NCBI RefSeq assembly: GCF_014638095.1
Contig: NZ_BMFH01000001.1
Coordinates: forward strand, 186,001-250,000
DNA: 64,000 bases
Source of the DNA: Muriicola marianensis
GTDB lineage: Bacteria; Bacteroidota; Bacteroidia; Flavobacteriales; Flavobacteriaceae
Direction of reading: 5' to 3'
Shown here: positions 1-64,000 of the stretch, piece by piece
Layout of the letters: every line of letters starts with the position of its first letter
Position numbering within the stretch: position 1 is the first letter of the stretch
Program-made: the position numbers and the translations under genes
Notes under the pieces: model-generated
Seen by the model: the letters and a program-made list of their open reading frames with translations, nothing else
The model's database searches: none
What the model was told of the DNA's origin: nothing

Positions 1-2
1 AC

Positions 3-1103
3 CATTCCTTCGTCAACGGACAGCACACTACCCAGGGAGGGACACACCAGGCTGCCTTCCGCGAAGCCCTGGTGAAGACCATCAGGGACTTCTACGGCAA
101 GAATTACGACGCCTCCGACATCCGAAAGAGTATCATTTCAGCTATTTCAATCAAGGTCATGGAACCTGTTTTTGAGAGTCAGACCAAGACCAAGTTGGGA
201 TCCACGGATATGGGAGGTGACTTTCCCACGGTTCGTACCTACGTAAATGATTTTATAGGTCGGGAACTCGACAATTACCTGCATAAGAACCCGGAGACTG
301 CCGAAAAGATCCAGCGGAAGATTATGATGGCTGAAAAGGAGCGAAAGGAGTTGTCGGGTATCCGCAAACTGGCGCGGGAGCGGGCAAAGAAAGCCAGCCT
401 TCACAATAAAAAGCTCAGGGATTGCCGCATCCACCTGGACGACATGAAGAGTGACAGGCGGCTCGAGAGCACCCTCTTTATCACGGAGGGGGATTCCGCC
501 TCGGGCTCTATCACCAAATCCCGGGATGTGAACACCCAGGCTGTTTTCAGCCTGAGGGGAAAGCCGCTGAATTCCTATGGGATGTCCAAGAAGATCGTCT
601 ACGAGAACGAGGAGTTCAACCTTCTGCAAGCAGCCCTGAATATAGAGGAATCTATGGAGGACCTCAGGTACAACAATATCGTGATAGCTACGGATGCAGA
701 CGTAGACGGTATGCACATCCGCCTGCTGCTGATTACCTTTTTCCTGCAGTTCTTTCCGGAACTCATCAAGGAGAATCACCTCTATATCCTACAAACCCCG
801 CTTTTCAGGGTTCGCAATAAAAAAGAGACGATCTATTGTTACAGCGAGGAGGAAAAGAAAGAGGCTATCGCCAAGTTAACCGGCAAACCCGAGATCACCC
901 GATTCAAAGGACTGGGTGAGATCTCTCCTGATGAGTTCAAGCATTTTATCGGGGAAGACATCAGGTTGGAACCGGTGATGCTGGACAAAGCACTTTCCAT
1001 CGAAGAACTCCTGCAGTTTTACATGGGCAAAAACACCCCGGATCGTCAGGAATTCATTATTAATAATCTTAAAGTAGAAGTTGATCTTGTAGATCAGGAA
1101 TAA
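3..1103 (+). CDS. parE: DNA topoisomerase IV subunit B, C-terminal part (cut by left edge)
   Basis: ATPase/TOPRIM subunit of a type IIA topoisomerase. The gene enters from the left edge, so the GHKL ATPase domain is outside; frame 3 is open from the first base. It begins in the transducer domain with the QGGTH motif (about nt 33-50). The TOPRIM domain follows, with the EGDSASGS glutamate motif near nt 485-510 and the DADVDG metal ligands near nt 690-715, then the C-terminal RFKGLGE signature. The next gene, 31 nt downstream, encodes the GyrA/ParC partner. In this group gyrA and gyrB usually stand apart, so the adjacent pair points to topoisomerase IV (decatenation) rather than gyrase. Confidence 0.92.
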
Positions 1104-1134
1104 TTCTAAATCAAGTAAATAGGAGTCTCTTTAT

Positions 1135-3783
1135 ATGGAAGAGAATGAAGATGGGCAATTAGAACAGGAAGAAGGCAGGGAAGGGCAGCAGGATGCACTT
1201 ACCAGGGTCACAGGGATGTATAAGGACTGGTTCCTGGATTACGCCTCCTACGTTATTCTTGAGAGGGCGGTACCTGCGATTGAGGACGGGTTTAAGCCTG
1301 TACAGCGGAGGATCATGCATTCCTTAAAAGAACTGGACGACGGTCGCTACAACAAAGTTGCCAATGTGGTAGGCCATACCATGCAATACCACCCCCACGG
1401 TGATGCCAGTATCGCAGACGCCATGGTGCAGATCGGACAGAAGGACCTGCTGATCGACACTCAGGGGAACTGGGGGAACATCCTGACCGGTGATGGGGCG
1501 GCTGCATCCCGTTATATAGAGGCCCGACTTTCAAAATTTGCCCTGGATGTGGTCTTCAGTCCGAAGATCACGGAATGGCAGCTATCTTATGACGGCCGCA
1601 AGAAAGAACCCGTTCACCTGCCTGTTAAATTCCCGTTGCTTCTGGCCCAGGGTGCGGAAGGGATTGCGGTGGGGTTGTCTACAAAGATCCTGCCTCACAA
1701 CTTTAACGAGCTCATCGACGCCTCCATCAAGCATCTGAAGGGTCAGAAGTTTAAGTTATTCCCTGATTTTCCCACGGCCGGGATCATCGACGTCACCAAT
1801 TACAACGACGGCATGAGGGGAGGCCGGATCAGGATCAGGGCTAAGATCTCTCAGCTCGACAAGAACACGCTGATGATCAGTGAGATCCCCTATGGAACCA
1901 ACACCTCCTCCTTAATTGACTCTATCCTCAAGGCAAATGACAAGGGAAAGATCAAGATCAAGAAGATAGAGGATAATACTGCGGCCGAGGTAGAGATTCT
2001 CATTCATCTCCCCAGTGGAATTTCTCCGGACAAGACCATTGACGCACTCTACGCCTTCACTGCCTGTGAGAGCTCCATTTCACCCCTGGGATGTATCATC
2101 GAAGACAATAAACCCTTGTTTATCGGGGTACAGGAGATGCTGCAGCGGTCTACTGACCATACGGTTGAATTGCTGAAAGAGGAGTTGGAGATACAATTGG
2201 GGGAGTTGCAGGATCAGTGGCATTACGCTTCTCTTGAACGGATCTTTATAGAAAACCGCATCTACCGGGACATAGAGGAACAAGAGACCTGGGAAGGGGT
2301 GATTGCTGCCATTGACAAAGGTCTTAAACCTCACATCGGTCATTTGAAGAGGGAGGTGACGGAAGAGGATATCGTGAGGTTGACGGAGATCCGGATCAAA
2401 AGGATCTCTAAATTCGACATTGATAAGGCACAGCAGCTGATCGATAGCCTTGAAGAAAAGATCGCCCAGACCAAAAAGTATCTCGCGAACCTGGTGGATT
2501 TTGCCATAGATTATTTTAAGGAATTAAAGAAAAAGTACGGGCAGGGGCGGGAACGCAAATCGGAGATCAGGATATTCGACGAGATCGAGGCGACCAAGGT
2601 GGTCATTCGAAACACAAAACTATATGTCAACAGGGAAGAAGGATTCGTGGGCACTTCCTTAAAAAAGGACGAGTATGTCACCGATTGCAGCGATATTGAC
2701 GACATTATCATCTTCACCAAAAGTGGCCATATGATGGTCACCAAGGTAGACGCCAAGACCTTTGTGGAAAAGAACATCATCCATGTAGCGGTCTTTAAAA
2801 AGAAGGACAAGCGCACCATCTATAACATGATCTACAAGGATGGAAGGGGTGGTGCCAGTTACGTAAAACGGTTTAACGTCACGGGCGTGACACGGGATAA
2901 GATGTACGACCTTACCAATGGCAAAGCCCAGTCTGATGTCCTCTATTTTACGGCTAACCCCAACGGGGAGGCAGAGGTAGTGACCGTCAACCTGAGGCAG
3001 TCTGGCAGTATTAAAAAACTGAAATGGGACCTCGATTTCGCCGATGTGCTGATCAAAGGAAGGAACTCCAAAGGGAATATCGTGACCAAATACCCGGTCA
3101 AACGCATTGAACTGAAAGAGAAAGGACTTTCTACCCTCAAACCCCGTAAAATATGGTTCGATGATACTATTCAGCGACTCAATGTGGACGGACGGGGCGA
3201 ATTGCTGGGTGAATTCACCAGCGAGGACCGCTTGCTCATTATCAGTCAGAAAGGAGTGGTCAAAACGGCCATTCCGGATATCATCATGAGGTTTGATGAC
3301 GATATGATCGTCCTGGAGAAATGGAAGCCTGAGAAACCCCTCTCAGCCATCTACTGGGAAGGAGAAAAGGAATTATTCTACGTAAAGCGTTTCCTGGTGG
3401 AAAATCCCGACAAGGAAGAAGTGATCATCACAGATCATCCCAAGTCCTACCTGGAAAAGATCTTTACGGAATACAGGCCGGTGGCCGAAGTGGTCTTTGG
3501 CAAAAAGCGGGGGCAGGAACGCAAGGAAAACATGGTGGTTACTCTGGACGAATTCATAGCTGTAAAAGGGATAACAGCCATGGGAAACCAGCTTACCAAG
3601 GAAAAGGTGCTGGAGATCAATGCCCTGGAACCCCTCCCATATGAAGAACCCAAAAAGAATAAGGCCGAAGACATAGAGGTCATCGATGAAGAGGATGTAA
3701 CACCTGACAAAAAAAGTTCCGAGTCAAAGGCTAAGGAAAAAGAACAAGGAGAAGACAAAGACGGGCAGACCAAGTTGTTCTGA
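1135..3783 (+). CDS. parC: DNA topoisomerase IV subunit A
   Basis: DNA cleavage and rejoining subunit of topoisomerase IV, 882 residues. The winged-helix breakage domain is at the N-terminus; the catalytic tyrosine is Tyr127 in the AASRYIEARL motif. The tower and coiled-coil regions follow (to about residue 470), then a beta-pinwheel-like C-terminal domain and a highly charged tail rich in Glu and Lys (about 840-882) ending in TKLF. The N-terminus carries about 18 acidic residues before the fold starts. ATG start with AGGAG some 10 nt upstream. It follows parE by 31 nt and converges on the terC-like gene with a 10-nt gap, so it probably ends the operon. Confidence 0.94.
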   Translation: MEENEDGQLEQEEGREGQQDALTRVTGMYKDWFLDYASYVILERAVPAIEDGFKPVQRRIMHSLKELDDGRYNKVANVVGHTMQYHPHGDASIADAMVQIGQKDLLIDTQGNWGNILTGDGAAASRYIEARLSKFALDVVFSPKITEWQLSYDGRKKEPVHLPVKFPLLLAQGAEGIAVGLSTKILPHNFNELIDASIKHLKGQKFKLFPDFPTAGIIDVTNYNDGMRGGRIRIRAKISQLDKNTLMISEIPYGTNTSSLIDSILKANDKGKIKIKKIEDNTAAEVEILIHLPSGISPDKTIDALYAFTACESSISPLGCIIEDNKPLFIGVQEMLQRSTDHTVELLKEELEIQLGELQDQWHYASLERIFIENRIYRDIEEQETWEGVIAAIDKGLKPHIGHLKREVTEEDIVRLTEIRIKRISKFDIDKAQQLIDSLEEKIAQTKKYLANLVDFAIDYFKELKKKYGQGRERKSEIRIFDEIEATKVVIRNTKLYVNREEGFVGTSLKKDEYVTDCSDIDDIIIFTKSGHMMVTKVDAKTFVEKNIIHVAVFKKKDKRTIYNMIYKDGRGGASYVKRFNVTGVTRDKMYDLTNGKAQSDVLYFTANPNGEAEVVTVNLRQSGSIKKLKWDLDFADVLIKGRNSKGNIVTKYPVKRIELKEKGLSTLKPRKIWFDDTIQRLNVDGRGELLGEFTSEDRLLIISQKGVVKTAIPDIIMRFDDDMIVLEKWKPEKPLSAIYWEGEKELFYVKRFLVENPDKEEVIITDHPKSYLEKIFTEYRPVAEVVFGKKRGQERKENMVVTLDEFIAVKGITAMGNQLTKEKVLEINALEPLPYEEPKKNKAEDIEVIDEEDVTPDKKSSESKAKEKEQGEDKDGQTKLF

Positions 3784-3793
3784 CCCGGTCCGA

Positions 3794-4636
3794 TCAGCAT
3801 TCAGGATCTTCCGCCGACCCATCCTGATTTTCCTCCAGATCTTCAATAAACTCCTCTTTCTTCCTGTATTTCATATTGAGGAACTCCACCAGCAGGGAAA
3901 AGGTAATGGCAAAATAAAGGTAGCCTTTTGGAATAGCTCCGATCTCTGAACCGAAGAAGCGGGCGTGACTCAGGTGGGCTGCTTCGGCGATCAGCATAAA
4001 CCCTATAAGGATCAGGAACGACAGGGCCAGCAGCTGCATGGAGGGATGCTTGTTGATGAATACCCTGATCGCATTGGCAAAGACCATCATGATTATGATG
4101 GAGATGACCACCGCTATGACCATGAGCACCAGGGCATCTTCAGGTTTATCACCTATTCCGCTGGTCATCCCCACTGCTGTCAAAATAGAATCTATGGAGA
4201 AGATGAAATCGATGATCAGGATCTGGAAAAGCGCCCTGTTCAGGCTGGTAATATTCTTGGCTTCCAGCGCTTCCTCATCGTGTTCCGGCAATTCCACCTT
4301 CTCGTGAATTTCTGATGTGCTCTTGTACAAAAGGAAGAGTCCGCCCAGCAGCAGGATCAGGGCCTGACCGCTGATTCCTGCGGAGAACCAGGAGCTTTCT
4401 ACATAGTAGAACGGGTTTTTTAGACCGATAAGGAAAGACACCGCAAAAAGCAGGATGATCCTTTGCACCATGGCCAGGATCAGCCCCCAGAGGGTTGCTT
4501 TTTTTTGTTGTTTTTCAGGGAGTTTGTTGGCGGCTATGGTGATGAATACGATATTGTCGATACCCAGGACGATCTCCAGGAAGGTGAGGGTGAGCAGGGC
4601 TACCCAGGCATCCGGACTAGTGAGAATGTCGAACAT
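3794..4636 (-). CDS. TerC/Alx-family integral membrane protein
   Basis: About 280 residues with seven or so predicted membrane segments. The N-terminal LEIVLGIDNIVFI stretch and a second repeat FIFSIDSILTAVGM carry the buried Asp residues typical of the TerC family (YceF/YjbE-type), linked to manganese or other metal export. An in-frame TTG at 4642 would add two residues, but the ATG at 4636 gives the usual MFDILTS start and sits 2 nt after the stop of the upstream lipoprotein gene, so the two are probably cotranscribed. The C-terminus is an acidic cytoplasmic tail. Substrate cannot be told from sequence. Confidence 0.88.
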   Translation of the reverse strand: MFDILTSPDAWVALLTLTFLEIVLGIDNIVFITIAANKLPEKQQKKATLWGLILAMVQRIILLFAVSFLIGLKNPFYYVESSWFSAGISGQALILLLGGLFLLYKSTSEIHEKVELPEHDEEALEAKNITSLNRALFQILIIDFIFSIDSILTAVGMTSGIGDKPEDALVLMVIAVVISIIIMMVFANAIRVFINKHPSMQLLALSFLILIGFMLIAEAAHLSHARFFGSEIGAIPKGYLYFAITFSLLVEFLNMKYRKKEEFIEDLEENQDGSAEDPEC

Positions 4637-4638
4637 GA

Positions 4639-5016
4639 TCAATTCATTTTAATGGCGGTGCCTCTGGTTTTTTGTGCACTGCCTACCAAGCCGTATTCAA
4701 AAGTATAGGAACTGTCTGTAGTACTGAGGATCTTCATGTGGATTGACTTCTGCTCACTCAGATTTTTGGGATTCAGGTTCTTGACGATGAATTCACAGTC
4801 ATTTATCCAGCGTACTGAGGAGGTGTCGGCCCTTCCTTCAAAGTAATCGATCTCTATCTCCTGGTCCCTCTCAAAAACCGTTGTTTGTTCAACGCCATCT
4901 ATGAGGGCCGTATAGCGGAATCTCCCTTCCTTAAAGGCCGCACAATCCCTTGTCGGAGTGCTGCAGGCAATTACAAGTCCTCCCAGGATGCAAAGCAACA
5001 CGAAGTTTTTTAACAT
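4639..5016 (-). CDS. Small lipoprotein of unknown function
   Basis: 125 residues. A signal peptide is followed by a lipobox (LVIAC, Cys18), so this is probably a lipidated periplasmic or outer-membrane protein. The mature part is a compact, beta-rich domain with two further cysteines (Cys24 and the Cys of NDCEF) that could pair. Similar small proteins in flavobacterial genomes often carry the misleading name 'DNA topoisomerase IV' because they sit next to parC; nothing here resembles a topoisomerase. It lies directly upstream of the TerC-like gene on the same strand and is likely in the same transcript. Function unknown. Confidence 0.8.
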   Translation of the reverse strand: MLKNFVLLCILGGLVIACSTPTRDCAAFKEGRFRYTALIDGVEQTTVFERDQEIEIDYFEGRADTSSVRWINDCEFIVKNLNPKNLSEQKSIHMKILSTTDSSYTFEYGLVGSAQKTRGTAIKMN

Positions 5017-5085
5017 GTCTGCAAATTAGTGAATTCTGTTAATTACCAGCAACATCCACAGGAGAAACTAGCCTTAATCCAAAGG

Positions 5086-5439
5086 CTATTTTTCGAAGGC
5101 TTCAAAGCTACCATCTTCATAGAGTATTAGCACCTTCCTGATCACCCTTTCCTTGTCAAATTGTAAAGTTTCCGGAATGTTTTTTGGCTTCAGGGTACCG
5201 GAGGCCTCTTCCCCGGACGGAAATGCACCCTTTCCATTGAGGAGCCAGTACAGATTCACCTCGGGGTAGGAGCGAACCACCTTCATCACGAATTCAAGAC
5301 TCGGTTTGTTCCGGCCGGTCAGTACGTGAGAGATACTCGATCTCTGCACCCCGATCTTATCCGCGAAAGCGGCTGCTGAAAGATTGTAGTGATCCAGGAT
5401 CTTTTCGAGGCGGGCGATGAAATCTGCACTGTTTACCAT
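5086..5439 (-). CDS. XRE-family HTH transcriptional regulator
   Basis: 117 residues. A Cro/CI-type helix-turn-helix covers about residues 6-62 (LSAAAFADKIGVQRSSISHV is the recognition region), followed by the YPEVNLYWLLNGKG segment common in Bacteroidota XRE proteins and a short C-terminal region. The ATG lies inside a perfect inverted repeat GTTTAC-CATT-GTAAAC (5431-5446), which suggests autoregulation. It is transcribed divergently from the M14 peptidase-like gene across an AT-rich 273-nt spacer with two further related palindromes. A paralogue sits at 15273-15641. Confidence 0.88.
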   Translation of the reverse strand: MVNSADFIARLEKILDHYNLSAAAFADKIGVQRSSISHVLTGRNKPSLEFVMKVVRSYPEVNLYWLLNGKGAFPSGEEASGTLKPKNIPETLQFDKERVIRKVLILYEDGSFEAFEK

Positions 5440-5446
5440 TGTAAAC
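5431..5446. promoter_or_regulatory. Candidate operator overlapping the XRE start codon
   Basis: Perfect 6-bp inverted repeat GTTTAC-N4-GTAAAC. The start codon of the XRE gene (complement of 5437-5439) lies in the 4-nt spacer. The TTAC-N4-GTAA core recurs at 5635-5646 and, with one mismatch, at 5591-5600. Most likely an autoregulatory operator. In the mRNA the same bases could also form a 6-bp hairpin with AUG in the loop. Confidence 0.5.
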
Positions 5447-5590
5447 TATTTAATAACAAACTTTTTAATTTATTCTTAAAAATTGATGAATAATTGTATA
5501 AAATAATTAAATTAAAACTATCAATAGACCTATTTAATAAACTGATATAATGTTGATTAATATTATTTTTATGACGACCTTCACATTTGG

Positions 5591-5602
5591 TTACAAATGT
5601 CA
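5591..5602. promoter_or_regulatory. Candidate XRE operator, imperfect copy
   Basis: TTACAAATGTCA, a one-mismatch version of TTAC-N4-GTAA, inside the 11-mer GTTACAAATGT (5590-5600) that is repeated exactly at 5634-5644, 44 bp away. It lies in the AT-rich spacer between the divergent XRE and M14 peptidase genes. Confidence 0.4.
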
Positions 5603-5634
5603 ATTTTACTCATAAAATACAAAGCGTTTATTAG

Positions 5635-5646
5635 TTACAAATGTAA
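5635..5646. promoter_or_regulatory. Candidate XRE operator, perfect palindrome
   Basis: TTACAAATGTAA, a perfect palindrome of the TTAC-N4-GTAA type, about 65 bp upstream of the M14 peptidase GTG start. Together with the sites at 5431 and 5591 it suggests that the divergent spacer is controlled by the XRE protein. Confidence 0.45.
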
Positions 5647-5712
5647 ATAAAGTTATGACATAAGTTTCTAATTTACCCTTACTTTTACATCGACTAGCAA
5701 AGACAAGTAACA

Positions 5713-6828
5713 GTGGAAGGTCAGGACTATAATGTGATTCGCGAGGGATCTGTAAAGGGTCGGTACCTCAGTCCCGAAATGCTGCATCCCATTCTCGAGT
5801 TCTGGGGTGAAAAGATGCATTTGGAAAAAATCGGAAATTCGGTCATGGGCAGACCTATCCAAAAGATCGTTCTGGGAACGGGTCCCATAAAGGTGATGAT
5901 GTGGTCTCAGATGCACGGGAATGAATCCACCACAACTAAAGCGGTTTTAGATCTTGTAAAGGCTTTGCACCTGGGGTACAGAAATTCAGGGGATATCCTG
6001 GAAAGTCTTACCCTTGTGATCATTCCTCAGCTCAACCCTGACGGCGCAGAGGCCTATACCCGTGAAAATGCGGCCGGGATCGACCTCAACCGGGATGCCC
6101 GAAATCAGACGCAGCCGGAGAGTATCGTGCTTTCTGAGACATTTAGAGAACACAAACCCGACTTCTGTTTTAACCTGCACGACCAAAGGACGATCTTCAG
6201 CGCAGGACCCGGACCTCACCCGGCCACCTTATCCTTTCTATCTCCTGCAGCAGATACCTCACGGTCTGTTACGGCAAGCCGACTCACCGCCATGCAGATC
6301 ATTTCAGGGATCAACAGGGAATTACAGGCCGTGATCCCGGGCCAGATAGGTCGATATGACGATGCCTTCAACCCGAATTGCGTGGGCGACACGTTTCAGA
6401 TGCAACAAACGCCCACCCTCCTTTTTGAGGCAGGGCATTTCGCCGGGGATTACGAACGTGAAAAGACCCGTCAATATGTCTTTACAGCCCTTTGGACCGC
6501 CCTCGATCAGATCGTTGCCGGCAGGTACCGGGAGGAGACCCAAAAGGGATATGAGGACATTCCTGAGAATCAAAAAAAATTCTTCGATATCCTGATCCGC
6601 AATGCGCAGGTCCTTCAGCCAGACCTTTCCGCTCAATCAGACGCTGGCATTTTGTACCGGGAGGAACTCCGCTCTGGATCGATCCACTTCAGTCCGGAGA
6701 TTGAAAAGCAAGGTGATTTGTCTGAGTCGTACGGGCATGTAGAATACGATTGTATCCAACAGGTCGATCTCGAAAAGCTCAGATCTTTAAAGGAGATCAC
6801 GGTCCTGTTTCCTGAGAGAAAGCGTTAA
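5713..6828 (+). CDS. M14-family zinc carboxypeptidase-like protein
   Basis: 371 residues. The peptidase M14 (carboxypeptidase A/succinylglutamate desuccinylase-like) zinc site is readable: His68 and Glu71 in HGNES, then His156 in NLHDQ. Supporting motifs are LNPDG (about 107-111) and DLNRD (124-128), and the likely catalytic Glu239 is in LFEAGH. No signal peptide, so probably cytoplasmic. The start is a GTG; an in-frame TAG at 5695-5697 and the absence of another start codon before 5713 make this the earliest start. It stands alone, divergent from the XRE regulator. Substrate unknown; amidase or peptidase action on a small amino-acid conjugate is the simplest guess. Confidence 0.85.
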   Translation: MEGQDYNVIREGSVKGRYLSPEMLHPILEFWGEKMHLEKIGNSVMGRPIQKIVLGTGPIKVMMWSQMHGNESTTTKAVLDLVKALHLGYRNSGDILESLTLVIIPQLNPDGAEAYTRENAAGIDLNRDARNQTQPESIVLSETFREHKPDFCFNLHDQRTIFSAGPGPHPATLSFLSPAADTSRSVTASRLTAMQIISGINRELQAVIPGQIGRYDDAFNPNCVGDTFQMQQTPTLLFEAGHFAGDYEREKTRQYVFTALWTALDQIVAGRYREETQKGYEDIPENQKKFFDILIRNAQVLQPDLSAQSDAGILYREELRSGSIHFSPEIEKQGDLSESYGHVEYDCIQQVDLEKLRSLKEITVLFPERKR

Positions 6829-6896
6829 TTTCCAGAGTAATTTTGAGTATCTTTCAAAAAAAGCGCGTTTCTGTTACGTATATTTTCTTAATTGAT

Positions 6897-6904
6897 TATT
6901 TTTG
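6897..6904 (+). promoter_or_regulatory. Bacteroidota -7 element for the Lrp/AsnC gene
   Basis: TATTTTTG matches the TAnnTTTG consensus and lies 18 nt before the ATG at 6922. It supports that start over an in-frame TTG/ATT region further upstream. No clear -33 TTG at the right distance. Confidence 0.4.
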
Positions 6905-6921
6905 CTCCAAATATTGTTATT

Positions 6922-7401
6922 ATGGGAAAAGTAAAATTGGATGAAATCGATCACCAGATCCTGGACATGCTCATAGACAATACCAGGACTCCCTTTACGG
7001 ACATTGCCAAGAAATTACTGATCTCCGCCGGGACGGTGCACGTTCGGGTGAAAAAAATGGAGGAGGCAGGGATCATACAGGGGTCCTCCCTGGTGGTGGA
7101 TTACGTAAAACTGGGATATGCCTTTATAGCTTACGTCGGCATTTTCCTGGAAAAGACCCATCAGACCAAATTCGTGATCGAACGCCTGAACCAGATCCCG
7201 AACGTTACTGTAGCCCATATTACCACTGGAAAGTTCAATATCTTTTGCAAGATCCGGGCTAAAGACACCAATGACGCCAAGAATATCATCTTCAGGATAG
7301 ACGATATCGAAGGGATCAGCCGTACCGAAACCATGATCTCCCTTGAAGAAAGCATCAACGACAAGAAGAGGCTGATGCATACCATTTTCAATGAGCTCTA
7401 A
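6922..7401 (+). CDS. Lrp/AsnC-family transcriptional regulator
   Basis: 159 residues. N-terminal winged HTH (about residues 3-55: LDEIDHQILDMLIDNTRTPF with the recognition helix around ISAGTVHVRVKK) and a C-terminal RAM/ACT-like ligand and oligomerisation domain (about 65-145). The open frame extends 30 nt upstream, but the ATG at 6922 gives the canonical MGKVKLDEID start and is preceded by a TAnnTTTG promoter element. Lrp/AsnC proteins usually sense amino acids. No amino-acid transport or metabolism gene is adjacent except, further away, proline and alanine dehydrogenase genes, so targets cannot be named. Confidence 0.9.
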   Translation: MGKVKLDEIDHQILDMLIDNTRTPFTDIAKKLLISAGTVHVRVKKMEEAGIIQGSSLVVDYVKLGYAFIAYVGIFLEKTHQTKFVIERLNQIPNVTVAHITTGKFNIFCKIRAKDTNDAKNIIFRIDDIEGISRTETMISLEESINDKKRLMHTIFNEL

Positions 7402-7442
7402 ACAGCCGGTTTTACCTTATCTTCATATTTACTAGTCGATCC

Positions 7443-7958
7443 ATGAAGACCTCTCAGCTTACATCATCCGACTACAATCCCTATTACAAGGCGTATATCG
7501 AGGCACTGGGGGAAGTCGACCTTATGAAGACCCTCAAGAAACAAGTGGAGAATTATCCGCAGTTTCTGGGCAGTATTCCGGAGGATAAACTCAATTACAG
7601 TTATGCTGAAGGCAAGTGGACGGTAGCTGAGGTTCTTGTCCATGTCCTGGATTCCGAAAGGGTGTTCCAATACCGGGCTTTGCGATTTGCGAGGAAGGAT
7701 GAGACTCCGCTTCCGGGGTTCGACCAGGACCTATATGTTCCGGCCTCAGGGGCTAACCATAGAAGTATTGAATCGATCATAGAAGAGTACAAGGCGATCA
7801 GGCGATCGACCATAGCACTTTACGAGTCGTTTGAAGAAGGTGTACTGAAAAGAAGGGGAGTGGCCAGCAACTCGACCATGAGCGTAGGGGCTTTGGGGTT
7901 TATTATCTGTGGCCATCAAAAGCACCACAGGAATATTATCAGGGAGCGATATCTCTGA
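7443..7958 (+). CDS. DinB-superfamily protein
   Basis: 171 residues, a four-helix DinB/YfiT-type fold. The three metal-binding histidines can be placed at His67 (LVHVLDSER), His158 and His162 (GHQKHHRNII). This superfamily includes nickel- or zinc-dependent thiol transferases and many proteins of unknown role. The gene follows the Lrp/AsnC gene by 41 nt on the same strand and converges with the small acidic protein gene with a 2-nt gap. A second, distantly related DinB-fold protein lies inside the his operon at 34335. Substrate unknown. Confidence 0.85.
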   Translation: MKTSQLTSSDYNPYYKAYIEALGEVDLMKTLKKQVENYPQFLGSIPEDKLNYSYAEGKWTVAEVLVHVLDSERVFQYRALRFARKDETPLPGFDQDLYVPASGANHRSIESIIEEYKAIRRSTIALYESFEEGVLKRRGVASNSTMSVGALGFIICGHQKHHRNIIRERYL

Positions 7959-7960
7959 AT

Positions 7961-8278
7961 TCAGTCGATTTCCTCACCCTCCGTCTCCGTTTCCAGGTTT
8001 AGTTCCAGCTCAGGTTCTTCGGTAACCGGTTTTACGCCTTCTTCCTCTTCCTCCTCGTCATTGTCGAAATAATTGGCGATAAAATGAGACAGGCTCTGGC
8101 TGATCTTCACCAGGTAGAGCGCATCTTCCGTTCTTAGCTCAACGGCCTCTATGTATTCCCCTTTGTGATTTTTAAATGAGATGATGTCGTCATCTCCGTA
8201 GCCGTCCGGATAGGATTCTACTAACCTGGCCGCGAGCAGGGCGTCCAGTTTTTTGTGGTCGATCAGTATTCGTTTCAT
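7961..8278 (-). CDS. Small acidic conserved protein, unknown
   Basis: 105 residues, not recognised as a named family. The first 70 residues look like a small folded alpha/beta domain (MKRILIDHKKLDALLAARLV start); the last 35 are extremely acidic, with an unbroken run of Glu and a Glu/Thr-rich tail ending EGEEID. No signal peptide or membrane segment. It stands alone between convergent dinB and upstream-facing aroB genes. The acidic tail suggests a soluble protein that binds a basic partner, but this is only inference. Confidence 0.65.
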   Translation of the reverse strand: MKRILIDHKKLDALLAARLVESYPDGYGDDDIISFKNHKGEYIEAVELRTEDALYLVKISQSLSHFIANYFDNDEEEEEEGVKPVTEEPELELNLETETEGEEID

Positions 8279-8393
8279 AGGTCGGTCTATTTAGTGTGCT
8301 TGTGCTCTTCTAAAAACACTAACCTAATCTAGAATATTTTTTCTCCCGGGAAGGGAAAGAGTTGTAAACGGCGAATTTTAGTATGCGAAGCCC

Positions 8394-9455
8394 TTAATCC
8401 TCGTAGTATGCAAAGGCTTCCCTAAACAGATCTTCAGAAACCTGCTGGTCTATGACCGCTTCTCCTATCCGTTTTAGCAATACGAAGTTGATGCTGCCGT
8501 GGGTATTCTTTTTATCGAATTTGAGGAGGTCGATGATCGCCTGTTTGTCGCCTTCTGTGAAATCCACTTTCCTGAATCGCTCCAGGAAGGTATTCTTGAT
8601 ATCTTCCAGCTGGTGAAGCCCCAGTCCGCTTACCCTGTGCGACAGGAAGCCTTCCAGGATCATGCCGATCGCTATAGCCTCCCCGTGCAAAAGTGCCTTG
8701 TCTTCACCCTTCTCAAGGAAATGGGATTCTATGGCATGCCCAAGGGTGTGTCCGAAATTCAGCACCTTCCTCAAGTTTTTTTCGGTAGGGTCCTCCAGGA
8801 CAATCTGGTTTTTGATGCGCACGGAGGTATGGATAAAAGGGTCCAGGGGGTCATTCACTTTGATATCCTTCAGGTCGCCCCAGTATTTTCCACTGCTGAT
8901 CAGGCCGTGCTTGAGCATTTCAGCAAACCCGCTGTTGAGTTGCCGCTTATCGAGCGTTGTCAAAAACCCGGGAATGACCAGCACCATTTCGGGTTGTCGG
9001 ATCACGCCAATCTGGTTTTTTAAATTCCCCAGGTCGACTCCCGTTTTCCCGCCGATGGAGGCATCCACCATGGCCAGCAGGCTGGTGGGAACATTAACAA
9101 ATGGAAATCCTCGTTTAAAGGTCGACGCGACAAAACCCCCGAGGTCCGTGACCACCCCGCCTCCCAGGTTGATCATAAGGCTCCTGCGGTCTGCACCCAG
9201 CTCAGAGAGAGCGTGCCAGATCTGTACACAGGTGTCAATGGTCTTGTGGACCTCCCCGGCCTCCATCTCAATGATCTCAATTTCCAGGTTTGTCTCGAGG
9301 GAAGACAGGAAAACAGGGAGGCAATCCCTGTGGGTATTCTCGTCCGTCAGAACAAAAAGTTTTGAATACCTCTCTTTTTTAAGATGTTGGTTGAGTGCGC
9401 GGTACCCTTCTTCATTGAAATAAACGGAATAAGTATCTGTGATGATCGCATCCAT
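8394..9455 (-). CDS. aroB: 3-dehydroquinate synthase
   Basis: Second step of the shikimate pathway: DAHP to 3-dehydroquinate, using NAD and a divalent metal. 353 residues, the usual length. The NAD-binding motif (MINLGGGVVTDLGGFVASTFKRG) and the following VPTSLLAMVDASIGGKTGVD stretch are diagnostic. Metal ligands are the Glu in the GFAEMLKHGLI helix and the His residues of GHTLGHAIE and LLHGEAIAIGM. The ATG at 9455 is divergent from the proline dehydrogenase gene with about 108 nt between the two starts. No other aro gene is nearby. Confidence 0.96.
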   Translation of the reverse strand: MDAIITDTYSVYFNEEGYRALNQHLKKERYSKLFVLTDENTHRDCLPVFLSSLETNLEIEIIEMEAGEVHKTIDTCVQIWHALSELGADRRSLMINLGGGVVTDLGGFVASTFKRGFPFVNVPTSLLAMVDASIGGKTGVDLGNLKNQIGVIRQPEMVLVIPGFLTTLDKRQLNSGFAEMLKHGLISSGKYWGDLKDIKVNDPLDPFIHTSVRIKNQIVLEDPTEKNLRKVLNFGHTLGHAIESHFLEKGEDKALLHGEAIAIGMILEGFLSHRVSGLGLHQLEDIKNTFLERFRKVDFTEGDKQAIIDLLKFDKKNTHGSINFVLLKRIGEAVIDQQVSEDLFREAFAYYED

Positions 9456-9532
9456 GGAATATGCTGGTCTCTGTACGGTTTCAGACGCAAATTAAAGGGA
9501 ATTTTTCTGCAAATGGTATTGATATCAGTGAT

Positions 9533-9540
9533 TATCTTTG
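9533..9540 (+). promoter_or_regulatory. Bacteroidota -7 element for the proline dehydrogenase gene
   Basis: TATCTTTG, an exact TAnnTTTG match 23 nt before the ATG at 9564. It supports that start and argues against the longer in-frame extension that would run back over the aroB start. Confidence 0.45.
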
Positions 9541-9563
9541 GGCTCATAAAAAAAAGATCGTCA

Positions 9564-10730
9564 ATGGCTCAGCTTTTTGAGGACACCAAAACCGCCTTCG
9601 CCCTGAAATCAGATGCCGAGCTGGAAAGGGCTTATTTTTTGTTCAAACTGATCGCCAACCAACCACTGGTGAGGATAGGCACCGCGGTGACCAACTTTGC
9701 GATCAAGACCAACCTTCCTGTAGAGGGCTTGATTAGAGCCACCGTATTCGACCATTTCTGCGGGGGAATCAGTGAAAAGGATTGTTTGCCGACTGTCGAC
9801 AAACTCTGGCAGGCGGGGGTGTGTTCTATACTCGACTATTCCATAGAAGGCAAAGACACGGAAGACCCGCTGGATGATGCCCTGGCTATGACCTTAAAGA
9901 TCCTGGACTTTGTAAAAGAAAAGGAGGCCATACCGTTCGCGGTCTTCAAACCCACAGGGTACGGCCGGTTCTACCTGTATAAAAAGATAGGCGCGGGAAA
10001 GAAACTCACCCGTGCTGAGCAGGAAGAATGGGGAAGGGTAGTAGGTCGTTACGAGGCGAGCTGTAAAAAGGCATTCGACCTGGACGTCAGTCTGCTCATA
10101 GACGCAGAGGAAAGCTGGATGCAGGACGCGGCCGATGAACTGGTGGAGGAAATGATGAGGAAGTACAACAAGAAAAAGGCCATCGTCTTTAATACCATAC
10201 AGTTGTACCGCTGGGACCGACTCGATTATTTAAAAGGCCTTGTGTCGAGGGCTGAAAAAGATGGCTTTAAGGTGGGGATCAAGATCGTAAGGGGTGCCTA
10301 TCTGGAAAAAGAAAACGAACGGGCCGAAGAAATGGGCTATAAAAGTCCGATCTGTGCCAGCAAGAAAGAAACAGACGATAACTTCAACGAGACCATCTCC
10401 TATATCCTTGACCACCTGGACGTTATTTCCGTATACGCCGGCACACACAATGAGGAGAGTTCCTACCTCCTGATGCGGCTGATGGAGGAGCGCAACATAG
10501 ACCGGAAAGATCCCAGGATATGGTTTGGGCAGCTGTTCGGGATGAGCGATCACATCACCTTCAACATGGCAGCTGAAGGATACAACGTCACCAAATACCT
10601 GCCATTTGGCCCGGTAAGGGACGTGATGCCCTACCTGATCCGCAGGGCAGAGGAGAATACTTCCGTGGCCGGTCAGACCAACCGGGAGCTGGAGCTGCTG
10701 AAAAAGGAGCGCAAAAGAAGGAAGATCTAA
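9564..10730 (+). CDS. Proline dehydrogenase
   Basis: FAD-dependent oxidation of proline to pyrroline-5-carboxylate, the first step of proline catabolism. 388 residues, monofunctional: the P5C dehydrogenase domain of PutA is absent. Motifs of the PRODH barrel are visible, including VSLLIDAEESWMQ-type strand (around 188-200), the KIVRGAYLEKE segment (about 243-253) that binds FAD, AGTHNEES and FGQLFGMSDH, and the C-terminal YLPFGPVRDVMPYLIRRAEEN helix that closes the substrate pocket. ATG 9564 chosen from the promoter element and the MAQLFEDTKTAF start. It converges with the next gene with a 4-bp overlap. Confidence 0.93.
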   Translation: MAQLFEDTKTAFALKSDAELERAYFLFKLIANQPLVRIGTAVTNFAIKTNLPVEGLIRATVFDHFCGGISEKDCLPTVDKLWQAGVCSILDYSIEGKDTEDPLDDALAMTLKILDFVKEKEAIPFAVFKPTGYGRFYLYKKIGAGKKLTRAEQEEWGRVVGRYEASCKKAFDLDVSLLIDAEESWMQDAADELVEEMMRKYNKKKAIVFNTIQLYRWDRLDYLKGLVSRAEKDGFKVGIKIVRGAYLEKENERAEEMGYKSPICASKKETDDNFNETISYILDHLDVISVYAGTHNEESSYLLMRLMEERNIDRKDPRIWFGQLFGMSDHITFNMAAEGYNVTKYLPFGPVRDVMPYLIRRAEENTSVAGQTNRELELLKKERKRRKI

Positions 10731-11116
10731 TCCTCCGTGAATCTGAATTCGGAGATGGTGACCCGGGATTCACAGTTTGTGGCTCTCAGGGAAGCGTCCT
10801 TCCCGTCTACCTCGTAGTGGATTGTATACCAGGGACAGGGTTCGCCCTGGGCTTCACTCTCCCTGAATTTTACGGACCCCTCCCTGAGGAATAATTTTAT
10901 GTCTGTACTGTCTGCAAGGCCTTCTCCCAAGGTTTCCTGCACCTCTTCTGAGAACACCAGCGGTTTGGAACGCAGTTCCTTCAGTACCCGGCAGTTGGGG
11001 AAATAACAGAATTCTGTCCCCGTTTCCGAGGTTTTTTTCTTCAGGAAGAAGGCGAGAAAGATGATGCCTATGGTCAGTCCGATCATGTAGTACCCCAGGC
11101 GCTTTAGAAATGCCAT
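10727..11116 (-). CDS. Membrane-anchored small conserved protein (possibly DUF4258-like)
   Basis: 129 residues. One N-terminal membrane anchor (about residues 8-25, YYMIGLTIGIIFLAFFL) followed by a soluble region with three cysteines (CYFPNC and the later PCPW/NCES). I recall similar proteins next to alanine dehydrogenase in Flavobacteria, some labelled DUF4258, but the assignment is from memory. Its ATG lies 1 nt after the ald stop codon, so it is almost certainly translated from the same message. Role unknown. Confidence 0.72.
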   Translation of the reverse strand: MAFLKRLGYYMIGLTIGIIFLAFFLKKKTSETGTEFCYFPNCRVLKELRSKPLVFSEEVQETLGEGLADSTDIKLFLREGSVKFRESEAQGEPCPWYTIHYEVDGKDASLRATNCESRVTISEFRFTED

Positions 11117-11117
11117 G

Positions 11118-12317
11118 CTAAAAGATTAGGAAATTGATGTCACTGTGTTTCAGGTCGAACCAATCGCCCACCGTTTTATTGGTCAGGATTCCATGGTACA
11201 GGTAGAGTCCGTTCCTCAGCCCTTTGTCGAATCGCAAGGAATTTTCGAGGCCGCCGTCCTCCCCGATCTTGAGGAGATAGGGGGTAAAGATATTGCTGAT
11301 GGAGACCGAAGCGGTCTTGGGATACCGTGCTGGGATGTTGGGCACGCCGTAGTGTAGTACGCCGAATTTATTGATCAGGGGTTTGTCGTGAGTGGTGAGT
11401 TCGCTGGTCTCGAAACATCCGCCCATGTCGATGCTCACGTCTATGATCACCGAGCCTTTCTTCATCTGTTCCACCATGGTTTGGGAAACCACCACAGGCG
11501 AACGGTCGCGTCCCCTCATGGCCCCTATGGCTACGTCACATCGTTTTAGAGACTTCAGGAGGTTTTTGGGTTGAAGGGTCGAGGTATAGACGATCTGCTG
11601 CAGGTTGCTCTGCACATTGCGCAGTTTGGTAATAGAGTTGTCGAAGATCTTTACGTTGGCGCCCAGACCGATGGCTGAACGGGCTGCAAATTCCCCAACA
11701 GTGCCTGCACCCAGGATCACGACCTCCAGGGGAGGTACCCCGGTGATGTTCCCGAACATAAGACCATTGCCCTTGTTGGTAGAGGCCATGACCTCGGCTG
11801 CGATCAGCACACTGGAGATCCCTGCGATCTCGCTGAGGGAGCGCACAGCCGGGTAGTTGCCATCCTCGTCCCTGATAAACTCAAAGGCGATGGCGGTAAT
11901 GCGTTTTTTGGCCAGTTCTTCAAAATAGGCCCTGGTCTGAGTCTTGATCTGAAGGGCCGAAATGATGGTAGCCTGCGGATTGATAAACTGTATCTCCGAC
12001 AGGGTAGGGGGTTCTACTTTTAACAGCAGGGGGCAGGAAAACACTTTTTTAGTGTCTTTAGAGATGGTGGCCCCCGCTTGGGTATAGTCGAGGTCCGTAA
12101 AATTGGCGGCGTCTCCGGCCCCGGATTCGATAAGCACGCGGTGGCCGTTGGCGGTGAGGGCATTTACGGCATCGGGGGTCAGGCAGATGCGTTTTTCCTG
12201 GAACTGGTTCTCCTTTGGGATCCCGATAAAGAGTTCCCCTTTTTGTTTCAGGATCTCCAGGGTCTCTTCCTGTGGGATAAGCTCCTGTTTGCTGAAGGGG
12301 GATCGCGGCTGGTTCAT
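11118..12317 (-). CDS. ald: Alanine dehydrogenase (AlaDH/PNT family)
   Basis: NAD-dependent interconversion of alanine and pyruvate plus ammonia. 399 residues. The N-terminal catalytic domain has the GIPKEN and EKRICLTPDAV substrate-binding segments. The Rossmann domain shows VVILGAGTVGEFAARSAIGLGANV (about 196-219), followed by the MVEQMKKGSVIIDVSIDMGGCFETS segment. It is slightly longer than the usual 370 residues because of an N-terminal extension of about 25 residues. A TAnnTTTG element lies 38 nt upstream. It forms a two-gene unit with the small membrane protein downstream. Confidence 0.9.
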   Translation of the reverse strand: MNQPRSPFSKQELIPQEETLEILKQKGELFIGIPKENQFQEKRICLTPDAVNALTANGHRVLIESGAGDAANFTDLDYTQAGATISKDTKKVFSCPLLLKVEPPTLSEIQFINPQATIISALQIKTQTRAYFEELAKKRITAIAFEFIRDEDGNYPAVRSLSEIAGISSVLIAAEVMASTNKGNGLMFGNITGVPPLEVVILGAGTVGEFAARSAIGLGANVKIFDNSITKLRNVQSNLQQIVYTSTLQPKNLLKSLKRCDVAIGAMRGRDRSPVVVSQTMVEQMKKGSVIIDVSIDMGGCFETSELTTHDKPLINKFGVLHYGVPNIPARYPKTASVSISNIFTPYLLKIGEDGGLENSLRFDKGLRNGLYLYHGILTNKTVGDWFDLKHSDINFLIF

Positions 12318-12354
12318 AGGGTAATTGCGCAGGAGGTTGAAGGCCTGCGGTCCT

Positions 12355-12362
12355 CAAAAATA
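12355..12362 (-). promoter_or_regulatory. Bacteroidota -7 element for ald
   Basis: On the minus strand this reads TATTTTTG, an exact TAnnTTTG match 37 nt upstream of the ald ATG. No convincing -33 TTG. Confidence 0.4.
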
Positions 12363-12481
12363 CAATAAATTTAAAGAAAGGAGGTGCTTATAAAAGTACT
12401 TAAAATAACCTGTAGCAAAAGGCTGACAGGATGATGTTTTCGCACAAAATTGATTGAAGATCATCCAACAGGAAAGACTGC

Positions 12482-13168
12482 TTATGTAAAGTTAAAAAGG
12501 TTTTTTATGGAAAGGCGGAATTCCCTGAACAATTTGGAAAGCGTTCTTTTTGAGACATTTTCTGACAGATCTACTGTGCTATCGGATTTGATATCTTCTA
12601 AAGATTCCTTCTCAGATTTAATTGAGTAATTGCTTTTATCCTTGAAAGCTTGAAGTTCTGCCTCCATGGCTTCAAGGTCAATTCCATGAACGTATTTATC
12701 ATATAATTTTACCCTAACGAAATACACAAAAATTGTCACTACCATACAAACTGGTAACAACCAGAAAATATTTTCGGTATCAATATATTCATCTTCTGAA
12801 TAGATAACTTCAAATAATTGAAAGGCATACATGCAAAGGGGGATAAGGATGATATGGTACCACCAGTGTTTACATGTAAAAAACCAAATTATTAAAAGGT
12901 ATAGAGGAATGATCTTATTGAGTAAAAACCAAACGTAAGCACTTATATGATTGAATCCATTTTTGTCTATCGTGTATCCAAATATGGAAATAGTGGCATC
13001 GGGTTCTTCAGGTAAATAATCGTGGATTTTAAAAATAAATGGAGCAAGGGCAATCAAGATAAGGCCCAATGATTCCAAGATAAATCTACTTCTGGTAAGT
13101 TTAGTATTGTGATTTTCCAATGTTCTTGCGTAAGCTATATGATATAAGCACAACGCAAAAAGGGGCAA
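12482..13168 (-). CDS. Membrane protein, apparently a 5'-truncated paralogue of the 14016 gene
   Basis: 228 residues with about four membrane segments and a charged cytoplasmic tail (about 150-228). No named family recognised. Residues 62-120 align with residues 257-316 of the protein at 14016-15269: both have F/LGxxxDxxGF, VWF, a hydrophobic helix, HWW (101-103 here) and a P-L-Y-Q-F/L-E helix. The first 20 residues resemble the end of the preceding module of that protein, so the N-terminal half seems lost. There is no ATG; the only early start is TTG at 13168, and an in-frame stop lies at 13193-13195. It may be a decaying remnant or a functional half-size version. Confidence 0.55.
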   Translation of the reverse strand: MPLFALCLYHIAYARTLENHNTKLTRSRFILESLGLILIALAPFIFKIHDYLPEEPDATISIFGYTIDKNGFNHISAYVWFLLNKIIPLYLLIIWFFTCKHWWYHIILIPLCMYAFQLFEVIYSEDEYIDTENIFWLLPVCMVVTIFVYFVRVKLYDKYVHGIDLEAMEAELQAFKDKSNYSIKSEKESLEDIKSDSTVDLSENVSKRTLSKLFREFRLSIKNLFNFT

Positions 13169-13220
13169 AATATTGGTGCCCCTAGAAAAAATCTATTGTT
13201 AAAAGTACTTATTAGAAGAA

Positions 13221-13358
13221 TTAATCGGTCTTGGTAATGTCTCCTTTTTTAATTCCTTGTTCGTACAATTGTTCGTCTTCGGCGGTGTTTGGAGTACAAG
13301 CGGAAGCAACCAGCACTAACATAGCTGCAAAGGCAAATAGGATCTTTTTAGTGTTCAT
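13221..13358 (-). CDS. 45-residue lipoprotein
   Basis: A very small gene: ATG at 13358, TAA at 13221. The product has a basic start (MNTKKI), a hydrophobic core and a lipobox (LVASAC, Cys20), leaving a mature lipopeptide of 26 residues that is polar and charged (TPNTAEDEQLYEQG and on). The codon pattern and the complete signal peptide make a chance frame unlikely. It lies between tsaE and the truncated membrane protein gene on the same strand. Short lipoproteins with an EQLYEQG-like mature part seem familiar from Flavobacteria, but no function is known to me. Confidence 0.65.
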   Translation of the reverse strand: MNTKKILFAFAAMLVLVASACTPNTAEDEQLYEQGIKKGDITKTD

Positions 13359-13530
13359 CGTAATCTGAGTTAAAATTCAGGAATCATTTCATTTTCATCT
13401 CAAATATAGGGAATAGAAATGAGATAAAATACATTTTATCGATAAAAATTTACCGATCACCGAAGAAAACTGCATTTCATCGATCCTGCTTGTGGTTTGC
13501 AGTGGCTATAAACAAGTGGTTAATAGGTGC

Positions 13531-13953
13531 TCAGGAAACCTCCAAAGTGAGTTCTCTGGTTTCGGGACCTATACTTTTCAGGCAGATGTTTACGCGATTG
13601 TCCGGTAATAGTTCCTCCACCTTTTCCGGCCATTCGATAAAGATCCATACGTTCTGGCTTAGATAATCCTCCAGGCCCAGGTCCAGGGCTTCCTCCGCCT
13701 TGTTTAGGCGATAGAAATCGAAATGGTATCCTAATACTTCTCCATCGGGATAGGAATACTCGTTCACAATGCCAAAACTGGGACTGCTTCCCTCTTCAAG
13801 CCCTCCTAGGTGCTTTATCAACTCTTTTATTAATGTGGTTTTACCGGAACCCAATTCTCCATACAAACATATTAAGCAGCATTGAGGGATGCTCTCCATT
13901 AATTGGTTGATGATCTGAGAAATCATTTCCTTTGTATAGATTATTTTCTGCAT
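13531..13953 (-). CDS. tsaE: tRNA threonylcarbamoyladenosine biosynthesis ATPase
   Basis: ATPase of the TsaBDE complex that makes t6A37 in ANN-decoding tRNAs. 140 residues, typical length. Walker A is GELGSGKTT (about 32-40); the SPSFGIVNEY switch segment, HFDFYRL and the IEWPEKVEELLP segment are diagnostic of the family. It stands between AT-rich inserted genes on both sides. Its start is divergent from the membrane protein gene at 14016 with 62 nt between them. Confidence 0.94.
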   Translation of the reverse strand: MQKIIYTKEMISQIINQLMESIPQCCLICLYGELGSGKTTLIKELIKHLGGLEEGSSPSFGIVNEYSYPDGEVLGYHFDFYRLNKAEEALDLGLEDYLSQNVWIFIEWPEKVEELLPDNRVNICLKSIGPETRELTLEVS

Positions 13954-14015
13954 TCAGAATTAAATTCTTATATTCAATTTTAAATTTATTTGTCCTCTAA
14001 GAATTAGGTAAATAA

Positions 14016-15269
14016 ATGAAATATGGTCACGGATTCTCTAAAATAGAATTTCGCATGAATATTAAGAAATTAAAACATTTTAAAAATGACCTTCTTGCGG
14101 TCATCATTATAATAATCCCACTGCTCATTTATAGTCATTTACTTTTTAATGGATCTAATAAGTACGTTGAATTATTTGGATTTAAAATCCGTAATTGGGC
14201 AGTTTATGATCAGGTTTTGGCATGGTTCATTATTAATGATATAGTTATAGTTCTTTTATTGACAATTATGTTCTTTAATACCGTATATAAGTTCAAATAT
14301 TTTTTAATTCCCCTTATAGTTGTTCATATTTTATCTGCTTTATTATGGATGGATATTTTTCATTCATTTATAGATTCGATCTTTTCATTCGACGCATTTA
14401 TTATTTCGATTTTCATTTCGGCAATTATTCTATGTGTAGACTTCTATAGAATCAATGAGCATCAAATAGATGAAATTGAAGTTTCGATTAGTTCGTTAAT
14501 TAAAAACACTAATAATTTAAATCTTAAGATAATTACGAATAAATACAAGGAAATTCGAAGATCAAGAAAAGAAGAAAATTTATTAACGTACTTGAAGAAA
14601 ATATTTTATTGGGAGAGATATATGGCTAACAACCATCCCAAAGTGAGGATTATATGTAAATCGAGTGTAAATGCACATTCTAAAATCTTTTTAAATAATA
14701 CATGCGCACTAATAATTTCAATTCTGATATCCCTTTGGTTTATTCATAAATTGATTCCTGGTAATCTTAATGAAATTGAAATTCTGGGAATTAATTTTGA
14801 TAGTCATGGATTCTATAATCTACAAACTTTTGTTTGGTTCATAAGTCGAAAGTTTATAGTTATATGTCTTCTTGCGATATGGTTTGTCACTTCACCACAT
14901 TGGTGGCGCTACGCCATCCTGTCTCCTTTGATCATCTATTCTTACCAGTTTTGGGAAGCCTTTCAGGATGTGACAGAATTGGATTCCGTTGGCAATTTAC
15001 GTGTCTTTCCTCTGGTTATTCTGAATGTAGCTTTAGTGATCACCCTGTCACGCTTTGTAAAATATCGGTCCCAGTTTATGGCCGTGTATGAAGAGATTTC
15101 CCGAGAAGTGGATGAAATGCTTAATGAGATGAAATCAAAATACCCACAGGAGGTGGGAGCGACCCTGGAACGCATCCGTAAAGGGAAAAAAGGAAAGGAA
15201 TATCGGCGACAGCAATTAAAGGCTCTGGAAGAGGAGATAGAGGCCAGACTCGACCTGACTAAGGGGTAG
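14016..15269 (+). CDS. Membrane protein with duplicated HWW-type module, unrecognised family
   Basis: 417 residues with about eight membrane segments and a basic, coiled-coil-prone tail (about 350-417). Two homologous halves are visible: FGFKI...YDQ..AWFI...FKYFLIPL (53-100) and LGINF...YNL..VWFI...HWWRYAILSPL (257-307). The HWW motif (295-297) is present only in the second half. A polar linker with many Lys/Arg/Glu (about 150-225) separates the halves. Composition changes inside the gene near nt 14880, from about 25% to about 48% GC, suggesting recombination. A second ATG at 14055 is an alternative start. Function unknown; the XRE regulator downstream faces it. Confidence 0.7.
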   Translation: MKYGHGFSKIEFRMNIKKLKHFKNDLLAVIIIIIPLLIYSHLLFNGSNKYVELFGFKIRNWAVYDQVLAWFIINDIVIVLLLTIMFFNTVYKFKYFLIPLIVVHILSALLWMDIFHSFIDSIFSFDAFIISIFISAIILCVDFYRINEHQIDEIEVSISSLIKNTNNLNLKIITNKYKEIRRSRKEENLLTYLKKIFYWERYMANNHPKVRIICKSSVNAHSKIFLNNTCALIISILISLWFIHKLIPGNLNEIEILGINFDSHGFYNLQTFVWFISRKFIVICLLAIWFVTSPHWWRYAILSPLIIYSYQFWEAFQDVTELDSVGNLRVFPLVILNVALVITLSRFVKYRSQFMAVYEEISREVDEMLNEMKSKYPQEVGATLERIRKGKKGKEYRRQQLKALEEEIEARLDLTKG

Positions 15270-15272
15270 GGG

Positions 15273-15641
15273 TTATTTTCGAAGTTCCGAACGCACTTCC
15301 TCCATCAGGCGTTCTAATTCCTCCCGTTGTTTCTCGCGTATCTTTTTCTCGATCAATTCTTCGATTTCCTGCTGCTTCTCCCTGGGCAATTGATCATAAC
15401 CCAGAGGAACGGAGGTTTTATCTTCCTTAAGCATAGTGCCTTCTCCAGTTAGCAACCAGACTACATTAAGCTGAGGATAGATCTTCAGGATATTCTCGAT
15501 CACATCACTGCCTATAGACGCCCTGTTCTTTTTCATGCGTAAGGTATAGCCATTGCTAGCCCCAATGGAGAGGTCGAACTGGCGGGCACTGAGCCCAGCG
15601 TGCTGTATGAATTGCATGAGGCGGTCTATGGTTTTTAACAT
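15273..15641 (-). CDS. XRE-family HTH regulator with C-terminal coiled coil
   Basis: 122 residues from the ATG at 15641; a TTG 42 nt upstream would add 14 residues that do not look like part of the fold. HTH covers about residues 1-60 (LSARQFDLSIGASNGYTLR), followed by YPQLNVVWLLTGEG, the same segment as in the XRE protein at 5086-5439, so the two are paralogues. The C-terminus (about 85-122) is a strongly charged helix (EKQQEIEELIEKKIREKQRE), probably an oligomerising coiled coil. It converges on the membrane protein gene with a 3-nt gap and is divergent from the small HTH gene at 15832. Confidence 0.85.
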   Translation of the reverse strand: MLKTIDRLMQFIQHAGLSARQFDLSIGASNGYTLRMKKNRASIGSDVIENILKIYPQLNVVWLLTGEGTMLKEDKTSVPLGYDQLPREKQQEIEELIEKKIREKQREELERLMEEVRSELRK

Positions 15642-15831
15642 AGGAGAATATATTCTACAATATTTTAGATTTTGAATAATCAAATATAATAAAAAGTAAT
15701 GATTTACCTCAGGAAAGACTCTAAAAAAGGAGGAGTAAAGAAATTACAGATTTATTTGCAATTATAGAAAATAATCTATATACTTGTAATCAGCCAGCTT
15801 TTCTCTGTTCTCCGGTACAATAAAAACACCT

Positions 15832-16119
15832 ATGAACACAATTAAGACTTTGGAGCGTTTGCAGAAAATTCATTCTCTTATGGAAAACGAATGTACGGGT
15901 TCTCCGTATGAATTAGCCAGGAAACTGAATATCAGTGAACGCTCCATTTACAATCTTATCGAGTATCTAAGGGACTTTGAAGCTGAGATCGGCTATGACC
16001 GCAGCCGAAAGACCTATTACTACCGGAATCACTTCGTACTTAACCTCAACATTTCCCTTTGCGTAGGTACAGAAGATGCCGTAACTGAGGTTCTCGGAGG
16101 TTCTTACCTTAGATACTAA
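15832..16119 (+). CDS. Small HTH DNA-binding protein
   Basis: 95 residues. The N-terminal 60 form a winged HTH of the HTH_11/DeoR-like type (LERLQKIHSLMENECTGSP, then ELARKLNISERSIYNLIEYL), as found at the N-terminus of WYL-domain regulators, but the effector domain is missing. The C-terminal 35 residues are short and contain the hydrophobic HFVLNLNISLCVG strand. ATG start. It is divergent from the XRE gene (190-nt spacer) and converges on porX with a 6-nt gap. Targets unknown. Confidence 0.78.
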   Translation: MNTIKTLERLQKIHSLMENECTGSPYELARKLNISERSIYNLIEYLRDFEAEIGYDRSRKTYYYRNHFVLNLNISLCVGTEDAVTEVLGGSYLRY

Positions 16120-16125
16120 TGAATT

Positions 16126-17670
16126 CTATCGAGGCATTAAAACCACAAACGGGATGATCATCTCCTCCAGGGAGACGCCCCCGTGCTGGTAAGTGTTCCG
16201 GTAATAGCTTACGTAGTGGTTGTAGTTGTTGGGGTAGGCAAAGAAGAGGTCGTTCCTGGCAAAGATAAAGGAGCTGCTCATGGTAAGGCTGGGCAAAAAG
16301 ATCTTCTTAGGATCCTTTGCCTCCAGCACGTCCTTGGCCTCATAGGATAAACTCCGGCCGGTCTTGTACCTCAGGTTCAGGCTCGTCTCCCGGTCGCCTA
16401 TGACCTTGGAAGGCTGCTTTACATTGATGGTCCCGTGGTCTGTGGTGATGATCAGTTTCATCCCAAGGCTACGCGCTTTCTGTATGATCTCCAGCAGGGG
16501 CGAATTCTTAAACCAGCTCTGGGTAAGGGAGCGGTAGGCCTTGTCATTGGAAGCCAGCTCCTTGATCACGTCCATCTCTGTCTTGGCATGGGAAAGCATG
16601 TCCACAAAGTTGTAGACGATGACCGTTAAATCATTCTTTTTCTGGCTGTTGAAATTCTGGGCCAGCTGTTTACCCTGTTTTAAACTGCTGATCTTAAAAT
16701 ACTCCCATTCCAGGTTGAGCCCCAGCCTTTTTAACTGGGCTTCCAGGAACTTATCCTCGAACAGGTTCTTACCGCCCTCATCCGTATCATTTTTCCACCA
16801 CTGGGGGTATTTCTTTTCCATATCCAGGGGCATGAGCCCGGAGAAAATAGCATTTCTGGCGTATTGGGTGGCTGTGGGCAGGATGCTGTAATAGGGCTGT
16901 TCCTTCACCTTTTTATAGAAGGGGGATAACACGTCTTCAAAGGATACCCACTGGTCGTACCTCAGGTTATCAATGACCACCAGGAGTGTCTGCTGCCCTT
17001 CCAGTTCGGGCTTCACCCACTCCCGGAACAGGGTGTGTGACATCACTGGGCCTTCCCCCTTGCCAAACCAGTCGGGGTAGTGGCGGTCTACGAATTTGCC
17101 GAATTGGTTATTAGCCTCAATTTTCTGGGATTCCAGAATCTCAAACATGCCTGAATCTTCTATTTCTTCCAGCCTCAATTCCCAGGAGATCAGTTTCCGG
17201 TAGAGGTCGGCCCACTCTTCATACGAATTCACCATAGACAGGTCCATGGAGATCTTCCGGAACTCCTGCTGGTAATTAGAGGTGGTCTTTTCCGAAATCA
17301 GGCGGGAATGTTCCAGGGTCTTTTTCAGGGAGAGCAGGATCTGGTTGGGATTCACTGGTTTGATCAGATAGTCGGCGATCTTGGATCCGATAGCCTCCTC
17401 CATGATGGTCTCCTCCTCGCTCCGGGTGATCATGACCACGGGCAGGGCAGGTTCCCTGCTCTTGATCTCGTTCAGGGTATCGAGCCCGGACAAGCCCGGC
17501 ATGTTCTCATCCAGGAAGACGATATCGAACTGGTTCTCGTCCAGTGCTTCCAGGGCGTCCTGTCCGCTTTTGCAGGTGACCACCTTGTATTTTTTGTCTT
17601 CGAGGAAGAGGATGTGGGGTTTCAGCATGTCGATCTCGTCATCCACCCAAAGTATTGTAATCGTGTTCAT
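16126..17670 (-). CDS. porX: PorX: response regulator with PglZ/alkaline-phosphatase-fold output domain
   Basis: 514 residues. An N-terminal receiver domain (phospho-acceptor Asp54, acidic pocket Asp10/Asp11, Lys104 region of LIKPVNP) is joined through a helical linker to a large alkaline-phosphatase-superfamily (PglZ-like) domain from about residue 210, with VVIDNLRYDQW, the TATQYARNAIFSG active-site segment and IITTDHG metal ligands. In Porphyromonas gingivalis PorX works with the PorY kinase and the ECF factor SigP to control type IX secretion genes, and its effector domain acts on oligonucleotides. Complete, with canonical metal ligands. Divergent from the HD-domain gene with 34 nt between starts. 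Confidence 0.93.
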   Translation of the reverse strand: MNTITILWVDDEIDMLKPHILFLEDKKYKVVTCKSGQDALEALDENQFDIVFLDENMPGLSGLDTLNEIKSREPALPVVMITRSEEETIMEEAIGSKIADYLIKPVNPNQILLSLKKTLEHSRLISEKTTSNYQQEFRKISMDLSMVNSYEEWADLYRKLISWELRLEEIEDSGMFEILESQKIEANNQFGKFVDRHYPDWFGKGEGPVMSHTLFREWVKPELEGQQTLLVVIDNLRYDQWVSFEDVLSPFYKKVKEQPYYSILPTATQYARNAIFSGLMPLDMEKKYPQWWKNDTDEGGKNLFEDKFLEAQLKRLGLNLEWEYFKISSLKQGKQLAQNFNSQKKNDLTVIVYNFVDMLSHAKTEMDVIKELASNDKAYRSLTQSWFKNSPLLEIIQKARSLGMKLIITTDHGTINVKQPSKVIGDRETSLNLRYKTGRSLSYEAKDVLEAKDPKKIFLPSLTMSSSFIFARNDLFFAYPNNYNHYVSYYRNTYQHGGVSLEEMIIPFVVLMPR

Positions 17671-17704
17671 TTAGCGTATCTTTACCCCTTAAAATTGCAG
17701 AAAA

Positions 17705-18937
17705 TTGGCCACCACCAGGAAGCTGAAGTTATTTAACGATCCAATTTACGGATTTATTAGAATTCCCTCCAACAGGCTTTTTGATCTCATTTCCCATCCT
17801 TATTTCCAGCGCCTGCGAAGGATCTCCCAGATGGGCATGTCCTACCTTGTGTTTCCGGGGGCCCACCACACCCGCTTTCACCACGCCCTGGGCAGCATGC
17901 ACCTGATGCATCAGGCCATAGAGGTACTGAGATACAAGAAGGTGGAGATCACGGAGAAGGAAGCTGACGGGTTGTTGTGCGCCATCCTGCTTCACGACAT
18001 CGGGCATGGGCCCTTTTCCCATGCCATGGAGCACAGCCTGGTGGATGGTATCTCCCATGAAGAGCTCTCCCTCCGGTTTATGCAGCACCTCAACGAAGAA
18101 TTCGAGGGGGAATTGTCCTGCGCTATCGAGATCTTTAAGGGGACCTATCCAAAGAAATTCCTGAACCAGCTGGTGTCGAGTCAGCTCGACATGGATCGGC
18201 TCGACTACCTGAAACGCGACAGCTTTTACACAGGGGTGGCTGAAGGCAATATCAATGCCGAGCGCCTGATCACCATGCTCAACGTGGTCGACGGGTCGCT
18301 GGTGATCGAGGAAAAAGGAATCTATTCTGTGGAGAAGTTCCTGATGGCAAGGCGGTTTATGTACTGGCAGGTGTATCTGCACAAGACGGGGATCGTCGCA
18401 GAACAGTTGCTGATCAGGGTCCTGAGGCGGGCCAGGGAATTGAGCGCGGCCGGAATTGATCTCCCGGGAAGCGAGGCCCTGAAGTACTTCCTGGTCAACC
18501 GGGTCAGCAGGGAAACTTTTAACAAGGATATGTTGCAGCGCTTCTCATCCCTGGATGATGTGGATGTACTCTCGGCCTTAAAGGCATGGCAGCATCACAG
18601 TGATTTTGTCCTGTCTGAACTCAGCAAGATGATCCTCAACCGGGAACTTTTAAAGGTGAAGGTGAAGGACAAACCCATAGGAGATAAAAAAATGGCAAGG
18701 ATGAGAGAAGATCTAACAGAAGACCTGGGTCTTAATGCCGGGGAGGCCGACTATTTTATTTTCTCAGGAACTATTGAAAACCGGGCCTACAACCACGAGA
18801 AGGAGAACATCAATATCCTGATGGGGAATTCCCGAACCGTCGATGTGGCGAGAGCCTCGGACCACCTGAATCTCGACGCCTTGTCCAAAATCGTGACCAA
18901 GCATTATATCTGCTATCCCAAGAAGGGCGTTTCGTAA
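17705..18937 (+). CDS. HD-domain phosphohydrolase
   Basis: 410 residues. The HD metal site is visible: TRFHHALGSM, then LLHDIGHGPFSHAME (about 93-107) and a downstream Asp in SQLDMDRLDYL. The N-terminal LFNDPIYGFI and FQRLRRI motifs are typical of the dGTPase/SAMHD1-like HD proteins of Bacteroidota and others. The substrate is probably a nucleotide, but it is not proven to be dGTP. The start is TTG: an in-frame TAA lies at 17690-17692 and no ATG follows until deep in the domain. A near-match -7 element (TATCTTTA, 17677-17684) precedes it. Divergent from porX. Confidence 0.88.
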   Translation: MATTRKLKLFNDPIYGFIRIPSNRLFDLISHPYFQRLRRISQMGMSYLVFPGAHHTRFHHALGSMHLMHQAIEVLRYKKVEITEKEADGLLCAILLHDIGHGPFSHAMEHSLVDGISHEELSLRFMQHLNEEFEGELSCAIEIFKGTYPKKFLNQLVSSQLDMDRLDYLKRDSFYTGVAEGNINAERLITMLNVVDGSLVIEEKGIYSVEKFLMARRFMYWQVYLHKTGIVAEQLLIRVLRRARELSAAGIDLPGSEALKYFLVNRVSRETFNKDMLQRFSSLDDVDVLSALKAWQHHSDFVLSELSKMILNRELLKVKVKDKPIGDKKMARMREDLTEDLGLNAGEADYFIFSGTIENRAYNHEKENINILMGNSRTVDVARASDHLNLDALSKIVTKHYICYPKKGVS

Positions 18938-18944
18938 TTTTTCT

Positions 18945-18952
18945 TACTTTTG
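18945..18952 (+). promoter_or_regulatory. Bacteroidota -7 element upstream of lpxD
   Basis: TACTTTTG, an exact TAnnTTTG match 33 nt before the lpxD TTG start, located just after the stop codon of the HD-domain gene. It probably drives the lpxD-lpxC/fabZ-lpxA-efp-lpxD2 operon. Confidence 0.45.
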
Positions 18953-18985
18953 TGCGATCAAATCCCTAGTCCAAAAAGTTAGCAT

Positions 18986-20008
18986 TTGAAATTCACAGCA
19001 AGTCAGATCGCAGGCATCCTTGAAGGTGAGGTTCACGGGAACCCTGAAATTTCTGTTCACAAGCTGGCCAAGATTGAAGAAGGGGTAGAGGGATCACTGA
19101 CCTTTTTGGCGAACCCTAAATATACCCACTACATCTACAGTACGGAAGCATCCATCACTATCGTGAACAAGGATTTTAAGCCAGAACAGGAACTCACCAC
19201 CACCCTGATAAAGGTGGATGATGCCTACAAATCCTTTTCCAAGCTGCTGGAGTTCTACAACAATGTAAAGAATAACAAGGTCGGCATAGAAAAACCGGTC
19301 TTTCTTTCGGAAACAGCTAAATATGGGTCGGACTTCTACCTGGGCGCTTTTTCGTATTTGGGGAACAACGTGTCCATAGGGAATAACGTAAAGATATTTC
19401 CCAATGTCTATGTAGGGGATAATGTGACGATCGGGGATAATGTGGTGATCTATTCCGGGGCCAAGATCTACTCGGAATCGGTTATCGGCAATGGCTGCAT
19501 GATCCACAGTGCAGTGATTATCGGGGCAGACGGTTTTGGTTTTACGCCCAATCACAATGGGGAATACAGCAAGGTACCACAGACCGGGAATGTGATCCTG
19601 GAAGACAATGTGGAAATAGGTGCCGGGACCACGATCGACCGGGCCACGCTTGGATCCACTATTTTGAGGAAAGGGGTGAAGTTAGACAATCAGATACAGA
19701 TCGCTCACAACGTCGAGATAGGGGAACACACGGTAATCGCTGCCCAGACGGGTATAGCCGGATCCACCAAGATAGGAAAGAACTGCCTGATCGGCGGGCA
19801 GGTGGGTATTGTGGGCCATATCACCATTGGCGACAGGGTGAAGATACAGGCCCAGTCCGGGATCATTCGCAATGTCAAAGATGACGAGGTCCTGCAGGGA
19901 TCACCCGCGTTGAATTACGCCGATTTCAATAAGTCGTACGTCCATTTTAAAAACCTGTCCAGACTGGTCGCGAAGATCGCAGACCTGGAAAAAAACAACG
20001 GAGATTAA
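18986..20008 (+). CDS. lpxD: UDP-3-O-(3-hydroxyacyl)glucosamine N-acyltransferase
   Basis: Third step of lipid A synthesis: N-acylation of UDP-3-O-acyl-glucosamine with a hydroxyacyl-ACP. 340 residues, usual length. The N-terminal uridine-binding domain ([13 protein letters not shown]) is followed by a left-handed beta-helix of hexapeptide repeats (about 105-290, e.g. [17 protein letters not shown]). The catalytic histidine region QIAHNVEIG is present. The start is TTG giving [10 protein letters not shown], which matches the family N-terminus exactly. First gene of the lipid A block, 5 nt before lpxC/fabZ. Confidence 0.95.
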
Positions 20009-20013
20009 ACTCT

Positions 20014-21402
20014 ATGGCAAAACAAAGGACCATTGCTAAGGAAATAGAGCTCACGGGAGTGGGATTGCATACGGGAGAGAAGGTTACTATGAAATTTCTT
20101 CCTGCGCCCGAAAACCACGGGTATGCCTTTAAGCGCGTAGACCTGGAAGGGGAACCTATCATTGAGGCAGACGCTAATTTTGTGAACAACACACAGAGGG
20201 GGACGAACCTCGAGAAAAGGGGAGTAAAGATCCAGACCTCGGAGCATGTTCTTGCCGCCCTTGTAGGGATGGAGATCGACAACGTGCTGATCGAATTGAA
20301 TTCTCCTGAACCTCCTATCATGGACGGCTCCTCCAAATTCTTTGTAGAAGCCCTCGAAAAGGCGGGCATTGTAGAACAGGAGGCCGAGAGGGATGAATAC
20401 GTGGTCAAAGAAGTCATCAGTTATAAAGACGAGGCCACGGGGAGTGAGATCACCGTGATCCCCTCAGACGAATACCAGGTAACGACCATGGTCGACTTTG
20501 GCACCAAAGTACTGGGCACTCAGAATGCTACCCTGGAGCGCCTGTCGGACTTTAAGAAAGAGATCGCAGATGCGCGTACCTTCAGCTTCCTGCACGAACT
20601 TGAAATGCTGCTTGAGAACGGCCTGATCAAAGGAGGAGACCTCAATAATGCCATCGTTTACGTAGATAAGGAGATCTCCGAATCTACCATGAAGAAGCTC
20701 GAAAAGGCCTTTAATAAAAAGAAGCTCTCTGTAAAACCCAATGGGATCCTGGATAACCTGACCCTGCATCAGCCCAATGAAGCGGCGCGTCATAAACTCC
20801 TGGATGTGATCGGGGACCTGGCCCTGACCGGGACCCGTATCCGGGGCAAGGTGATCGCCAACAAACCAGGGCATTATGTGAATACGCAGTTCGCGAAAAA
20901 ACTCTCCAAGATCATCAAACTGGAGAAACGGAACAATGTACCTAAATACGATCTGAATGAGCCGCCCCTGATGGACATCCATCAGATCATGGCCATGCTT
21001 CCCCACAGACCACCCTTCCTGTTGATCGACCGTATCCTGGAACTCACAGACACTCATGTGGTGGGGATGAAGAACGTATCTATGAATGAGCCCTTTTTTG
21101 TGGGCCACTTCCCGGGAGCGCCTGTGATGCCGGGGGTTCTTCAGGTAGAGGCCATGGCACAGACGGGAGGTATCCTGGTGCTGAGCACCGTTCCGGACCC
21201 GGAGAATTACCTGACCTTCTTTATGAAGATCGACAATGTAAAATTTAAACAGAAAGTACTCCCCGGAGATACCCTCATCTTCCACTGCAGCCTGATCACA
21301 CCTATCAGGAGGGGCATTTGCCACATGCAGGCCTATGCCTATGCGAACAACAAACTTGTTTGTGAGGCTGAGATGATGGCGCAAATCGCCAAAAAGAAAT
21401 AA
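20014..21402 (+). CDS. lpxC-fabZ: Bifunctional UDP-3-O-acyl-GlcNAc deacetylase / 3-hydroxyacyl-ACP dehydratase
   Basis: 462 residues, a fusion known in Bacteroidota. Residues 1-310 are LpxC: ELTGVGLHTGEKV at the start, the zinc His in TSEHVLAAL, the substrate-binding SPEPPIMDGSS loop and the second His/Asp site in RHKLLDVIGDLAL. Residues about 315-462 are FabZ: MLPHRPPFLLIDRI and the active-site HFPGAPVMPGVLQVEAMAQ. Coupling the committed lipid A step to hydroxyacyl-ACP dehydration may balance LPS against phospholipid synthesis. No frameshift at the junction. Followed by lpxA after 1 nt. Confidence 0.97.
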   Translation: MAKQRTIAKEIELTGVGLHTGEKVTMKFLPAPENHGYAFKRVDLEGEPIIEADANFVNNTQRGTNLEKRGVKIQTSEHVLAALVGMEIDNVLIELNSPEPPIMDGSSKFFVEALEKAGIVEQEAERDEYVVKEVISYKDEATGSEITVIPSDEYQVTTMVDFGTKVLGTQNATLERLSDFKKEIADARTFSFLHELEMLLENGLIKGGDLNNAIVYVDKEISESTMKKLEKAFNKKKLSVKPNGILDNLTLHQPNEAARHKLLDVIGDLALTGTRIRGKVIANKPGHYVNTQFAKKLSKIIKLEKRNNVPKYDLNEPPLMDIHQIMAMLPHRPPFLLIDRILELTDTHVVGMKNVSMNEPFFVGHFPGAPVMPGVLQVEAMAQTGGILVLSTVPDPENYLTFFMKIDNVKFKQKVLPGDTLIFHCSLITPIRRGICHMQAYAYANNKLVCEAEMMAQIAKKK

Positions 21403-21403
21403 T

Positions 21404-22189
21404 ATGAATCAACCGCTTGCTTATATCCATCCCGGTGCAAAGATTGCAAAGAACGTGGTGGTGGAACCCTTTACTACTATTCACAACAATGTCAGCATAG
21501 GGGAGGGGACCTGGATCGGGTCTAACGTCACCATCATGGAAGGCGCCAGGATCGGGAAGAATTGCAATATCTTTCCCGGGGCGATCATATCCGCCCCACC
21601 CCAGGACCTCAAATACAAAGGAGAGGATACCACCGTGGAGATCGGAAACAACACGACTATCAGGGAATGTGCCACCATCAACAAAGGGACATCAGACCGG
21701 ATGAAAACTGTGATCGGGAAGAATTGCCTGATCATGGCCTATTGCCACATCGCCCATGACTGCATCGTGGGAAACAATTGTATCTTTTCTAATAATTCCA
21801 CCCTGGCGGGTCATGTCACCATTGGCGACAATGTGGTGCTGGCCGGACTCGTGGCTGTGCACCAGTTCGTCTCTATTGGCAACCATGCCTTTGTCACGGG
21901 AGGATCTCTGGTGAGGAAAGACGTGCCTCCTTATGTCAAAGGTGCCAGGGAACCCATGTCCTATGTCGGCATCAATTCTGTCGGGTTAAGGCGAAGGGGA
22001 TTTCCTGCGGAAAAGATCAGGGAGATCCAGAACATCTACCGCATCCTCTACCAGAAGAATTACAACAATTCCCAGGCGGTACAGATCATTGAGGCCGAAA
22101 TGGAAGCGACCCCGGAGCGGGATGAGATCCTACAGTTTATCAGGGATTCCCAGAGAGGGATCATGAAAGGTTATTTTAGCACGAATTAA
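21404..22189 (+). CDS. lpxA: Acyl-ACP--UDP-N-acetylglucosamine O-acyltransferase
   Basis: First step of lipid A synthesis. 261 residues, the usual length. Left-handed beta-helix of hexapeptide repeats from residue 5 (AYIHPGAKIAKNVVVEPF) to about 185. Diagnostic segments are SAPPQDLKYKGEDT, NRGT-like TINKGT, and the catalytic His in YCHIAHDCIVGNN. The helical C-terminus contains SVGLRRRGFPAEKI. It starts 1 nt after lpxC/fabZ, so translation is coupled; efp follows after 5 nt. Confidence 0.97.
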   Translation: MNQPLAYIHPGAKIAKNVVVEPFTTIHNNVSIGEGTWIGSNVTIMEGARIGKNCNIFPGAIISAPPQDLKYKGEDTTVEIGNNTTIRECATINKGTSDRMKTVIGKNCLIMAYCHIAHDCIVGNNCIFSNNSTLAGHVTIGDNVVLAGLVAVHQFVSIGNHAFVTGGSLVRKDVPPYVKGAREPMSYVGINSVGLRRRGFPAEKIREIQNIYRILYQKNYNNSQAVQIIEAEMEATPERDEILQFIRDSQRGIMKGYFSTN

Positions 22190-22194
22190 ATTCT

Positions 22195-22761
22195 ATGGCA
22201 ACAACATCAGATATCAGAAAAGGGTTGTGTATCCGATACAACAACGATATTTATAAGATCATCGAATTCCTGCACGTAAAACCGGGTAAGGGTCCGGCTT
22301 TCGTCAGGACGAAACTGAAGAGCATCACCACCGGGAAGGTGCTGGACAACACCTTTTCAGCCGGGCATAAGATTGAGGATGTACGGGTGGAGACCCGAAG
22401 CTATCAGTTCCTTTATGCCGATGGCACTACCTACCATTTTATGAATACGGACGACTATAACCAGATCGCCCTGCAGGAGAGTGCTCTGGATGCGCCTCAA
22501 CTCTTAAAGGAAGGGGAGATCGTGACCATCATGTTCAACACCGAGGACAATATGCCGCTCTCGGTCGAAATGCCCGCGAGTGTGGTCCTGGAAGTGACCC
22601 ATACGGAACCAGGCGTTAAGGGAAATACGGCCACCAACGCTACAAAACCGGCAACGGTGGAGACGGGTGCTGTGGTCAATGTCCCTCTCTTTATCAATGA
22701 AGGGGACAGGATCAAGATCGATACGGAAAAAGGGAATTACCAGGAGCGCGCCAAGGACTAG
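22195..22761 (+). CDS. efp: Elongation factor P
   Basis: Rescues ribosomes stalled at polyproline stretches. 188 residues with the three beta-barrel domains (KOW-like about 1-65, OB about 66-130, C-terminal OB about 131-188). The residue that is modified in other bacteria is Lys32 in KPGKGPAF, equivalent to Lys34 of the E. coli protein. No epmA or epmB gene is nearby. It sits between lpxA and an lpxD paralogue with gaps of 5 and 8 nt, an arrangement I recall as common in Flavobacteria. Confidence 0.97.
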   Translation: MATTSDIRKGLCIRYNNDIYKIIEFLHVKPGKGPAFVRTKLKSITTGKVLDNTFSAGHKIEDVRVETRSYQFLYADGTTYHFMNTDDYNQIALQESALDAPQLLKEGEIVTIMFNTEDNMPLSVEMPASVVLEVTHTEPGVKGNTATNATKPATVETGAVVNVPLFINEGDRIKIDTEKGNYQERAKD

Positions 22762-22769
22762 ACAGGCCC

Positions 22770-23705
22770 ATGAAATTTCCAGCAACACAGACCTTAGCAC
22801 ATATAGCCTCCCTCCTGGGGATCGATTACGTTGGCCCACCAGATTTTCCGGTTTCAGGGATGAACGAGATCCACGTGGTAGAGCCGGGAGACATCGTTTT
22901 TGTAGATCACCCCAAGTATTACGACAAGGCCCTGAATTCCAAGGCCACGGTGGTCCTGATCAACAAAGAGGTGGAGTGTCCGGCTGGTAAGGCCTTGCTG
23001 ATTTCAGAGGATCCTTTCAGCGATTTCAACAAGCTTACGCGTCATTTCCGTCCATTCGTGAGTGCTTCGGCCAGTGTATCGCCAACGGCACAGATCGGAA
23101 AGGGCACCGTGATCCAGCCCAATGTTTTCATCGGCAATCACGTGACCATAGGAGAAAACTGCCTGATCCACCCCAATGTTACCATCTATGACCATTGTGT
23201 GATTGGCAACAACGTGCAGATCCACGCGGGTACGGTTCTGGGATCCGATGCTTTTTATTACAAAAACAGGCCGGAAGGTTTTGACAAGCTGCTCTCAGGC
23301 GGAAGGGTGGTCATAGAAGATAACGTGGAGATCGGGGCGCTGTGTACGGTCGACAAAGGCGTTACCGGGGATACGACCATAAAGGAAGGAAGTAAATTAG
23401 ACAACCAGGTGCACGTAGGTCATGACACAGTGATCGGGAAGAAATGCCTGATCGCTTCCCAGACGGGTATCGCAGGTTGTGTGGTCATTGAAGATGAAGT
23501 GACCCTGTGGGGGCAGGTTGGGGTGACCAGTGCTGCCACTATCGGAAAAAAGGCGGTCGTCCTCGCCCAGACAGGTGTTTCCAAATCCCTGGCGGGAGGC
23601 AAGACCTATTTTGGAAGTCCGGTTGAAGAAGCCCGTGACAAGCTGAAGCAACTGGCCAATGTGAAGAGGATCCCGGAAATTTTAAAACAAATAAATCAAC
23701 AATAA
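22770..23705 (+). CDS. LpxD-like N-acyltransferase, second copy
   Basis: 311 residues, a paralogue of the LpxD at 18986 in the same operon. The N-terminal domain is shorter and keeps the DIVFVDHPKYYDKAL segment. The hexapeptide beta-helix (about 100-275) has the same NVEIGA, KLDNQVHVGHDTVIG and QTGIAG elements, including the His of VGHDTVIG. It may acylate a different UDP-sugar or use a different chain length; this cannot be decided from sequence. It follows efp by 8 nt and ends the block; sucD starts 65 nt later behind its own promoter-like element. Confidence 0.88.
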   Translation: MKFPATQTLAHIASLLGIDYVGPPDFPVSGMNEIHVVEPGDIVFVDHPKYYDKALNSKATVVLINKEVECPAGKALLISEDPFSDFNKLTRHFRPFVSASASVSPTAQIGKGTVIQPNVFIGNHVTIGENCLIHPNVTIYDHCVIGNNVQIHAGTVLGSDAFYYKNRPEGFDKLLSGGRVVIEDNVEIGALCTVDKGVTGDTTIKEGSKLDNQVHVGHDTVIGKKCLIASQTGIAGCVVIEDEVTLWGQVGVTSAATIGKKAVVLAQTGVSKSLAGGKTYFGSPVEEARDKLKQLANVKRIPEILKQINQQ

Positions 23706-23740
23706 GGCGAGGATTGCTTTACAGATCAAAGGCATTCCCA

Positions 23741-23748
23741 TATTTTTG
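23741..23748 (+). promoter_or_regulatory. Bacteroidota -7 element upstream of sucD
   Basis: TATTTTTG, an exact TAnnTTTG match 22 nt before the sucD ATG. A TTG at 23714-23716 sits 24 nt upstream, slightly beyond the usual 17-23 nt spacing. Confidence 0.4.
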
Positions 23749-23770
23749 ACGAGCGAATAAAAAATAAATC

Positions 23771-24643
23771 ATGAGCGTATTAGTCGACAAGAATTCTAAG
23801 ATCATTGTACAAGGTTTTACCGGTAGTGAGGGAACTTTTCACGCCGAACAGATGATCGAATACGGAACCAATGTAGTAGGAGGAGTCACTCCCGGGAAAG
23901 GCGGACAGACTCATCTGGGAAAACCCGTATTCAATACGGTTGAAGAAGCGGTGGAGAAAGTTGGAGCAGATACCACTATCATATTCGTTCCACCTGCATT
24001 TGCGGCTGATGCCATCATGGAAGCGGCCAGTGCGGGGATCAAAGTGATCATTACCATCACCGAAGGCATTCCTGTTGAGGACATGGTTAAAGCCTACGAC
24101 TATATCCGGGACAAGGATTGTACGCTGGTTGGACCCAACTGCCCAGGGGTGATTACTCCCGGAGAAGCCAAGGTAGGGATCATGCCAGGCTTCGTCTTTA
24201 AAAAAGGACACGTGGGGATTGTTTCAAAATCCGGAACCCTTACCTATGAGGCTGCGGACCAGGTGGTGCGCCAGGGCCTTGGGATCACAACGGCCATCGG
24301 AATAGGAGGGGACCCCATAATCGGTACTACGACAAAGGAAGCCGTGAAATTGCTCATCAACGACCCTGAGACCCATTGTGTGGTCATGATAGGGGAAATT
24401 GGAGGCCAACTGGAAGCTGACGCCGCCAATTGGTACAAAGAAAGCGGCAGCAAGAAGCCTATCGTCGGTTTTATAGCCGGGGAAACAGCTCCGGCCGGAA
24501 GGACCATGGGACATGCGGGGGCAATTGTCGGCGGTAGTGACGATACGGCCCAGGCCAAGAAGAGGATCATGAGAGAATGCGGGATCCACGTGGTGGATTC
24601 GCCGGCAGAGATCGGCAAGAAAGTAAAAGAAGTAATGGGTTGA
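23771..24643 (+). CDS. sucD: Succinyl-CoA synthetase alpha subunit
   Basis: Citric-acid-cycle enzyme forming succinate, CoA and a nucleoside triphosphate. 290 residues, usual length. CoA-binding Rossmann domain at the N-terminus (QGFTGSEGTFHAEQM, then GGVTPGKGG) and ligase domain from about 130. The phosphorylated histidine is in TMGHAGAIVGG. The beta subunit gene sucC is not adjacent, which is frequent in this group. It is followed by a strong Rho-independent terminator at 24662. Confidence 0.96.
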   Translation: MSVLVDKNSKIIVQGFTGSEGTFHAEQMIEYGTNVVGGVTPGKGGQTHLGKPVFNTVEEAVEKVGADTTIIFVPPAFAADAIMEAASAGIKVIITITEGIPVEDMVKAYDYIRDKDCTLVGPNCPGVITPGEAKVGIMPGFVFKKGHVGIVSKSGTLTYEAADQVVRQGLGITTAIGIGGDPIIGTTTKEAVKLLINDPETHCVVMIGEIGGQLEADAANWYKESGSKKPIVGFIAGETAPAGRTMGHAGAIVGGSDDTAQAKKRIMRECGIHVVDSPAEIGKKVKEVMG

Positions 24644-24661
24644 TCCCATTAAATGCTATAG

Positions 24662-24690
24662 AAATCCCGACATGTTCGGGATTTTTTTTT
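24662..24690 (+). terminator. Rho-independent terminator after sucD
   Basis: Perfect 9-bp stem AAATCCCGA/TCGGGATTT (24662-24670 and 24676-24684), 5-nt loop, then an unbroken T run to 24690. It starts 19 nt after the sucD stop codon. Confidence 0.9.
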
Positions 24691-24711
24691 CGCCTTACGC
24701 AACACAAAATG

Positions 24712-24719
24712 TATCTTTG
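24712..24719 (+). promoter_or_regulatory. Bacteroidota -7 element for fabG
   Basis: TATCTTTG, an exact TAnnTTTG match 29 nt before the fabG ATG and directly after the sucD terminator, so fabG begins a new transcription unit. Confidence 0.45.
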
Positions 24720-24748
24720 AAGAACGTGAAACGAATACCGACAACCAT

Positions 24749-25495
24749 ATGAAATTGTTAGAAGGAAAGAATGTGATCATCACCGGGGCCAGCAGGGGTA
24801 TTGGTACCGGGATAGCTAAAGTTTTTGCCGCACACGGCGCCAATGTCGCTTTTACCTACAGTTCAAGTGAAGGCCCGGCAATGGCACTGGAAAAGGAACT
24901 GTCCTCAGCTGGGGTAAAGGCCAAGGCATACAAAAGCAATGCCGCGGATTACAAGGCGTGCGAGGATCTGATAGCTGCCGTGCTGGAGGATTTTGGCGGG
25001 ATCGATGTCCTGATCAACAATGCGGGGATCACAAAGGACAACCTGCTGATGAGGATGACGGAGGAGGATTTCGATTCGGTGATCGAGATCAACCTGAAGT
25101 CGGTTTTCAACATGACCAAAGCCGTACAGCGAACCCTGCTGAAACAGAGAAGCGGTTCCATTATCAATATGAGCAGTGTGGTAGGGGTAAAAGGCAACGC
25201 GGGCCAGACCAATTATGCTGCCTCCAAGGCCGGGATCATCGGCTTTACAAAATCCGTCGCCTTAGAGCTCGGATCCAGGAATATCCGCTGCAACGCCATT
25301 GCACCGGGCTTTATAGAAACGGAAATGACCGGGAAGCTCGATGAGAAAACAGTACAGGGATGGAGGGATGCTATTCCGCTAAAAAGGGGCGGTACACCGG
25401 AGGATGTGGCCAATGCCTGTCTGTTCCTGGCATCAGACCTGTCTTCCTATGTCAGCGGCCAGGTACTCCACGTAGACGGCGGAATGCTTACCTAA
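24749..25495 (+). CDS. fabG: 3-oxoacyl-[acyl-carrier-protein] reductase
   Basis: NADPH-dependent reduction of 3-oxoacyl-ACP in fatty acid elongation. 248 residues, a classical short-chain dehydrogenase. The cofactor motif is GASRGIGTG (about 14-22); NNAG lies at about 90, and the catalytic Ser, Tyr and Lys are in INMSSVVG and YAASKAG. The C-terminal GQVLHVDGGM is the FabG signature. No acpP or fabF nearby, so another SDR role is possible, but the overall match to FabG is strong. Confidence 0.92.
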   Translation: MKLLEGKNVIITGASRGIGTGIAKVFAAHGANVAFTYSSSEGPAMALEKELSSAGVKAKAYKSNAADYKACEDLIAAVLEDFGGIDVLINNAGITKDNLLMRMTEEDFDSVIEINLKSVFNMTKAVQRTLLKQRSGSIINMSSVVGVKGNAGQTNYAASKAGIIGFTKSVALELGSRNIRCNAIAPGFIETEMTGKLDEKTVQGWRDAIPLKRGGTPEDVANACLFLASDLSSYVSGQVLHVDGGMLT

Positions 25496-25570
25496 ATTAT
25501 AATCATTTCACTCGAGGATATCAGATACCCATAGGTTCCCATTGAAGAAAGCTACCAAAAGAAGTGAATA

Positions 25571-27604
25571 ATGCAAACGGCAACCCTTCTGGGTATGCTG
25601 CTCGCTGCCCTTATCTCTGCGCTTCTGGTCTGGTGGCAATACTATTACAGAGTCGGAAGCAGGAGTAATCAGACCCATGTGCTGGCGTTCCTGCGTTTCC
25701 TTGCGGTCTTTGGCTTACTCCTTCTTCTTTTAAACCCAAAGATCTCCAAAACCACCCTGGCCACCAGTAAACAGAACCTTATCCTCCTGTTTGATGACTC
25801 GGAATCCATTCAAAGTGCCGGCGCTGATGAAAGGGTCAGACAGATATCAGCGGATCTTTTAGGAGAGAACTACCTGTCAGACAGATTCTACATAAACACC
25901 TATGGTTTTGAACGGGAGCTGAACGATGGGGACAGCCTGAGTTTCCAGGGGGAGGTATCCGATATCTCCAGGGCTCTGATGGCACTCAACAAGGTCTATG
26001 GGCGAGAGAAAGCGGTCGCTGTCCTGGTGACTGATGGGAATCAGACACTTGGTACTGCCTATGAATACCTGGGCCCTGAACTGAATTTCCCGGTGTTTTC
26101 CATGGTGGTGGGGGATACTACCCGATATGCCGACCTGAAGATCAGCCGAGTAAACCTGAATAAATACGCCTTTTTGGAAAACAGCTTTCCTGTAGAAGTC
26201 TTTGTTACCTACCAGGGGAGGGATTCGATCTCCAGCAGACTGAATATTCGGCTCGACGGCCGGAATGTGTATCGCAGGAATGTCGACCTGAGTGCGGAGA
26301 ACAATTCACTTAGGATCAGTACCAACCTGCTCGCTTCAGAGGTTGGACTTAAATCCTTGCTCCTGACCCTGGATTCCATTCCGGGGGAAAAGAATACAGC
26401 GAACAACCGCTGGCGCTCCACTATAGAAGTCATTGATGAAAAGACCCGGATCGGGCTCGTTTCAGATATAGCTCACCCGGATATAGGTGCATTGATCAAG
26501 GCTATTGAAAGCAATGAACAAAGGCGTGTTACACTTTTCAATGCAAGGGCCACAGCAGGGGAATTGAGTGAAATGGATATGTTGATCCTCTACCAACCCG
26601 ACAGGGCGTTCTCAGGTGTGTATGATGTAATTCAGCAGTCGGGTCTTAATACATTTATCATCGCAGGTCCGCGTACCGACTTCAACTTCCTTAACAGGGT
26701 GCAAAAAGGGCTGCAGGTGAGTAACTTCAATCAGACCGAGGAGATACTTCCGGTGTTAAACTCCGCTTTTGGTCTTTTCGATATCTCAGAATTCTCGGTG
26801 GAGGAATTCCCCCCTTTGCTGGGTACCCTCGGTGAGATCCTGATCACCAGGCCCAATGAAAGCATACTCGACCAGCAGATCAGAGGCGTTAATCTCAAGG
26901 AGCCCATGCTCACTATCATGACCGATGAGGAAACACGACATGCGTTTTTGTTCGGGGAGAATATTTGGAAATGGAGGCTGCAATCGTTCAGGAATGATCA
27001 GGATTTTGAAAATTTCGACCGATTGATGGACAAGATCGTGCTCTACCTCACTTCTGATGGCAGGAGGGAACGGTTAGAGGTGAGATATGAACAGACTTAT
27101 AATGCAGCATCAGACAGGAAGATCAAGGCGTCTTTCTACGATGCTACCTTTGTCTTTGATCCTGATGCCGAATTAAAGATAAATATCAGGGGTATATATG
27201 GAGAGTTTACCACCCAACAAAACATGGTCCTGGCTGACAAGCAGTATGAGACAGACCTGAGCGAATTACCCCCGGGAGAATATAGTTTTTCTGTAACCGC
27301 GGAGGGGCAGGATATGCGATCGGATGGCAGGTTCAGGATAGAGGACTTCAATCTGGAGCAACTGTTTGTTTCCAGTGACCCCGGCAGGCTGGCAATGCTG
27401 TCAGAGGGTAGCGGAGGCATTTTGTATTACCCGGAGCAGTTGCCTGACCTGATCGTAGAATTGGCTGAAGATCCGAGATTTTCGCCGGTCCAGAAAAGCA
27501 CAGAAAATGTCGTATCTTTGGTCGACTTCAAAATACTTCTGGGATTGATCGTTCTGGCGCTTGCTGCGGAATGGTTTATCAGGAAATACAACGGATTAAT
27601 TTAA
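25571..27604 (+). CDS. VWA-domain membrane protein
   Basis: 677 residues. Two N-terminal membrane helices (about 7-22 and 37-54), a von Willebrand factor A domain with MIDAS residues Asp75, Ser77, Ser79 (FDDSES) and a LVTDGNQT segment near 155, then long beta-rich periplasmic domains with a glutamine-amidotransferase-like region (about 290-440), and a C-terminal membrane helix (about 650-668). The layout resembles BatA/BatB-like or VWA-plus-GATase1-like membrane proteins of Bacteroidota. It starts 75 nt after fabG and is followed 10 nt later by a prohibitin-like gene, so the two probably act at the same membrane. Function unknown. Confidence 0.78.
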   Translation: MQTATLLGMLLAALISALLVWWQYYYRVGSRSNQTHVLAFLRFLAVFGLLLLLLNPKISKTTLATSKQNLILLFDDSESIQSAGADERVRQISADLLGENYLSDRFYINTYGFERELNDGDSLSFQGEVSDISRALMALNKVYGREKAVAVLVTDGNQTLGTAYEYLGPELNFPVFSMVVGDTTRYADLKISRVNLNKYAFLENSFPVEVFVTYQGRDSISSRLNIRLDGRNVYRRNVDLSAENNSLRISTNLLASEVGLKSLLLTLDSIPGEKNTANNRWRSTIEVIDEKTRIGLVSDIAHPDIGALIKAIESNEQRRVTLFNARATAGELSEMDMLILYQPDRAFSGVYDVIQQSGLNTFIIAGPRTDFNFLNRVQKGLQVSNFNQTEEILPVLNSAFGLFDISEFSVEEFPPLLGTLGEILITRPNESILDQQIRGVNLKEPMLTIMTDEETRHAFLFGENIWKWRLQSFRNDQDFENFDRLMDKIVLYLTSDGRRERLEVRYEQTYNAASDRKIKASFYDATFVFDPDAELKINIRGIYGEFTTQQNMVLADKQYETDLSELPPGEYSFSVTAEGQDMRSDGRFRIEDFNLEQLFVSSDPGRLAMLSEGSGGILYYPEQLPDLIVELAEDPRFSPVQKSTENVVSLVDFKILLGLIVLALAAEWFIRKYNGLI

Positions 27605-27614
27605 ATACACACGA

Positions 27615-28430
27615 ATGGACAGACTTCCAAAAATCACATTACCAGCAATTTTTATCGTCATCGTACTGGTGATCCTTATATCAAAATCAGCAATTACCAT
27701 TGGCTCCGGAGAAGCCGGAGTACTCTACCGAACCTTTGGGGATGGGGTAGTTACCGATGAGCCACCTCTGGGTGAGGGATTTCATTTTGTGGCCCCATGG
27801 AACAAAGTATTTATCTATGAAGTCAGGAGACAAGAGATCTTTGAAAAGATGAAAGTACTTTCCTCCAACGGACTGGATATCCAGCTCGATGCTTCGGCCT
27901 GGTACATGCCAAAATATGAAGACCTGGGGAACCTCCACCAGCAAATCGGGGAGAATTACCTGCAGCGGATTTTGCTGCCCACCATCCGCTCTGCGGCAAG
28001 GAGCGTTGTGGGCCGGTATACGCCTGAACAGCTTTATTCCAGTAAACGGGATGCCATACAGAGGGAAATCTACGAAGAGACCAAAAAGATCGTAGAGGAT
28101 CAATACATCGTATTAGACGAAGTGCTCGTCAGGGATGTTACCCTGCCTCCGACGATCAAGGATGCGATCGAGCGTAAGCTGAAACAGGAACAAGAATCCC
28201 TGGAATACGAATTCAGGCTGGTCACGGCAGAAAAAGAAGCGGAGAGGCAGCGAATTGAAGCACAGGGTAAGGCCGATGCAAACCGTATCCTCAGTGCTTC
28301 CCTTACGGATAAGATCCTTCAGGATAAGGGGATAGAGGCTACTCTTAAACTCTCTGAGTCGCCTAATGCCAAAGTAGTGGTAGTGGGCTCAGGAGAGTCG
28401 GGTTTACCCCTTATTTTAGGAAATAATTAA
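27615..28430 (+). CDS. Prohibitin-family (SPFH/Band 7) membrane protein
   Basis: 271 residues. One N-terminal membrane helix (about 9-27), the SPFH/Band 7 domain (about 30-200, VLYRTFGDGVVTDEPPLGEGF at its start), then a coiled coil (LKQEQESLEYEFRLVTAEKEAERQ) and an Ala/Gly-containing end. Prohibitin-like proteins form large membrane ring scaffolds and often control FtsH-type proteases; no protease gene is adjacent. Same transcript as the VWA protein is likely (10-nt gap). The his promoter follows 12 nt after its stop codon. Confidence 0.9.
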   Translation: MDRLPKITLPAIFIVIVLVILISKSAITIGSGEAGVLYRTFGDGVVTDEPPLGEGFHFVAPWNKVFIYEVRRQEIFEKMKVLSSNGLDIQLDASAWYMPKYEDLGNLHQQIGENYLQRILLPTIRSAARSVVGRYTPEQLYSSKRDAIQREIYEETKKIVEDQYIVLDEVLVRDVTLPPTIKDAIERKLKQEQESLEYEFRLVTAEKEAERQRIEAQGKADANRILSASLTDKILQDKGIEATLKLSESPNAKVVVVGSGESGLPLILGNN

Positions 28431-28442
28431 GCCGTTCAAATT

Positions 28443-28472
28443 TTTGCAGATTCAAAATAAATTCTACTTTTG
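28443..28472 (+). promoter_or_regulatory. Promoter of the histidine operon
   Basis: TTTG (28443-28446), an 18-nt spacer, then TACTTTTG (28465-28472): an exact match to the Bacteroidota -33/-7 pattern. Transcription would begin within about 10 nt of the leader-peptide ATG at 28479. Confidence 0.75.
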
Positions 28473-28478
28473 CCGGGT

Positions 28479-28532
28479 ATGAAGAGTCAAAATACACATC
28501 ACCATTCCGCGACTGGCCCTCAAGCAGGTTAG
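28479..28532 (+). CDS. hisL: his operon leader peptide
   Basis: 17-codon reading frame encoding MKSQNTHHHSATGPQAG, with three consecutive histidine codons CAT CAC CAT at 28497-28505. It lies 7 nt after the promoter element and 30 nt before a strong terminator in front of hisG. The last codons plus the first base of the stop (28521-28530) can pair with the left arm of the terminator (28562-28571) at 9 of 10 positions, counting one G-U. A ribosome stalled at the His codons would leave this antiterminator strand free; one that reaches the stop codon would cover it and let the terminator form. This is the classical transcription attenuation design. Confidence 0.85.
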   Translation: MKSQNTHHHSATGPQAG

Positions 28533-28561
28533 GAATGTATTGTCGTATTCAAAGATATCCG

Positions 28562-28595
28562 AACCCGTTTGAGCAATCAAACGGGTTTTGTTTTT
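28562..28595 (+). terminator. his attenuator terminator
   Basis: Perfect 11-bp stem AACCCGTTTGA/TCAAACGGGTT (28562-28572 and 28577-28587), GCAA loop, then a T-rich run to 28595. It ends 26 nt before the hisG ATG. The left arm has an alternative partner in the leader-peptide end (28521-28530), so termination is probably conditional on histidyl-tRNA charging. Confidence 0.88.
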
Positions 28596-28621
28596 AGCAC
28601 CAAAGTGGAAAAGATTTACAT

Positions 28622-29476
28622 ATGAAATTGAAAATTGCGATTCAGAAAGCGGGACGTCTCAACGAGGATTCCCTGAACATCCTCAAGGATTGCGGGATCT
28701 CCATAGACAATGGTAAGGACCAGCTAAAGGCGTCGGCCAGGAATTTTCCCCTGGAAGTATTTTATCTGCGCAACGGGGACATTCCCCAGTATTTGCGTGA
28801 TGGTGTCGTTGACGTAGCCATCATTGGCAGCAATGTGCTCGTTGAGAAAGGCACTGATCTCAGGATCGCTGAAAAGCTGGGATTCTCGAAATGCCGGGTA
28901 TCCCTTGCCGTTCCAAAAAGTGTGAAATACGAATCCATCTCAGACCTTCAGGGCAAGCGAATAGCCACTTCTTATCCCAACACTGTAGAGTCGTACCTCA
29001 AGAAAAAAGGCGTAGAGGCCGAGTTGCATATCATCAACGGATCCGTAGAAATCGCCCCTAATATCGGCCTTGCGGATGCCATATGCGATATCGTTTCCAG
29101 CGGGAGCACCCTTTTTAAGAACAATCTCAAGGAAGTGGAGAAGATCCTCACCAGTGAAGCAGTACTGGCTGTTTCTCCGAGAATAGGGAAGGAACAGCAG
29201 GAGATCCTTGAGAAACTGCAATTCAGGATGCGGTCAGTCCTGGCCGGGCGCCAGTCTAAATACGTACTGATGAACGTTCCCAATGACAGGATCGACAAAG
29301 TGATCGACTTGCTACCCGGGATGCGAAGCCCCACAGTCCTGCCATTGGCAGAGGAAGGCTGGAGTTCAGTGCACTCAGTGATCAACAAGGATAAATTCTG
29401 GGAGGTAATAGACGAATTAAGGCAGGCCGGGGCGGAAGGGATACTGGTTTGCCCTATTGAAAAAATGGTAATCTGA
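28622..29476 (+). CDS. hisG: ATP phosphoribosyltransferase, long form
   Basis: First committed step of histidine synthesis, joining ATP and PRPP. 284 residues, the long form with catalytic domains (about 1-205; DVAIIGSNVL and the PRPP-binding AICDIVSSGSTLFKNNL motif) and a C-terminal ACT-like regulatory domain (about 210-284) that confers feedback inhibition by histidine, so HisZ is not needed. First structural gene after the attenuator. hisD follows after 7 nt. Confidence 0.97.
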   Translation: MKLKIAIQKAGRLNEDSLNILKDCGISIDNGKDQLKASARNFPLEVFYLRNGDIPQYLRDGVVDVAIIGSNVLVEKGTDLRIAEKLGFSKCRVSLAVPKSVKYESISDLQGKRIATSYPNTVESYLKKKGVEAELHIINGSVEIAPNIGLADAICDIVSSGSTLFKNNLKEVEKILTSEAVLAVSPRIGKEQQEILEKLQFRMRSVLAGRQSKYVLMNVPNDRIDKVIDLLPGMRSPTVLPLAEEGWSSVHSVINKDKFWEVIDELRQAGAEGILVCPIEKMVI

Positions 29477-29483
29477 TTTCCTT

Positions 29484-30788
29484 ATGAAAAAGTACTACGA
29501 TCCGGACAAAAAGGAGTGGGATGAGATCTTGTCCCGTCCCACTTTTACGGTAGGAGATATTGAGGATACCGTAAATGAGGTTTTCCAGGCTGTCAGGCAG
29601 AAGGGAGATAAAGCGGTAAAGGATTACACCGAAAAATTTGACGGGGTCGCTCTTGAATCCGCCCTTGTTTCGGAAAATGAGATCATAGCGGCTGAAAAAA
29701 CCATAGATGAAGGGCTGAAAAGAGCCATCAGGCAGGCCTACGACAATATCCATAAATTCCATGAAGCCCAGAAGACCCCTCCGGTAAAAGTGGAGACATC
29801 ACCCGGGGTCGTTTGCTGGCAGCAGAAAAGGCCCATTCAAAAGGTGGGGTTGTATATTCCGGGAGGTACAGCCCCCCTCTTTTCTACTATCCTAATGCTG
29901 GCTATTCCTGCAAAAATTGCGGGGTGCGAGGAAATCGTCCTGTGCAGTCCCCCAGACAAGAATGGCAACCTGCCGCCTGTGGTGCTTTATACTGCTTCAC
30001 TGTGTGGGATAGACAGGATCTACAAGGTAGGCGGAATACAGGCTGTGGCAGCCATGACCTTTGGAACACAGACTATTCCCAGGGTCTACAAGATCTTCGG
30101 ACCCGGAAACCAGTACGTAACCGTAGCCAAACAACTGGCCACAAAATACGGGGTCGCTATCGATATGCCGGCCGGGCCCAGTGAACTCCTGGTCATGGCC
30201 GATGATACCGCCGTACCCTCCTTTGTCGCGGCCGATCTTCTGAGTCAGGCCGAACACGGTACCGACAGTCAGGTGGTCCTGGTAACCACCTCCAGAACCT
30301 TGCTGCAGCAAGTTGAAGAAGAAGTGAATTCTCAGCTCGATGCACTCCCCAGGAAGACTATCGCCCAAAAAGCAATAGGAAACAGCAGGCTCATCTATAT
30401 GTCGGATCGGGACAGGGCCATTGATCTGATCAATACCTACGGCCCGGAACACTATATCCTGTGTGTGGAGGACGAGGATTACTTTCTGCAGAATACGATA
30501 AATGCAGGTTCTGTTTTTATTGGCAATTACACCCCTGAAAGTGCGGGTGACTACGCTTCGGGAACCAACCACACCCTGCCTACAAACGGCTATGCAAGGC
30601 AATACAGCGGAGTGAATCTCGACAGTTTTAACAAGAGCATCACCTTTCAAAAGATATCTGAAGAAGGAATCATGGCCCTGGGGGAAACCATTGAGATCAT
30701 GGCAGAGGCCGAAGGGTTACGGGCTCACAGGAACGCCGTGACACTCAGGAGAGATCTTTTAAGGCAGAAATCACAGAAGGAGGTATAA
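29484..30788 (+). CDS. hisD: Histidinol dehydrogenase
   Basis: Last two steps of the pathway, histidinol to histidine with two NAD reductions. 434 residues, usual length. Visible motifs: GLYIPGGTAPLFSTILM, FGPGNQYVTVAKQ, the zinc-site region MPAGPSELLVMAD and the catalytic Glu-His pair in LLSQAEHGTDSQV and near YGPEHYI. Coupled to hisG (7-nt gap) and hisC (1-nt gap). Confidence 0.97.
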   Translation: MKKYYDPDKKEWDEILSRPTFTVGDIEDTVNEVFQAVRQKGDKAVKDYTEKFDGVALESALVSENEIIAAEKTIDEGLKRAIRQAYDNIHKFHEAQKTPPVKVETSPGVVCWQQKRPIQKVGLYIPGGTAPLFSTILMLAIPAKIAGCEEIVLCSPPDKNGNLPPVVLYTASLCGIDRIYKVGGIQAVAAMTFGTQTIPRVYKIFGPGNQYVTVAKQLATKYGVAIDMPAGPSELLVMADDTAVPSFVAADLLSQAEHGTDSQVVLVTTSRTLLQQVEEEVNSQLDALPRKTIAQKAIGNSRLIYMSDRDRAIDLINTYGPEHYILCVEDEDYFLQNTINAGSVFIGNYTPESAGDYASGTNHTLPTNGYARQYSGVNLDSFNKSITFQKISEEGIMALGETIEIMAEAEGLRAHRNAVTLRRDLLRQKSQKEV

Positions 30789-30789
30789 G

Positions 30790-31851
30790 ATGGATTCAGC
30801 AAAAACAACACAGTTCGATCTCACTCGCCTGATTCGGGAAAATGTCAGGAATATGACACCCTACTCCTCTGCCCGTGATGAGTATGTTTCAGACGGGAGT
30901 GAAAAGGTCTTCCTGGATGCCAACGAAAATCCTTTCGGAGATGGGATCAACCGGTACCCTGATCCTCAGCAGCGAACCTTGAAGACCGAATTATCAAAAC
31001 TCAAGGGGGTGAACCAGGATCAAATCTTGCTAGGGAACGGGAGCGACGAGGTCCTCGATCTGTTTTTTCGGGCTTTCTGTGAGCCCGGGAGAGACAACGT
31101 GATCACCGTGCCTCCGACATACGGGATGTACAGCGTTCTGGCCTCCCTTAACAATGTAGAAAACCGAAAGGTCTTGCTACAACGCGACTTTACCCTTGAT
31201 CTGAATGGCATTTTCAATGTGGTAGACGAAAACACCCGGATGATCTTTCTCTGTTCTCCCAACAATCCTACAGGGAATTCTATCCCTGAGGAACAGGTGG
31301 AAAGCTTGTTAAACCGATTCACGGGCCTGGTGATCCTGGATGAGGCCTATATTGATTTCTCCGGTCAGGCCAGCTGGATCAAAGACCTCGACAGGTATCC
31401 AAACCTGGCAGTTACCCAGACCTTTTCCAAAGCCTTTGGCATGGCAGGGATACGCCTTGGGAGCTGTTACGCCTCCCGGGAGGTGATCGCTGTACTGAAC
31501 AAGATCAAACCGCCGTACAATGTCAATGAGCTTACTCAGCGCACGGCCCTGGAAAGGCTGAAAGACCTAGAAAGAGTAAATGAAGAGGTGGAAGTATTGC
31601 GCTCGGAACGTGAGGAACTGGCGGGAGCCTTATCAGCATTGAATTTTGTGGAGCGTGTATATCCCAGCGATGCTAATTTTATCCTGGCGGTTGTAGACGA
31701 CGCAAATCGGAGATACAGGGAGCTTCTGGAAAAGGGATTTATCGTCCGCAACAGGTCCGGTCAGCCCTTATGTAAAAACAGCCTGAGGTTTACTGTGGGA
31801 ACACAGGAGGAGAACCGCCGCCTCATTGCCGCTTTAAATGATTTAAAATGA
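30790..31851 (+). CDS. hisC: Histidinol-phosphate aminotransferase
   Basis: PLP-dependent transamination of imidazole acetol phosphate. 353 residues, class I/II fold. Motifs: [10 protein letters not shown], the phosphate-binding [27 protein letters not shown] and the PLP lysine in [12 protein letters not shown], then the C-terminal [12 protein letters not shown]. The stop codon overlaps the hisB start as ATGA (31848-31851), indicating translational coupling. Confidence 0.97.
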
Positions 31852-32996
31852 AAACTTCAGAAAAAACCAAGGTACTTTTTATTGACAGGGATGGTACCCT
31901 GATCAGGGAACCCGAGGATGAGCAGATCGATGCTTTTGAAAAACTCGAATTTTACCCCGGTGTCTTTACCTGGCTGGGCAGGATATGCAGAGAGCTGTCC
32001 TACGAACTCGTGATGGTGACAAATCAGGACGGCCTGGGGACGGAATCCTTCCCGGAAGAAACCTTCTGGCCCGTTCAGAATTTCATCATGCAAACCCTTG
32101 AAAAGGAAGGGATCAGCTTTAAAGAGGTGTTGATAGACAGGACATTTCCCCATGAAAACGCATCGACCAGAAAACCGAAGACTGGTCTGTTAACCCCATA
32201 TATGACGGGTAACTACGACCTGGGAAACTCCTTTGTCATCGGGGATCGCCTTACCGATATGGAACTGGCCAAAAACCTCAATGCCAAAGGTGTATTTATC
32301 AATAATCACACGGCCCTTGGCAATGACGAACTTTCCGCCAAAGAGGAGGAGATAAGGGCTTGCATCGGCCTGGAGACAGCTTCCTGGAAAGAGATCTACG
32401 AATTCCTCAGACTCGGTAATCGACGGGCTCAGCACAGCAGGAACACAAAGGAAACACAGATCTCGATCAGCCTCGACCTGGACGGGAGCGGACAAAGCGA
32501 TGTATCAACCGGACTTCCTTTCTTTGATCATATGCTCGACCAGCTGGCAAGACACGGACAACTCGATCTGTTCATTAAGGTAAAAGGAGACCTCGAAATA
32601 GACGAACACCATACCATAGAGGATACGGCCATAGCTTTGGGAGAAGTATTCCACAAGGCTCTTGGAGACAAGCTGGGGATAGAGCGATATGGCTTTTGCC
32701 TGCCCATGGATGACTGCCTGGCGCAGGTAGCCCTGGATTTTGGGGGCCGCAACTGGCTGGTGTGGGAGGCCGAGTTCCGGAGAGAAAAGATCGGCGACAT
32801 GCCTACCGAGATGTTCTTCCATTTCTTCAAGTCTTTTACGGACGGGGCCAAAGCCAATCTGAACATAAAAGCCGAAGGGACGAACGAACACCATAAGATC
32901 GAGGCTATTTTCAAGGCTTTTGCCAAAGCCATCAAAATGGCTGTAAAACAGGATACGGAAAAGATGATACTGCCCTCTACAAAGGGAATGCTTTAG
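31848..32996 (+). CDS. hisB: Bifunctional histidinol-phosphatase / imidazoleglycerol-phosphate dehydratase
   Basis: 382 residues, two enzymes in one chain. Residues 1-165 are the HAD phosphatase (nucleophile in [10 protein letters not shown], then VTNQDG and [12 protein letters not shown]). Residues about 190-382 are IGPD with paired metal-binding motifs: [13 protein letters not shown] and [15 protein letters not shown], and later [15 protein letters not shown] and [16 protein letters not shown]. Same fusion as in enteric bacteria. Overlaps hisC by 4 nt; hisH follows after 10 nt. Confidence 0.97.
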
Positions 32997-33006
32997 GAAA
33001 ACTACA

Positions 33007-33588
33007 ATGAAGATTGTCATAATCGATTACGGCGCAGGGAATATTCAGAGTATAATTTTTGCTTTGGATCGCCTTGGCTATACCGCGACCCTCTCAGATG
33101 ACCCCGAGGTTATTCGAAGTGCAGATAAGGTAATTTTTCCCGGGGTGGGAGAGGCGAGTAGTGCGATGAAGAAACTGGGTCAGCACGGGCTGGAGGAAGT
33201 GATTCCTTCTTTGACCCAACCTGTGCTTGGTATCTGCCTTGGCATGCAGCTGATGTGCAGGTATTCAGAAGAAGGAAAGACCAGTGGACTTGGTATTTTT
33301 GATGTGGATGTCATTCGATTCTCCGATGACCTGAAGGTGCCCCAGATCGGCTGGAACCAGATCCGCGAACTGAAAACCCCGCTGTTTGACCAGATCCCTG
33401 AGAACGGATACATTTACCTGGTCCACAGCTATTACGCTCCCCTTTGTGAAGATACAATTGCTGTTACGGATTACGGGCTCCCCTACAGCAGTGCGGTCTG
33501 GAAGGACAACTTCTGGGGAGTGCAATTCCATCCGGAAAAAAGCAGTGCGTTGGGAGAACAGATTTTAAAGAACTTTATTACGCTCTAA
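33007..33588 (+). CDS. hisH: Imidazole glycerol phosphate synthase, glutaminase subunit
   Basis: Releases ammonia from glutamine and channels it to HisF. 193 residues, class I amidotransferase. The triad is readable: Cys in LGICLGMQLM (about 79-81) and His-Glu in VQFHPEKSS (about 179-181). The oxyanion-strand PGVGEASSAM is present. Its partner hisF is not next to it: hisA and a DinB-fold gene lie between. Confidence 0.96.
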   Translation: MKIVIIDYGAGNIQSIIFALDRLGYTATLSDDPEVIRSADKVIFPGVGEASSAMKKLGQHGLEEVIPSLTQPVLGICLGMQLMCRYSEEGKTSGLGIFDVDVIRFSDDLKVPQIGWNQIRELKTPLFDQIPENGYIYLVHSYYAPLCEDTIAVTDYGLPYSSAVWKDNFWGVQFHPEKSSALGEQILKNFITL

Positions 33589-33597
33589 CATACAGAA

Positions 33598-34338
33598 ATG
33601 AGGATCATACCGGCCATAGACATCATAGGGGGCAAATGCGTACGGCTGTCCAAAGGGGACTACGAAACCAAGAAGGTTTATAGTGAGGACCCGCTGGAAA
33701 TGGCAAAGAAATTTGAAGCCCATGGGGTAGAGTACCTTCATCTTGTGGATCTGGATGGGGCTAAATCGAGTCATATCGTCAATTACAAAGTGCTGGAACA
33801 GATCGCTGGGGGAACCTCCCTCATGGTGGATTTTGGGGGCGGACTCAAATCGGATGAAGACCTGAGGATCGCATTTGAATCCGGGGCGAGACAGGTAACG
33901 GGTGGCAGTATTGCCGTGAAGGATAAGGAGGTATTCCTGGGCTGGTTACGCGAATACGGGCCTGAGCGTATCATTCTGGGGGCCGATGCTAAAGATGAAA
34001 AAATTGCAGTCTCCGGATGGCAGGAGGGCACGGGTGAAGAACTGATCCCCTTTATCCGGATGTATCAGGAGGAAGGTGTGAAATATGTGATCTGTACGGA
34101 CATCGACAGGGACGGGATGCTGGAAGGTCCATCCGCCGACCTCTACCGGAAGATCCTTGAGAAAACCAGAGATGAAAGCAGATCCGGGATCAACCTGATC
34201 GCCAGCGGGGGGATCAGCAGTATGGACGACCTTTATTCTCTGCAGACCCTGGGGTGTGAAGGAGCCATTCTCGGGAAAGCGATCTATGAGAACAGGATCA
34301 GCATGAAAGAACTGGAATCATATATTCTGACGGCATGA
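33598..34338 (+). CDS. hisA: ProFAR isomerase
   Basis: Amadori isomerisation of ProFAR to PRFAR. 246 residues, beta/alpha barrel. The acid and base aspartates are in [16 protein letters not shown] (Asp8) and [10 protein letters not shown] (about 130). Phosphate-binding GGG (about 81) and the SGGISSMDD segment are present. Ends in an ATGA overlap (34335-34338) with the following DinB-fold gene. Confidence 0.96.
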
Positions 34339-34862
34339 AAACAAATAGATCTTCCCTGGGTGAGGAATTCATTGAAAATGCAGTGTTCAGGATAGACGAG
34401 AGCATGAGGATGGTGCAGAAGAGTCTCGATTTTCTGAAAGAAGAGGATGTGTGGAAAAGACCCAATGAATCCTCCAACAGCATCGGGAATATTCTGGTGC
34501 ACCTCTGCGGCAATATCACTCAGTACATCCTTGCCGGGTTGGACGGGCGGGAAGACCTCCGGAAAAGAGATGCGGAATTTGCCATTCAGGGAGGTTTGTC
34601 GAAGAGTGAATTGATCGACCAGATCAACACCCTGATCCTGAATGTGAAATCGATATTACAGAACCTGTCTGACGAGCAGTTGACGAAGCATTACAAGGTG
34701 CAGGGATTCGATCTGAGTGGCGTGGGCATTGTTCTTCACGTGGTGGAGCATTTTTCCTATCACACAGGACAGATAGCGTTCTGGACCAAATTGCTGAAGA
34801 ACAGGGACCTTGGATTTTATGAGGGGCTCGACCTGAATTTAAAAAACGAAAACGGATGCTGA
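34335..34862 (+). CDS. DinB-superfamily protein inserted between hisA and hisF
   Basis: 175 residues, four-helix DinB/DUF1572-like fold. Metal-ligand histidines are at His56 (NILVHLCGN) and His139 plus His143 (EHFSYHTGQ), with His135 nearby. The reading frame overlaps hisA by 4 nt and hisF by 7 nt, so it is translated as an integral part of the histidine operon. No known histidine-pathway step requires such a protein. It may be a metal-dependent thiol transferase or simply a hitchhiking gene; only distantly similar to the DinB-fold protein at 7443. Confidence 0.85.
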
Positions 34863-35611
34863 CCAAAAGGATCATACCCTGTCTGGATATCAAGAACGGA
34901 CGTACCGTAAAAGGGGTGAATTTTGTCGATTTGAGAGATGCCGGCGACCCTGTGGAACTCGCGGCCCGATACGCACAGGAGGGGGCTGATGAACTGGTGT
35001 TCCTCGATATCTCGGCAACAGAAGAAGAAAGGAGAACCCTGGCAGACCTGGTACACCGGGTTGCTGAACGGGTCAATATTCCTTTTACCGTGGGAGGTGG
35101 GATCTCCTCTGTGGAGGACGTGAGTCGATTGCTCCATAAGGGTGCGGATAAGATCTCGGTCAACTCCTCTGCGGTCAAGAATCCACGACTCATCGATGAG
35201 CTGGTAGCCAAATTCGGGTCTCAGTGTATAGTGGTCGCCATCGATGCCAAGCAGATCGACGGCACCTGGAAGGTACATCTGGTGGGAGGTAAGGTGCCTA
35301 CAGAGCTCGATTTGTTCGCATGGGCGGAAGAAGTCGAAAGGAGGGGAGCCGGGGAGATCCTTTTTACCTCGATGAACCACGATGGTACCAAGAATGGTTT
35401 TGCCAATGAAGCACTGGCTAAACTCTCGGAATTGGTAAATATCCCGATCATCGCCTCCGGTGGTGCGGGAAACCGGGATCATTTCTTGCATACCTTTACT
35501 AAGGGCAAGGCAGATGCCGCACTTGCCGCCAGCGTTTTTCATTTTAGGGAGATGGAGATCGTGGAATTAAAACAATACCTCCGGGAACAGGGTATTCCGA
35601 TGCGGCTTTAA
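34856..35611 (+). CDS. hisF: Imidazole glycerol phosphate synthase, cyclase subunit
   Basis: Uses ammonia from HisH to form IGP and AICAR. 251 residues, beta/alpha barrel. Catalytic aspartates are in [16 protein letters not shown] (Asp11) and the VVAIDAKQ region (about 130). The phosphate-binding [10 protein letters not shown] and [12 protein letters not shown] segments are present. The ATG at 34856 lies inside the end of the DinB-fold gene (7-nt overlap). hisIE follows after 25 nt. Confidence 0.96.
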
Positions 35612-35636
35612 CAAATAGAATACTAAAACAAGGAAT

Positions 35637-36245
35637 ATGGCACTGAATTTTGAAAAGAACCAAGATAACCTGGTACCGGCTATCATACAGGACACACGGA
35701 CTAAAAACGTCCTTATGCTGGGGTTCATGAACCACGAAGCGCTTGAGCAGACCATGAAGACCGGAAAGGTTACCTTTTTCAGTCGCACCAAAAACAGGCT
35801 CTGGACCAAGGGAGAGGAGAGCGGCAATTTCCTCCTGGTAGAAGATATACAAGAGGATTGCGACAAGGACACACTCCTGATCAGGGTAACGCCCCAGGGC
35901 CCGACCTGCCATCTGGGCACCGACACCTGCTGGGGAGAAGACAACAAAACCACCTATGGTTTTCTGTCCCACCTGGAAGGTATTATCGCATCCAGACAAG
36001 AAAATGCCTCAGGAGACCAGAGTTATGTCGCTTCCCTCTTTGAAAAGGGAATCAACAAGATCGCACAAAAAGTGGGAGAAGAAGCCATAGAGGTGGTAAT
36101 CGAAGCCAAAGATGCGCATGACGATCGGTTTTTAAACGAGAGTGCAGACCTGTTGTTTCATTTCCTGATCCTTCAGAGGGCCCGGGGATTTTCCCTGGAC
36201 AGGGTAGTGGATGTCCTCGAAGAGAGGCACAAGGCAGTGACCTAA
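35637..36245 (+). CDS. hisIE: Bifunctional phosphoribosyl-AMP cyclohydrolase / phosphoribosyl-ATP pyrophosphatase
   Basis: Steps two and three of the pathway in one chain, 202 residues. HisI domain (about 1-110) with FMNHEALEQT, SRTKNRLWTKGEESGN and the zinc-binding QEDCDKDTLLIRV, GPTCHLGTDTCW cysteines. HisE domain (about 115-202) with the acidic KVGEEAIEVVIEAK and ESADLLFHFLIL MazG-like helices. Last gene of the operon; it converges on the DUF1853-like gene with 4 nt between stops. Confidence 0.97.
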   Translation: MALNFEKNQDNLVPAIIQDTRTKNVLMLGFMNHEALEQTMKTGKVTFFSRTKNRLWTKGEESGNFLLVEDIQEDCDKDTLLIRVTPQGPTCHLGTDTCWGEDNKTTYGFLSHLEGIIASRQENASGDQSYVASLFEKGINKIAQKVGEEAIEVVIEAKDAHDDRFLNESADLLFHFLILQRARGFSLDRVVDVLEERHKAVT

Positions 36246-36249
36246 GGGC

Positions 36250-37065
36250 CTACCACCAGACGACAAAGAATTTTTCAAACTCACCATTGGCCTTTTTCAT
36301 CCAAACCAGGGTTGAATGTTGTTTTATCATTCGCAAGTTAAGTTCGAGTAAAGTATCATAATAAGGCATCCAACTATCAGTATCATAGCTGTTTAACACC
36401 CATTCTTCCTTAGCGGGAAAGTAGTACTCGTGATCGCGGAATGCAGGAGACTCAAAATCTTCCATCCGCATCCATGAGCCCACTACACAGCGGGTATTGA
36501 GGGGCCTTATCCCGACCCTCTCTGCACTATAAGGGATAAAGAGTTGCGCCTTAAAACATACTTTTTGATCCAGATTTGCCGGATGTAACCCCATGGCCTC
36601 AAGGACCTTTGTTCCTTCCTCAGAATACGGAAGGGAAAACTGGCCCTCCTTTAATTTGTCAAGTTTGGTAAAGAACATATCCTTTCTGTTGGGGCCCACT
36701 AACTGGTAGATGGGTTCGCTAATGTCCGTATCGACCAGGTAGAATTTATAGGTCAGTTCCACATGAACTGCACGGTCCTCGTGTATATGCCTGAGCAGAA
36801 AATCGATCTCGCCTAATGTTATCTTGTCCCTTCTCACCAGAATATTCTGTCCGATCAGTCCATATGTTTCCTGCCCCTTGAGGAGGGACAGGAAAATGCG
36901 CTCCATTTTGTGCCCCAGCCTCATGCCCGAACTGAAGGTTTCAGGTCTGACTGCAGACAAATCGATCTCGGGGAGCTGAAACTGTTCCATGCCGAATTGA
37001 GAGCGGGTCCAAAGGGGAGGGGTTTGCAGAAAAGCTTTTGCCAGGTCAGTAAATCGATCCTTCAT
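36250..37065 (-). CDS. DUF1853-family protein, nuclease-like core
   Basis: 271 residues. The region LGEIDFLLRHIHEDRAVHVELTYKF (about 91-115) has the Glu-Asp...Glu-x-Lys-like spacing of PD-(D/E)XK folds, with Tyr-Lys in the last position. The family assignment to DUF1853 is from memory of its length and the WVG-like/IQLKV features and is moderately secure. No signal peptide. Convergent with hisIE; divergent from the VWA gene with 76 nt between starts. Function unknown. Confidence 0.7.
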   Translation of the reverse strand: MKDRFTDLAKAFLQTPPLWTRSQFGMEQFQLPEIDLSAVRPETFSSGMRLGHKMERIFLSLLKGQETYGLIGQNILVRRDKITLGEIDFLLRHIHEDRAVHVELTYKFYLVDTDISEPIYQLVGPNRKDMFFTKLDKLKEGQFSLPYSEEGTKVLEAMGLHPANLDQKVCFKAQLFIPYSAERVGIRPLNTRCVVGSWMRMEDFESPAFRDHEYYFPAKEEWVLNSYDTDSWMPYYDTLLELNLRMIKQHSTLVWMKKANGEFEKFFVVWW

Positions 37066-37141
37066 AAAATCAAAAATACATCAACCGTTAAGGTTTATTT
37101 AAAAGGCCGATACGTAGCGTGAAATATAGTATTTTTATGCT

Positions 37142-38287
37142 ATGGCTATGAAAATCAGATCCGGCTTTCGTTTTACCAATTACGAGGCGCCTGAACAAAC
37201 TCCCTTCGAAAAACTCTTTGAGATCTTCCAGGAACTCATCACCCATACTTCCGGGGATGTGGAGGAGGCGTTGGATTGGTTGAGGGAACTCGACAAGGAA
37301 TACGACCTCACAGATGAGGACTATACCATAGATGATTTTAAAGAAGACCTGAAGGCGAAGGGCTATCTGCGAGAGGAGATCGATCCCAGCCAGGGAGGAG
37401 ACGGAGAAGGCAACCCGGGGGAAGGTCTGTTGTCAATCACTGCAAAAATGGAACGCATCATCCGGCAGAGGGCACTTGACCAGATCTTTGGGAAGATCAA
37501 ACGCAGCGGTTCCGGGAATCACCGAACCGGGAAGTCGGGCGCAGGGGACGAACACACGGGCGATTTCAGGGAATATCGTTTCGGAGATTCCCTCGACAGG
37601 ATCTCCATGACAGAAAGCCTGAAAAATGCCCAGGTGAATCATGGGCTGGACGGTTTTTCCCTTACTGAGGACGATCTGGTGGTGGAAGACACCCACCATA
37701 AAGCCCAGATGAGTACGGTCCTGATGATCGACATCAGCCACAGCATGATCCTCTACGGCGAAGACCGTATCACCCCGGCTAAAAAGGTGGCTATGGCCCT
37801 GGCAGAATTGATCACTACCCGCTATCCAAAGGACACCCTGGATATCCTTGTCTTCGGCAATGACGCCTGGCCGATACCGATAAAAGATTTGCCCTACCTC
37901 AAAGTAGGGCCTTACCACACCAATACCGTGGCGGGATTGCAGCTGGCCATGGACATGCTCAGGAGGAAGAAGAACACGAACAAACAGATCTTTATGATTA
38001 CCGACGGGAAGCCAAGTTGTCTGAGACTGCCCGATGGCACCTATTACAAGAACAGTGTGGGTCTGGATGATTTCATTGTGGAGAAATGTTACAATATGGC
38101 CAGGCAGGCACGTAAACTCCATATTCCCATCACCACCTTTATGATCGCCCAGGATCCATACCTTATGCAATTCGTAAGGCATTTTACAGAGGCGAACAAA
38201 GGGAAAGCCCTGTTTACAGGATTAAAAGGCCTGGGAGAGATGATCTTTGAGGACTATGAAAAAAACCGAAAGAAAAGATTGAAATAG
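37142..38287 (+). CDS. VWA-domain protein of a chelatase-type pair
   Basis: 381 residues, soluble. The N-terminal 190 residues are helical and charged, with a glycine-rich linker (about 84-95). The VWA domain follows, with a perfect MIDAS motif Asp197-x-Ser199-x-Ser201 (DISHSM) and FMITDGKPS near 285. The gene after it, 25 nt downstream, encodes a chelatase-like AAA ATPase, the usual partner of such VWA proteins (MoxR or magnesium-chelatase I/D type). The pair probably remodels or inserts a metal into an unknown protein. The ATG at 37148 is an alternative start. Confidence 0.85.
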   Translation: MAMKIRSGFRFTNYEAPEQTPFEKLFEIFQELITHTSGDVEEALDWLRELDKEYDLTDEDYTIDDFKEDLKAKGYLREEIDPSQGGDGEGNPGEGLLSITAKMERIIRQRALDQIFGKIKRSGSGNHRTGKSGAGDEHTGDFREYRFGDSLDRISMTESLKNAQVNHGLDGFSLTEDDLVVEDTHHKAQMSTVLMIDISHSMILYGEDRITPAKKVAMALAELITTRYPKDTLDILVFGNDAWPIPIKDLPYLKVGPYHTNTVAGLQLAMDMLRRKKNTNKQIFMITDGKPSCLRLPDGTYYKNSVGLDDFIVEKCYNMARQARKLHIPITTFMIAQDPYLMQFVRHFTEANKGKALFTGLKGLGEMIFEDYEKNRKKRLK

Positions 38288-38312
38288 AACTATTTGAAAA
38301 AGAAATAAATAC

Positions 38313-39782
38313 ATGAAGCTGGAATACGACAAGATCAGGACCCTGGGCGATCTAAAAAAAGCGGGGTACCAAAGCCGGAGTATCAAAGACGAGTTGAGAA
38401 ACAACCTCAAACAGCGCATCAGGGAAGGTAAGGATACCTTTAGCGGGGTCTGGGGATATGAAGATTCCGTCATCCCCGAACTAGAGAGGGCCATCCTTTC
38501 CAGGCATAATATAAACTTGCTCGGTCTCAGGGGACAGGCCAAGACCCGTTTAGCGCGACTTATGGTCAATCTCCTGGATGAATATATCCCCGTGGTCGAA
38601 GGATCAGAGATCAATGACGATCCTTTGTTACCCATCTCCCGATACAGCAAAAAACTTATTGAGGAGAAAGGGGATGACACGCCTGTTACCTGGTTGCACA
38701 GGGAAGAGCGTTTCTATGAGAAGCTGGCAACTCCGGATGTTACTGTAGCAGATCTGATAGGGGATGTGGACCCAATAAAGGCTGCGAACTTGAAACTTTC
38801 TTACGCCGATGACCGGGTAATTCACTTCGGAATGATCCCAAGGGCCAATCGGTGCATTTTCGTGATCAACGAATTACCGGACCTCCAGGCCAGGATACAG
38901 GTATCTCTCTTCAACATTCTCCAGGAGGGAGACATACAGATCAGGGGGTTTAAACTGAGACTTCCCCTCGACATACAGTTCGTCTTTACGGCAAACCCCG
39001 AGGATTATACCAATCGCGGTAGCATCGTCACCCCTTTAAAGGACCGGATAGGCTCTCAGATCCTTACCCATTATCCAAAGGAGATCGAGACCGCCAGAAA
39101 AATTACTGCTCAGGAAGCCAAGCTGGACGGGGAGCAGGAGAATATGGTATATGTACCGGAACTGGCAAAAGTCCTGCTGGAACAGATCAGTTTTGAGGCA
39201 CGCAAAAGTGAGTATGTAGATGCTAAAAGCGGCGTCAGTGCACGTACCAGCATTACGGCCTATGAAAACCTGCTGAGTACCGCAGAACGGAGGGCCCTGG
39301 CTCAGGGTGCATCGGCAACTTCAGTCCGACTCTCAGATTTTATGGGGATCATTCCCTCCATTACCGGGAAGATCGAGCTGGTCTATGAAGGGGAACAGGA
39401 AGGGGCAGATGCGGTCGCCCTCATGCTGATTGAAGATGCGATAAAAACCCTATTCCCTGATTATTTCCCTGCCATTTTAAAACTGGAACAAAAAAATGCA
39501 GAAGGTCCCTACGACGATCTTATCCTCTGGTTCTTTGAGAGGGAAGGACTTGAGTTGCCCGATGGGCAGACAGATGAGGAATACAGGGAACTTCTGAACA
39601 GTATTCCCCCTTTGCAGGCACTGATCCGCAAACACCAGCCGAAAGTGAAGGAAAAGGATGCCTATTTTCTGAAGGAATTCCTTCTCTGGGGTCTTGTGGC
39701 CCATAAAAAACTCAGCAAGCAGCGATATAGCAAAGGGTTCCAGCTCAAGGACCTCTACGGAGGATACATCAGCAAACTGTAA
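38313..39782 (+). CDS. AAA ATPase, magnesium-chelatase subunit I-like
   Basis: 489 residues. Walker A is GLRGQAKTRL (71-80). The Walker B position reads CIFVINELPDL, with Asn186 in place of the usual Asp but Glu187 retained. The sensor-1 segment FVFTANPEDYTNRG and the arginine-rich PLKDRIGSQI follow; the lid domain is about 260-370. Such ATPases pair with VWA proteins, here the upstream gene (25-nt gap). No porphyrin or chlorophyll genes are nearby, so a role in heme or chlorophyll synthesis is unlikely; a chaperone-like role on a metalloprotein fits better. Confidence 0.85.
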   Translation: MKLEYDKIRTLGDLKKAGYQSRSIKDELRNNLKQRIREGKDTFSGVWGYEDSVIPELERAILSRHNINLLGLRGQAKTRLARLMVNLLDEYIPVVEGSEINDDPLLPISRYSKKLIEEKGDDTPVTWLHREERFYEKLATPDVTVADLIGDVDPIKAANLKLSYADDRVIHFGMIPRANRCIFVINELPDLQARIQVSLFNILQEGDIQIRGFKLRLPLDIQFVFTANPEDYTNRGSIVTPLKDRIGSQILTHYPKEIETARKITAQEAKLDGEQENMVYVPELAKVLLEQISFEARKSEYVDAKSGVSARTSITAYENLLSTAERRALAQGASATSVRLSDFMGIIPSITGKIELVYEGEQEGADAVALMLIEDAIKTLFPDYFPAILKLEQKNAEGPYDDLILWFFEREGLELPDGQTDEEYRELLNSIPPLQALIRKHQPKVKEKDAYFLKEFLLWGLVAHKKLSKQRYSKGFQLKDLYGGYISKL

Positions 39783-39808
39783 AAAAAACCCCCCGTCTTT
39801 GCGGGGGG
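39781..39808 (-). terminator. Rho-independent terminator between convergent genes
   Basis: Stem CCCCCCG/CGGGGGG (39789-39795 and 39802-39808) with a 6-nt loop. On the minus strand it is followed by eight T, so it best serves the minus-strand membrane protein gene; it also lies directly after the ATPase stop codon and may block readthrough from that side. Confidence 0.8.
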
Positions 39809-39859
39809 CCTTTGTGCTGCCATAGCACATCGCGCTCATGTCTGGTGACGATGAGGGAT

Positions 39860-40324
39860 TTATTCGTGTATCCTGTCCAGGGTGTAAGATCCTATTCGTA
39901 TCCTCCGGTGTTTAAAAGCTGTGAGAGTCAGGATGATCAAAAAAGATTGTAAAGCCAAAATAAACGCGCCTACCGGCAGGAATGTCTTCGGGAATACCTG
40001 CTCGGAATAATCAAAGTAAGTCAGGAGGATATACAGGGTTTCAGCCAGTTTAAAGATGTAAACCGGAAGAATAGCATACATCGCAAACTCTAGATTTCTC
40101 AACAGGTTCAACTGTGTACTCTCATCACTCCCGACGCGTTTCAATACACGGATAAATATAAAGTGCACCATGATCAGGAGCGCAAAAATGTAGTTGTCTA
40201 TTTTTTGGAAATAGAATTTGTTGGTATACAAACCGTAGAATCCGCAAATCACTATCAGGGGAAGAACCGTCACGGAAAGGTAGAAGAACTTTTTCCAGGG
40301 CAGTAGTTTCAAGATACGCTTCAT
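39860..40324 (-). CDS. Four-helix membrane protein, unknown
   Basis: 154 residues with four predicted membrane helices (about 14-32, 43-60, 78-98 and 113-135) and basic ends (MKRILKLLPWKKF, KHRRIRIG). No catalytic motif recognised. The ATG at 40324 fits a positive-inside start. Transcribed toward the terminator at 39781. The DUF418 gene lies 148 nt upstream on the same strand and may or may not share a transcript. Confidence 0.65.
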   Translation of the reverse strand: MKRILKLLPWKKFFYLSVTVLPLIVICGFYGLYTNKFYFQKIDNYIFALLIMVHFIFIRVLKRVGSDESTQLNLLRNLEFAMYAILPVYIFKLAETLYILLTYFDYSEQVFPKTFLPVGAFILALQSFLIILTLTAFKHRRIRIGSYTLDRIHE

Positions 40325-40472
40325 TATTCAGACGGCTTCATTGAATTTTTCATATCCAGAACGAGCACCTGAAAACGTTTATTTGAAAAAAATCGTTGAA
40401 CTGCAAGGAATGTTGAGTATACCTTAAAATGTGTGGTGAAGAGCCAAATTTGAAAGCCTTAAGTTTAGATGT

Positions 40473-41687
40473 TCATGCCCTTGGTTTGCGAAATGGATAC
40501 GACTTAAAAGAAGTGCAGGTTCTCCATATCCATTCCAGCGGACCGTAGTGAAATCTTTTCATCCACCAAATACTGATAACTATTTGTAAGACAATAAGCA
40601 GCAAAGCCGCACCAAAGGTATAGGTATTACTCAGGGTTCCGATATAACCTAGACCCCATCCATAAAAGAAAAAAGTTCCCAAGATACTCTGAAGGACATA
40701 GTTTGATAAGGCGGTTCTCCCATAAGCCTTAAAAACATCCAGATATTTCCGCCATCTTTCCGCTCTGTATACGATCACAAAAAGACAGAGCAGGGTCATC
40801 GTGATAGCGATGTTGACCAGGTCGTAACCCGTAAGCCCGATCATGGCATACCAATTGTCGAAGGTAGGCTCCGGACCGATCTTCGCGAAAGAAGCCACGG
40901 TGATGAAAACGGCTACGCAAAAGAGGATAAGGGAGGCCCAAAGCAGGTCCCTTGTTAGCTTTTTCTTGGCCATAAAATTTTTGAAAAACTCAATTCTACC
41001 CGTGTAGAACCCGAGAAGAAAAAAACCAAAGGTGAGGTAAGCCCTAGAAAATATGCCAAATTGAAAATCCAGTTTCATGATATGGCCGTTCCAGGCATTG
41101 CTCCGAAACACTTGCCAGATTGAACCTTCGCTGAGGATACCGTAATATTGGATCATCAGTGGGTTTTCAGCAGTAAGTTCCCCCAAGGCAAATAGACTCT
41201 GACCCTGTGTGAAAATGAATGTGACAAAGCGGCCTGTTCCCAAAAAGATCAGGGCAATAGTCCCGAGGATCCACGGGGATCTGAGTTTGTAAAAAAATAG
41301 CAGGAATACCCCCAGCATGGCATAGATGGTCAGGATATCTCCACGGTAAAAAAGGCTGTGGAGGTAGCCTATGATCATCAGAAGTACCATACGCCACAGG
41401 AAGCGGTATCTGTAATCGACGCCTTTAAAATAGGCATTGTTCATCTGTATATAAAAACTCAGTCCGAAAAGGAAGGAGAAGAGCGCAAAGAATTTTCCTC
41501 TCAGCAAGATCAGAACGATCCCGTCAATCACATAGTCAAACACTCCCTGATGTGCCGCCTCAACCGCAGATTCAGGTACGGGAGCTGCCACGTAATTCTC
41601 TACCATATGCACAATGACGATACCGGCCAAGGCAAATCCGCGCAGGGCGTCAATGATATCGATCCGTGATTTTTTAGCAGAGGTCAT
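40473..41687 (-). CDS. DUF418-family membrane protein (YeiB-like)
   Basis: 404 residues with about ten membrane segments. The N-terminal RIDIIDALRGFALAGIVIVHM motif and FSFLFGLSFYIQ are typical of the DUF418/YeiB/acyltransferase-3-related group; the C-terminal DUF418 block contains YGRTALSNYVLQSILGTFFFYGWGLGY and the RFHYGPLEWIWR ending. The group is thought to transfer or transport small groups across the membrane, but no substrate is established. Stands alone. Confidence 0.88.
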   Translation of the reverse strand: MTSAKKSRIDIIDALRGFALAGIVIVHMVENYVAAPVPESAVEAAHQGVFDYVIDGIVLILLRGKFFALFSFLFGLSFYIQMNNAYFKGVDYRYRFLWRMVLLMIIGYLHSLFYRGDILTIYAMLGVFLLFFYKLRSPWILGTIALIFLGTGRFVTFIFTQGQSLFALGELTAENPLMIQYYGILSEGSIWQVFRSNAWNGHIMKLDFQFGIFSRAYLTFGFFLLGFYTGRIEFFKNFMAKKKLTRDLLWASLILFCVAVFITVASFAKIGPEPTFDNWYAMIGLTGYDLVNIAITMTLLCLFVIVYRAERWRKYLDVFKAYGRTALSNYVLQSILGTFFFYGWGLGYIGTLSNTYTFGAALLLIVLQIVISIWWMKRFHYGPLEWIWRTCTSFKSYPFRKPRA

Positions 41688-41784
41688 GAAGATGCGGTTA
41701 TAAAGAACAAACAGGGTATGAGCGAATTCATTGCGAATTCACCTGAGGAATCAATCGGTGCCTGTCGGGTAGATTTCCCGGAGA

Positions 41785-42225
41785 TCAGGTGATCCAGGTC
41801 TTACGCTCACTGAGACGAGCGAAGAAAACGAGCAATATCGCTATGATGATCACCATGACGGGGATGATCACGGCCTCTGTTTGTCCATAAACTTCACTGG
41901 CATTGGTCATAAAGAAGCTGTAGCCCATTTGTACAATGACTCCAATAAGGGACAGACCTAAAGCCGACTTAGCCCATTTTTTTCTCAGGAGGAGTCCGAT
42001 GCACCCGGCCGCTCCGAACCAGACGGCAACGGCGAATGCTGCTGTGACCCATGCCGGGGTGTTTTCCATGAGTTCTACCTGAGCAGGGGTCATTTCAGCT
42101 TTGATCGCCTCCTTCATAAAGGCAGTTCCCAAATAATTCATGACTCCCATCAGGTTCCACAATAAGGCGAGAACACTGACCACCCAGAACCAGACCGGGG
42201 GTTTTGTTGCTGATTGTTTGTTCAT
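41785..42225 (-). CDS. Small membrane protein, unknown
   Basis: 146 residues from the ATG at 42225; a TTG 30 nt upstream would add ten polar residues. Four membrane helices: about 11-30, 58-78, 83-103 and 113-133. The sequence KPPVWFWVVSVLALLWNLMGVM at the start is familiar from flavobacterial and sphingomonad membrane proteins of unknown function. Upstream of the DUF418 gene on the same strand with a 97-nt gap. No further clue. Confidence 0.7.
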   Translation of the reverse strand: MNKQSATKPPVWFWVVSVLALLWNLMGVMNYLGTAFMKEAIKAEMTPAQVELMENTPAWVTAAFAVAVWFGAAGCIGLLLRKKWAKSALGLSLIGVIVQMGYSFFMTNASEVYGQTEAVIIPVMVIIIAILLVFFARLSERKTWIT

Positions 42226-42354
42226 CTCAGTTTGTTTTGGTAGTTGATAATCCAAAATACAAATTTTTTGTTTTGTTCGGGTCCTATCGTGAAAATGGGA
42301 TCATCGAATCTCATATCGTCATTATTGTAATATCTTTAATAGGAAGAATCGGAT

Positions 42355-43137
42355 ATGAGAGGGAAATTTACCTATGTGGTTTGGATTCAATACCTTGGAT
42401 TCAGGTTTAGCGGCTGGCAGAGGCAACCCGGTCAGAAAACCATCGAAGGGATGATCCGCAAGACCCTGAAATTTGTGCGGCCAGGTAAATCCTTTAAAAT
42501 TCTGGGTGCCAGCAGGACAGATGCCAAGGTCTCTGCCTTCAGGATGGCGTTCCAATTGATTTCAGAGGATGATCTTAATGACCAATTGCCTGAATTTATT
42601 GAGAAGATGAACGAAAATCTACCTCCGGACATACGCCTCCTCAGGATGCACCAGGCAAGGGAAGGCCTCAATATCATCAAAGATGCCAGGAAAAAGGAAT
42701 ACGTTTATTTTTTCTCCTGTGGTGCCGGGAATCATCCCTTTTCTGCTCCCTTTATTGTCAACTTCCAAGGGGAACTGGACATCGACCTGATGCGAGATAC
42801 GGCCCTGTTGTTCGAAGGGGATCATTCCTTTCATAATTTTACTGCCCGACTCAAAGAAGGAAAGCAGGTACGGAGAAATGTCAGTCATTGCCGGATTACA
42901 GAGAACAAAGAGCTGACCGCCAATTTTTTTCCCGACAAACATTACGTTCTCAGGGTTCGTGGAGACGGTTTTATGCGGTACCAGATCAGGATGATGATGG
43001 GTGCCCTGGTACTTGTGGGAAGCGGAAAGATGGAACCGGCAATTTTACAAAAGGCCTTGCAAGAAGGGGAGAAGGTATCTATTCCCTATATAGCTCCATC
43101 GTCTGGCCTGTTTTTAAAGAACATGGAACTGCTGTAG
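42355..43137 (+). CDS. TruA-like tRNA pseudouridine synthase, divergent
   Basis: 260 residues with the two-domain TruA fold. The catalytic aspartate Asp56 is present, but the usual GRTDAGVHA motif reads GASRTDAKVSA. The N-terminal YLGFRFSGWQRQPGQKTIEG and the C-terminal GDGFMRYQIRMMMGALVLVG are well conserved. The altered motif suggests a second TruA paralogue with a changed target rather than the housekeeping enzyme that modifies positions 38-40. It begins 44 nt before corA in the same direction but ends with its own short spacer. Confidence 0.85.
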   Translation: MRGKFTYVVWIQYLGFRFSGWQRQPGQKTIEGMIRKTLKFVRPGKSFKILGASRTDAKVSAFRMAFQLISEDDLNDQLPEFIEKMNENLPPDIRLLRMHQAREGLNIIKDARKKEYVYFFSCGAGNHPFSAPFIVNFQGELDIDLMRDTALLFEGDHSFHNFTARLKEGKQVRRNVSHCRITENKELTANFFPDKHYVLRVRGDGFMRYQIRMMMGALVLVGSGKMEPAILQKALQEGEKVSIPYIAPSSGLFLKNMELL

Positions 43138-43176
43138 CCCGTTTTGTTTTATATCTTTAAAGGAAAGTAGTAGAAC

Positions 43177-44265
43177 ATGGCTAAAATGCATTTTCCGCTC
43201 AACAAGATCCACAAGAAGAGATTCCGGACCCATAAAAAAGTGGGAAAGGCTCCGGGGACGATCACCTACCTTGGGTATCGGGAAGATTCTGTAAGCTCTC
43301 TCGACGTCATTGCCTACGATGAAGAGCAGGTAGAACAATACAGTCCTGTAAATGTAGAATCCCTCCTTGATAACCGGGGCGAGAAGGTTAAATGGATCAA
43401 CCTGGTGGGGCTTAGCGATGAAGGTTTTGTAGAAAAACTCGGACATACCTTCCAGATGAACACACTTGTTCTGGAAGATGCGGTCAACACCCAGCAACGT
43501 CCCAAGATCGACGAGTATGAGTCTTATATTTTCGGGGTGTTTAAAATGATCTATTTGGATGCCCAGCAGAACATCGTGATAGAACACGTGGCTCTTACCC
43601 TGTTTGAAAATGACGTGCTGGTTTTCCAGGAATTAAAGGAAGACGTCTTTGGATCGGTCCGGGACAGGATTTTGGGAAAATTAGGGCGTATCAGGACCCG
43701 TGGGGCAGATTACCTTTACTTCGCTCTGCTCGATGCTATAATCGATAACTACTTTGTGGTGCTGGAACACGTGCAGGAACAAATAGAAATCCTGGAAGAG
43801 GAGGTCTACAAAAAACCAAAACCCAGGACAGCTCAAAAGATACAGGAACTAAAGAAAGAAGTCCTGAGGATCCGTCGGTATATCTCCCCGGTAAAGGAAC
43901 TGGTCAGCAGGCTGATCGATTCGGAAAATCCGATCATTAAGAAAGACACCAAACTTTTCCTGAGGGATGTGCTGGATCACTGCCTGGAGATCAATGAGAC
44001 CCTCCAGATCTACAGGGAAATGGTGATGAGCCTGATGGAAATGTACATGAGTAATGTGAGCAACAAGATGAATGAGGTAATGAAGGTACTAACGGTCATG
44101 GCCTCCATTTTTATTCCCCTAACCTTTATCGTGGGTATATACGGGATGAACTTTGACAATATGCCCGAGTTGCACTGGGAAAATGGATATTATATGGTCT
44201 GGGGCCTTATGATAACGGTCCTCATCATCATGCTGATCTACTTCAGAAGGAGAAAATGGATTTGA
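43177..44265 (+). CDS. corA: CorA-family magnesium/cobalt transporter
   Basis: 362 residues. A large cytoplasmic domain with a long coiled-coil helix is followed by two C-terminal membrane helices. The pore motif GMN is at residues 323-325 in YGMNFDNMPEL, at the end of the first helix. A basic tail (RRRKWI) closes the protein. The family forms pentamers that carry Mg2+, Co2+ or Ni2+ inward. Own ATG 39 nt after the TruA-like gene. Confidence 0.95.
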   Translation: MAKMHFPLNKIHKKRFRTHKKVGKAPGTITYLGYREDSVSSLDVIAYDEEQVEQYSPVNVESLLDNRGEKVKWINLVGLSDEGFVEKLGHTFQMNTLVLEDAVNTQQRPKIDEYESYIFGVFKMIYLDAQQNIVIEHVALTLFENDVLVFQELKEDVFGSVRDRILGKLGRIRTRGADYLYFALLDAIIDNYFVVLEHVQEQIEILEEEVYKKPKPRTAQKIQELKKEVLRIRRYISPVKELVSRLIDSENPIIKKDTKLFLRDVLDHCLEINETLQIYREMVMSLMEMYMSNVSNKMNEVMKVLTVMASIFIPLTFIVGIYGMNFDNMPELHWENGYYMVWGLMITVLIIMLIYFRRRKWI

Positions 44266-44330
44266 GACAGATACTTCAAAGCCCCTGAGATCTTTTGAGA
44301 ATTTTTGTACTTTAAGAGCAAACTCTGCGT

Positions 44331-45200
44331 ATGCCGGTTTGGGTCCAGATTCTGCTTTTCCTGGGGGTTATCTACCTCCTGATCAGCGTGCTCATCTTTT
44401 TCCTGCAGGACTACCTCATGTTCAAGCCGGAGAAATTGCCGGCCGACTTCCAGTTTTACTACGAGAATCAGGAAACGGAAGAATACAATGTGGAGACCCG
44501 GGATGGAGCGGTGATCAACGGTTTACGCTTCAAAGCCAGGGAACCCAAAGGGGTTGTTTTTTACCTGAAGGGAAATTCGAAGAGCATCAAGGGATGGGGG
44601 AAATTTGCGGTCGACTTTACCCGTCATGGATATGACGTGCTGATGGTGGATTACCGCGGCTTTGGTAAAAGTACGGGCCGGAGGACACAAAAGGCCATTA
44701 AAAGGGATTTGCAGGTAGTCTACAACAAGATTAGGGAGAAAGTGGATGAGAAATACATCATTCTTTACGGCAGGTCACTGGGCTCGGGCTTTGCCGCCAA
44801 ACTGGCTTCCATGAACAATCCCCGGATGCTGATCCTGGACGCACCATATTACAGCCTCAGCCATGTGGCCAAGAAATACATTCCTTTTATGCCCCTGTCC
44901 CTGCTGATCAAGTTCCCCATGCCTACGTATAAGTGGCTCAGGTATGTGCAGTGTCCCATACATATCATCCATGGTACCGATGACCAATTGATCCCGTATA
45001 AATCAAGCCTGAAACTCTCAAAGATACAACCCAAGCAGACCACCCTTTATACGGTCATAGGAGGGGGACACAAGAACCTGAACACCTTTGAGTCCTATCA
45101 CAAGATGCTGCAGGACATCATTACGTCAAAGCCTGTGAAGGTAAACCTCGAGGGGTCGAGCATTTCAGTCCAACACAATAAATCAAAGCCCCATGCGTAG
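44331..45200 (+). CDS. Alpha/beta hydrolase, membrane-anchored
   Basis: 289 residues. N-terminal membrane helix (about 4-23), then a serine hydrolase domain of the BEM46/YfhR-like type: nucleophile Ser in LYGRSLGSGFA, acid Asp in IHGTDDQLIPY and His in GGGHKNL. The oxyanion region VFYLKGNSK differs from the common HGNA in having KGNS. Tandem paralogue of the next gene, overlapping it by 8 nt, so both are made together. Probably an esterase or thioesterase facing the periplasm; substrate unknown. Confidence 0.87.
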   Translation: MPVWVQILLFLGVIYLLISVLIFFLQDYLMFKPEKLPADFQFYYENQETEEYNVETRDGAVINGLRFKAREPKGVVFYLKGNSKSIKGWGKFAVDFTRHGYDVLMVDYRGFGKSTGRRTQKAIKRDLQVVYNKIREKVDEKYIILYGRSLGSGFAAKLASMNNPRMLILDAPYYSLSHVAKKYIPFMPLSLLIKFPMPTYKWLRYVQCPIHIIHGTDDQLIPYKSSLKLSKIQPKQTTLYTVIGGGHKNLNTFESYHKMLQDIITSKPVKVNLEGSSISVQHNKSKPHA

Positions 45201-46011
45201 CCTGAGAAAGGCTGTACTAGCCCTGATTTCAGGCGTATTATTATTTTTAAGTATGCTGTACTTCCTTCAAGAGAAACTAATCTTTCTTCCCGAGAAACTG
45301 CCTAAAGACTATACGTATTCTTTCCGTGAACCCTTTGAGGAATTCTACCTTGAAAGACCCGACGGTGCCAGGCTGAACGCCCTGCATTTCAAAAGGGAAG
45401 ATCCCAGAGGGGTGATCCTGTATTTTCACGGTAATGCAGGGAATCTTTCACGCTGGGGAGAGGTTGTCCAAAACCTGGTTCGGTTGAACTACGACCTGGT
45501 GGTCATGGATTACCGCACCTACGGAAAAAGCAAGGGTAAGCTCAGCGAAAAGGCGCTGCTGGAAGATGCCAGGGCATTCTATGAGTACCTGCAGCCCCTT
45601 TATAAAAGTGAGGATATCATTCTCTATGGGCGTTCACTGGGAACGGCCATGGCTTCCTACGTGGCTTCCGAAAACCAGATTTCTATACTGATCCTTGAAA
45701 CCCCCTTTCACAGTCTGCTGGATGTGGCCAGACACCGGTTCCCTGTCCTGCCCGTAGAGTCCTTTTTAAAATACCCCTTTAGGAATTATGAATTCCTTCA
45801 TGCGGTAGAGTCGCCCATTGTGATCCTGCACGGAGACCGGGATGAGGTGGTTCCCATTAAATCGGCCTATAGACTCAGGGAAAGCCTGGAGGGGAAATCC
45901 GTACAATTCATTGAGATCAAAGGGGGAGGACACAACAACCTCAGTTCTTTTCAAAGGTATCACGAAGCCCTCAGTAACATACTTCAACCTTCGTCCCAGA
46001 ACGGTCAGTAG
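45193..46011 (+). CDS. Alpha/beta hydrolase, paralogue of the upstream gene
   Basis: 272 residues, same architecture: one N-terminal membrane helix (about 9-25), HGNAGN oxyanion motif, nucleophile in LYGRSLGTAMA, acid in LHGDRDEVVPI and His in KGGGHNNLSS. Closely similar to the upstream gene throughout (EEFYLERPDGARLNAL, MDYRTYGKSKGKLSEKALLEDA), so a local duplication. Here the canonical HGNA is kept, whereas the first copy has KGNS. Overlaps the upstream gene by 8 nt. Confidence 0.9.
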   Translation: MRSLRKAVLALISGVLLFLSMLYFLQEKLIFLPEKLPKDYTYSFREPFEEFYLERPDGARLNALHFKREDPRGVILYFHGNAGNLSRWGEVVQNLVRLNYDLVVMDYRTYGKSKGKLSEKALLEDARAFYEYLQPLYKSEDIILYGRSLGTAMASYVASENQISILILETPFHSLLDVARHRFPVLPVESFLKYPFRNYEFLHAVESPIVILHGDRDEVVPIKSAYRLRESLEGKSVQFIEIKGGGHNNLSSFQRYHEALSNILQPSSQNGQ

Positions 46012-46094
46012 TAAGGCATACTCTCCTTTTTTACACGGTCACCTTAACATTTGAACTGTGCTTTAACACTACTTTATACTAATAATTCTAAATT

Positions 46095-46145
46095 CCTGTT
46101 AATCCCTGTTAAATGGCTTGACACAGGACATAAAAAGCTTATATT
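46095..46145 (+). promoter_or_regulatory. Possible dps control region
   Basis: Two direct repeats CCTGTTAA at 46095-46102 and 46105-46112 (10-bp period, one helical turn) lie just upstream of TTGACA (46118-46123), a 16-nt spacer and TATATT (46140-46145). The latter resembles an enterobacterial-type promoter, unusual in this group. The region is 120 nt before the dps ATG in a 254-nt gap. Function is inferred only. Confidence 0.3.
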
Positions 46146-46265
46146 CAAATAGTTGGTTTTAATAAATACATTTTTTCTTTAAGGGCATTCGCCCGCTTCT
46201 GGCCTCTTACCTTGGCCAAAAACAACTCCAACAATACATTTTCATTAACATAAAAATCCTATTGA

Positions 46266-46766
46266 ATGAACTATTTGAATATCAAAGAAGAACAATTATT
46301 GCCTGTAGTGATAGAATTGAATACCCTATTGGCAGAATATCATCTTTATTATCAAAAACTACGAAACTTCCACTGGAATATTCTCGGACAGAATTTTTTC
46401 GATCTGCACGAGCAATTTGAGACCATGTATATGGATGCCAGGGAGAAGATCGATGAGATCGCAGAACGTATCCTGACACTACGTTATCATCCCATGAGCA
46501 ATCTCAGTGCTTACCTGAAGACGGGGACCATTGAAGAAAGTACCGGGAAAAAGACCGATCGTGAAATGATCGCTGAGATCCTGAAAGCTCACAGTATTCT
46601 CCTTAAACAGATGAGCGCTGTCATCAACAAGGCAGACGAAGTAGGGGATGAGGGAACTATCGACCTTATAGGCGCCTATATCAGGGAGCTTGAAAAGACC
46701 AGCTGGATGTTGAACGCATGGAATATCGGGAAGAATGATGAATTGAAGACAGCAACCATTATCTGA
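46266..46766 (+). CDS. dps: Dps-family ferritin-like protein
   Basis: 166 residues. DNA-protecting mini-ferritin fold with intersubunit ferroxidase ligands visible: His in LRNFHWNILG and the DLHEQFETMYMDAREKIDEIAERI helix with His, Asp and Glu ligands. Forms a 12-subunit shell that oxidises and stores iron using peroxide. The N-terminus is short and not strongly basic, so DNA binding is uncertain. Preceded by a 254-nt non-coding gap. MscS-like gene follows after 46 nt. Confidence 0.93.
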   Translation: MNYLNIKEEQLLPVVIELNTLLAEYHLYYQKLRNFHWNILGQNFFDLHEQFETMYMDAREKIDEIAERILTLRYHPMSNLSAYLKTGTIEESTGKKTDREMIAEILKAHSILLKQMSAVINKADEVGDEGTIDLIGAYIRELEKTSWMLNAWNIGKNDELKTATII

Positions 46767-46812
46767 TGGATCAGCGGCATTTCAATCATTGTTTAACCTT
46801 AAATACGATATT

Positions 46813-47715
46813 ATGAAAGAAGAAGTATCATCATCCTTAGACATATTGCTGAACAGGCTCGCGGAATGGGGCAATACCCTGGTCGAGAACTTACCTAATA
46901 TGCTTCTCGCCTTAGGGGTCCTGTTGGTATCCTACTTTATGGCGAGGTATATCAGCAAGGGCGTAAGTAAGCTCGTTCAGAAACGGGTGCCCCAGAAATC
47001 CATTACCAATTTAATTTCAAACCTGACCACCGTGGTGGTAGTGCTTTTTGGCCTGTTTCTGGCCCTGAGCATTCTTGATCTCAATGATGCCCTGATGTCA
47101 TTGCTCACAGGTGCAGGGGTAGCCGGACTGGTAGTTGGTCTGGCCCTGCAGGGAGCTTTATCAAATACGATATCCGGTGTAGTCCTGTCATTCAGGAAGA
47201 ACATACGGATAGGCGACTGGGTCGAGACCAATGGCTTCGCAGGCGAAGTCGTCAAGATCAACCTCAATAATTTTATCATTAAAGAGGCGGATAACAACAA
47301 GGTCATCATCCCCAATAAAACTATCCTGGAGAACCCTTTGAAGAATTTCACACTGACAAACAAGATGCGAGTGGTACTGGGTTGTGGAGTTGGCTATGAA
47401 TCAGATCTGGACAGGGTGGAAACCCTGACTAAAAACACTGTGAAAGAATGTATTGAGCAGGTAGAATCAGCAGACGATGTCGAATTCTATTTTGAGGAAT
47501 TCGGCGCGAGTTCCATCAATTTTATCGTCCGGTTTTATATCACCAGCGAGAGTGCCATCGAAAAACTCCGGGCCAAAAACACGGTCATTAAGGCGATTAA
47601 AAAGGCCTTCGACAAGGAAGGAATCAATATTCCTTTCCCGATTCGAACGTTAGAATTCAGTACTGGTTTGGACCTAAATGCCAAGAAAGTAGCCGAAGCG
47701 TTTTCTACCAACTAA
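46813..47715 (+). CDS. Small-conductance mechanosensitive channel (MscS family)
   Basis: 300 residues from the ATG at 46813; a TTG 24 nt upstream is in frame but gives an atypical start. Three membrane helices (about 20-40, 60-85 and 88-115); the third has the Gly/Ala-rich pore pattern GAGVAGLVVGLALQGALSNTISG. The beta domain follows (IRIGDWVETNGFAGEVVKI, then TIIPNKTIL-like VIIPNKTILENP), then an alpha/beta C-terminal domain. Releases solutes on hypo-osmotic shock. Confidence 0.93.
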   Translation: MKEEVSSSLDILLNRLAEWGNTLVENLPNMLLALGVLLVSYFMARYISKGVSKLVQKRVPQKSITNLISNLTTVVVVLFGLFLALSILDLNDALMSLLTGAGVAGLVVGLALQGALSNTISGVVLSFRKNIRIGDWVETNGFAGEVVKINLNNFIIKEADNNKVIIPNKTILENPLKNFTLTNKMRVVLGCGVGYESDLDRVETLTKNTVKECIEQVESADDVEFYFEEFGASSINFIVRFYITSESAIEKLRAKNTVIKAIKKAFDKEGINIPFPIRTLEFSTGLDLNAKKVAEAFSTN

Positions 47716-47767
47716 GGACTTGACTCAAACATTGAAATAATTTTTAATCTTAAAAATCTAAATACCT

Positions 47768-48316
47768 ATGAAATACATATATAGAAACACAATTCTTACA
47801 ACTTTCTCCATGCTGACTTTGACCTTAGGTTTTGCTCAGGAAAAGATGACCAAATCAGAAGATCGAACGTTTAGAGTTGATACGGTAGCTTCTGAAACCC
47901 TGGAGAAGACATATAAGCTTTACGACAATGGTGATCTGATCAAGAATACCGTAAGAGTCCATACAACCCAGACTCAAGCCATGCAACTGGAAAGCGAAGA
48001 CAAAGGCATGATCAATCAAGATCGGGTAATCCCGAAAAAGAAGATATTTAAAACTGTGAAGATTGATCTGGACCAGGACGAGGCATTTGATGAATTGATT
48101 CGTTTCAGTTACAACGCTGATGTAAAATCAGACTTTGTTCTTTTGATGAATGAAAATGAATTGTATGTAGCCGTTGGGGAAGGTGAAAATCTGATCATCT
48201 CAGAAAACACAGACCTGTCCAGGGAAGCTTTGAACATGGGTAAAGAGGTTTTTATCTTCACAGATAAGGAAGGAAATGAAATCTCTTTTAAAATAGAAGA
48301 ATACCAGATAATGTAA
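47768..48316 (+). CDS. Secreted protein of unknown function
   Basis: 182 residues. Signal peptide of about 23 residues ending LTLGFAQE, no lipobox, so probably periplasmic or outer-membrane associated. The mature part has an N-terminal polar region (YKLYDNGDLIKNTVRVHTTQ resembles a short repeat motif) and a beta-rich domain from about residue 95. No family recognised. Single gene with its own spacer and a strong terminator 61 nt after the stop codon. Confidence 0.72.
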   Translation: MKYIYRNTILTTFSMLTLTLGFAQEKMTKSEDRTFRVDTVASETLEKTYKLYDNGDLIKNTVRVHTTQTQAMQLESEDKGMINQDRVIPKKKIFKTVKIDLDQDEAFDELIRFSYNADVKSDFVLLMNENELYVAVGEGENLIISENTDLSREALNMGKEVFIFTDKEGNEISFKIEEYQIM

Positions 48317-48376
48317 TATCGAGATAGGTGAGGTGAACATTGAAGGTTCCCGAACCAGAGATATGCAACCTGCTAG

Positions 48377-48409
48377 AAAAGTGTACCATAATTTGGTACA
48401 CTTTTTTAT
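48377..48409. terminator. Bidirectional-type terminator between convergent genes
   Basis: Perfect 12-bp stem AAAAGTGTACCA/TGGTACACTTTT (48377-48388 and 48394-48405) with a 5-nt loop. T tract follows on the plus strand and A tract precedes it, so it can end both the secreted protein transcript and the cysM transcript. Confidence 0.88.
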
Positions 48410-49297
48410 TCAATCATCAAACAAATCGGATGATAGATAACGATCGCCCCTGTCACAGATAATGGAGACTACCACTCCTTCATCCAATTCCCGGGCCAGC
48501 CTCAAGGCAGCTGTGGTTGCCCCTCCGCTGCTCATGCCTGCAAAGATCCCCTCCTCCCGTGCAAGGCGCCGGGTCATCTCCTCGGCCTCCTTTTCACTGA
48601 CCTCCATGATGCGGTCTACCCTCGAGGGATCGAAGATCTTTGGCAGGTATTCCTTTGGCCATTTGCGAATCCCCGGAATACTCGAATTATCGGTCGGTTG
48701 TACCCCGACGATCTGAACAGAGCTTTTCTTTTCCTTGAGGAATGCAGAGGTACCCATGATGGTACCCGTCGTCCCCATGGAGGATACAAAATGAGTGATC
48801 TCACCCCGGGTGTCCCGCCAAATCTCGGGGCCGGTGGTTTTGAAATGGGCCTTCCAGTTGTCGTGATTGCCAAATTGGTTGACCATCAGGTACCCCTCCT
48901 TTTTCACCCTGGCTTCTGCATAGTCCCGGGCGCCTTCTATTCCTCCCTCTGAGGGTGTGAGGGTTACCTTAGCCCCATAGGCCCTCATGGTTTGGACGCG
49001 TTCTTTGGTAGCATTCTCCGGCATGACCAGCTCGATGTTCAGGCCGTAGAGTCCCGCGATCATGGCAAGGGCAATGCCCGTATTGCCGCTAGTGGCTTCA
49101 ATAAGGCGGGATTCCTTCGTAAAATCCCCTCTTTCCAGGCCGGAGGCGATCATGTTGTAGGCTGCACGGTCTTTGACGCTTCCTCCCGGATTCTGACCTT
49201 CCAGTTTGAAGTAGAGCCTTACCTCGGGATTGGTATTCAGGGACTTTGAAAGGACCAGGGGGGTATTCCCGATCAGGTCGGTGAGATTATTTGTCAT
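48410..49297 (-). CDS. cysM: Cysteine synthase B
   Basis: PLP-dependent O-acetylserine sulfhydrylase, 295 residues. The PLP lysine is Lys42 in GGSVKDRAA. Other motifs: [12 protein letters not shown], the MGTTGT phosphate loop and GISSGG-like MSSGGAT. The shorter chain and the VGVQPTD segment fit the CysM rather than the CysK branch. ATG at 49297 gives the family start [15 protein letters not shown]; an upstream extension of the frame runs over cysE and is rejected. It overlaps the end of the serine acetyltransferase gene by 11 nt, so the two enzymes are coupled. Confidence 0.94.
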
Positions 49298-50081
49298 TTT
49301 GATGCGTTCTGATTTCGATCTCCGGATTGTGGTACACCTTGGAATTAGGAGGCACCGAACTGGTAAGCCAGGCATTTCCGCCGATGATTGAATTGGCCCC
49401 GATGACCGTTTCTCCCCCCAGGATGGTTGCGTTGGCGTAAATAGTCACATTGTTCTCTATGGTCGGGTGTCTCTTGGTATCACTCAGGTTTTTAGCCACA
49501 TAGAGTGCCCCCAACGTTACTCCCTGGTAGATCTTAACATGGTCGTGGATTACGGCGGTCTCCCCGATGACCACACCAGTGGCATGGTCTATAAAAAACG
49601 ACTTACCGATATGGGCGCCAGGGTTGATGTCGACTCCCGTCTGTCGGTGGGCGTATTCGGTCATCAGCCTGGGGACAAGGGGGAACTTCTTTTTGTACAA
49701 TTCGTGCGCGAGACGGTAGATCGCGATGGCATAGAATCCGGGATAAGCCAGGTAGACCTCTTCAATAGACAGGGATGCAGGGTCGCAATCAGCGATAGCC
49801 TGTGCATCGAGATTCAATTTTTCCAAAATCTCAGGCAAAGCCTGAAGATAGTCCTCCCAAATCGAGGAACAGGCTTTCTCCGGATCCCAGCAGGCCAGGT
49901 CGGCCAGGAGGTCGAATTTCTCCTGAAGCAATGGCAGGTTCTTATCAATGGGCGTTTCAATGTCAAAAAGGGACAGAAACAACAGGTCAGTGAAGGCTTC
50001 TGTCTCCCGCTTGAGTCTAAACCTGAGGTTGGGCTGTTTTTTGTTCTGTTTTATCTTATCTATGATCGTCCGGGTGTCCAT
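49287..50081 (-). CDS. Serine O-acetyltransferase
   Basis: First step of cysteine synthesis. 264 residues. An N-terminal helical domain (about 1-140) is followed by a left-handed beta-helix: [27 protein letters not shown] (catalytic His in IDHATG) and [23 protein letters not shown]. The C-terminus ends with [10 protein letters not shown]. EpsC-like variants of this kind are common in Bacteroidota. Makes an operon with cysM (11-nt overlap); together they turn serine into cysteine via O-acetylserine. Confidence 0.93.
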
Positions 50082-50177
50082 AAGAGCGTATTACAAATTA
50101 AAATTAACCAATAATTAAAAAGCCCCTGTCGCAAAAAGGTTAACTTTATTACAAATCTTTAAAATATATCAATTACC

Positions 50178-50858
50178 ATGGGCACTGAGAGGATTGGCAG
50201 TGAGGCGCTGGAATTTCTAAATAAGTTATCGGTCAATAACAACAGGGATTGGTTCGAAGCACACAAGAGCGAATTCAAAGCATTGGAAAAAAAAGTAAAG
50301 TCGTTTTACTCCAATCTGATGGAGGAGTTAAAAAAACACGATGACATCGAAAAGATGAAGATGTTCAGGATCTACAGGGATGTCAGATTCTCCAAGGACA
50401 AAACGCCATATAAAACTCATTTTGCAGGTTCCTTTTCAAGGGCCGGAAAGGCTTTGAGGGGAGGGTATTATCTCCGGATAAAGCCAGGGGAGACCTTTGC
50501 CGCTGCAGGCTTCTGGGAACCTAACAAGGAAGACCTGTACAGGATCAGGAAGGAGCTGGAAATGGATGCCAGTGAGTTCAGAAGTGTGATCCAGGCTGAG
50601 GACTTTCGAAACACCTGGGGTGATCTGGTGGGGGAAGAACTCAAAACGGCCCCCAAGGGATTTGACAAGGAACATCCTGATATAGACCTGATCCGGAAAA
50701 AACAATTCATCTTCGTCCGGAACTTCACCGACAAAGAGGTGCTGTCATCAGAATTCTTGTCTGAAGTAGACCGGTCCTTCAGGAATATCAGGCCTTATTT
50801 CGACCTGATGAGTGAAATCCTGACCACTGATTTGAACGGGGAATCCCTATTGCGGTAA
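50178..50858 (+). CDS. DUF2461-family protein
   Basis: 226 residues. Recognisable by the N-terminal FLNKLSVNNNRDWFEAHKSEFK motif, the FRIYRDVRFSKDKTPYKTHFAGSF core and the GGYYLRIKPGETFAAAGFWEPN strand region (TIGR02453 family). Cytoplasmic, no known enzymatic role. The 96-nt spacer to the divergent serine acetyltransferase gene is AT-rich. The gene overlaps the end of the opposite-strand gene at 50847 by 12 nt. Confidence 0.88.
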   Translation: MGTERIGSEALEFLNKLSVNNNRDWFEAHKSEFKALEKKVKSFYSNLMEELKKHDDIEKMKMFRIYRDVRFSKDKTPYKTHFAGSFSRAGKALRGGYYLRIKPGETFAAAGFWEPNKEDLYRIRKELEMDASEFRSVIQAEDFRNTWGDLVGEELKTAPKGFDKEHPDIDLIRKKQFIFVRNFTDKEVLSSEFLSEVDRSFRNIRPYFDLMSEILTTDLNGESLLR

Positions 50859-51257
50859 TTCAGCCAGGTCGAGCAGTTGCACCTGATCTTTCAATCTCTC
50901 GATGACCATATTCATCATCCGTTTGTTCAGGGCTGACGAATTCTGGATATACAATTCGTATTCCTCTACGGTGAATTGGCCGATGATCATGCCTTTGAGG
51001 GAATTTCTGAATTTCATGTCCTTTTGGATGGCATGTTCTATATATCCCAATCTTTTGGGGAGATTCAGGCCGTAGAAAACATTCTTATGCTTTTGCACAT
51101 AATTCCTGAAAGCTGCGATCAGCAGGGCGTTTTGGAATTTGATAACAGGCCTGAGGGTGGTGTTTTGGAAGCGTTCATCCCGACTCATGTCGTCATTGAT
51201 CCGGGCATTTGGGAGTTCAGGGCGTAAACTCAGGAGCTCCGAAGATCTATCGTTCAT
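50847..51257 (-). CDS. Conserved flavobacterial protein, unknown (often misnamed glyoxalase)
   Basis: 136 residues, mostly helical: MSRDERFQNTTLRPVIKFQN, then LLIAAFRNYVQKHKN and the very conserved FRNSLKGMIIGQFTVEEY and NSSALNKRMMNMVIERLK helices. Database entries in Flavobacteria often call this protein glyoxalase, but there is no vicinal-oxygen-chelate fold or metal site. No signal peptide. Divergent from nothing close; downstream end overlaps DUF2461. Function unknown. Confidence 0.72.
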   Translation of the reverse strand: MNDRSSELLSLRPELPNARINDDMSRDERFQNTTLRPVIKFQNALLIAAFRNYVQKHKNVFYGLNLPKRLGYIEHAIQKDMKFRNSLKGMIIGQFTVEEYELYIQNSSALNKRMMNMVIERLKDQVQLLDLAELPQ

Positions 51258-51353
51258 CTCTGAAGTTTTAATAAAATTAGAAAATCAAAAAGGGGAGTGG
51301 AAGCAAGCTCCAATTACTTGTTAACGGGGTTATGAACAAAGAAAACATCGGGT

Positions 51354-51875
51354 TCAGAGCAATTCCCTGGCTATATCCTCCCATGAATCCACCCTTTCAA
51401 AATGGTTCGTGTGGATGTTGTGGGGGGAGGTAAAGATCAAGGGCCTGCCGACGAAATTTTCCAGGTTGTGACTGCGGTCGTCGATCAGGACATCCCCTCT
51501 GAGGATCTGTTTATCTCCGCAAAGTATCCGGTTCTTCCAGTGGATAAATGGGAAATGTTCATCTAACCACTGATGCTTTTCGAGGAGGGAATTCGGAAAC
51601 TGCATGGCCGCCGAAGCCACGTATACCGCGTATTTTTCATTGAGCTCCCTGAGGACCTCTATACTGTTCTCTATGGGTTTCAGTCCACGGAAGAACCCTT
51701 TCTGGTAATAGTGCTGCCAGATGCTGTCCTTCCTGGATTGCGGAACCTTTTGCCACACCTCATGACCCATACATTCCTCCCGGGTAAGGTTCTCCCCAAA
51801 TTCCCGGTTGTAGTATTCGATGTGTGCGGTATAGGTGTCCGCCATCACTTCATCCATGTCCACAAAGAGGATCAT
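51354..51875 (-). CDS. 5'(3')-deoxyribonucleotidase (NT5C-like HAD phosphatase)
   Basis: 173 residues. HAD motif I is FVDMDEVMADT with nucleophile Asp6 and acid Asp8; motif II is VASAAM (Ser), and the motif III/IV region is ILCGDKQILRGDVLIDDRSHN. The layout and length fit the NT5C family that dephosphorylates deoxyribonucleoside monophosphates. Single gene. The sequence YNREFGENLT after the motif I helix is the substrate-cap region. Confidence 0.88.
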   Translation of the reverse strand: MILFVDMDEVMADTYTAHIEYYNREFGENLTREECMGHEVWQKVPQSRKDSIWQHYYQKGFFRGLKPIENSIEVLRELNEKYAVYVASAAMQFPNSLLEKHQWLDEHFPFIHWKNRILCGDKQILRGDVLIDDRSHNLENFVGRPLIFTSPHNIHTNHFERVDSWEDIARELL

Positions 51876-52064
51876 ATCTCGTAGTTTGATGCGAATTTCC
51901 TAAAATTAAAAGAAATACAATGCCCCCTTGAGATTAGTTTAACAATGCAAAAATCCGGACGGCCATAAAATGCCAAAGATGTATCAGACAGGCCGCCAAT
52001 TTGCGTACTTGACAATTCTGCTGCCCGGTTTTGCCTGGCAGGTCCGTACATCTGATAATAGTAG

Positions 52065-52072
52065 TACTTTTG
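52065..52072 (+). promoter_or_regulatory. Bacteroidota -7 element for the thioesterase gene
   Basis: TACTTTTG, an exact TAnnTTTG match 14 nt before the ATG at 52087. It supports that start and rules against the 39-residue N-terminal extension. Confidence 0.45.
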
Positions 52073-52086
52073 AAAAAAATCTACAT

Positions 52087-52485
52087 ATGCGATTTCACAC
52101 CAGAAAGTGGGTCAAACCCGAAGACCTGAATGCCAACCAGACACTGTTTGGAGGTAGATTGCTCTCCTGGATCGATGAGGAGGCAGCTCTGTACAGTATC
52201 ATCCAACTCGAAAACAAAAAAGTGGTTACCAAATACATGTCGGAGATCAACTTTATGAGTACAGCCCACCAGGGCGACATTGTGGAGATCGGGATAGAAG
52301 TCGTCAAATTCGGGAAGTCCTCCCTTGTCCTGAAATGCGAAGCCCGAAATAAAATGAACCACGAGACCATCCTGACGGTAGACAACATCATCATGGTAAA
52401 TCTGGATGAGAAGGGAAAACCCCTGCCTCACGGTAAGACCAAGGTTGAATACGTAAAGGACCGCCTGGCGGAAGAGGAAGATTAG
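52087..52485 (+). CDS. Acyl-CoA thioesterase (hotdog fold)
   Basis: 132 residues. Single hotdog domain: NANQTLFGGRLLSWIDEEAAL contains the active-site helix with the Asp and Gly-Gly pattern of the YciA/BACH type, and TAHQGDIVEIGIEVVKFGKSSLVL forms the central strands. ATG at 52087 chosen because family members begin near RFHTRKWVKPEDLNANQ and because of the -7 element just upstream. Hydrolyses acyl-CoA esters; chain-length preference unknown. Convergent with the dipeptidase gene, 1 nt between stops. Confidence 0.92.
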   Translation: MRFHTRKWVKPEDLNANQTLFGGRLLSWIDEEAALYSIIQLENKKVVTKYMSEINFMSTAHQGDIVEIGIEVVKFGKSSLVLKCEARNKMNHETILTVDNIIMVNLDEKGKPLPHGKTKVEYVKDRLAEEED

Positions 52486-52486
52486 T

Positions 52487-53770
52487 CTATTGCATTTCCC
52501 GGGCTATGGCCTGGACCTCGTCTAGCACCCTCAGCAGGTTTTCACCCCACAATTTGGCAATGTCTTCCTCTGAATACCCCCTCCGGACCAACTCATGAGT
52601 AACATTGAAGGTCTCAGAAGCGTCAGACCAGCCTTCGATTCCTCCGCCTCCGTCAAAATCGGAGCTGATCCCCACGTGGTCGATCCCTATCAGGCCAACC
52701 ATATAGTCGATGTGATCCACAAAGTCCTTTATATCTACTGGCGGTGGTGCATCAGGTCTTGTTGATGCGATTTCTTTAGCCAGGGAAACTATCCGGGGAT
52801 AGTATTCCAGATACTCTTCCCTCTGATCCGGCGGAAGGTTTCTGTATTCCCTTCTGTTGTACCAGGTGATTCCAAGGGAATCTGCCACCTGTTCGTGCAG
52901 CTTTTCCATGTAAGCCCTCCTGGCCTTGTCTTTCTCTGTGTTTAGATAGGAACTGAATGCTACGGTCTGCACCACTCCTCCGTTCTCCTTCATCCACATA
53001 AGTTGTTCATCATCCAGATTCCTGCTGTGGTCACACAAGGCGCGCGCAGAGGAGTGGGATGCGATGATAGGTGCTTTCGTCAGGGCGATGATCTGTTCCA
53101 TTGAACTCTTGGCGGGATGGGATACGTCGATCATAATACCCAGCCTATTCATCTCATATACAGCATTTTTACCCAGTTCACTTAAACCATTATGTAACCA
53201 AATACTATCCGCTTCACCCGTATTGGAATCCGCGAACTGACTGTGCCCGTTATGGGAGAGGGAGACGTATCGTGCTCCAAGGTCGTGGTACCTTTTGAAA
53301 TTCTCCAGGTCTTCTCCCATGGGATAAGCATTTTCAACCCCTATCATGGCAACGAGTTTCCCTTCGGAGTGCAACTTCCTTACGTCATCTGAATTCAGGG
53401 CCAGGCCAATTTGGTCCGGGGCGATCTCCTCGCAAAGGCGATGAATAGCATCGAACTTAGCCATGGCGTTCTTCTCAGCCCGCTTGTAAGCCGTTGGGGT
53501 CAGGGAATCCTGCCCAGTGTAGACGATCAGCCAGGCGACATCTAGACCCCCTTCTTTCATCTTTGGCAGATTTACCTGAGTCTCCAACCTTTGGGTGTAG
53601 TTTACGCTGTCAGTGAAATTACGAACATTGATGTCGTCGTGAGTGTCGATGGTGATCACTTTTGCGTGGATACGTTCCGCTTTTTCGCGCAAAGCATCTG
53701 CATTGTCCTTCTCGGCCTCTCCACAGGCGATCATCGATAAAAAACAAAAAAACAGGGTGAAATACTTCAT
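52487..53770 (-). CDS. Membrane dipeptidase (peptidase M19), lipoprotein
   Basis: 427 residues from the ATG at 53770; a longer frame to 53812 lacks a proper signal peptide. Signal peptide with lipobox FLSMIAC, so lipidated and exported. The M19 zinc site is visible: HxD in TIDTHDDINV, then Glu in GVENAYPMGEDL, His in IDVSHPAKS and SHSSARALCDHSRNL, and the C-terminal GISSDFDGGGGI. Cleaves dipeptides, often with dehydro- or D-amino acids. Divergent from the hybrid kinase operon across 129 nt. Confidence 0.93.
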   Translation of the reverse strand: MKYFTLFFCFLSMIACGEAEKDNADALREKAERIHAKVITIDTHDDINVRNFTDSVNYTQRLETQVNLPKMKEGGLDVAWLIVYTGQDSLTPTAYKRAEKNAMAKFDAIHRLCEEIAPDQIGLALNSDDVRKLHSEGKLVAMIGVENAYPMGEDLENFKRYHDLGARYVSLSHNGHSQFADSNTGEADSIWLHNGLSELGKNAVYEMNRLGIMIDVSHPAKSSMEQIIALTKAPIIASHSSARALCDHSRNLDDEQLMWMKENGGVVQTVAFSSYLNTEKDKARRAYMEKLHEQVADSLGITWYNRREYRNLPPDQREEYLEYYPRIVSLAKEIASTRPDAPPPVDIKDFVDHIDYMVGLIGIDHVGISSDFDGGGGIEGWSDASETFNVTHELVRRGYSEEDIAKLWGENLLRVLDEVQAIAREMQ

Positions 53771-53899
53771 CAGGTACGAATTAGACCTACAAATAAAGCA
53801 TTTTGACAACACATTCTACCCTGTAGATAACATTTAATTGTCCTGCCCCCTGTAAATCGGGATTTTAGTGAAGAAATCTAAACCACTTAAGACCCGATC

Positions 53900-55636
53900 T
53901 TGAAATCAAAAAACCTACTCACGCAGATCTCCGACCTGGAACTCGCCCTGAACAACTTTTCATTTGAGGAACTGAGCACCGAAGAAGCCGGACGCTTAAA
54001 AAAATCGTTCGACCATTTCAAGAAAGAATTGGAAACGAAGATCTGGGGACACGAACCCAATCAACCCGAACCGGAGCATCTGCCGGCAAAAAAAACGGAA
54101 TCACACCTGATAGCGAAGGTCAGCCACGAAGTGAGAACCCCCTTGAACGGGATCATGGGCTTTGCAGACCTCCTGAAGGAAAGTGACCTGAACCCCGCTC
54201 AGGAAGAGCAGGTCAACGCCATCCTGTCGGCCTCGCGATCCCTGCTTGAAATCATCAATGAACTTCTGGAATACTCAAAGCTCGAAGCGGGTTCCGAGGA
54301 ATTCAAAGTGGTCTCGTTCAACTTCCACAACCTGATCGCAGAAGTCACCTACCTCTGTGAAACGCTCATAGTCGACAAGAAAATTTCCCTGGAGGTGAAG
54401 ACCGACCCGAATATCCCGAATTTCCTGCTGGGAGATCCCTCCAAGCTCACCCAGGTATTGCTTAATCTCCTGGGAAATGCCATCAAGTTCTCAGACCAGG
54501 GAAAGGTGATGCTTGAGACCACCCTGAAGAAGATAGAAAAAGGGCAGGCATATCTCAAGTTTGGGATCACTGACACCGGCATTGGAATACCCGGGGAAGA
54601 CCTTGACCATATTTTCGATGCCTTCAGACAGGCAGGACAGCACACCTTCTCCAAATACGGAGGGGCAGGACTTGGCTTGAGTATCGTCAAGCAGATCGTA
54701 GACCGTTTGGGCGGGACCATTGCAGTTCAGAGCAAGGTGGATGAAGGAACGAAATTCGACCTTACCCTGGCTTTTGAAGTAGGGCAGGAAGAGAATCCCA
54801 AAAAGGCCGAAACAGAAAAATTGCCTGAAAAGGACATCCGCACCCTCAATGTACTGGTCTTTGAAGATAATCCCCTGAATCAGTGGTTGATAAAGAAACG
54901 GCTCAGAAACTGGGGATGCACCCACTTTGTCACCGAACATGCGGTGGAGGGGTTAAAAGTCCTGGAAGAAGAAAACATCCATGTGGTCTTTATGGATCTG
55001 CACATGCCGGTGGTAGATGGATATGAGATCACCCGAAAGATAAGGGCTTCTCAGGATCCGCGTATCTCCGGAGTACCGGTCATCGCCCTGACTGCTGATT
55101 TTTCGGTGCATGACAGGGAGAAGGCTGAGGCCGATGGAATAGACGATTTTATCTTAAAACCGTATACCCCTGAGGAATTACTGGACAAACTGATGGAATA
55201 CGGATTTGCTGAGTCCGGAAAGTCTTCTTTGGAGAAGGCTGCGACAAAAGAAAACAAAGCCCCTGCTCAGGATGGCAATTTTCAAATCGACCTGACGGGC
55301 ATGCTGGAAGACTGTATGGGGGAGGTAGATATGTTAGAAGAGTTGATTGGACTATTCAAGGGCAACATCCTGGAATTCATAGGCCGTGCAAAACTCCACT
55401 TAAAAAATCGCGATCAGGAACAACTGCGATTTGCTGCCCATAAAATGAAATCTGGCCTGGCGATGATTCAGGCTGAAAACCTGCTCATCCTGGTGAGACA
55501 AATCCAGGACCATTGCCTGAATGATCAAGATTTTGATCGGATGCAGTACCTGTACGACCGGTTCGTGAAAGAATATCCCATGGTGGAGTTTGCGGTGGAC
55601 AGGGAGTTGACACGCCTAAAAAAAGAAAACGATTAA
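53900..55636 (+). CDS. Hybrid sensor histidine kinase with receiver and Hpt domains
   Basis: 578 residues, soluble: no membrane segment and no recognised sensor domain, only a charged helical N-terminus (1-70). HisKA with His76 (SHEVRTPLNG), HATPase_c (about 180-295; LGNAIKF, DTGIGI, GGAGLGLSIV), a receiver domain (about 315-430) with Asp366 (FMDLHMPVVDG), and a C-terminal Hpt domain with His514 (AHKMKSGLA). All four phosphorelay residues are intact, so it can pass phosphate to a separate receiver, most simply the response regulator 4 nt downstream. The start is TTG. First gene of the 53.9-63.2 kb operon. Confidence 0.93.
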   Translation: MKSKNLLTQISDLELALNNFSFEELSTEEAGRLKKSFDHFKKELETKIWGHEPNQPEPEHLPAKKTESHLIAKVSHEVRTPLNGIMGFADLLKESDLNPAQEEQVNAILSASRSLLEIINELLEYSKLEAGSEEFKVVSFNFHNLIAEVTYLCETLIVDKKISLEVKTDPNIPNFLLGDPSKLTQVLLNLLGNAIKFSDQGKVMLETTLKKIEKGQAYLKFGITDTGIGIPGEDLDHIFDAFRQAGQHTFSKYGGAGLGLSIVKQIVDRLGGTIAVQSKVDEGTKFDLTLAFEVGQEENPKKAETEKLPEKDIRTLNVLVFEDNPLNQWLIKKRLRNWGCTHFVTEHAVEGLKVLEEENIHVVFMDLHMPVVDGYEITRKIRASQDPRISGVPVIALTADFSVHDREKAEADGIDDFILKPYTPEELLDKLMEYGFAESGKSSLEKAATKENKAPAQDGNFQIDLTGMLEDCMGEVDMLEELIGLFKGNILEFIGRAKLHLKNRDQEQLRFAAHKMKSGLAMIQAENLLILVRQIQDHCLNDQDFDRMQYLYDRFVKEYPMVEFAVDRELTRLKKEND

Positions 55637-55640
55637 CAAG

Positions 55641-56006
55641 ATGAAAAAGATCCTGCTCGCCGATGACGACGAATTGCTGGCTTCCCTTTTAAACTACCGG
55701 CTAGACAAGGCCGGATACAAGGTACACTGGTCCTGTGACGGGAGAGATGTAAAGCTGGAATTGGAAAAGGAGATCCCGGACATCATAGTCAGCGACATTA
55801 TGATGCCCTATTTCTCAGGGCTTGAACTGGTTGATTATGTGAGAAATACGCTCCAGTCTAAAGTTCCCATCATCATCATCTCCTCTGCCGGTAATGAAGA
55901 GAATGTCCTCTCTGCATTTGAACTGGGAGCCAATGATTTCATTTCAAAACCTGTGAGTCCGGCCGAGTTATTGGTCCGGGTGACACGGGAACTCAACAAA
56001 GCCTGA
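55641..56006 (+). CDS. Stand-alone response regulator (receiver domain only)
   Basis: 121 residues, a single receiver domain with Asp52 (IVSDIMMPYFSG), acidic pocket Asp8-Asp10 and the conserved Lys in FISKPVSP. No output domain, so it acts by protein-protein contact, like CheY or Spo0F. It lies 4 nt after the hybrid kinase and 35 nt before the HEAT-repeat protein gene, making a binding role on the HEAT-repeat protein or the glycosyltransferase likely. Confidence 0.95.
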   Translation: MKKILLADDDELLASLLNYRLDKAGYKVHWSCDGRDVKLELEKEIPDIIVSDIMMPYFSGLELVDYVRNTLQSKVPIIIISSAGNEENVLSAFELGANDFISKPVSPAELLVRVTRELNKA

Positions 56007-56041
56007 TATTCATTAAAACAAAGATTACATATCACGTTTCT

Positions 56042-58171
56042 ATGCTGCTTAGCATCCCAGAGATCCATACGGATCTTTTGTGGGATTTAAGCGTCTTGTT
56101 TGGAAGCCTGTGTATTCTTTATTTCAGTTTTATTTTCTTTTTCAGGAACAGGCTTTCTGCCAAATCCCGAAACATCAGTGATCGGAGGAAAGAACTCACC
56201 CCTGTAATCAGCAACTTCCTCTTTTATGGGGAGGAGGCCAGCAAGGAGGAGAAATACGAGTATGTCGGACTTAAAGTCGAGATGCGTGAATTCCTCAAAG
56301 ACCCTATAAACAGGAGTATCCTGAAGGATATATTGCTGGACCTGCAGCGTGATCTTACCGGGGATTCCCGAAACCGACTCCTTTCTATGTACAAGGATTT
56401 CGATTTGCATTTGGATGCTATGGCCAAATTGAACAGCCGGAGGTGGGAAGTGGTGACCAAGGGTATCGTAGAGCTTACCCAAATGCAGGTAGTAGAGGCC
56501 TATACGGCAATACGAAAGTTCATTAACCACAGGAAAAACGTCATCAGGAGACATGCCCAGATCGCTACTGTTTCCCTTAAGCACGAGGGGATCGGTCATT
56601 TTCTGGATTCTAACAGATACCCGATTTCAGAATGGCAGCAGATCAAGATCCTGGAAGTACTTCGGGAAAAAGAAGATTTTATCCCTCCAAATTTCGGCGT
56701 GTGGCTGATGTCGGCCAATAAAGATGTCGTCCTTTTTGCGCTCCGCCTGATCAGGTACTACAACCAGACAGATGCCAATACCTCCGTTACGGAATTGCTT
56801 AAACACAGGGATGAGGAGATCAAACAGGCTGCTATTGACTGCATCAAGGAATTTGGTATCACCGATGCCATCCCGACACTGATGGCCGCTTTTTCCAGGG
56901 CTAAAAGGGACACCAGAATCCTGATCCTGGACGCCATAGGTACCATTGGCAAAGAAGAACACATACCCTTCCTGCGGGAAGTACACGAAAAAGTGTCGAA
57001 TTTCAATGTCAGAAGCAAGGCCCTGGCTGCTGTCAATACTATTGCTCCGGGTACCATTTTGCCATTCAAAGACCTCGACCCGCTTATCAAGCCTGAATCA
57101 CAGACGCTGATAGCAGAGGAAGCGAATGAAGCATCCGGAGATACTAAGGAAATACCAACCGAAGTTGAAACAGAAAAGATTGAAGTTGCTCCGGAAGCCG
57201 ACCGGGATTTGGTTGCTCCGACTGATGTGACTGCTGAAGAAGATATTGTAGTGAGCGGGGAACACAGTGAACTGTTTTATGAGGATCTGGAGGTCTTTGA
57301 CCATTGTTTTATGGAAGAGCTCAATGAGATCCTCGAAGGCAGGAATAAGGATGACGAAGAAGATCATCCCGGATTCCTGCCTCTCGATTTTTTACCACTT
57401 GTTACCGAAAAACCAACCGAGATGGACAAGAAGAAACCAAAGAAAAAAGCTAGGAAGCGGCTGTGGCAGCTTCGGGTGAATTATGAGGAAGTGCACCCCG
57501 ATGCCGAGTTCAGAAAAGAACTGGAGGATATCCTTAGTAGGGTAGAAGTACAGAATCCTGAAGGAGATACGGAAGTTGAATATCTGAATTTCAATTTTCT
57601 TCCGTTTGTGGTCGGCAATGAGCCTGAAGGAGATGCATCTGAGCTACCTGAAGCAGAGGAACAGGAATCCCCGGAGGAGGAAATAACACCGGCCCCCGCT
57701 TCTGAAACACCCATGGAAAAGGTGCAGGTAGTAGACATGATTGAGGCTGAGAACACCTGTTCGCTGGTCGATTGGGAAGCCCTTCAAAATGAGGTGGCGG
57801 AAGATCTATCCGATAATAGCCAGGAAGAAGTCCGGCAAGTAGAAAACAAGACAGTGGATGAAACCCCAGGCCACAGCATTTTTGAAGAATTGTTCAGCAA
57901 GTGCGACGAGGACTCTAAATTGATCCTTCTCAGGGAGATCCCCGAACTGGGAGATCACAGGGAACTCTCGTTTCTCGATGCCCTGAAGAAAGAGCCCAGC
58001 ACCAGGGTTCGTAAAATGGCTTCAGATGTAAAGAGAAAACTCCAGAAAAGATTGGAAGCAGAAGCCGGGAAGCAGGAGCAAAAGCAATCCCTTATCCAGT
58101 GGGAAAAGAGTCCTCAACCCGGTGATCTGCTGGAATTTGACCTGGAAGAACTGAAAAAACAAGGGAAGTAA
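56042..58171 (+). CDS. HEAT-repeat membrane protein with acidic disordered region
   Basis: 709 residues. An N-terminal membrane helix (about 16-36) is followed by basic residues and a helical region with HEAT/armadillo-like repeats (about 80-330; e.g. TSVTELLKHRDEEIKQAAIDCI and the similar AIPTLMAAFSRAKRDTRILIL). A long acidic, Glu/Pro-rich low-complexity stretch spans about 350-620, then a final HEAT-like unit (about 640-690, IFEELFSKCDEDSKLILLREI). It probably works as a scaffold at the inner membrane for the kinase/regulator pair upstream and the glycosyltransferase 2 nt downstream. No enzymatic motif. Confidence 0.85.
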   Translation: MLLSIPEIHTDLLWDLSVLFGSLCILYFSFIFFFRNRLSAKSRNISDRRKELTPVISNFLFYGEEASKEEKYEYVGLKVEMREFLKDPINRSILKDILLDLQRDLTGDSRNRLLSMYKDFDLHLDAMAKLNSRRWEVVTKGIVELTQMQVVEAYTAIRKFINHRKNVIRRHAQIATVSLKHEGIGHFLDSNRYPISEWQQIKILEVLREKEDFIPPNFGVWLMSANKDVVLFALRLIRYYNQTDANTSVTELLKHRDEEIKQAAIDCIKEFGITDAIPTLMAAFSRAKRDTRILILDAIGTIGKEEHIPFLREVHEKVSNFNVRSKALAAVNTIAPGTILPFKDLDPLIKPESQTLIAEEANEASGDTKEIPTEVETEKIEVAPEADRDLVAPTDVTAEEDIVVSGEHSELFYEDLEVFDHCFMEELNEILEGRNKDDEEDHPGFLPLDFLPLVTEKPTEMDKKKPKKKARKRLWQLRVNYEEVHPDAEFRKELEDILSRVEVQNPEGDTEVEYLNFNFLPFVVGNEPEGDASELPEAEEQESPEEEITPAPASETPMEKVQVVDMIEAENTCSLVDWEALQNEVAEDLSDNSQEEVRQVENKTVDETPGHSIFEELFSKCDEDSKLILLREIPELGDHRELSFLDALKKEPSTRVRKMASDVKRKLQKRLEAEAGKQEQKQSLIQWEKSPQPGDLLEFDLEELKKQGK

Positions 58172-58173
58172 TC

Positions 58174-59601
58174 ATGGATAACGGCGTATTCAATGTAATC
58201 CTGGAGTACCTGAACATCGTCTTTCTGGTGTTCTCAGGCATGCTGTTTACGCTCTATTTACTGATGGCCTATTTCGCCACGCGAAATTCCATCCACTACA
58301 AGAACAAGAATAGTTTCGGGAATATCACCAAGACCCTGGGTTCGCCCCTGGCACCGGGCATTACCATCATAGCCCCGGCCTATAACGAAGGGCTCACCAT
58401 TGTGGAGAACGTTCGGTCCCTTTTGTCCCTTCAATATGTAAATTACGAGGTGATGGTGGTCAACGATGGGAGCAAGGACGATACGCTCCAAAAACTCATC
58501 GACGCCTATCATCTGGAGAAGATCGACAGGGAGATAGATCCTGACATCAAATCGAAACCTATACGGGGAATCTACAAATCTACCCAAAGGTCATTTGCAA
58601 AACTAACCGTGGTCGACAAGGCCAACGGGGGCAAGTCCGATGCCCTCAATGCAGGGATCTTCCTCTCAGAGAACAAGTATGTGGGCTGTATTGATGTGGA
58701 TTGCCTGATCGTTCCCGAAGCCCTGCTGCACGTAGTAAAATCATTCTATCAGCATTCAGAGAAAAGGGTAATTGCCGTAGGAGGTGTGATCCGGGTAGCC
58801 AACTCCTGCAAGATCTCAGGAGGTACCCTGGAAGAAATAAGGTTGCCGAAGAACTGGCTCGCGAGATTTCAACTCCTGGAATATACCAGGTCCTTCCTGC
58901 TGGGAAGGATGGCGTGGGGGAGGTTAGACAGCCTGTTGATCATCTCAGGGGCCTTTGGATTCTTCGACAGGGAGATTGCCCTGGCTGTTGGAGGATACGA
59001 TACCAACACAGTAGGGGAGGATATGGAGATCATTTTCAGGATGAGACGATATATGCATGACAGGAAGGAACCCTATCACGTGGCCTACATCCCGGATCCA
59101 TTATGCTGGACAGAAGTCCCCGAGAGTCTTAAGATCTTTATAAATCAGCGCGATCGCTGGTCGAGAGGCAACCTGGAAACCCTGAGTACCCACAAGGATA
59201 TGTTCTTTAACCCCAGGTACGGTCGACTCGGATTTTTGAGCTACCCCTACTGGTTCTTTTACGAGTGGTTGGCTCCATTGCTCGAATTCATCGGATGCCT
59301 GGCTGTAATCCTCTTCCTGTATCTCGGGATCCTGAACTGGGATTTCTTTATCGCCATCACGATCACCATCTACAGTTTCTCTATCATGTTCTCCTTTTAC
59401 GCTATTCTGTGGGAGGTCTATTCATATAACCAGTATTCACGGACAAAAGATATTCTGACGATGATGCTGGCGGCCATATTGGAGCCCTTGTTCTTCCATC
59501 CGCTCGTAGTGTGGTCCTCGGTAAGGGGTAATTATAAAAAGTTGTTTAAGATCAGGTCCGGATGGGGATCACAGGTCAGAAAAGGATTTGCCAAGGCATA
59601 A
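58174..59601 (+). CDS. Processive family 2 glycosyltransferase, membrane
   Basis: 475 residues. An N-terminal membrane helix (about 11-33), a GT-A catalytic domain and three or so C-terminal membrane helices (about 385-450). Catalytic motifs are complete: PAYNE (68-72), NDGS (97-100), DVD (174-176), GED (281-283) and QRDRW (325-329). The Q-x-x-R-W motif marks processive polysaccharide synthases such as those for cellulose, hyaluronan or poly-N-acetylglucosamine. PgaC-like size fits a poly-GlcNAc type product, but the sugar cannot be told. Packed between the HEAT-repeat gene (2 nt) and the sulfatase-fold gene (3 nt). Confidence 0.92.
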   Translation: MDNGVFNVILEYLNIVFLVFSGMLFTLYLLMAYFATRNSIHYKNKNSFGNITKTLGSPLAPGITIIAPAYNEGLTIVENVRSLLSLQYVNYEVMVVNDGSKDDTLQKLIDAYHLEKIDREIDPDIKSKPIRGIYKSTQRSFAKLTVVDKANGGKSDALNAGIFLSENKYVGCIDVDCLIVPEALLHVVKSFYQHSEKRVIAVGGVIRVANSCKISGGTLEEIRLPKNWLARFQLLEYTRSFLLGRMAWGRLDSLLIISGAFGFFDREIALAVGGYDTNTVGEDMEIIFRMRRYMHDRKEPYHVAYIPDPLCWTEVPESLKIFINQRDRWSRGNLETLSTHKDMFFNPRYGRLGFLSYPYWFFYEWLAPLLEFIGCLAVILFLYLGILNWDFFIAITITIYSFSIMFSFYAILWEVYSYNQYSRTKDILTMMLAAILEPLFFHPLVVWSSVRGNYKKLFKIRSGWGSQVRKGFAKA

Positions 59602-59604
59602 GCT

Positions 59605-61980
59605 ATGCAGACAGAAATACACATACCGGTCAAAAGAAGGGATCTTCGGGATTTCATCAGGCTGATAATGGCATTTTTTCTCTGCCTGATCGCGAGCGCC
59701 TTATACCAGAACATCACCTTGTACAGTGCAGGGGTGCTCGACAGTGTATTTAACAAAAGTCTGCTACTGCTCGTGGTACATCATTTGGGATTTGTGTCGC
59801 TTTCCGCCCTGTTCCTAGTATTCCCATATAAATTTCTCGAGCAGGTAAAAGCCAATGCCGGGTTTAAAATGGTCTCCCTTTGCCTGGTAATATTGCTGGG
59901 GGCAGAAGGTCTTTTGATCAAGTACTATGTGGACAACTACGAGATCCTGGGTGCAGGGTTTGTTGAGCGAATTGAGGCTCTGGGAGGTTGGTCCTTCCTG
60001 TATTATTCCCCTGTATTTGTCTTCTTTGCTGTAGTTCTCCTGTACTTGTCTTACCGGATCACAGCGAACGCATATACCCTGGTTAATCGGATGTATCCGT
60101 TTACTCTGATTCTCTTCAGCCTTTTCCTGGCAACTCTTATCACCCGGAAGAACCCGGTGAACGAGAATAAGACTCAGCACCTGATCTACCATCAATTTGA
60201 AGAATTTACTGATTTCAACAAATACGACGGTGAGGCGGAATACCCCTTGCTGAGACGATATGAACCAGAATCCGAACTCGCCTCCTATTTGGCCCTGAAA
60301 GAAGAAAGCCCAAACCTGGTATTCATCGTCATGGATGGGGTGGGATCTGACTTTGTTGGTGAAAAAGCCCCATTTAAGGAGTTCATGCCGTTCGTGAATT
60401 CTCTGGTAAACACTTCCCTGTACTGGCCACACAGCCTGAGTAACACAGGGGAACCTGTAGCCAGTATACCATCTATTTTCGGATCTCTTCCCTCCGGGGA
60501 AGAAGGATTTACCAACCTCGAATTCCTTCCGGAAAGTTATACCATGTTCGATCTGCTCAATGACAATGGATACCAGACATCCTTTTATTTCGGGGGAAAT
60601 ATATCCCTGGAAAACCTTGGCAAATTCTTGCATAAGGAAGAGGTGGGACTTATTTCGGGTCGAAAGGCGTTCGGTCCGAGATATACAGCTCAGGAGGAAG
60701 ATGCCGCAGGGGTCTCCCTGGGTTATCCCGATGCAGAGCTATTCCGCAAATGGTTTGACGATTTCACCAGCGCAGACCGACCCAGACTCGATGCTTTTCT
60801 TACGCTTAGCACACGGAGCCCGTTCCATATTCCCTCTCAGGATGAGTATCGGAAAAAGGTGGAAGAGATTTCGGAAAACAGCCGGATGTCTGATCGAAAC
60901 AAAAGACTGATCCGGAAAAACCGGGAGGTTTTTGCGAGCCTGCTGTACACGGATCAGGCCGTGCAAACCTTTTTGGAAGGTTACAGGCGTAAGGCCGAAT
61001 TCTACAATACTATTTTTGTCATTACTGGTACTCATAACCTAAGTGAACTCCCCCAAAAGGATTATTTGGGCCGTTACAGAGTTCCCCTTATCCTCTACAG
61101 TCCCCTGTTGAAGTCCCCTGCACGTATCAATTCGCTTGTCGCCCATACCGACATACTTCCGGAATTGGCCGGGCTTCTCAATTCTCAATACCACTTTACT
61201 ATGCCGGACAACGTATCATGGCTGGGGGAAGGCCTGGTGCACAAAGGATTCTTTAAAAAAGACAAGGTCATTCCGCTGTATCGCCATCGGGGTAACCTGC
61301 AGGAATACATCAGGGGTAATATATGCCTCTCCGGTAATTCGCTTTATGGAATTGGAGCTGATCTCAGTCTGTACGAACCAAAGGAGGTAGAGGGCAAGGA
61401 TGAATTGATCGCTGACTTTAGGAAATTCAGGGCTGTCAACCGGTATGTCACCCGAAATGATAAACTCACTCCCGGGAACCTGCTGGCCAAGGACACCCTT
61501 AATCCCGAAAAGGAAAGATCTGAAATGGTATGGATCAACAGTGTGTTTAACAGCGACGATTATGACAATGCTTATAAAACTGCCAGAGACCTGGCGATCT
61601 CAGGTGACAGGGACCGGGCCTTGTTGCTGTGTGAACACATATTAGAGGAAGTACCCGGACATGCCGATACCGAAATCCTCAAAGGAAGGATCTACGCCTG
61701 GAATAAACAATACGATCAGGCTGCTAAGCTTCTGGAAAAAACGGTTAAGAAATACCCGGTATATGCAGATGCCTATTCGGCTTTGCTCGACGTGTATTTC
61801 TGGTCCGATACCAATTTCAAGGCCCTGGATCTCAAATCTGCCATAATCAAGAACCGGATTTACAACGAGGAACTAAAGAGTAAGATCCGAAGGGCTGAAG
61901 AAAAAATGAAAAAGGAAAAAACCCTTTTTAACGATCATAATCTCGGATACCTGAATTTTGAAGACGATGGATATGAATAA
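59605..61980 (+). CDS. Alkaline-phosphatase/LtaS-fold membrane protein with TPR tail
   Basis: 791 residues. Five N-terminal membrane helices (about 17-180) are followed by a periplasmic sulfatase-fold domain (about 220-560): FIVMDGVGSDF metal-ligand strand and SNTGEPVASIPSIFGSLP nucleophile region (likely Thr). The late metal motif, normally GDH, reads ITGTHNLSEL, while VAHTDILPEL is normal. The C-terminus (about 640-790) has TPR-like helices (ALLLCEHILEEVPGHADTEI, AAKLLEKTVKKYPVYADAYS). Likely adds or removes a phospho- or sulfo-group on the glycan made by the upstream synthase, if still catalytic. Overlaps the next gene by 23 nt. Confidence 0.8.
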   Translation: MQTEIHIPVKRRDLRDFIRLIMAFFLCLIASALYQNITLYSAGVLDSVFNKSLLLLVVHHLGFVSLSALFLVFPYKFLEQVKANAGFKMVSLCLVILLGAEGLLIKYYVDNYEILGAGFVERIEALGGWSFLYYSPVFVFFAVVLLYLSYRITANAYTLVNRMYPFTLILFSLFLATLITRKNPVNENKTQHLIYHQFEEFTDFNKYDGEAEYPLLRRYEPESELASYLALKEESPNLVFIVMDGVGSDFVGEKAPFKEFMPFVNSLVNTSLYWPHSLSNTGEPVASIPSIFGSLPSGEEGFTNLEFLPESYTMFDLLNDNGYQTSFYFGGNISLENLGKFLHKEEVGLISGRKAFGPRYTAQEEDAAGVSLGYPDAELFRKWFDDFTSADRPRLDAFLTLSTRSPFHIPSQDEYRKKVEEISENSRMSDRNKRLIRKNREVFASLLYTDQAVQTFLEGYRRKAEFYNTIFVITGTHNLSELPQKDYLGRYRVPLILYSPLLKSPARINSLVAHTDILPELAGLLNSQYHFTMPDNVSWLGEGLVHKGFFKKDKVIPLYRHRGNLQEYIRGNICLSGNSLYGIGADLSLYEPKEVEGKDELIADFRKFRAVNRYVTRNDKLTPGNLLAKDTLNPEKERSEMVWINSVFNSDDYDNAYKTARDLAISGDRDRALLLCEHILEEVPGHADTEILKGRIYAWNKQYDQAAKLLEKTVKKYPVYADAYSALLDVYFWSDTNFKALDLKSAIIKNRIYNEELKSKIRRAEEKMKKEKTLFNDHNLGYLNFEDDGYE

Positions 61981-63208
61981 CGGACGATGCATAATATTAT
62001 CTCTTCTTCTTGGGGTTTTCATTCTTTATTTCCCGCAAAACCTCCTTGGGCAGAGGCGTGCGTATCCCAAAGATCCTGACATGTCCCTAAAAAGGGCTAT
62101 GGCCCTTGCTGGCGACGGAAAGCGAGAGGAGGCTCGGGACACCCTGCGGAATATTCTCGCACACTATCCGGAGTACACGGATGTAAAGAACCTTTTAGCC
62201 AAAACCTTTAGTTGGGACGGTGATTATGAAGAGGCGCGCAAACATTTTAACAGGATCACCTCCGCCGAAAAGTCGAACAAAGAAGTCTGGGAAGCTGCCA
62301 TTCGCAATGAGATGTATGCACAGAACAAGCATACCGCCCTGGGTCTGGCGAACAAAGCACTTATTTACTTGCCCGAAGATGCGGATATCATCGAACTAAG
62401 GAACCGTATCCTGGAATCCTGGGATGGAAACGGAACCACTTCAACTGTAGCAACAGAGACGGAAACACCGGCCATTGACCGAAACTTTGTAGCCCTTTTC
62501 AGTTCGGCGGATGTTTTCGATGTGGTCTTTGACCCCATGTACTATTCAGGGGTGGAATTTAACCTGGTGACTGGACTGGGCAAGATCTTACCCAGGATCA
62601 ATTACAGCAACAGGTTTGGTATCGATGGTATACAGTATGAGATCGACCTGTATCCCAAGTTTTCTAAATCGGTTTATGCCTATCTGAACTACGGGTACAG
62701 TCGGTCCGAAATTTACCCGGAACACAGGGTAGGAGGGGATCTTTATGTGAATCTTCCAAAAGGAGTGGAAACCTCGCTTGGAGTCAGGTATTTGTCCTTT
62801 ACAGACAGTGATGTGACCATTTTTACCGGGTCCGCGGGCTTTTACAAGGGTAATTATTATTTTTCTTTGAGGCCGTACCTAACACCGAGGAATAACAGTA
62901 CCCTGGGGATTTCAGGGGTTCTCACGGCCCGGAGGTACCTGAAGGATGCCAATAACTATATCGGATTGAATGCGGGAATGGGATTTATGCCAGAATTCAG
63001 GCAGTTCAGAGCCAACAGTGTCCTGATCGCAGAGACCCAATTGTATGTGGAATCCCAACAACTCGTGATGGAATACCAGTTCTCCTTCAAATCTAATCCA
63101 TCCCTTTACAGGGCTCAACTGGGACTCACCAGACAGGAATTTGTCTTTGCCCCCGACAATTACTTTTGGGCAATAACAGCAGGTCTCAGATACCAAACCG
63201 GCCTATGA
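61958..63208 (+). CDS. TPR plus YaiO-like outer membrane beta-barrel protein
   Basis: 416 residues. Signal peptide (about 10-31, ending LLGQ), then TPR-like helices (about 42-155; SLKRAMALAGDGKREEARDTL, KHTALGLANKALIYLPEDADI) and a C-terminal beta-barrel domain (about 175-416) rich in alternating aromatic strands, resembling YaiO-type outer membrane proteins. Ends in a Leu after aromatic residues. The TPR-barrel layout recalls PgaA/BcsC-like export or binding of polysaccharides. ATG at 61958, 61967 or 61973 are all possible; each starts inside the upstream gene. Confidence 0.82.
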   Translation: MKTMDMNNGRCIILSLLLGVFILYFPQNLLGQRRAYPKDPDMSLKRAMALAGDGKREEARDTLRNILAHYPEYTDVKNLLAKTFSWDGDYEEARKHFNRITSAEKSNKEVWEAAIRNEMYAQNKHTALGLANKALIYLPEDADIIELRNRILESWDGNGTTSTVATETETPAIDRNFVALFSSADVFDVVFDPMYYSGVEFNLVTGLGKILPRINYSNRFGIDGIQYEIDLYPKFSKSVYAYLNYGYSRSEIYPEHRVGGDLYVNLPKGVETSLGVRYLSFTDSDVTIFTGSAGFYKGNYYFSLRPYLTPRNNSTLGISGVLTARRYLKDANNYIGLNAGMGFMPEFRQFRANSVLIAETQLYVESQQLVMEYQFSFKSNPSLYRAQLGLTRQEFVFAPDNYFWAITAGLRYQTGL

Positions 63209-63274
63209 TCCCACAATAAGCACCTCAAAAAAAACGTTATATACAACAATAATACATCCATACACCACAAACAA

Positions 63275-63305
63275 TTGGCAGAACTGATCAGAAAAAATAA
63301 GTTTA
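63275..63305 (+). promoter_or_regulatory. Possible promoter of the microprotein pair
   Basis: TTG (63275-63277), a 20-nt spacer and TAAGTTTA (63298-63305), seven of eight bases of the Bacteroidota TTG-N17-23-TAnnTTTG pattern, 47 nt before the first microprotein ATG. The 144-nt gap after the barrel gene otherwise shows no structure, so the small genes could be transcribed on their own as well as by readthrough. Confidence 0.35.
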
Positions 63306-63352
63306 TGTAGTAAATATTTAGAGTCCCAGATCTCTACTTAAACCAGACGACC

Positions 63353-63451
63353 ATGTTATACGATACCTACGGAGAGGAATACCTGAACTTCCTCAAAGAT
63401 CTGAACGAAATTTTGAGTGTAAATGAATTGGCCGAACTCGATTATCTCTAG
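63353..63451 (+). CDS. 32-residue microprotein A
   Basis: ATG to TAG frame of 33 codons. Its product shares the core YLNF-(L/I)-(K/E)-DLNEIL with the microprotein 31 nt downstream, at the same distance from the start, while the ends differ. Conserved protein sequence between two short neighbouring frames is strong evidence that both are translated. It is acidic (about eight Asp/Glu, one Lys), has no signal peptide or Cys, and should form an amphipathic helix. It lies between the envelope polysaccharide operon and a terminator. No family recognised; possible roles are a regulator or adaptor of the upstream membrane complex or a modified-peptide precursor. Confidence 0.65.
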   Translation: MLYDTYGEEYLNFLKDLNEILSVNELAELDYL

Positions 63452-63482
63452 TGGAGTTCTGCAACCCTAAAACCCCAAGCTT

Positions 63483-63584
63483 ATGGCAAATCCAAATTAT
63501 GACAACGCAGCGTATCTGAATTTCATTGAGGACCTCAATGAGATCCTGAAAGACTTTGACATCAGCAGACTTAGCTGTTCTTAG
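63483..63584 (+). CDS. 33-residue microprotein B
   Basis: ATG to TAG frame of 34 codons, paralogue of microprotein A: both have Y-x3-YLNF-x2-DLNEIL near residues 6-22. The C-terminus differs and ends SRLSCS, with one cysteine. Net acidic, no signal peptide. The pair forms a small tandem unit (31-nt spacer) directly before the palindromic terminator at 63610. See microprotein A for possible roles. Confidence 0.65.
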   Translation: MANPNYDNAAYLNFIEDLNEILKDFDISRLSCS

Positions 63585-63609
63585 TGTTTTAGTGTATATT
63601 TAAAAAAGA

Positions 63610-63635
63610 AAAAGGAAGCCGATCGGCTTCCTTTT
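63610..63635. terminator. Terminator between microproteins and rpoD-type gene
   Basis: Perfect palindrome AAAAGGAAGCCGA/TCGGCTTCCTTTT (63610-63622 and 63623-63635), which folds as a long stem with a tight loop and is flanked by A and T runs. It can stop the plus-strand microprotein transcript and the minus-strand sigma factor transcript, whose stop codon is at 63657. Confidence 0.85.
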
Positions 63636-63656
63636 GTTATTGTTACTCTTTCGGTA

Positions 63657-64000
63657 TCAACCCAAATAGGCTTTCAGGAGTTTGCTCCTGGTATTGTGCC
63701 TCAACTTGCGAATCGCTTTCTCCCGGATCTGCCGTACCCGTTCCCTGGTAAGATCAAATGTCTGTCCGATCTCTGCCAGGGTCATGGATTGCTGATCTCC
63801 GATCCCGTAGTAGAGTTTTACTACATCCGCTTCCCGTGGGGACAAGGTATCGAGGGCTCTGTTTATTTCCGTATTGAGGGATTGCTGCATGAGTCCTTTA
63901 TCCGGCTTGGGAGATTCCCCGGATCGCATCACGTCGTATAGATTGGAATCCTCTCCTTCCTTAAGCGGAGCATCCATGGAAATATGTCTTCCCGAGTTTT
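63657..64000 (-). CDS. rpoD: RNA polymerase sigma-70 factor, RpoD type, C-terminal part (cut by right edge)
   Basis: The frame continues past the window end: the bases before the internal Met read GRHISMDAPL, the region 3 motif of primary sigma factors. Region 4 follows with RALDTLSPREADVVKLYYGI (4.1), then the -35-binding helix-turn-helix MTLAEIGQTFDLTRERVRQIREKAIRKLRH (4.2). It ends in KAYLG. Bacteroidota carry a short RpoD lacking region 1.1, and this sequence fits it; it would recognise the TTTG/TAnnTTTG promoters seen in this window. Confidence 0.93.
   Translation of the reverse strand, partial: NSGRHISMDAPLKEGEDSNLYDVMRSGESPKPDKGLMQQSLNTEINRALDTLSPREADVVKLYYGIGDQQSMTLAEIGQTFDLTRERVRQIREKAIRKLRHNTRSKLLKAYLG

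Follow-up and report, generated by a model that had tools for sequence, protein, structure and literature searches.

Many synthase-dependent polysaccharide systems are known through c-di-GMP. Type II Bcs of Escherichia coli (BcsRQABEFG and BcsC) makes pEtN-cellulose and comprises a membrane GT2 synthase, an outer-membrane exporter (BcsC), a membrane partner that transfers a phospho-group (BcsG) and accessory regulators in the cytosol that are held on the synthase (PMC11470070). Counterparts of these parts were found in a six-gene locus (P1–P6) of the window, i.e., the whole stretch of 64,000 nucleotides from Muriicola marianensis that was analysed here. The locus differs from Bcs in lacking PilZ and GGDEF, with a receiver and a HEAT protein in place of c-di-GMP sensing, in a membrane protein, P5, that best matches LtaS/OpgB-like proteins and is catalytically degenerate, and in a barrel of the YaiO type. 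Similarly, the PNAG systems (PgaABCD/IcaA) share a TPR-barrel exporter with the locus, and the best NCBIfam match of the glycosyltransferase P4 was PgaC_IcaA; however, the scores lay below the curated cut-offs (138.6 bits against 422.3 for the glycosyltransferase and 13.6 against 366.65 for the porin), and no PgaB-type deacetylase was found among the six genes. P5 shares its fold and its membrane-plus-periplasmic-domain layout with LtaS, OpgB and PbgA/YejM, but differs from them in its TPR tail, in standing in an operon with a glycosyltransferase and, in Muriicola, in its lost catalytic residues. The closest regulatory likeness is to Myxococcus xanthus, in which the receiver-only protein EpsW is reported to stimulate the polysaccharide enzyme EpsZ and is proposed to activate synthesis by contact; EpsZ is, unlike P4, a phosphoglycosyl transferase of a Wzx/Wzy pathway, and a HEAT protein such as P3 is not mentioned in the abstract (PMC12802240). 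The view of an earlier note that no described system has the same set of genes provisionally stands, since neither such a system nor a characterised locus with the same gene order was found in the literature searched, most subscription journals being outside it.

The six open reading frames occupy positions 53900–63208, all on the plus strand of a 3.03 Mb genome, with successive gaps of 4, 35, 2 and 3 nt and an overlap between the last pair, P5 and P6. P1 (53900–55636) begins with a TTG codon and is a soluble hybrid histidine kinase with HisKA, HATPase_c, receiver and Hpt domains (Pfam), with neither a transmembrane segment nor a recognised sensor domain. P2 (55641–56006) is a single-domain response regulator (Response_reg alone in Pfam) with intact phospho-acceptor residues, and the residues required for phosphotransfer were seen in P1 and P2 (SHEVRTP, FMDLHMP, AHKMKSG and SDIMMP). 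P3 (56042–58171) has an N-terminal membrane helix and HEAT repeats (HEAT_2, Pfam); its AlphaFold model consists of a long N-terminal helix that leads into a HEAT solenoid (residues ~10–334), a disordered acidic linker and a second, small C-terminal HEAT domain (~613–688). Basic residues follow the membrane helix, which by the positive-inside rule suggests that the HEAT part is cytosolic. P4 (58174–59601) is an inner-membrane GT2 glycosyltransferase of the processive type, with the D, DxD, ED and QxxRW motifs (the last as QRDRW). P5 (59605–61980) is a membrane protein of the LtaS/OpgB-type alkaline-phosphatase superfamily with C-terminal TPRs (Sulfatase and TPR_19, Pfam), and P6 (61958–63208) joins TPRs to a YaiO outer-membrane beta-barrel (212 bits in Pfam, 184.7 bits in NCBIfam), presumed to be the export pore. 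The composition and coordinates described in the earlier note were thus borne out by the reading frames and Pfam, and its claim of phosphorelay-coupled glycan synthesis and export was supported in part, in that it fits the protein families found. The locus probably makes and exports a surface polysaccharide, a role well supported by the families to which its proteins belong.

The recurrence of the locus was evaluated in relatives. All six genes were found in the same order in the same-genus genomes where the contig permits (G002, G004, G005 and G006), with identities within the genus of 93–97% for P2, 87–96% for P4, 65–77% for P5 and 55–81% for P1, so that conservation is tighter for the receiver than for its kinase. 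The glycosyltransferase alignment was scanned against 84,980 species genomes, and in the 80 named Bacteroidota loci, which are the best of 499 relatives, the HEAT gene lies directly 5' of the glycosyltransferase in at least 74 and the response regulator precedes the HEAT gene in at least 66, with median gaps of 11.5 nt (regulator to HEAT) and −3 nt (HEAT to glycosyltransferase). Several exceptions to this order arise from contigs that are cut or start calls that overlap; a few of the named loci have YaiO between regulator and HEAT gene. P5 is adjacent or fused to the glycosyltransferase in 64 of the 80, the two forming one polypeptide in nine, and YaiO lies within 6 kb in 69; the P5 family was present in 92 of 397 sampled family genomes. 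The kinase gene encodes a full hybrid in Muriicola and in the greater part of its clade, is long or absent elsewhere, and is Hpt-only in Zobellia and two further genomes (G009 and G019); no kinase match was found upstream of the regulator in L040 and L041. Regulator and kinase thus do not always adjoin, which counts against the mechanism favoured below. Judged from these comparisons, the constant core of the locus is the order regulator–HEAT–glycosyltransferase, and the kinase is its variable part. The co-occurrence expected across Bacteroidota therefore held for the neighbourhood and the core, not for all six genes, as the kinase varies and several lineages have an inactive sulfatase domain or none. 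Within the clade, relatedness accounts for much of the co-occurrence. Nevertheless, the presence of the arrangement in all well-assembled same-genus genomes and of the core across the phylum argues against a chance neighbourhood.

No GGDEF protein was found in any of the 21 genomes searched, that of M. marianensis included (the control set was matched in 8 of 14), so the locus does not group with c-di-GMP-activated synthases of the Bcs/Alg/Pga type, for which GGDEF-made c-di-GMP is expected in the genome; additionally, no PilZ domain was reported by Pfam in the six proteins. P2, as a receiver-only regulator with an intact phospho-acceptor, has one of the features that EpsW-like control calls for. 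The locus is probably switched by protein phosphorylation instead of c-di-GMP, and we favour, with some reserve, a synthase-dependent polysaccharide system under post-translational control by a phosphorelay acting through the receiver and the HEAT protein. In this mechanism, a signal would drive the cytosolic kinase P1, and phosphate would pass from the receiver of P1 to its Hpt domain and on to P2, which in its phosphorylated form would contact and act on the membrane-anchored P3. P3 would then gate P4, which would polymerise sugar and move the polymer across the inner membrane, and the TPRs of P5 and P6 would guide the polymer to the YaiO barrel, with P5 as an ancestral decorator of the polymer that in Muriicola may now be a pseudoenzyme. 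Control by direct contact is plausible, having a precedent in EpsW/EpsZ (PMC12802240), and is strengthened by the 93–97% identity of the receiver, the fixed regulator–HEAT–glycosyltransferase order and the absence of GGDEF proteins. The genomes examined are free of GGDEF yet keep such synthases, and the receiver–HEAT module offers a concrete and testable answer to how these may be switched.

Two features that were absent from the earlier note are the degenerate catalytic site of P5 and a pair of micropeptide genes (63353–63451 and 63483–63584). The predicted model of P5 (mean pLDDT of 86) has the alkaline-phosphatase-superfamily fold, with a Vibrio family member, LtaP and LtaS as best fold matches, PbgA also being matched, and TM-scores to the target of up to 0.74. 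Most lineages among the 76 P5 sequences compared retain E, T/S, H, D, H at the active site, whereas in the P5 of the window these positions read D, P, R, T, H, without the catalytic metal ligands and Thr nucleophile, and in Muriicola generally D, P or S, R or K, T or S, H. The site is also degraded in Robiginitalea, Eudoraea, Zeaxanthinibacter, a Cellulophaga and some Maribacter; on the glycosyltransferase tree, about four changes between active and inactive P5 are needed, of which well-supported branches force only one. Elsewhere, some loci have a greatly reduced P5 or one that was not found. In Muriicola, P5 presumably survives as a pseudoenzyme with a structural role.

A gene for a secreted ILEI and GDPD protein, lying between YaiO and pep1 on the opposite strand and convergent with the operon, was found in relatives with an intact P5 (at 15124–16437 of L082, in 12 other clade loci and in L038). 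It is carried by 13 of 15 clade loci with intact P5 and by 0 of 17 with degenerate P5 (Fisher p of 3e-7, uncorrected for phylogeny; at most three independent pairs are available, which cannot reach significance). Strong matches (E < 1e-140) numbered 24 over 397 genomes, all 24 in genomes bearing P5 and five of them on another contig or far from it. The P5 DNA was examined for 23 of these 24 genomes, and every motif that was caught within P5 was intact, the pattern search having missed some motifs in some genomes or matched another stretch. GDPDs act on glycerophosphodiesters, which points to an ancestral phosphoglycerol decoration that would have been lost in Muriicola. Since relatives with intact catalytic residues usually carry ILEI-GDPD, it is suggested that P5 was ancestrally a transferase of phosphoglycerol, or of a similar phospho-group, that decorated the polymer. 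The loss of P5 activity and the absence of ILEI-GDPD from the same loci thereby provide a testable guess at polymer chemistry.

The micropeptide genes are flanked by the operon on one side and by a convergent RpoD-like sigma gene on the other, and encode, on the plus strand, pep1 (63353–63451; 32 aa, MLYDTYGEEYLNFLKDLNEILSVNELAELDYL) and its paralogue pep2 (63483–63584; 33 aa, MANPNYDNAAYLNFIEDLNEILKDFDISRLSCS), followed 3' of pep2 by a terminator-like hairpin with a T run (63614–63636, plus strand), the hairpin being conserved in the genus. All 32 loci of the Flavobacteriaceae clade whose downstream region was examined have pep1, and 25 have pep2 (by pattern); neither was found in 45 loci outside the clade, and pep1 was detected in 75 of 397 family genomes (E < 1e-11). 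The sequences compared gave a mean pS of 0.86 and a mean pN of 0.084, with 10–18 synonymous and 0–2 nonsynonymous changes within the genus when the window is taken as reference, a substitution pattern that marks both micropeptides as being under strong purifying selection. They form a conserved family with no match above the cut-off in Pfam or NCBIfam. A known RNA as the source of the conserved downstream block was ruled out, as an Rfam search of 53300–64000 gave no match and the substitutions are those of coding sequence. Upstream of the micropeptides, many loci share a TATGTTTA-type element and a CCCAAATC leader, which suggests a promoter of their own. Upstream of pep1, the 12-bp near-palindrome GTTATATACAAC (63236–63247) does not vary within the genus and, in its extended form, has a single copy in the genome; as a general operator it was set aside because it is absent in other genera.

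The micropeptides share the helix motif F..[DE]L[NDE][DE]IL with the disordered linker of P3, where its two copies, FMEELNEIL (57308–57334, plus strand; residues 423–431, in predicted helix 410–435) and FRKELEDIL (57509–57535, plus strand; residues 490–498, in predicted helix 488–499), lie in the two short helices predicted by AlphaFold within the linker. Long frames totalling 643,424 residues contained the motif 14 times, all 14 in HEAT proteins by the printed contexts, and its 72 matches in short frames were counted in bulk; the pattern was chosen after the sequences had been seen, which makes the sharing a lead rather than a test. It is a tentative and rather doubtful idea that the micropeptides regulate the HEAT protein by mimicking its linker helix and competing for, or bridging, the same partner; if true, a peptide-mimicry switch would be joined to a phosphorelay controlling a polysaccharide synthase. 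As a strict part of the synthesis machine the micropeptides were ruled out, since nine pep1-bearing genomes have no P4 homologue (E ≤ 1e-40). P1 or P3 remnants lie beside the peptides in six of these (G081, G233, G242, G255, G259 and G413) and a P1-like kinase adjoins pep1 in G088, while G108 and G318 have pep1 without P1 or P3 remnants; the peptides thus seem tied more to the regulatory part than to synthesis. Similarly, seven loci (L205, L209, L210, L211, L213, L214 and L221) have lost the synthesis genes and retain pep1 and pep2, in most cases alongside the dipeptidase and RpoD genes of the flanks and remnants of kinase/Hpt or HEAT genes that are degenerate, and, on gene content, are natural deletions of the operon.

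The same P4-less genomes bear on the possibility that the phosphorelay is merely co-located, with phosphorylated P2 acting on a target, DNA-binding or otherwise, that is unlinked to the locus, and the synthesis genes being controlled by expression only. The P1 and C-terminal P3 remnants that persist with the micropeptides in the six genomes named above favour it, as they indicate that regulatory proteins can be kept without the synthase and that the regulatory part may act on something else; the Hpt protein left in G259 and G413 lacks its His, and these remnants therefore no longer relay phosphate. We consider this explanation unlikely, given that the regulator–HEAT–glycosyltransferase order is kept in families far outside the clade of Muriicola and that P2 is far more conserved than P1. 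The low PgaC/IcaA score of P4 was counted against the reading as a synthase system, and a distinctly improbable alternative is that P4 is no polymerase and adds a sugar to a lipid carrier, lipid or protein, with P5 and P6 serving glycolipid decoration and transport. The glycosyltransferase profile of P4 overlaps single-sugar transferase families, its best PDB matches cover the N-terminal glycosyltransferase core only, and the proteins that P5 resembles, LtaS/OpgB and PbgA, are linked to lipids or glucans; on the other side stand the QxxRW motif and C-terminal membrane region of P4, as in processive synthases, and the TPR and outer-membrane barrel downstream, as in exporters of the BcsC/PgaA type.

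That P5 of Muriicola is still an enzyme through other residues, instead of the pseudoenzyme preferred here, is very unlikely. In its favour, two His residues have been preserved, one of them a metal ligand, the predicted fold is of high confidence, and P5 is conserved at the within-genus identity given above. Against it, the metal Glu has become Asp, the nucleophile Thr Pro or Ser, the active-site His Arg or Lys and the metal Asp Thr or Ser, and the related loci L087, L206, L207, L212 and L217 either lack the sulfatase domain or have a much shorter P5.

In Maribacter litopenaei (L097), P1, P2, P5, P6 and RpoD all appear split into fragments, which seems better put down to poor sequence quality than to decay. 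Long HEAT proteins (639–1187 aa) occur only in the clade L073–L107, those elsewhere being short (273–420 aa), and the disordered linker of the long proteins carries a recurrent short motif, (Y)LPLDFLPLV or DFLPIV.
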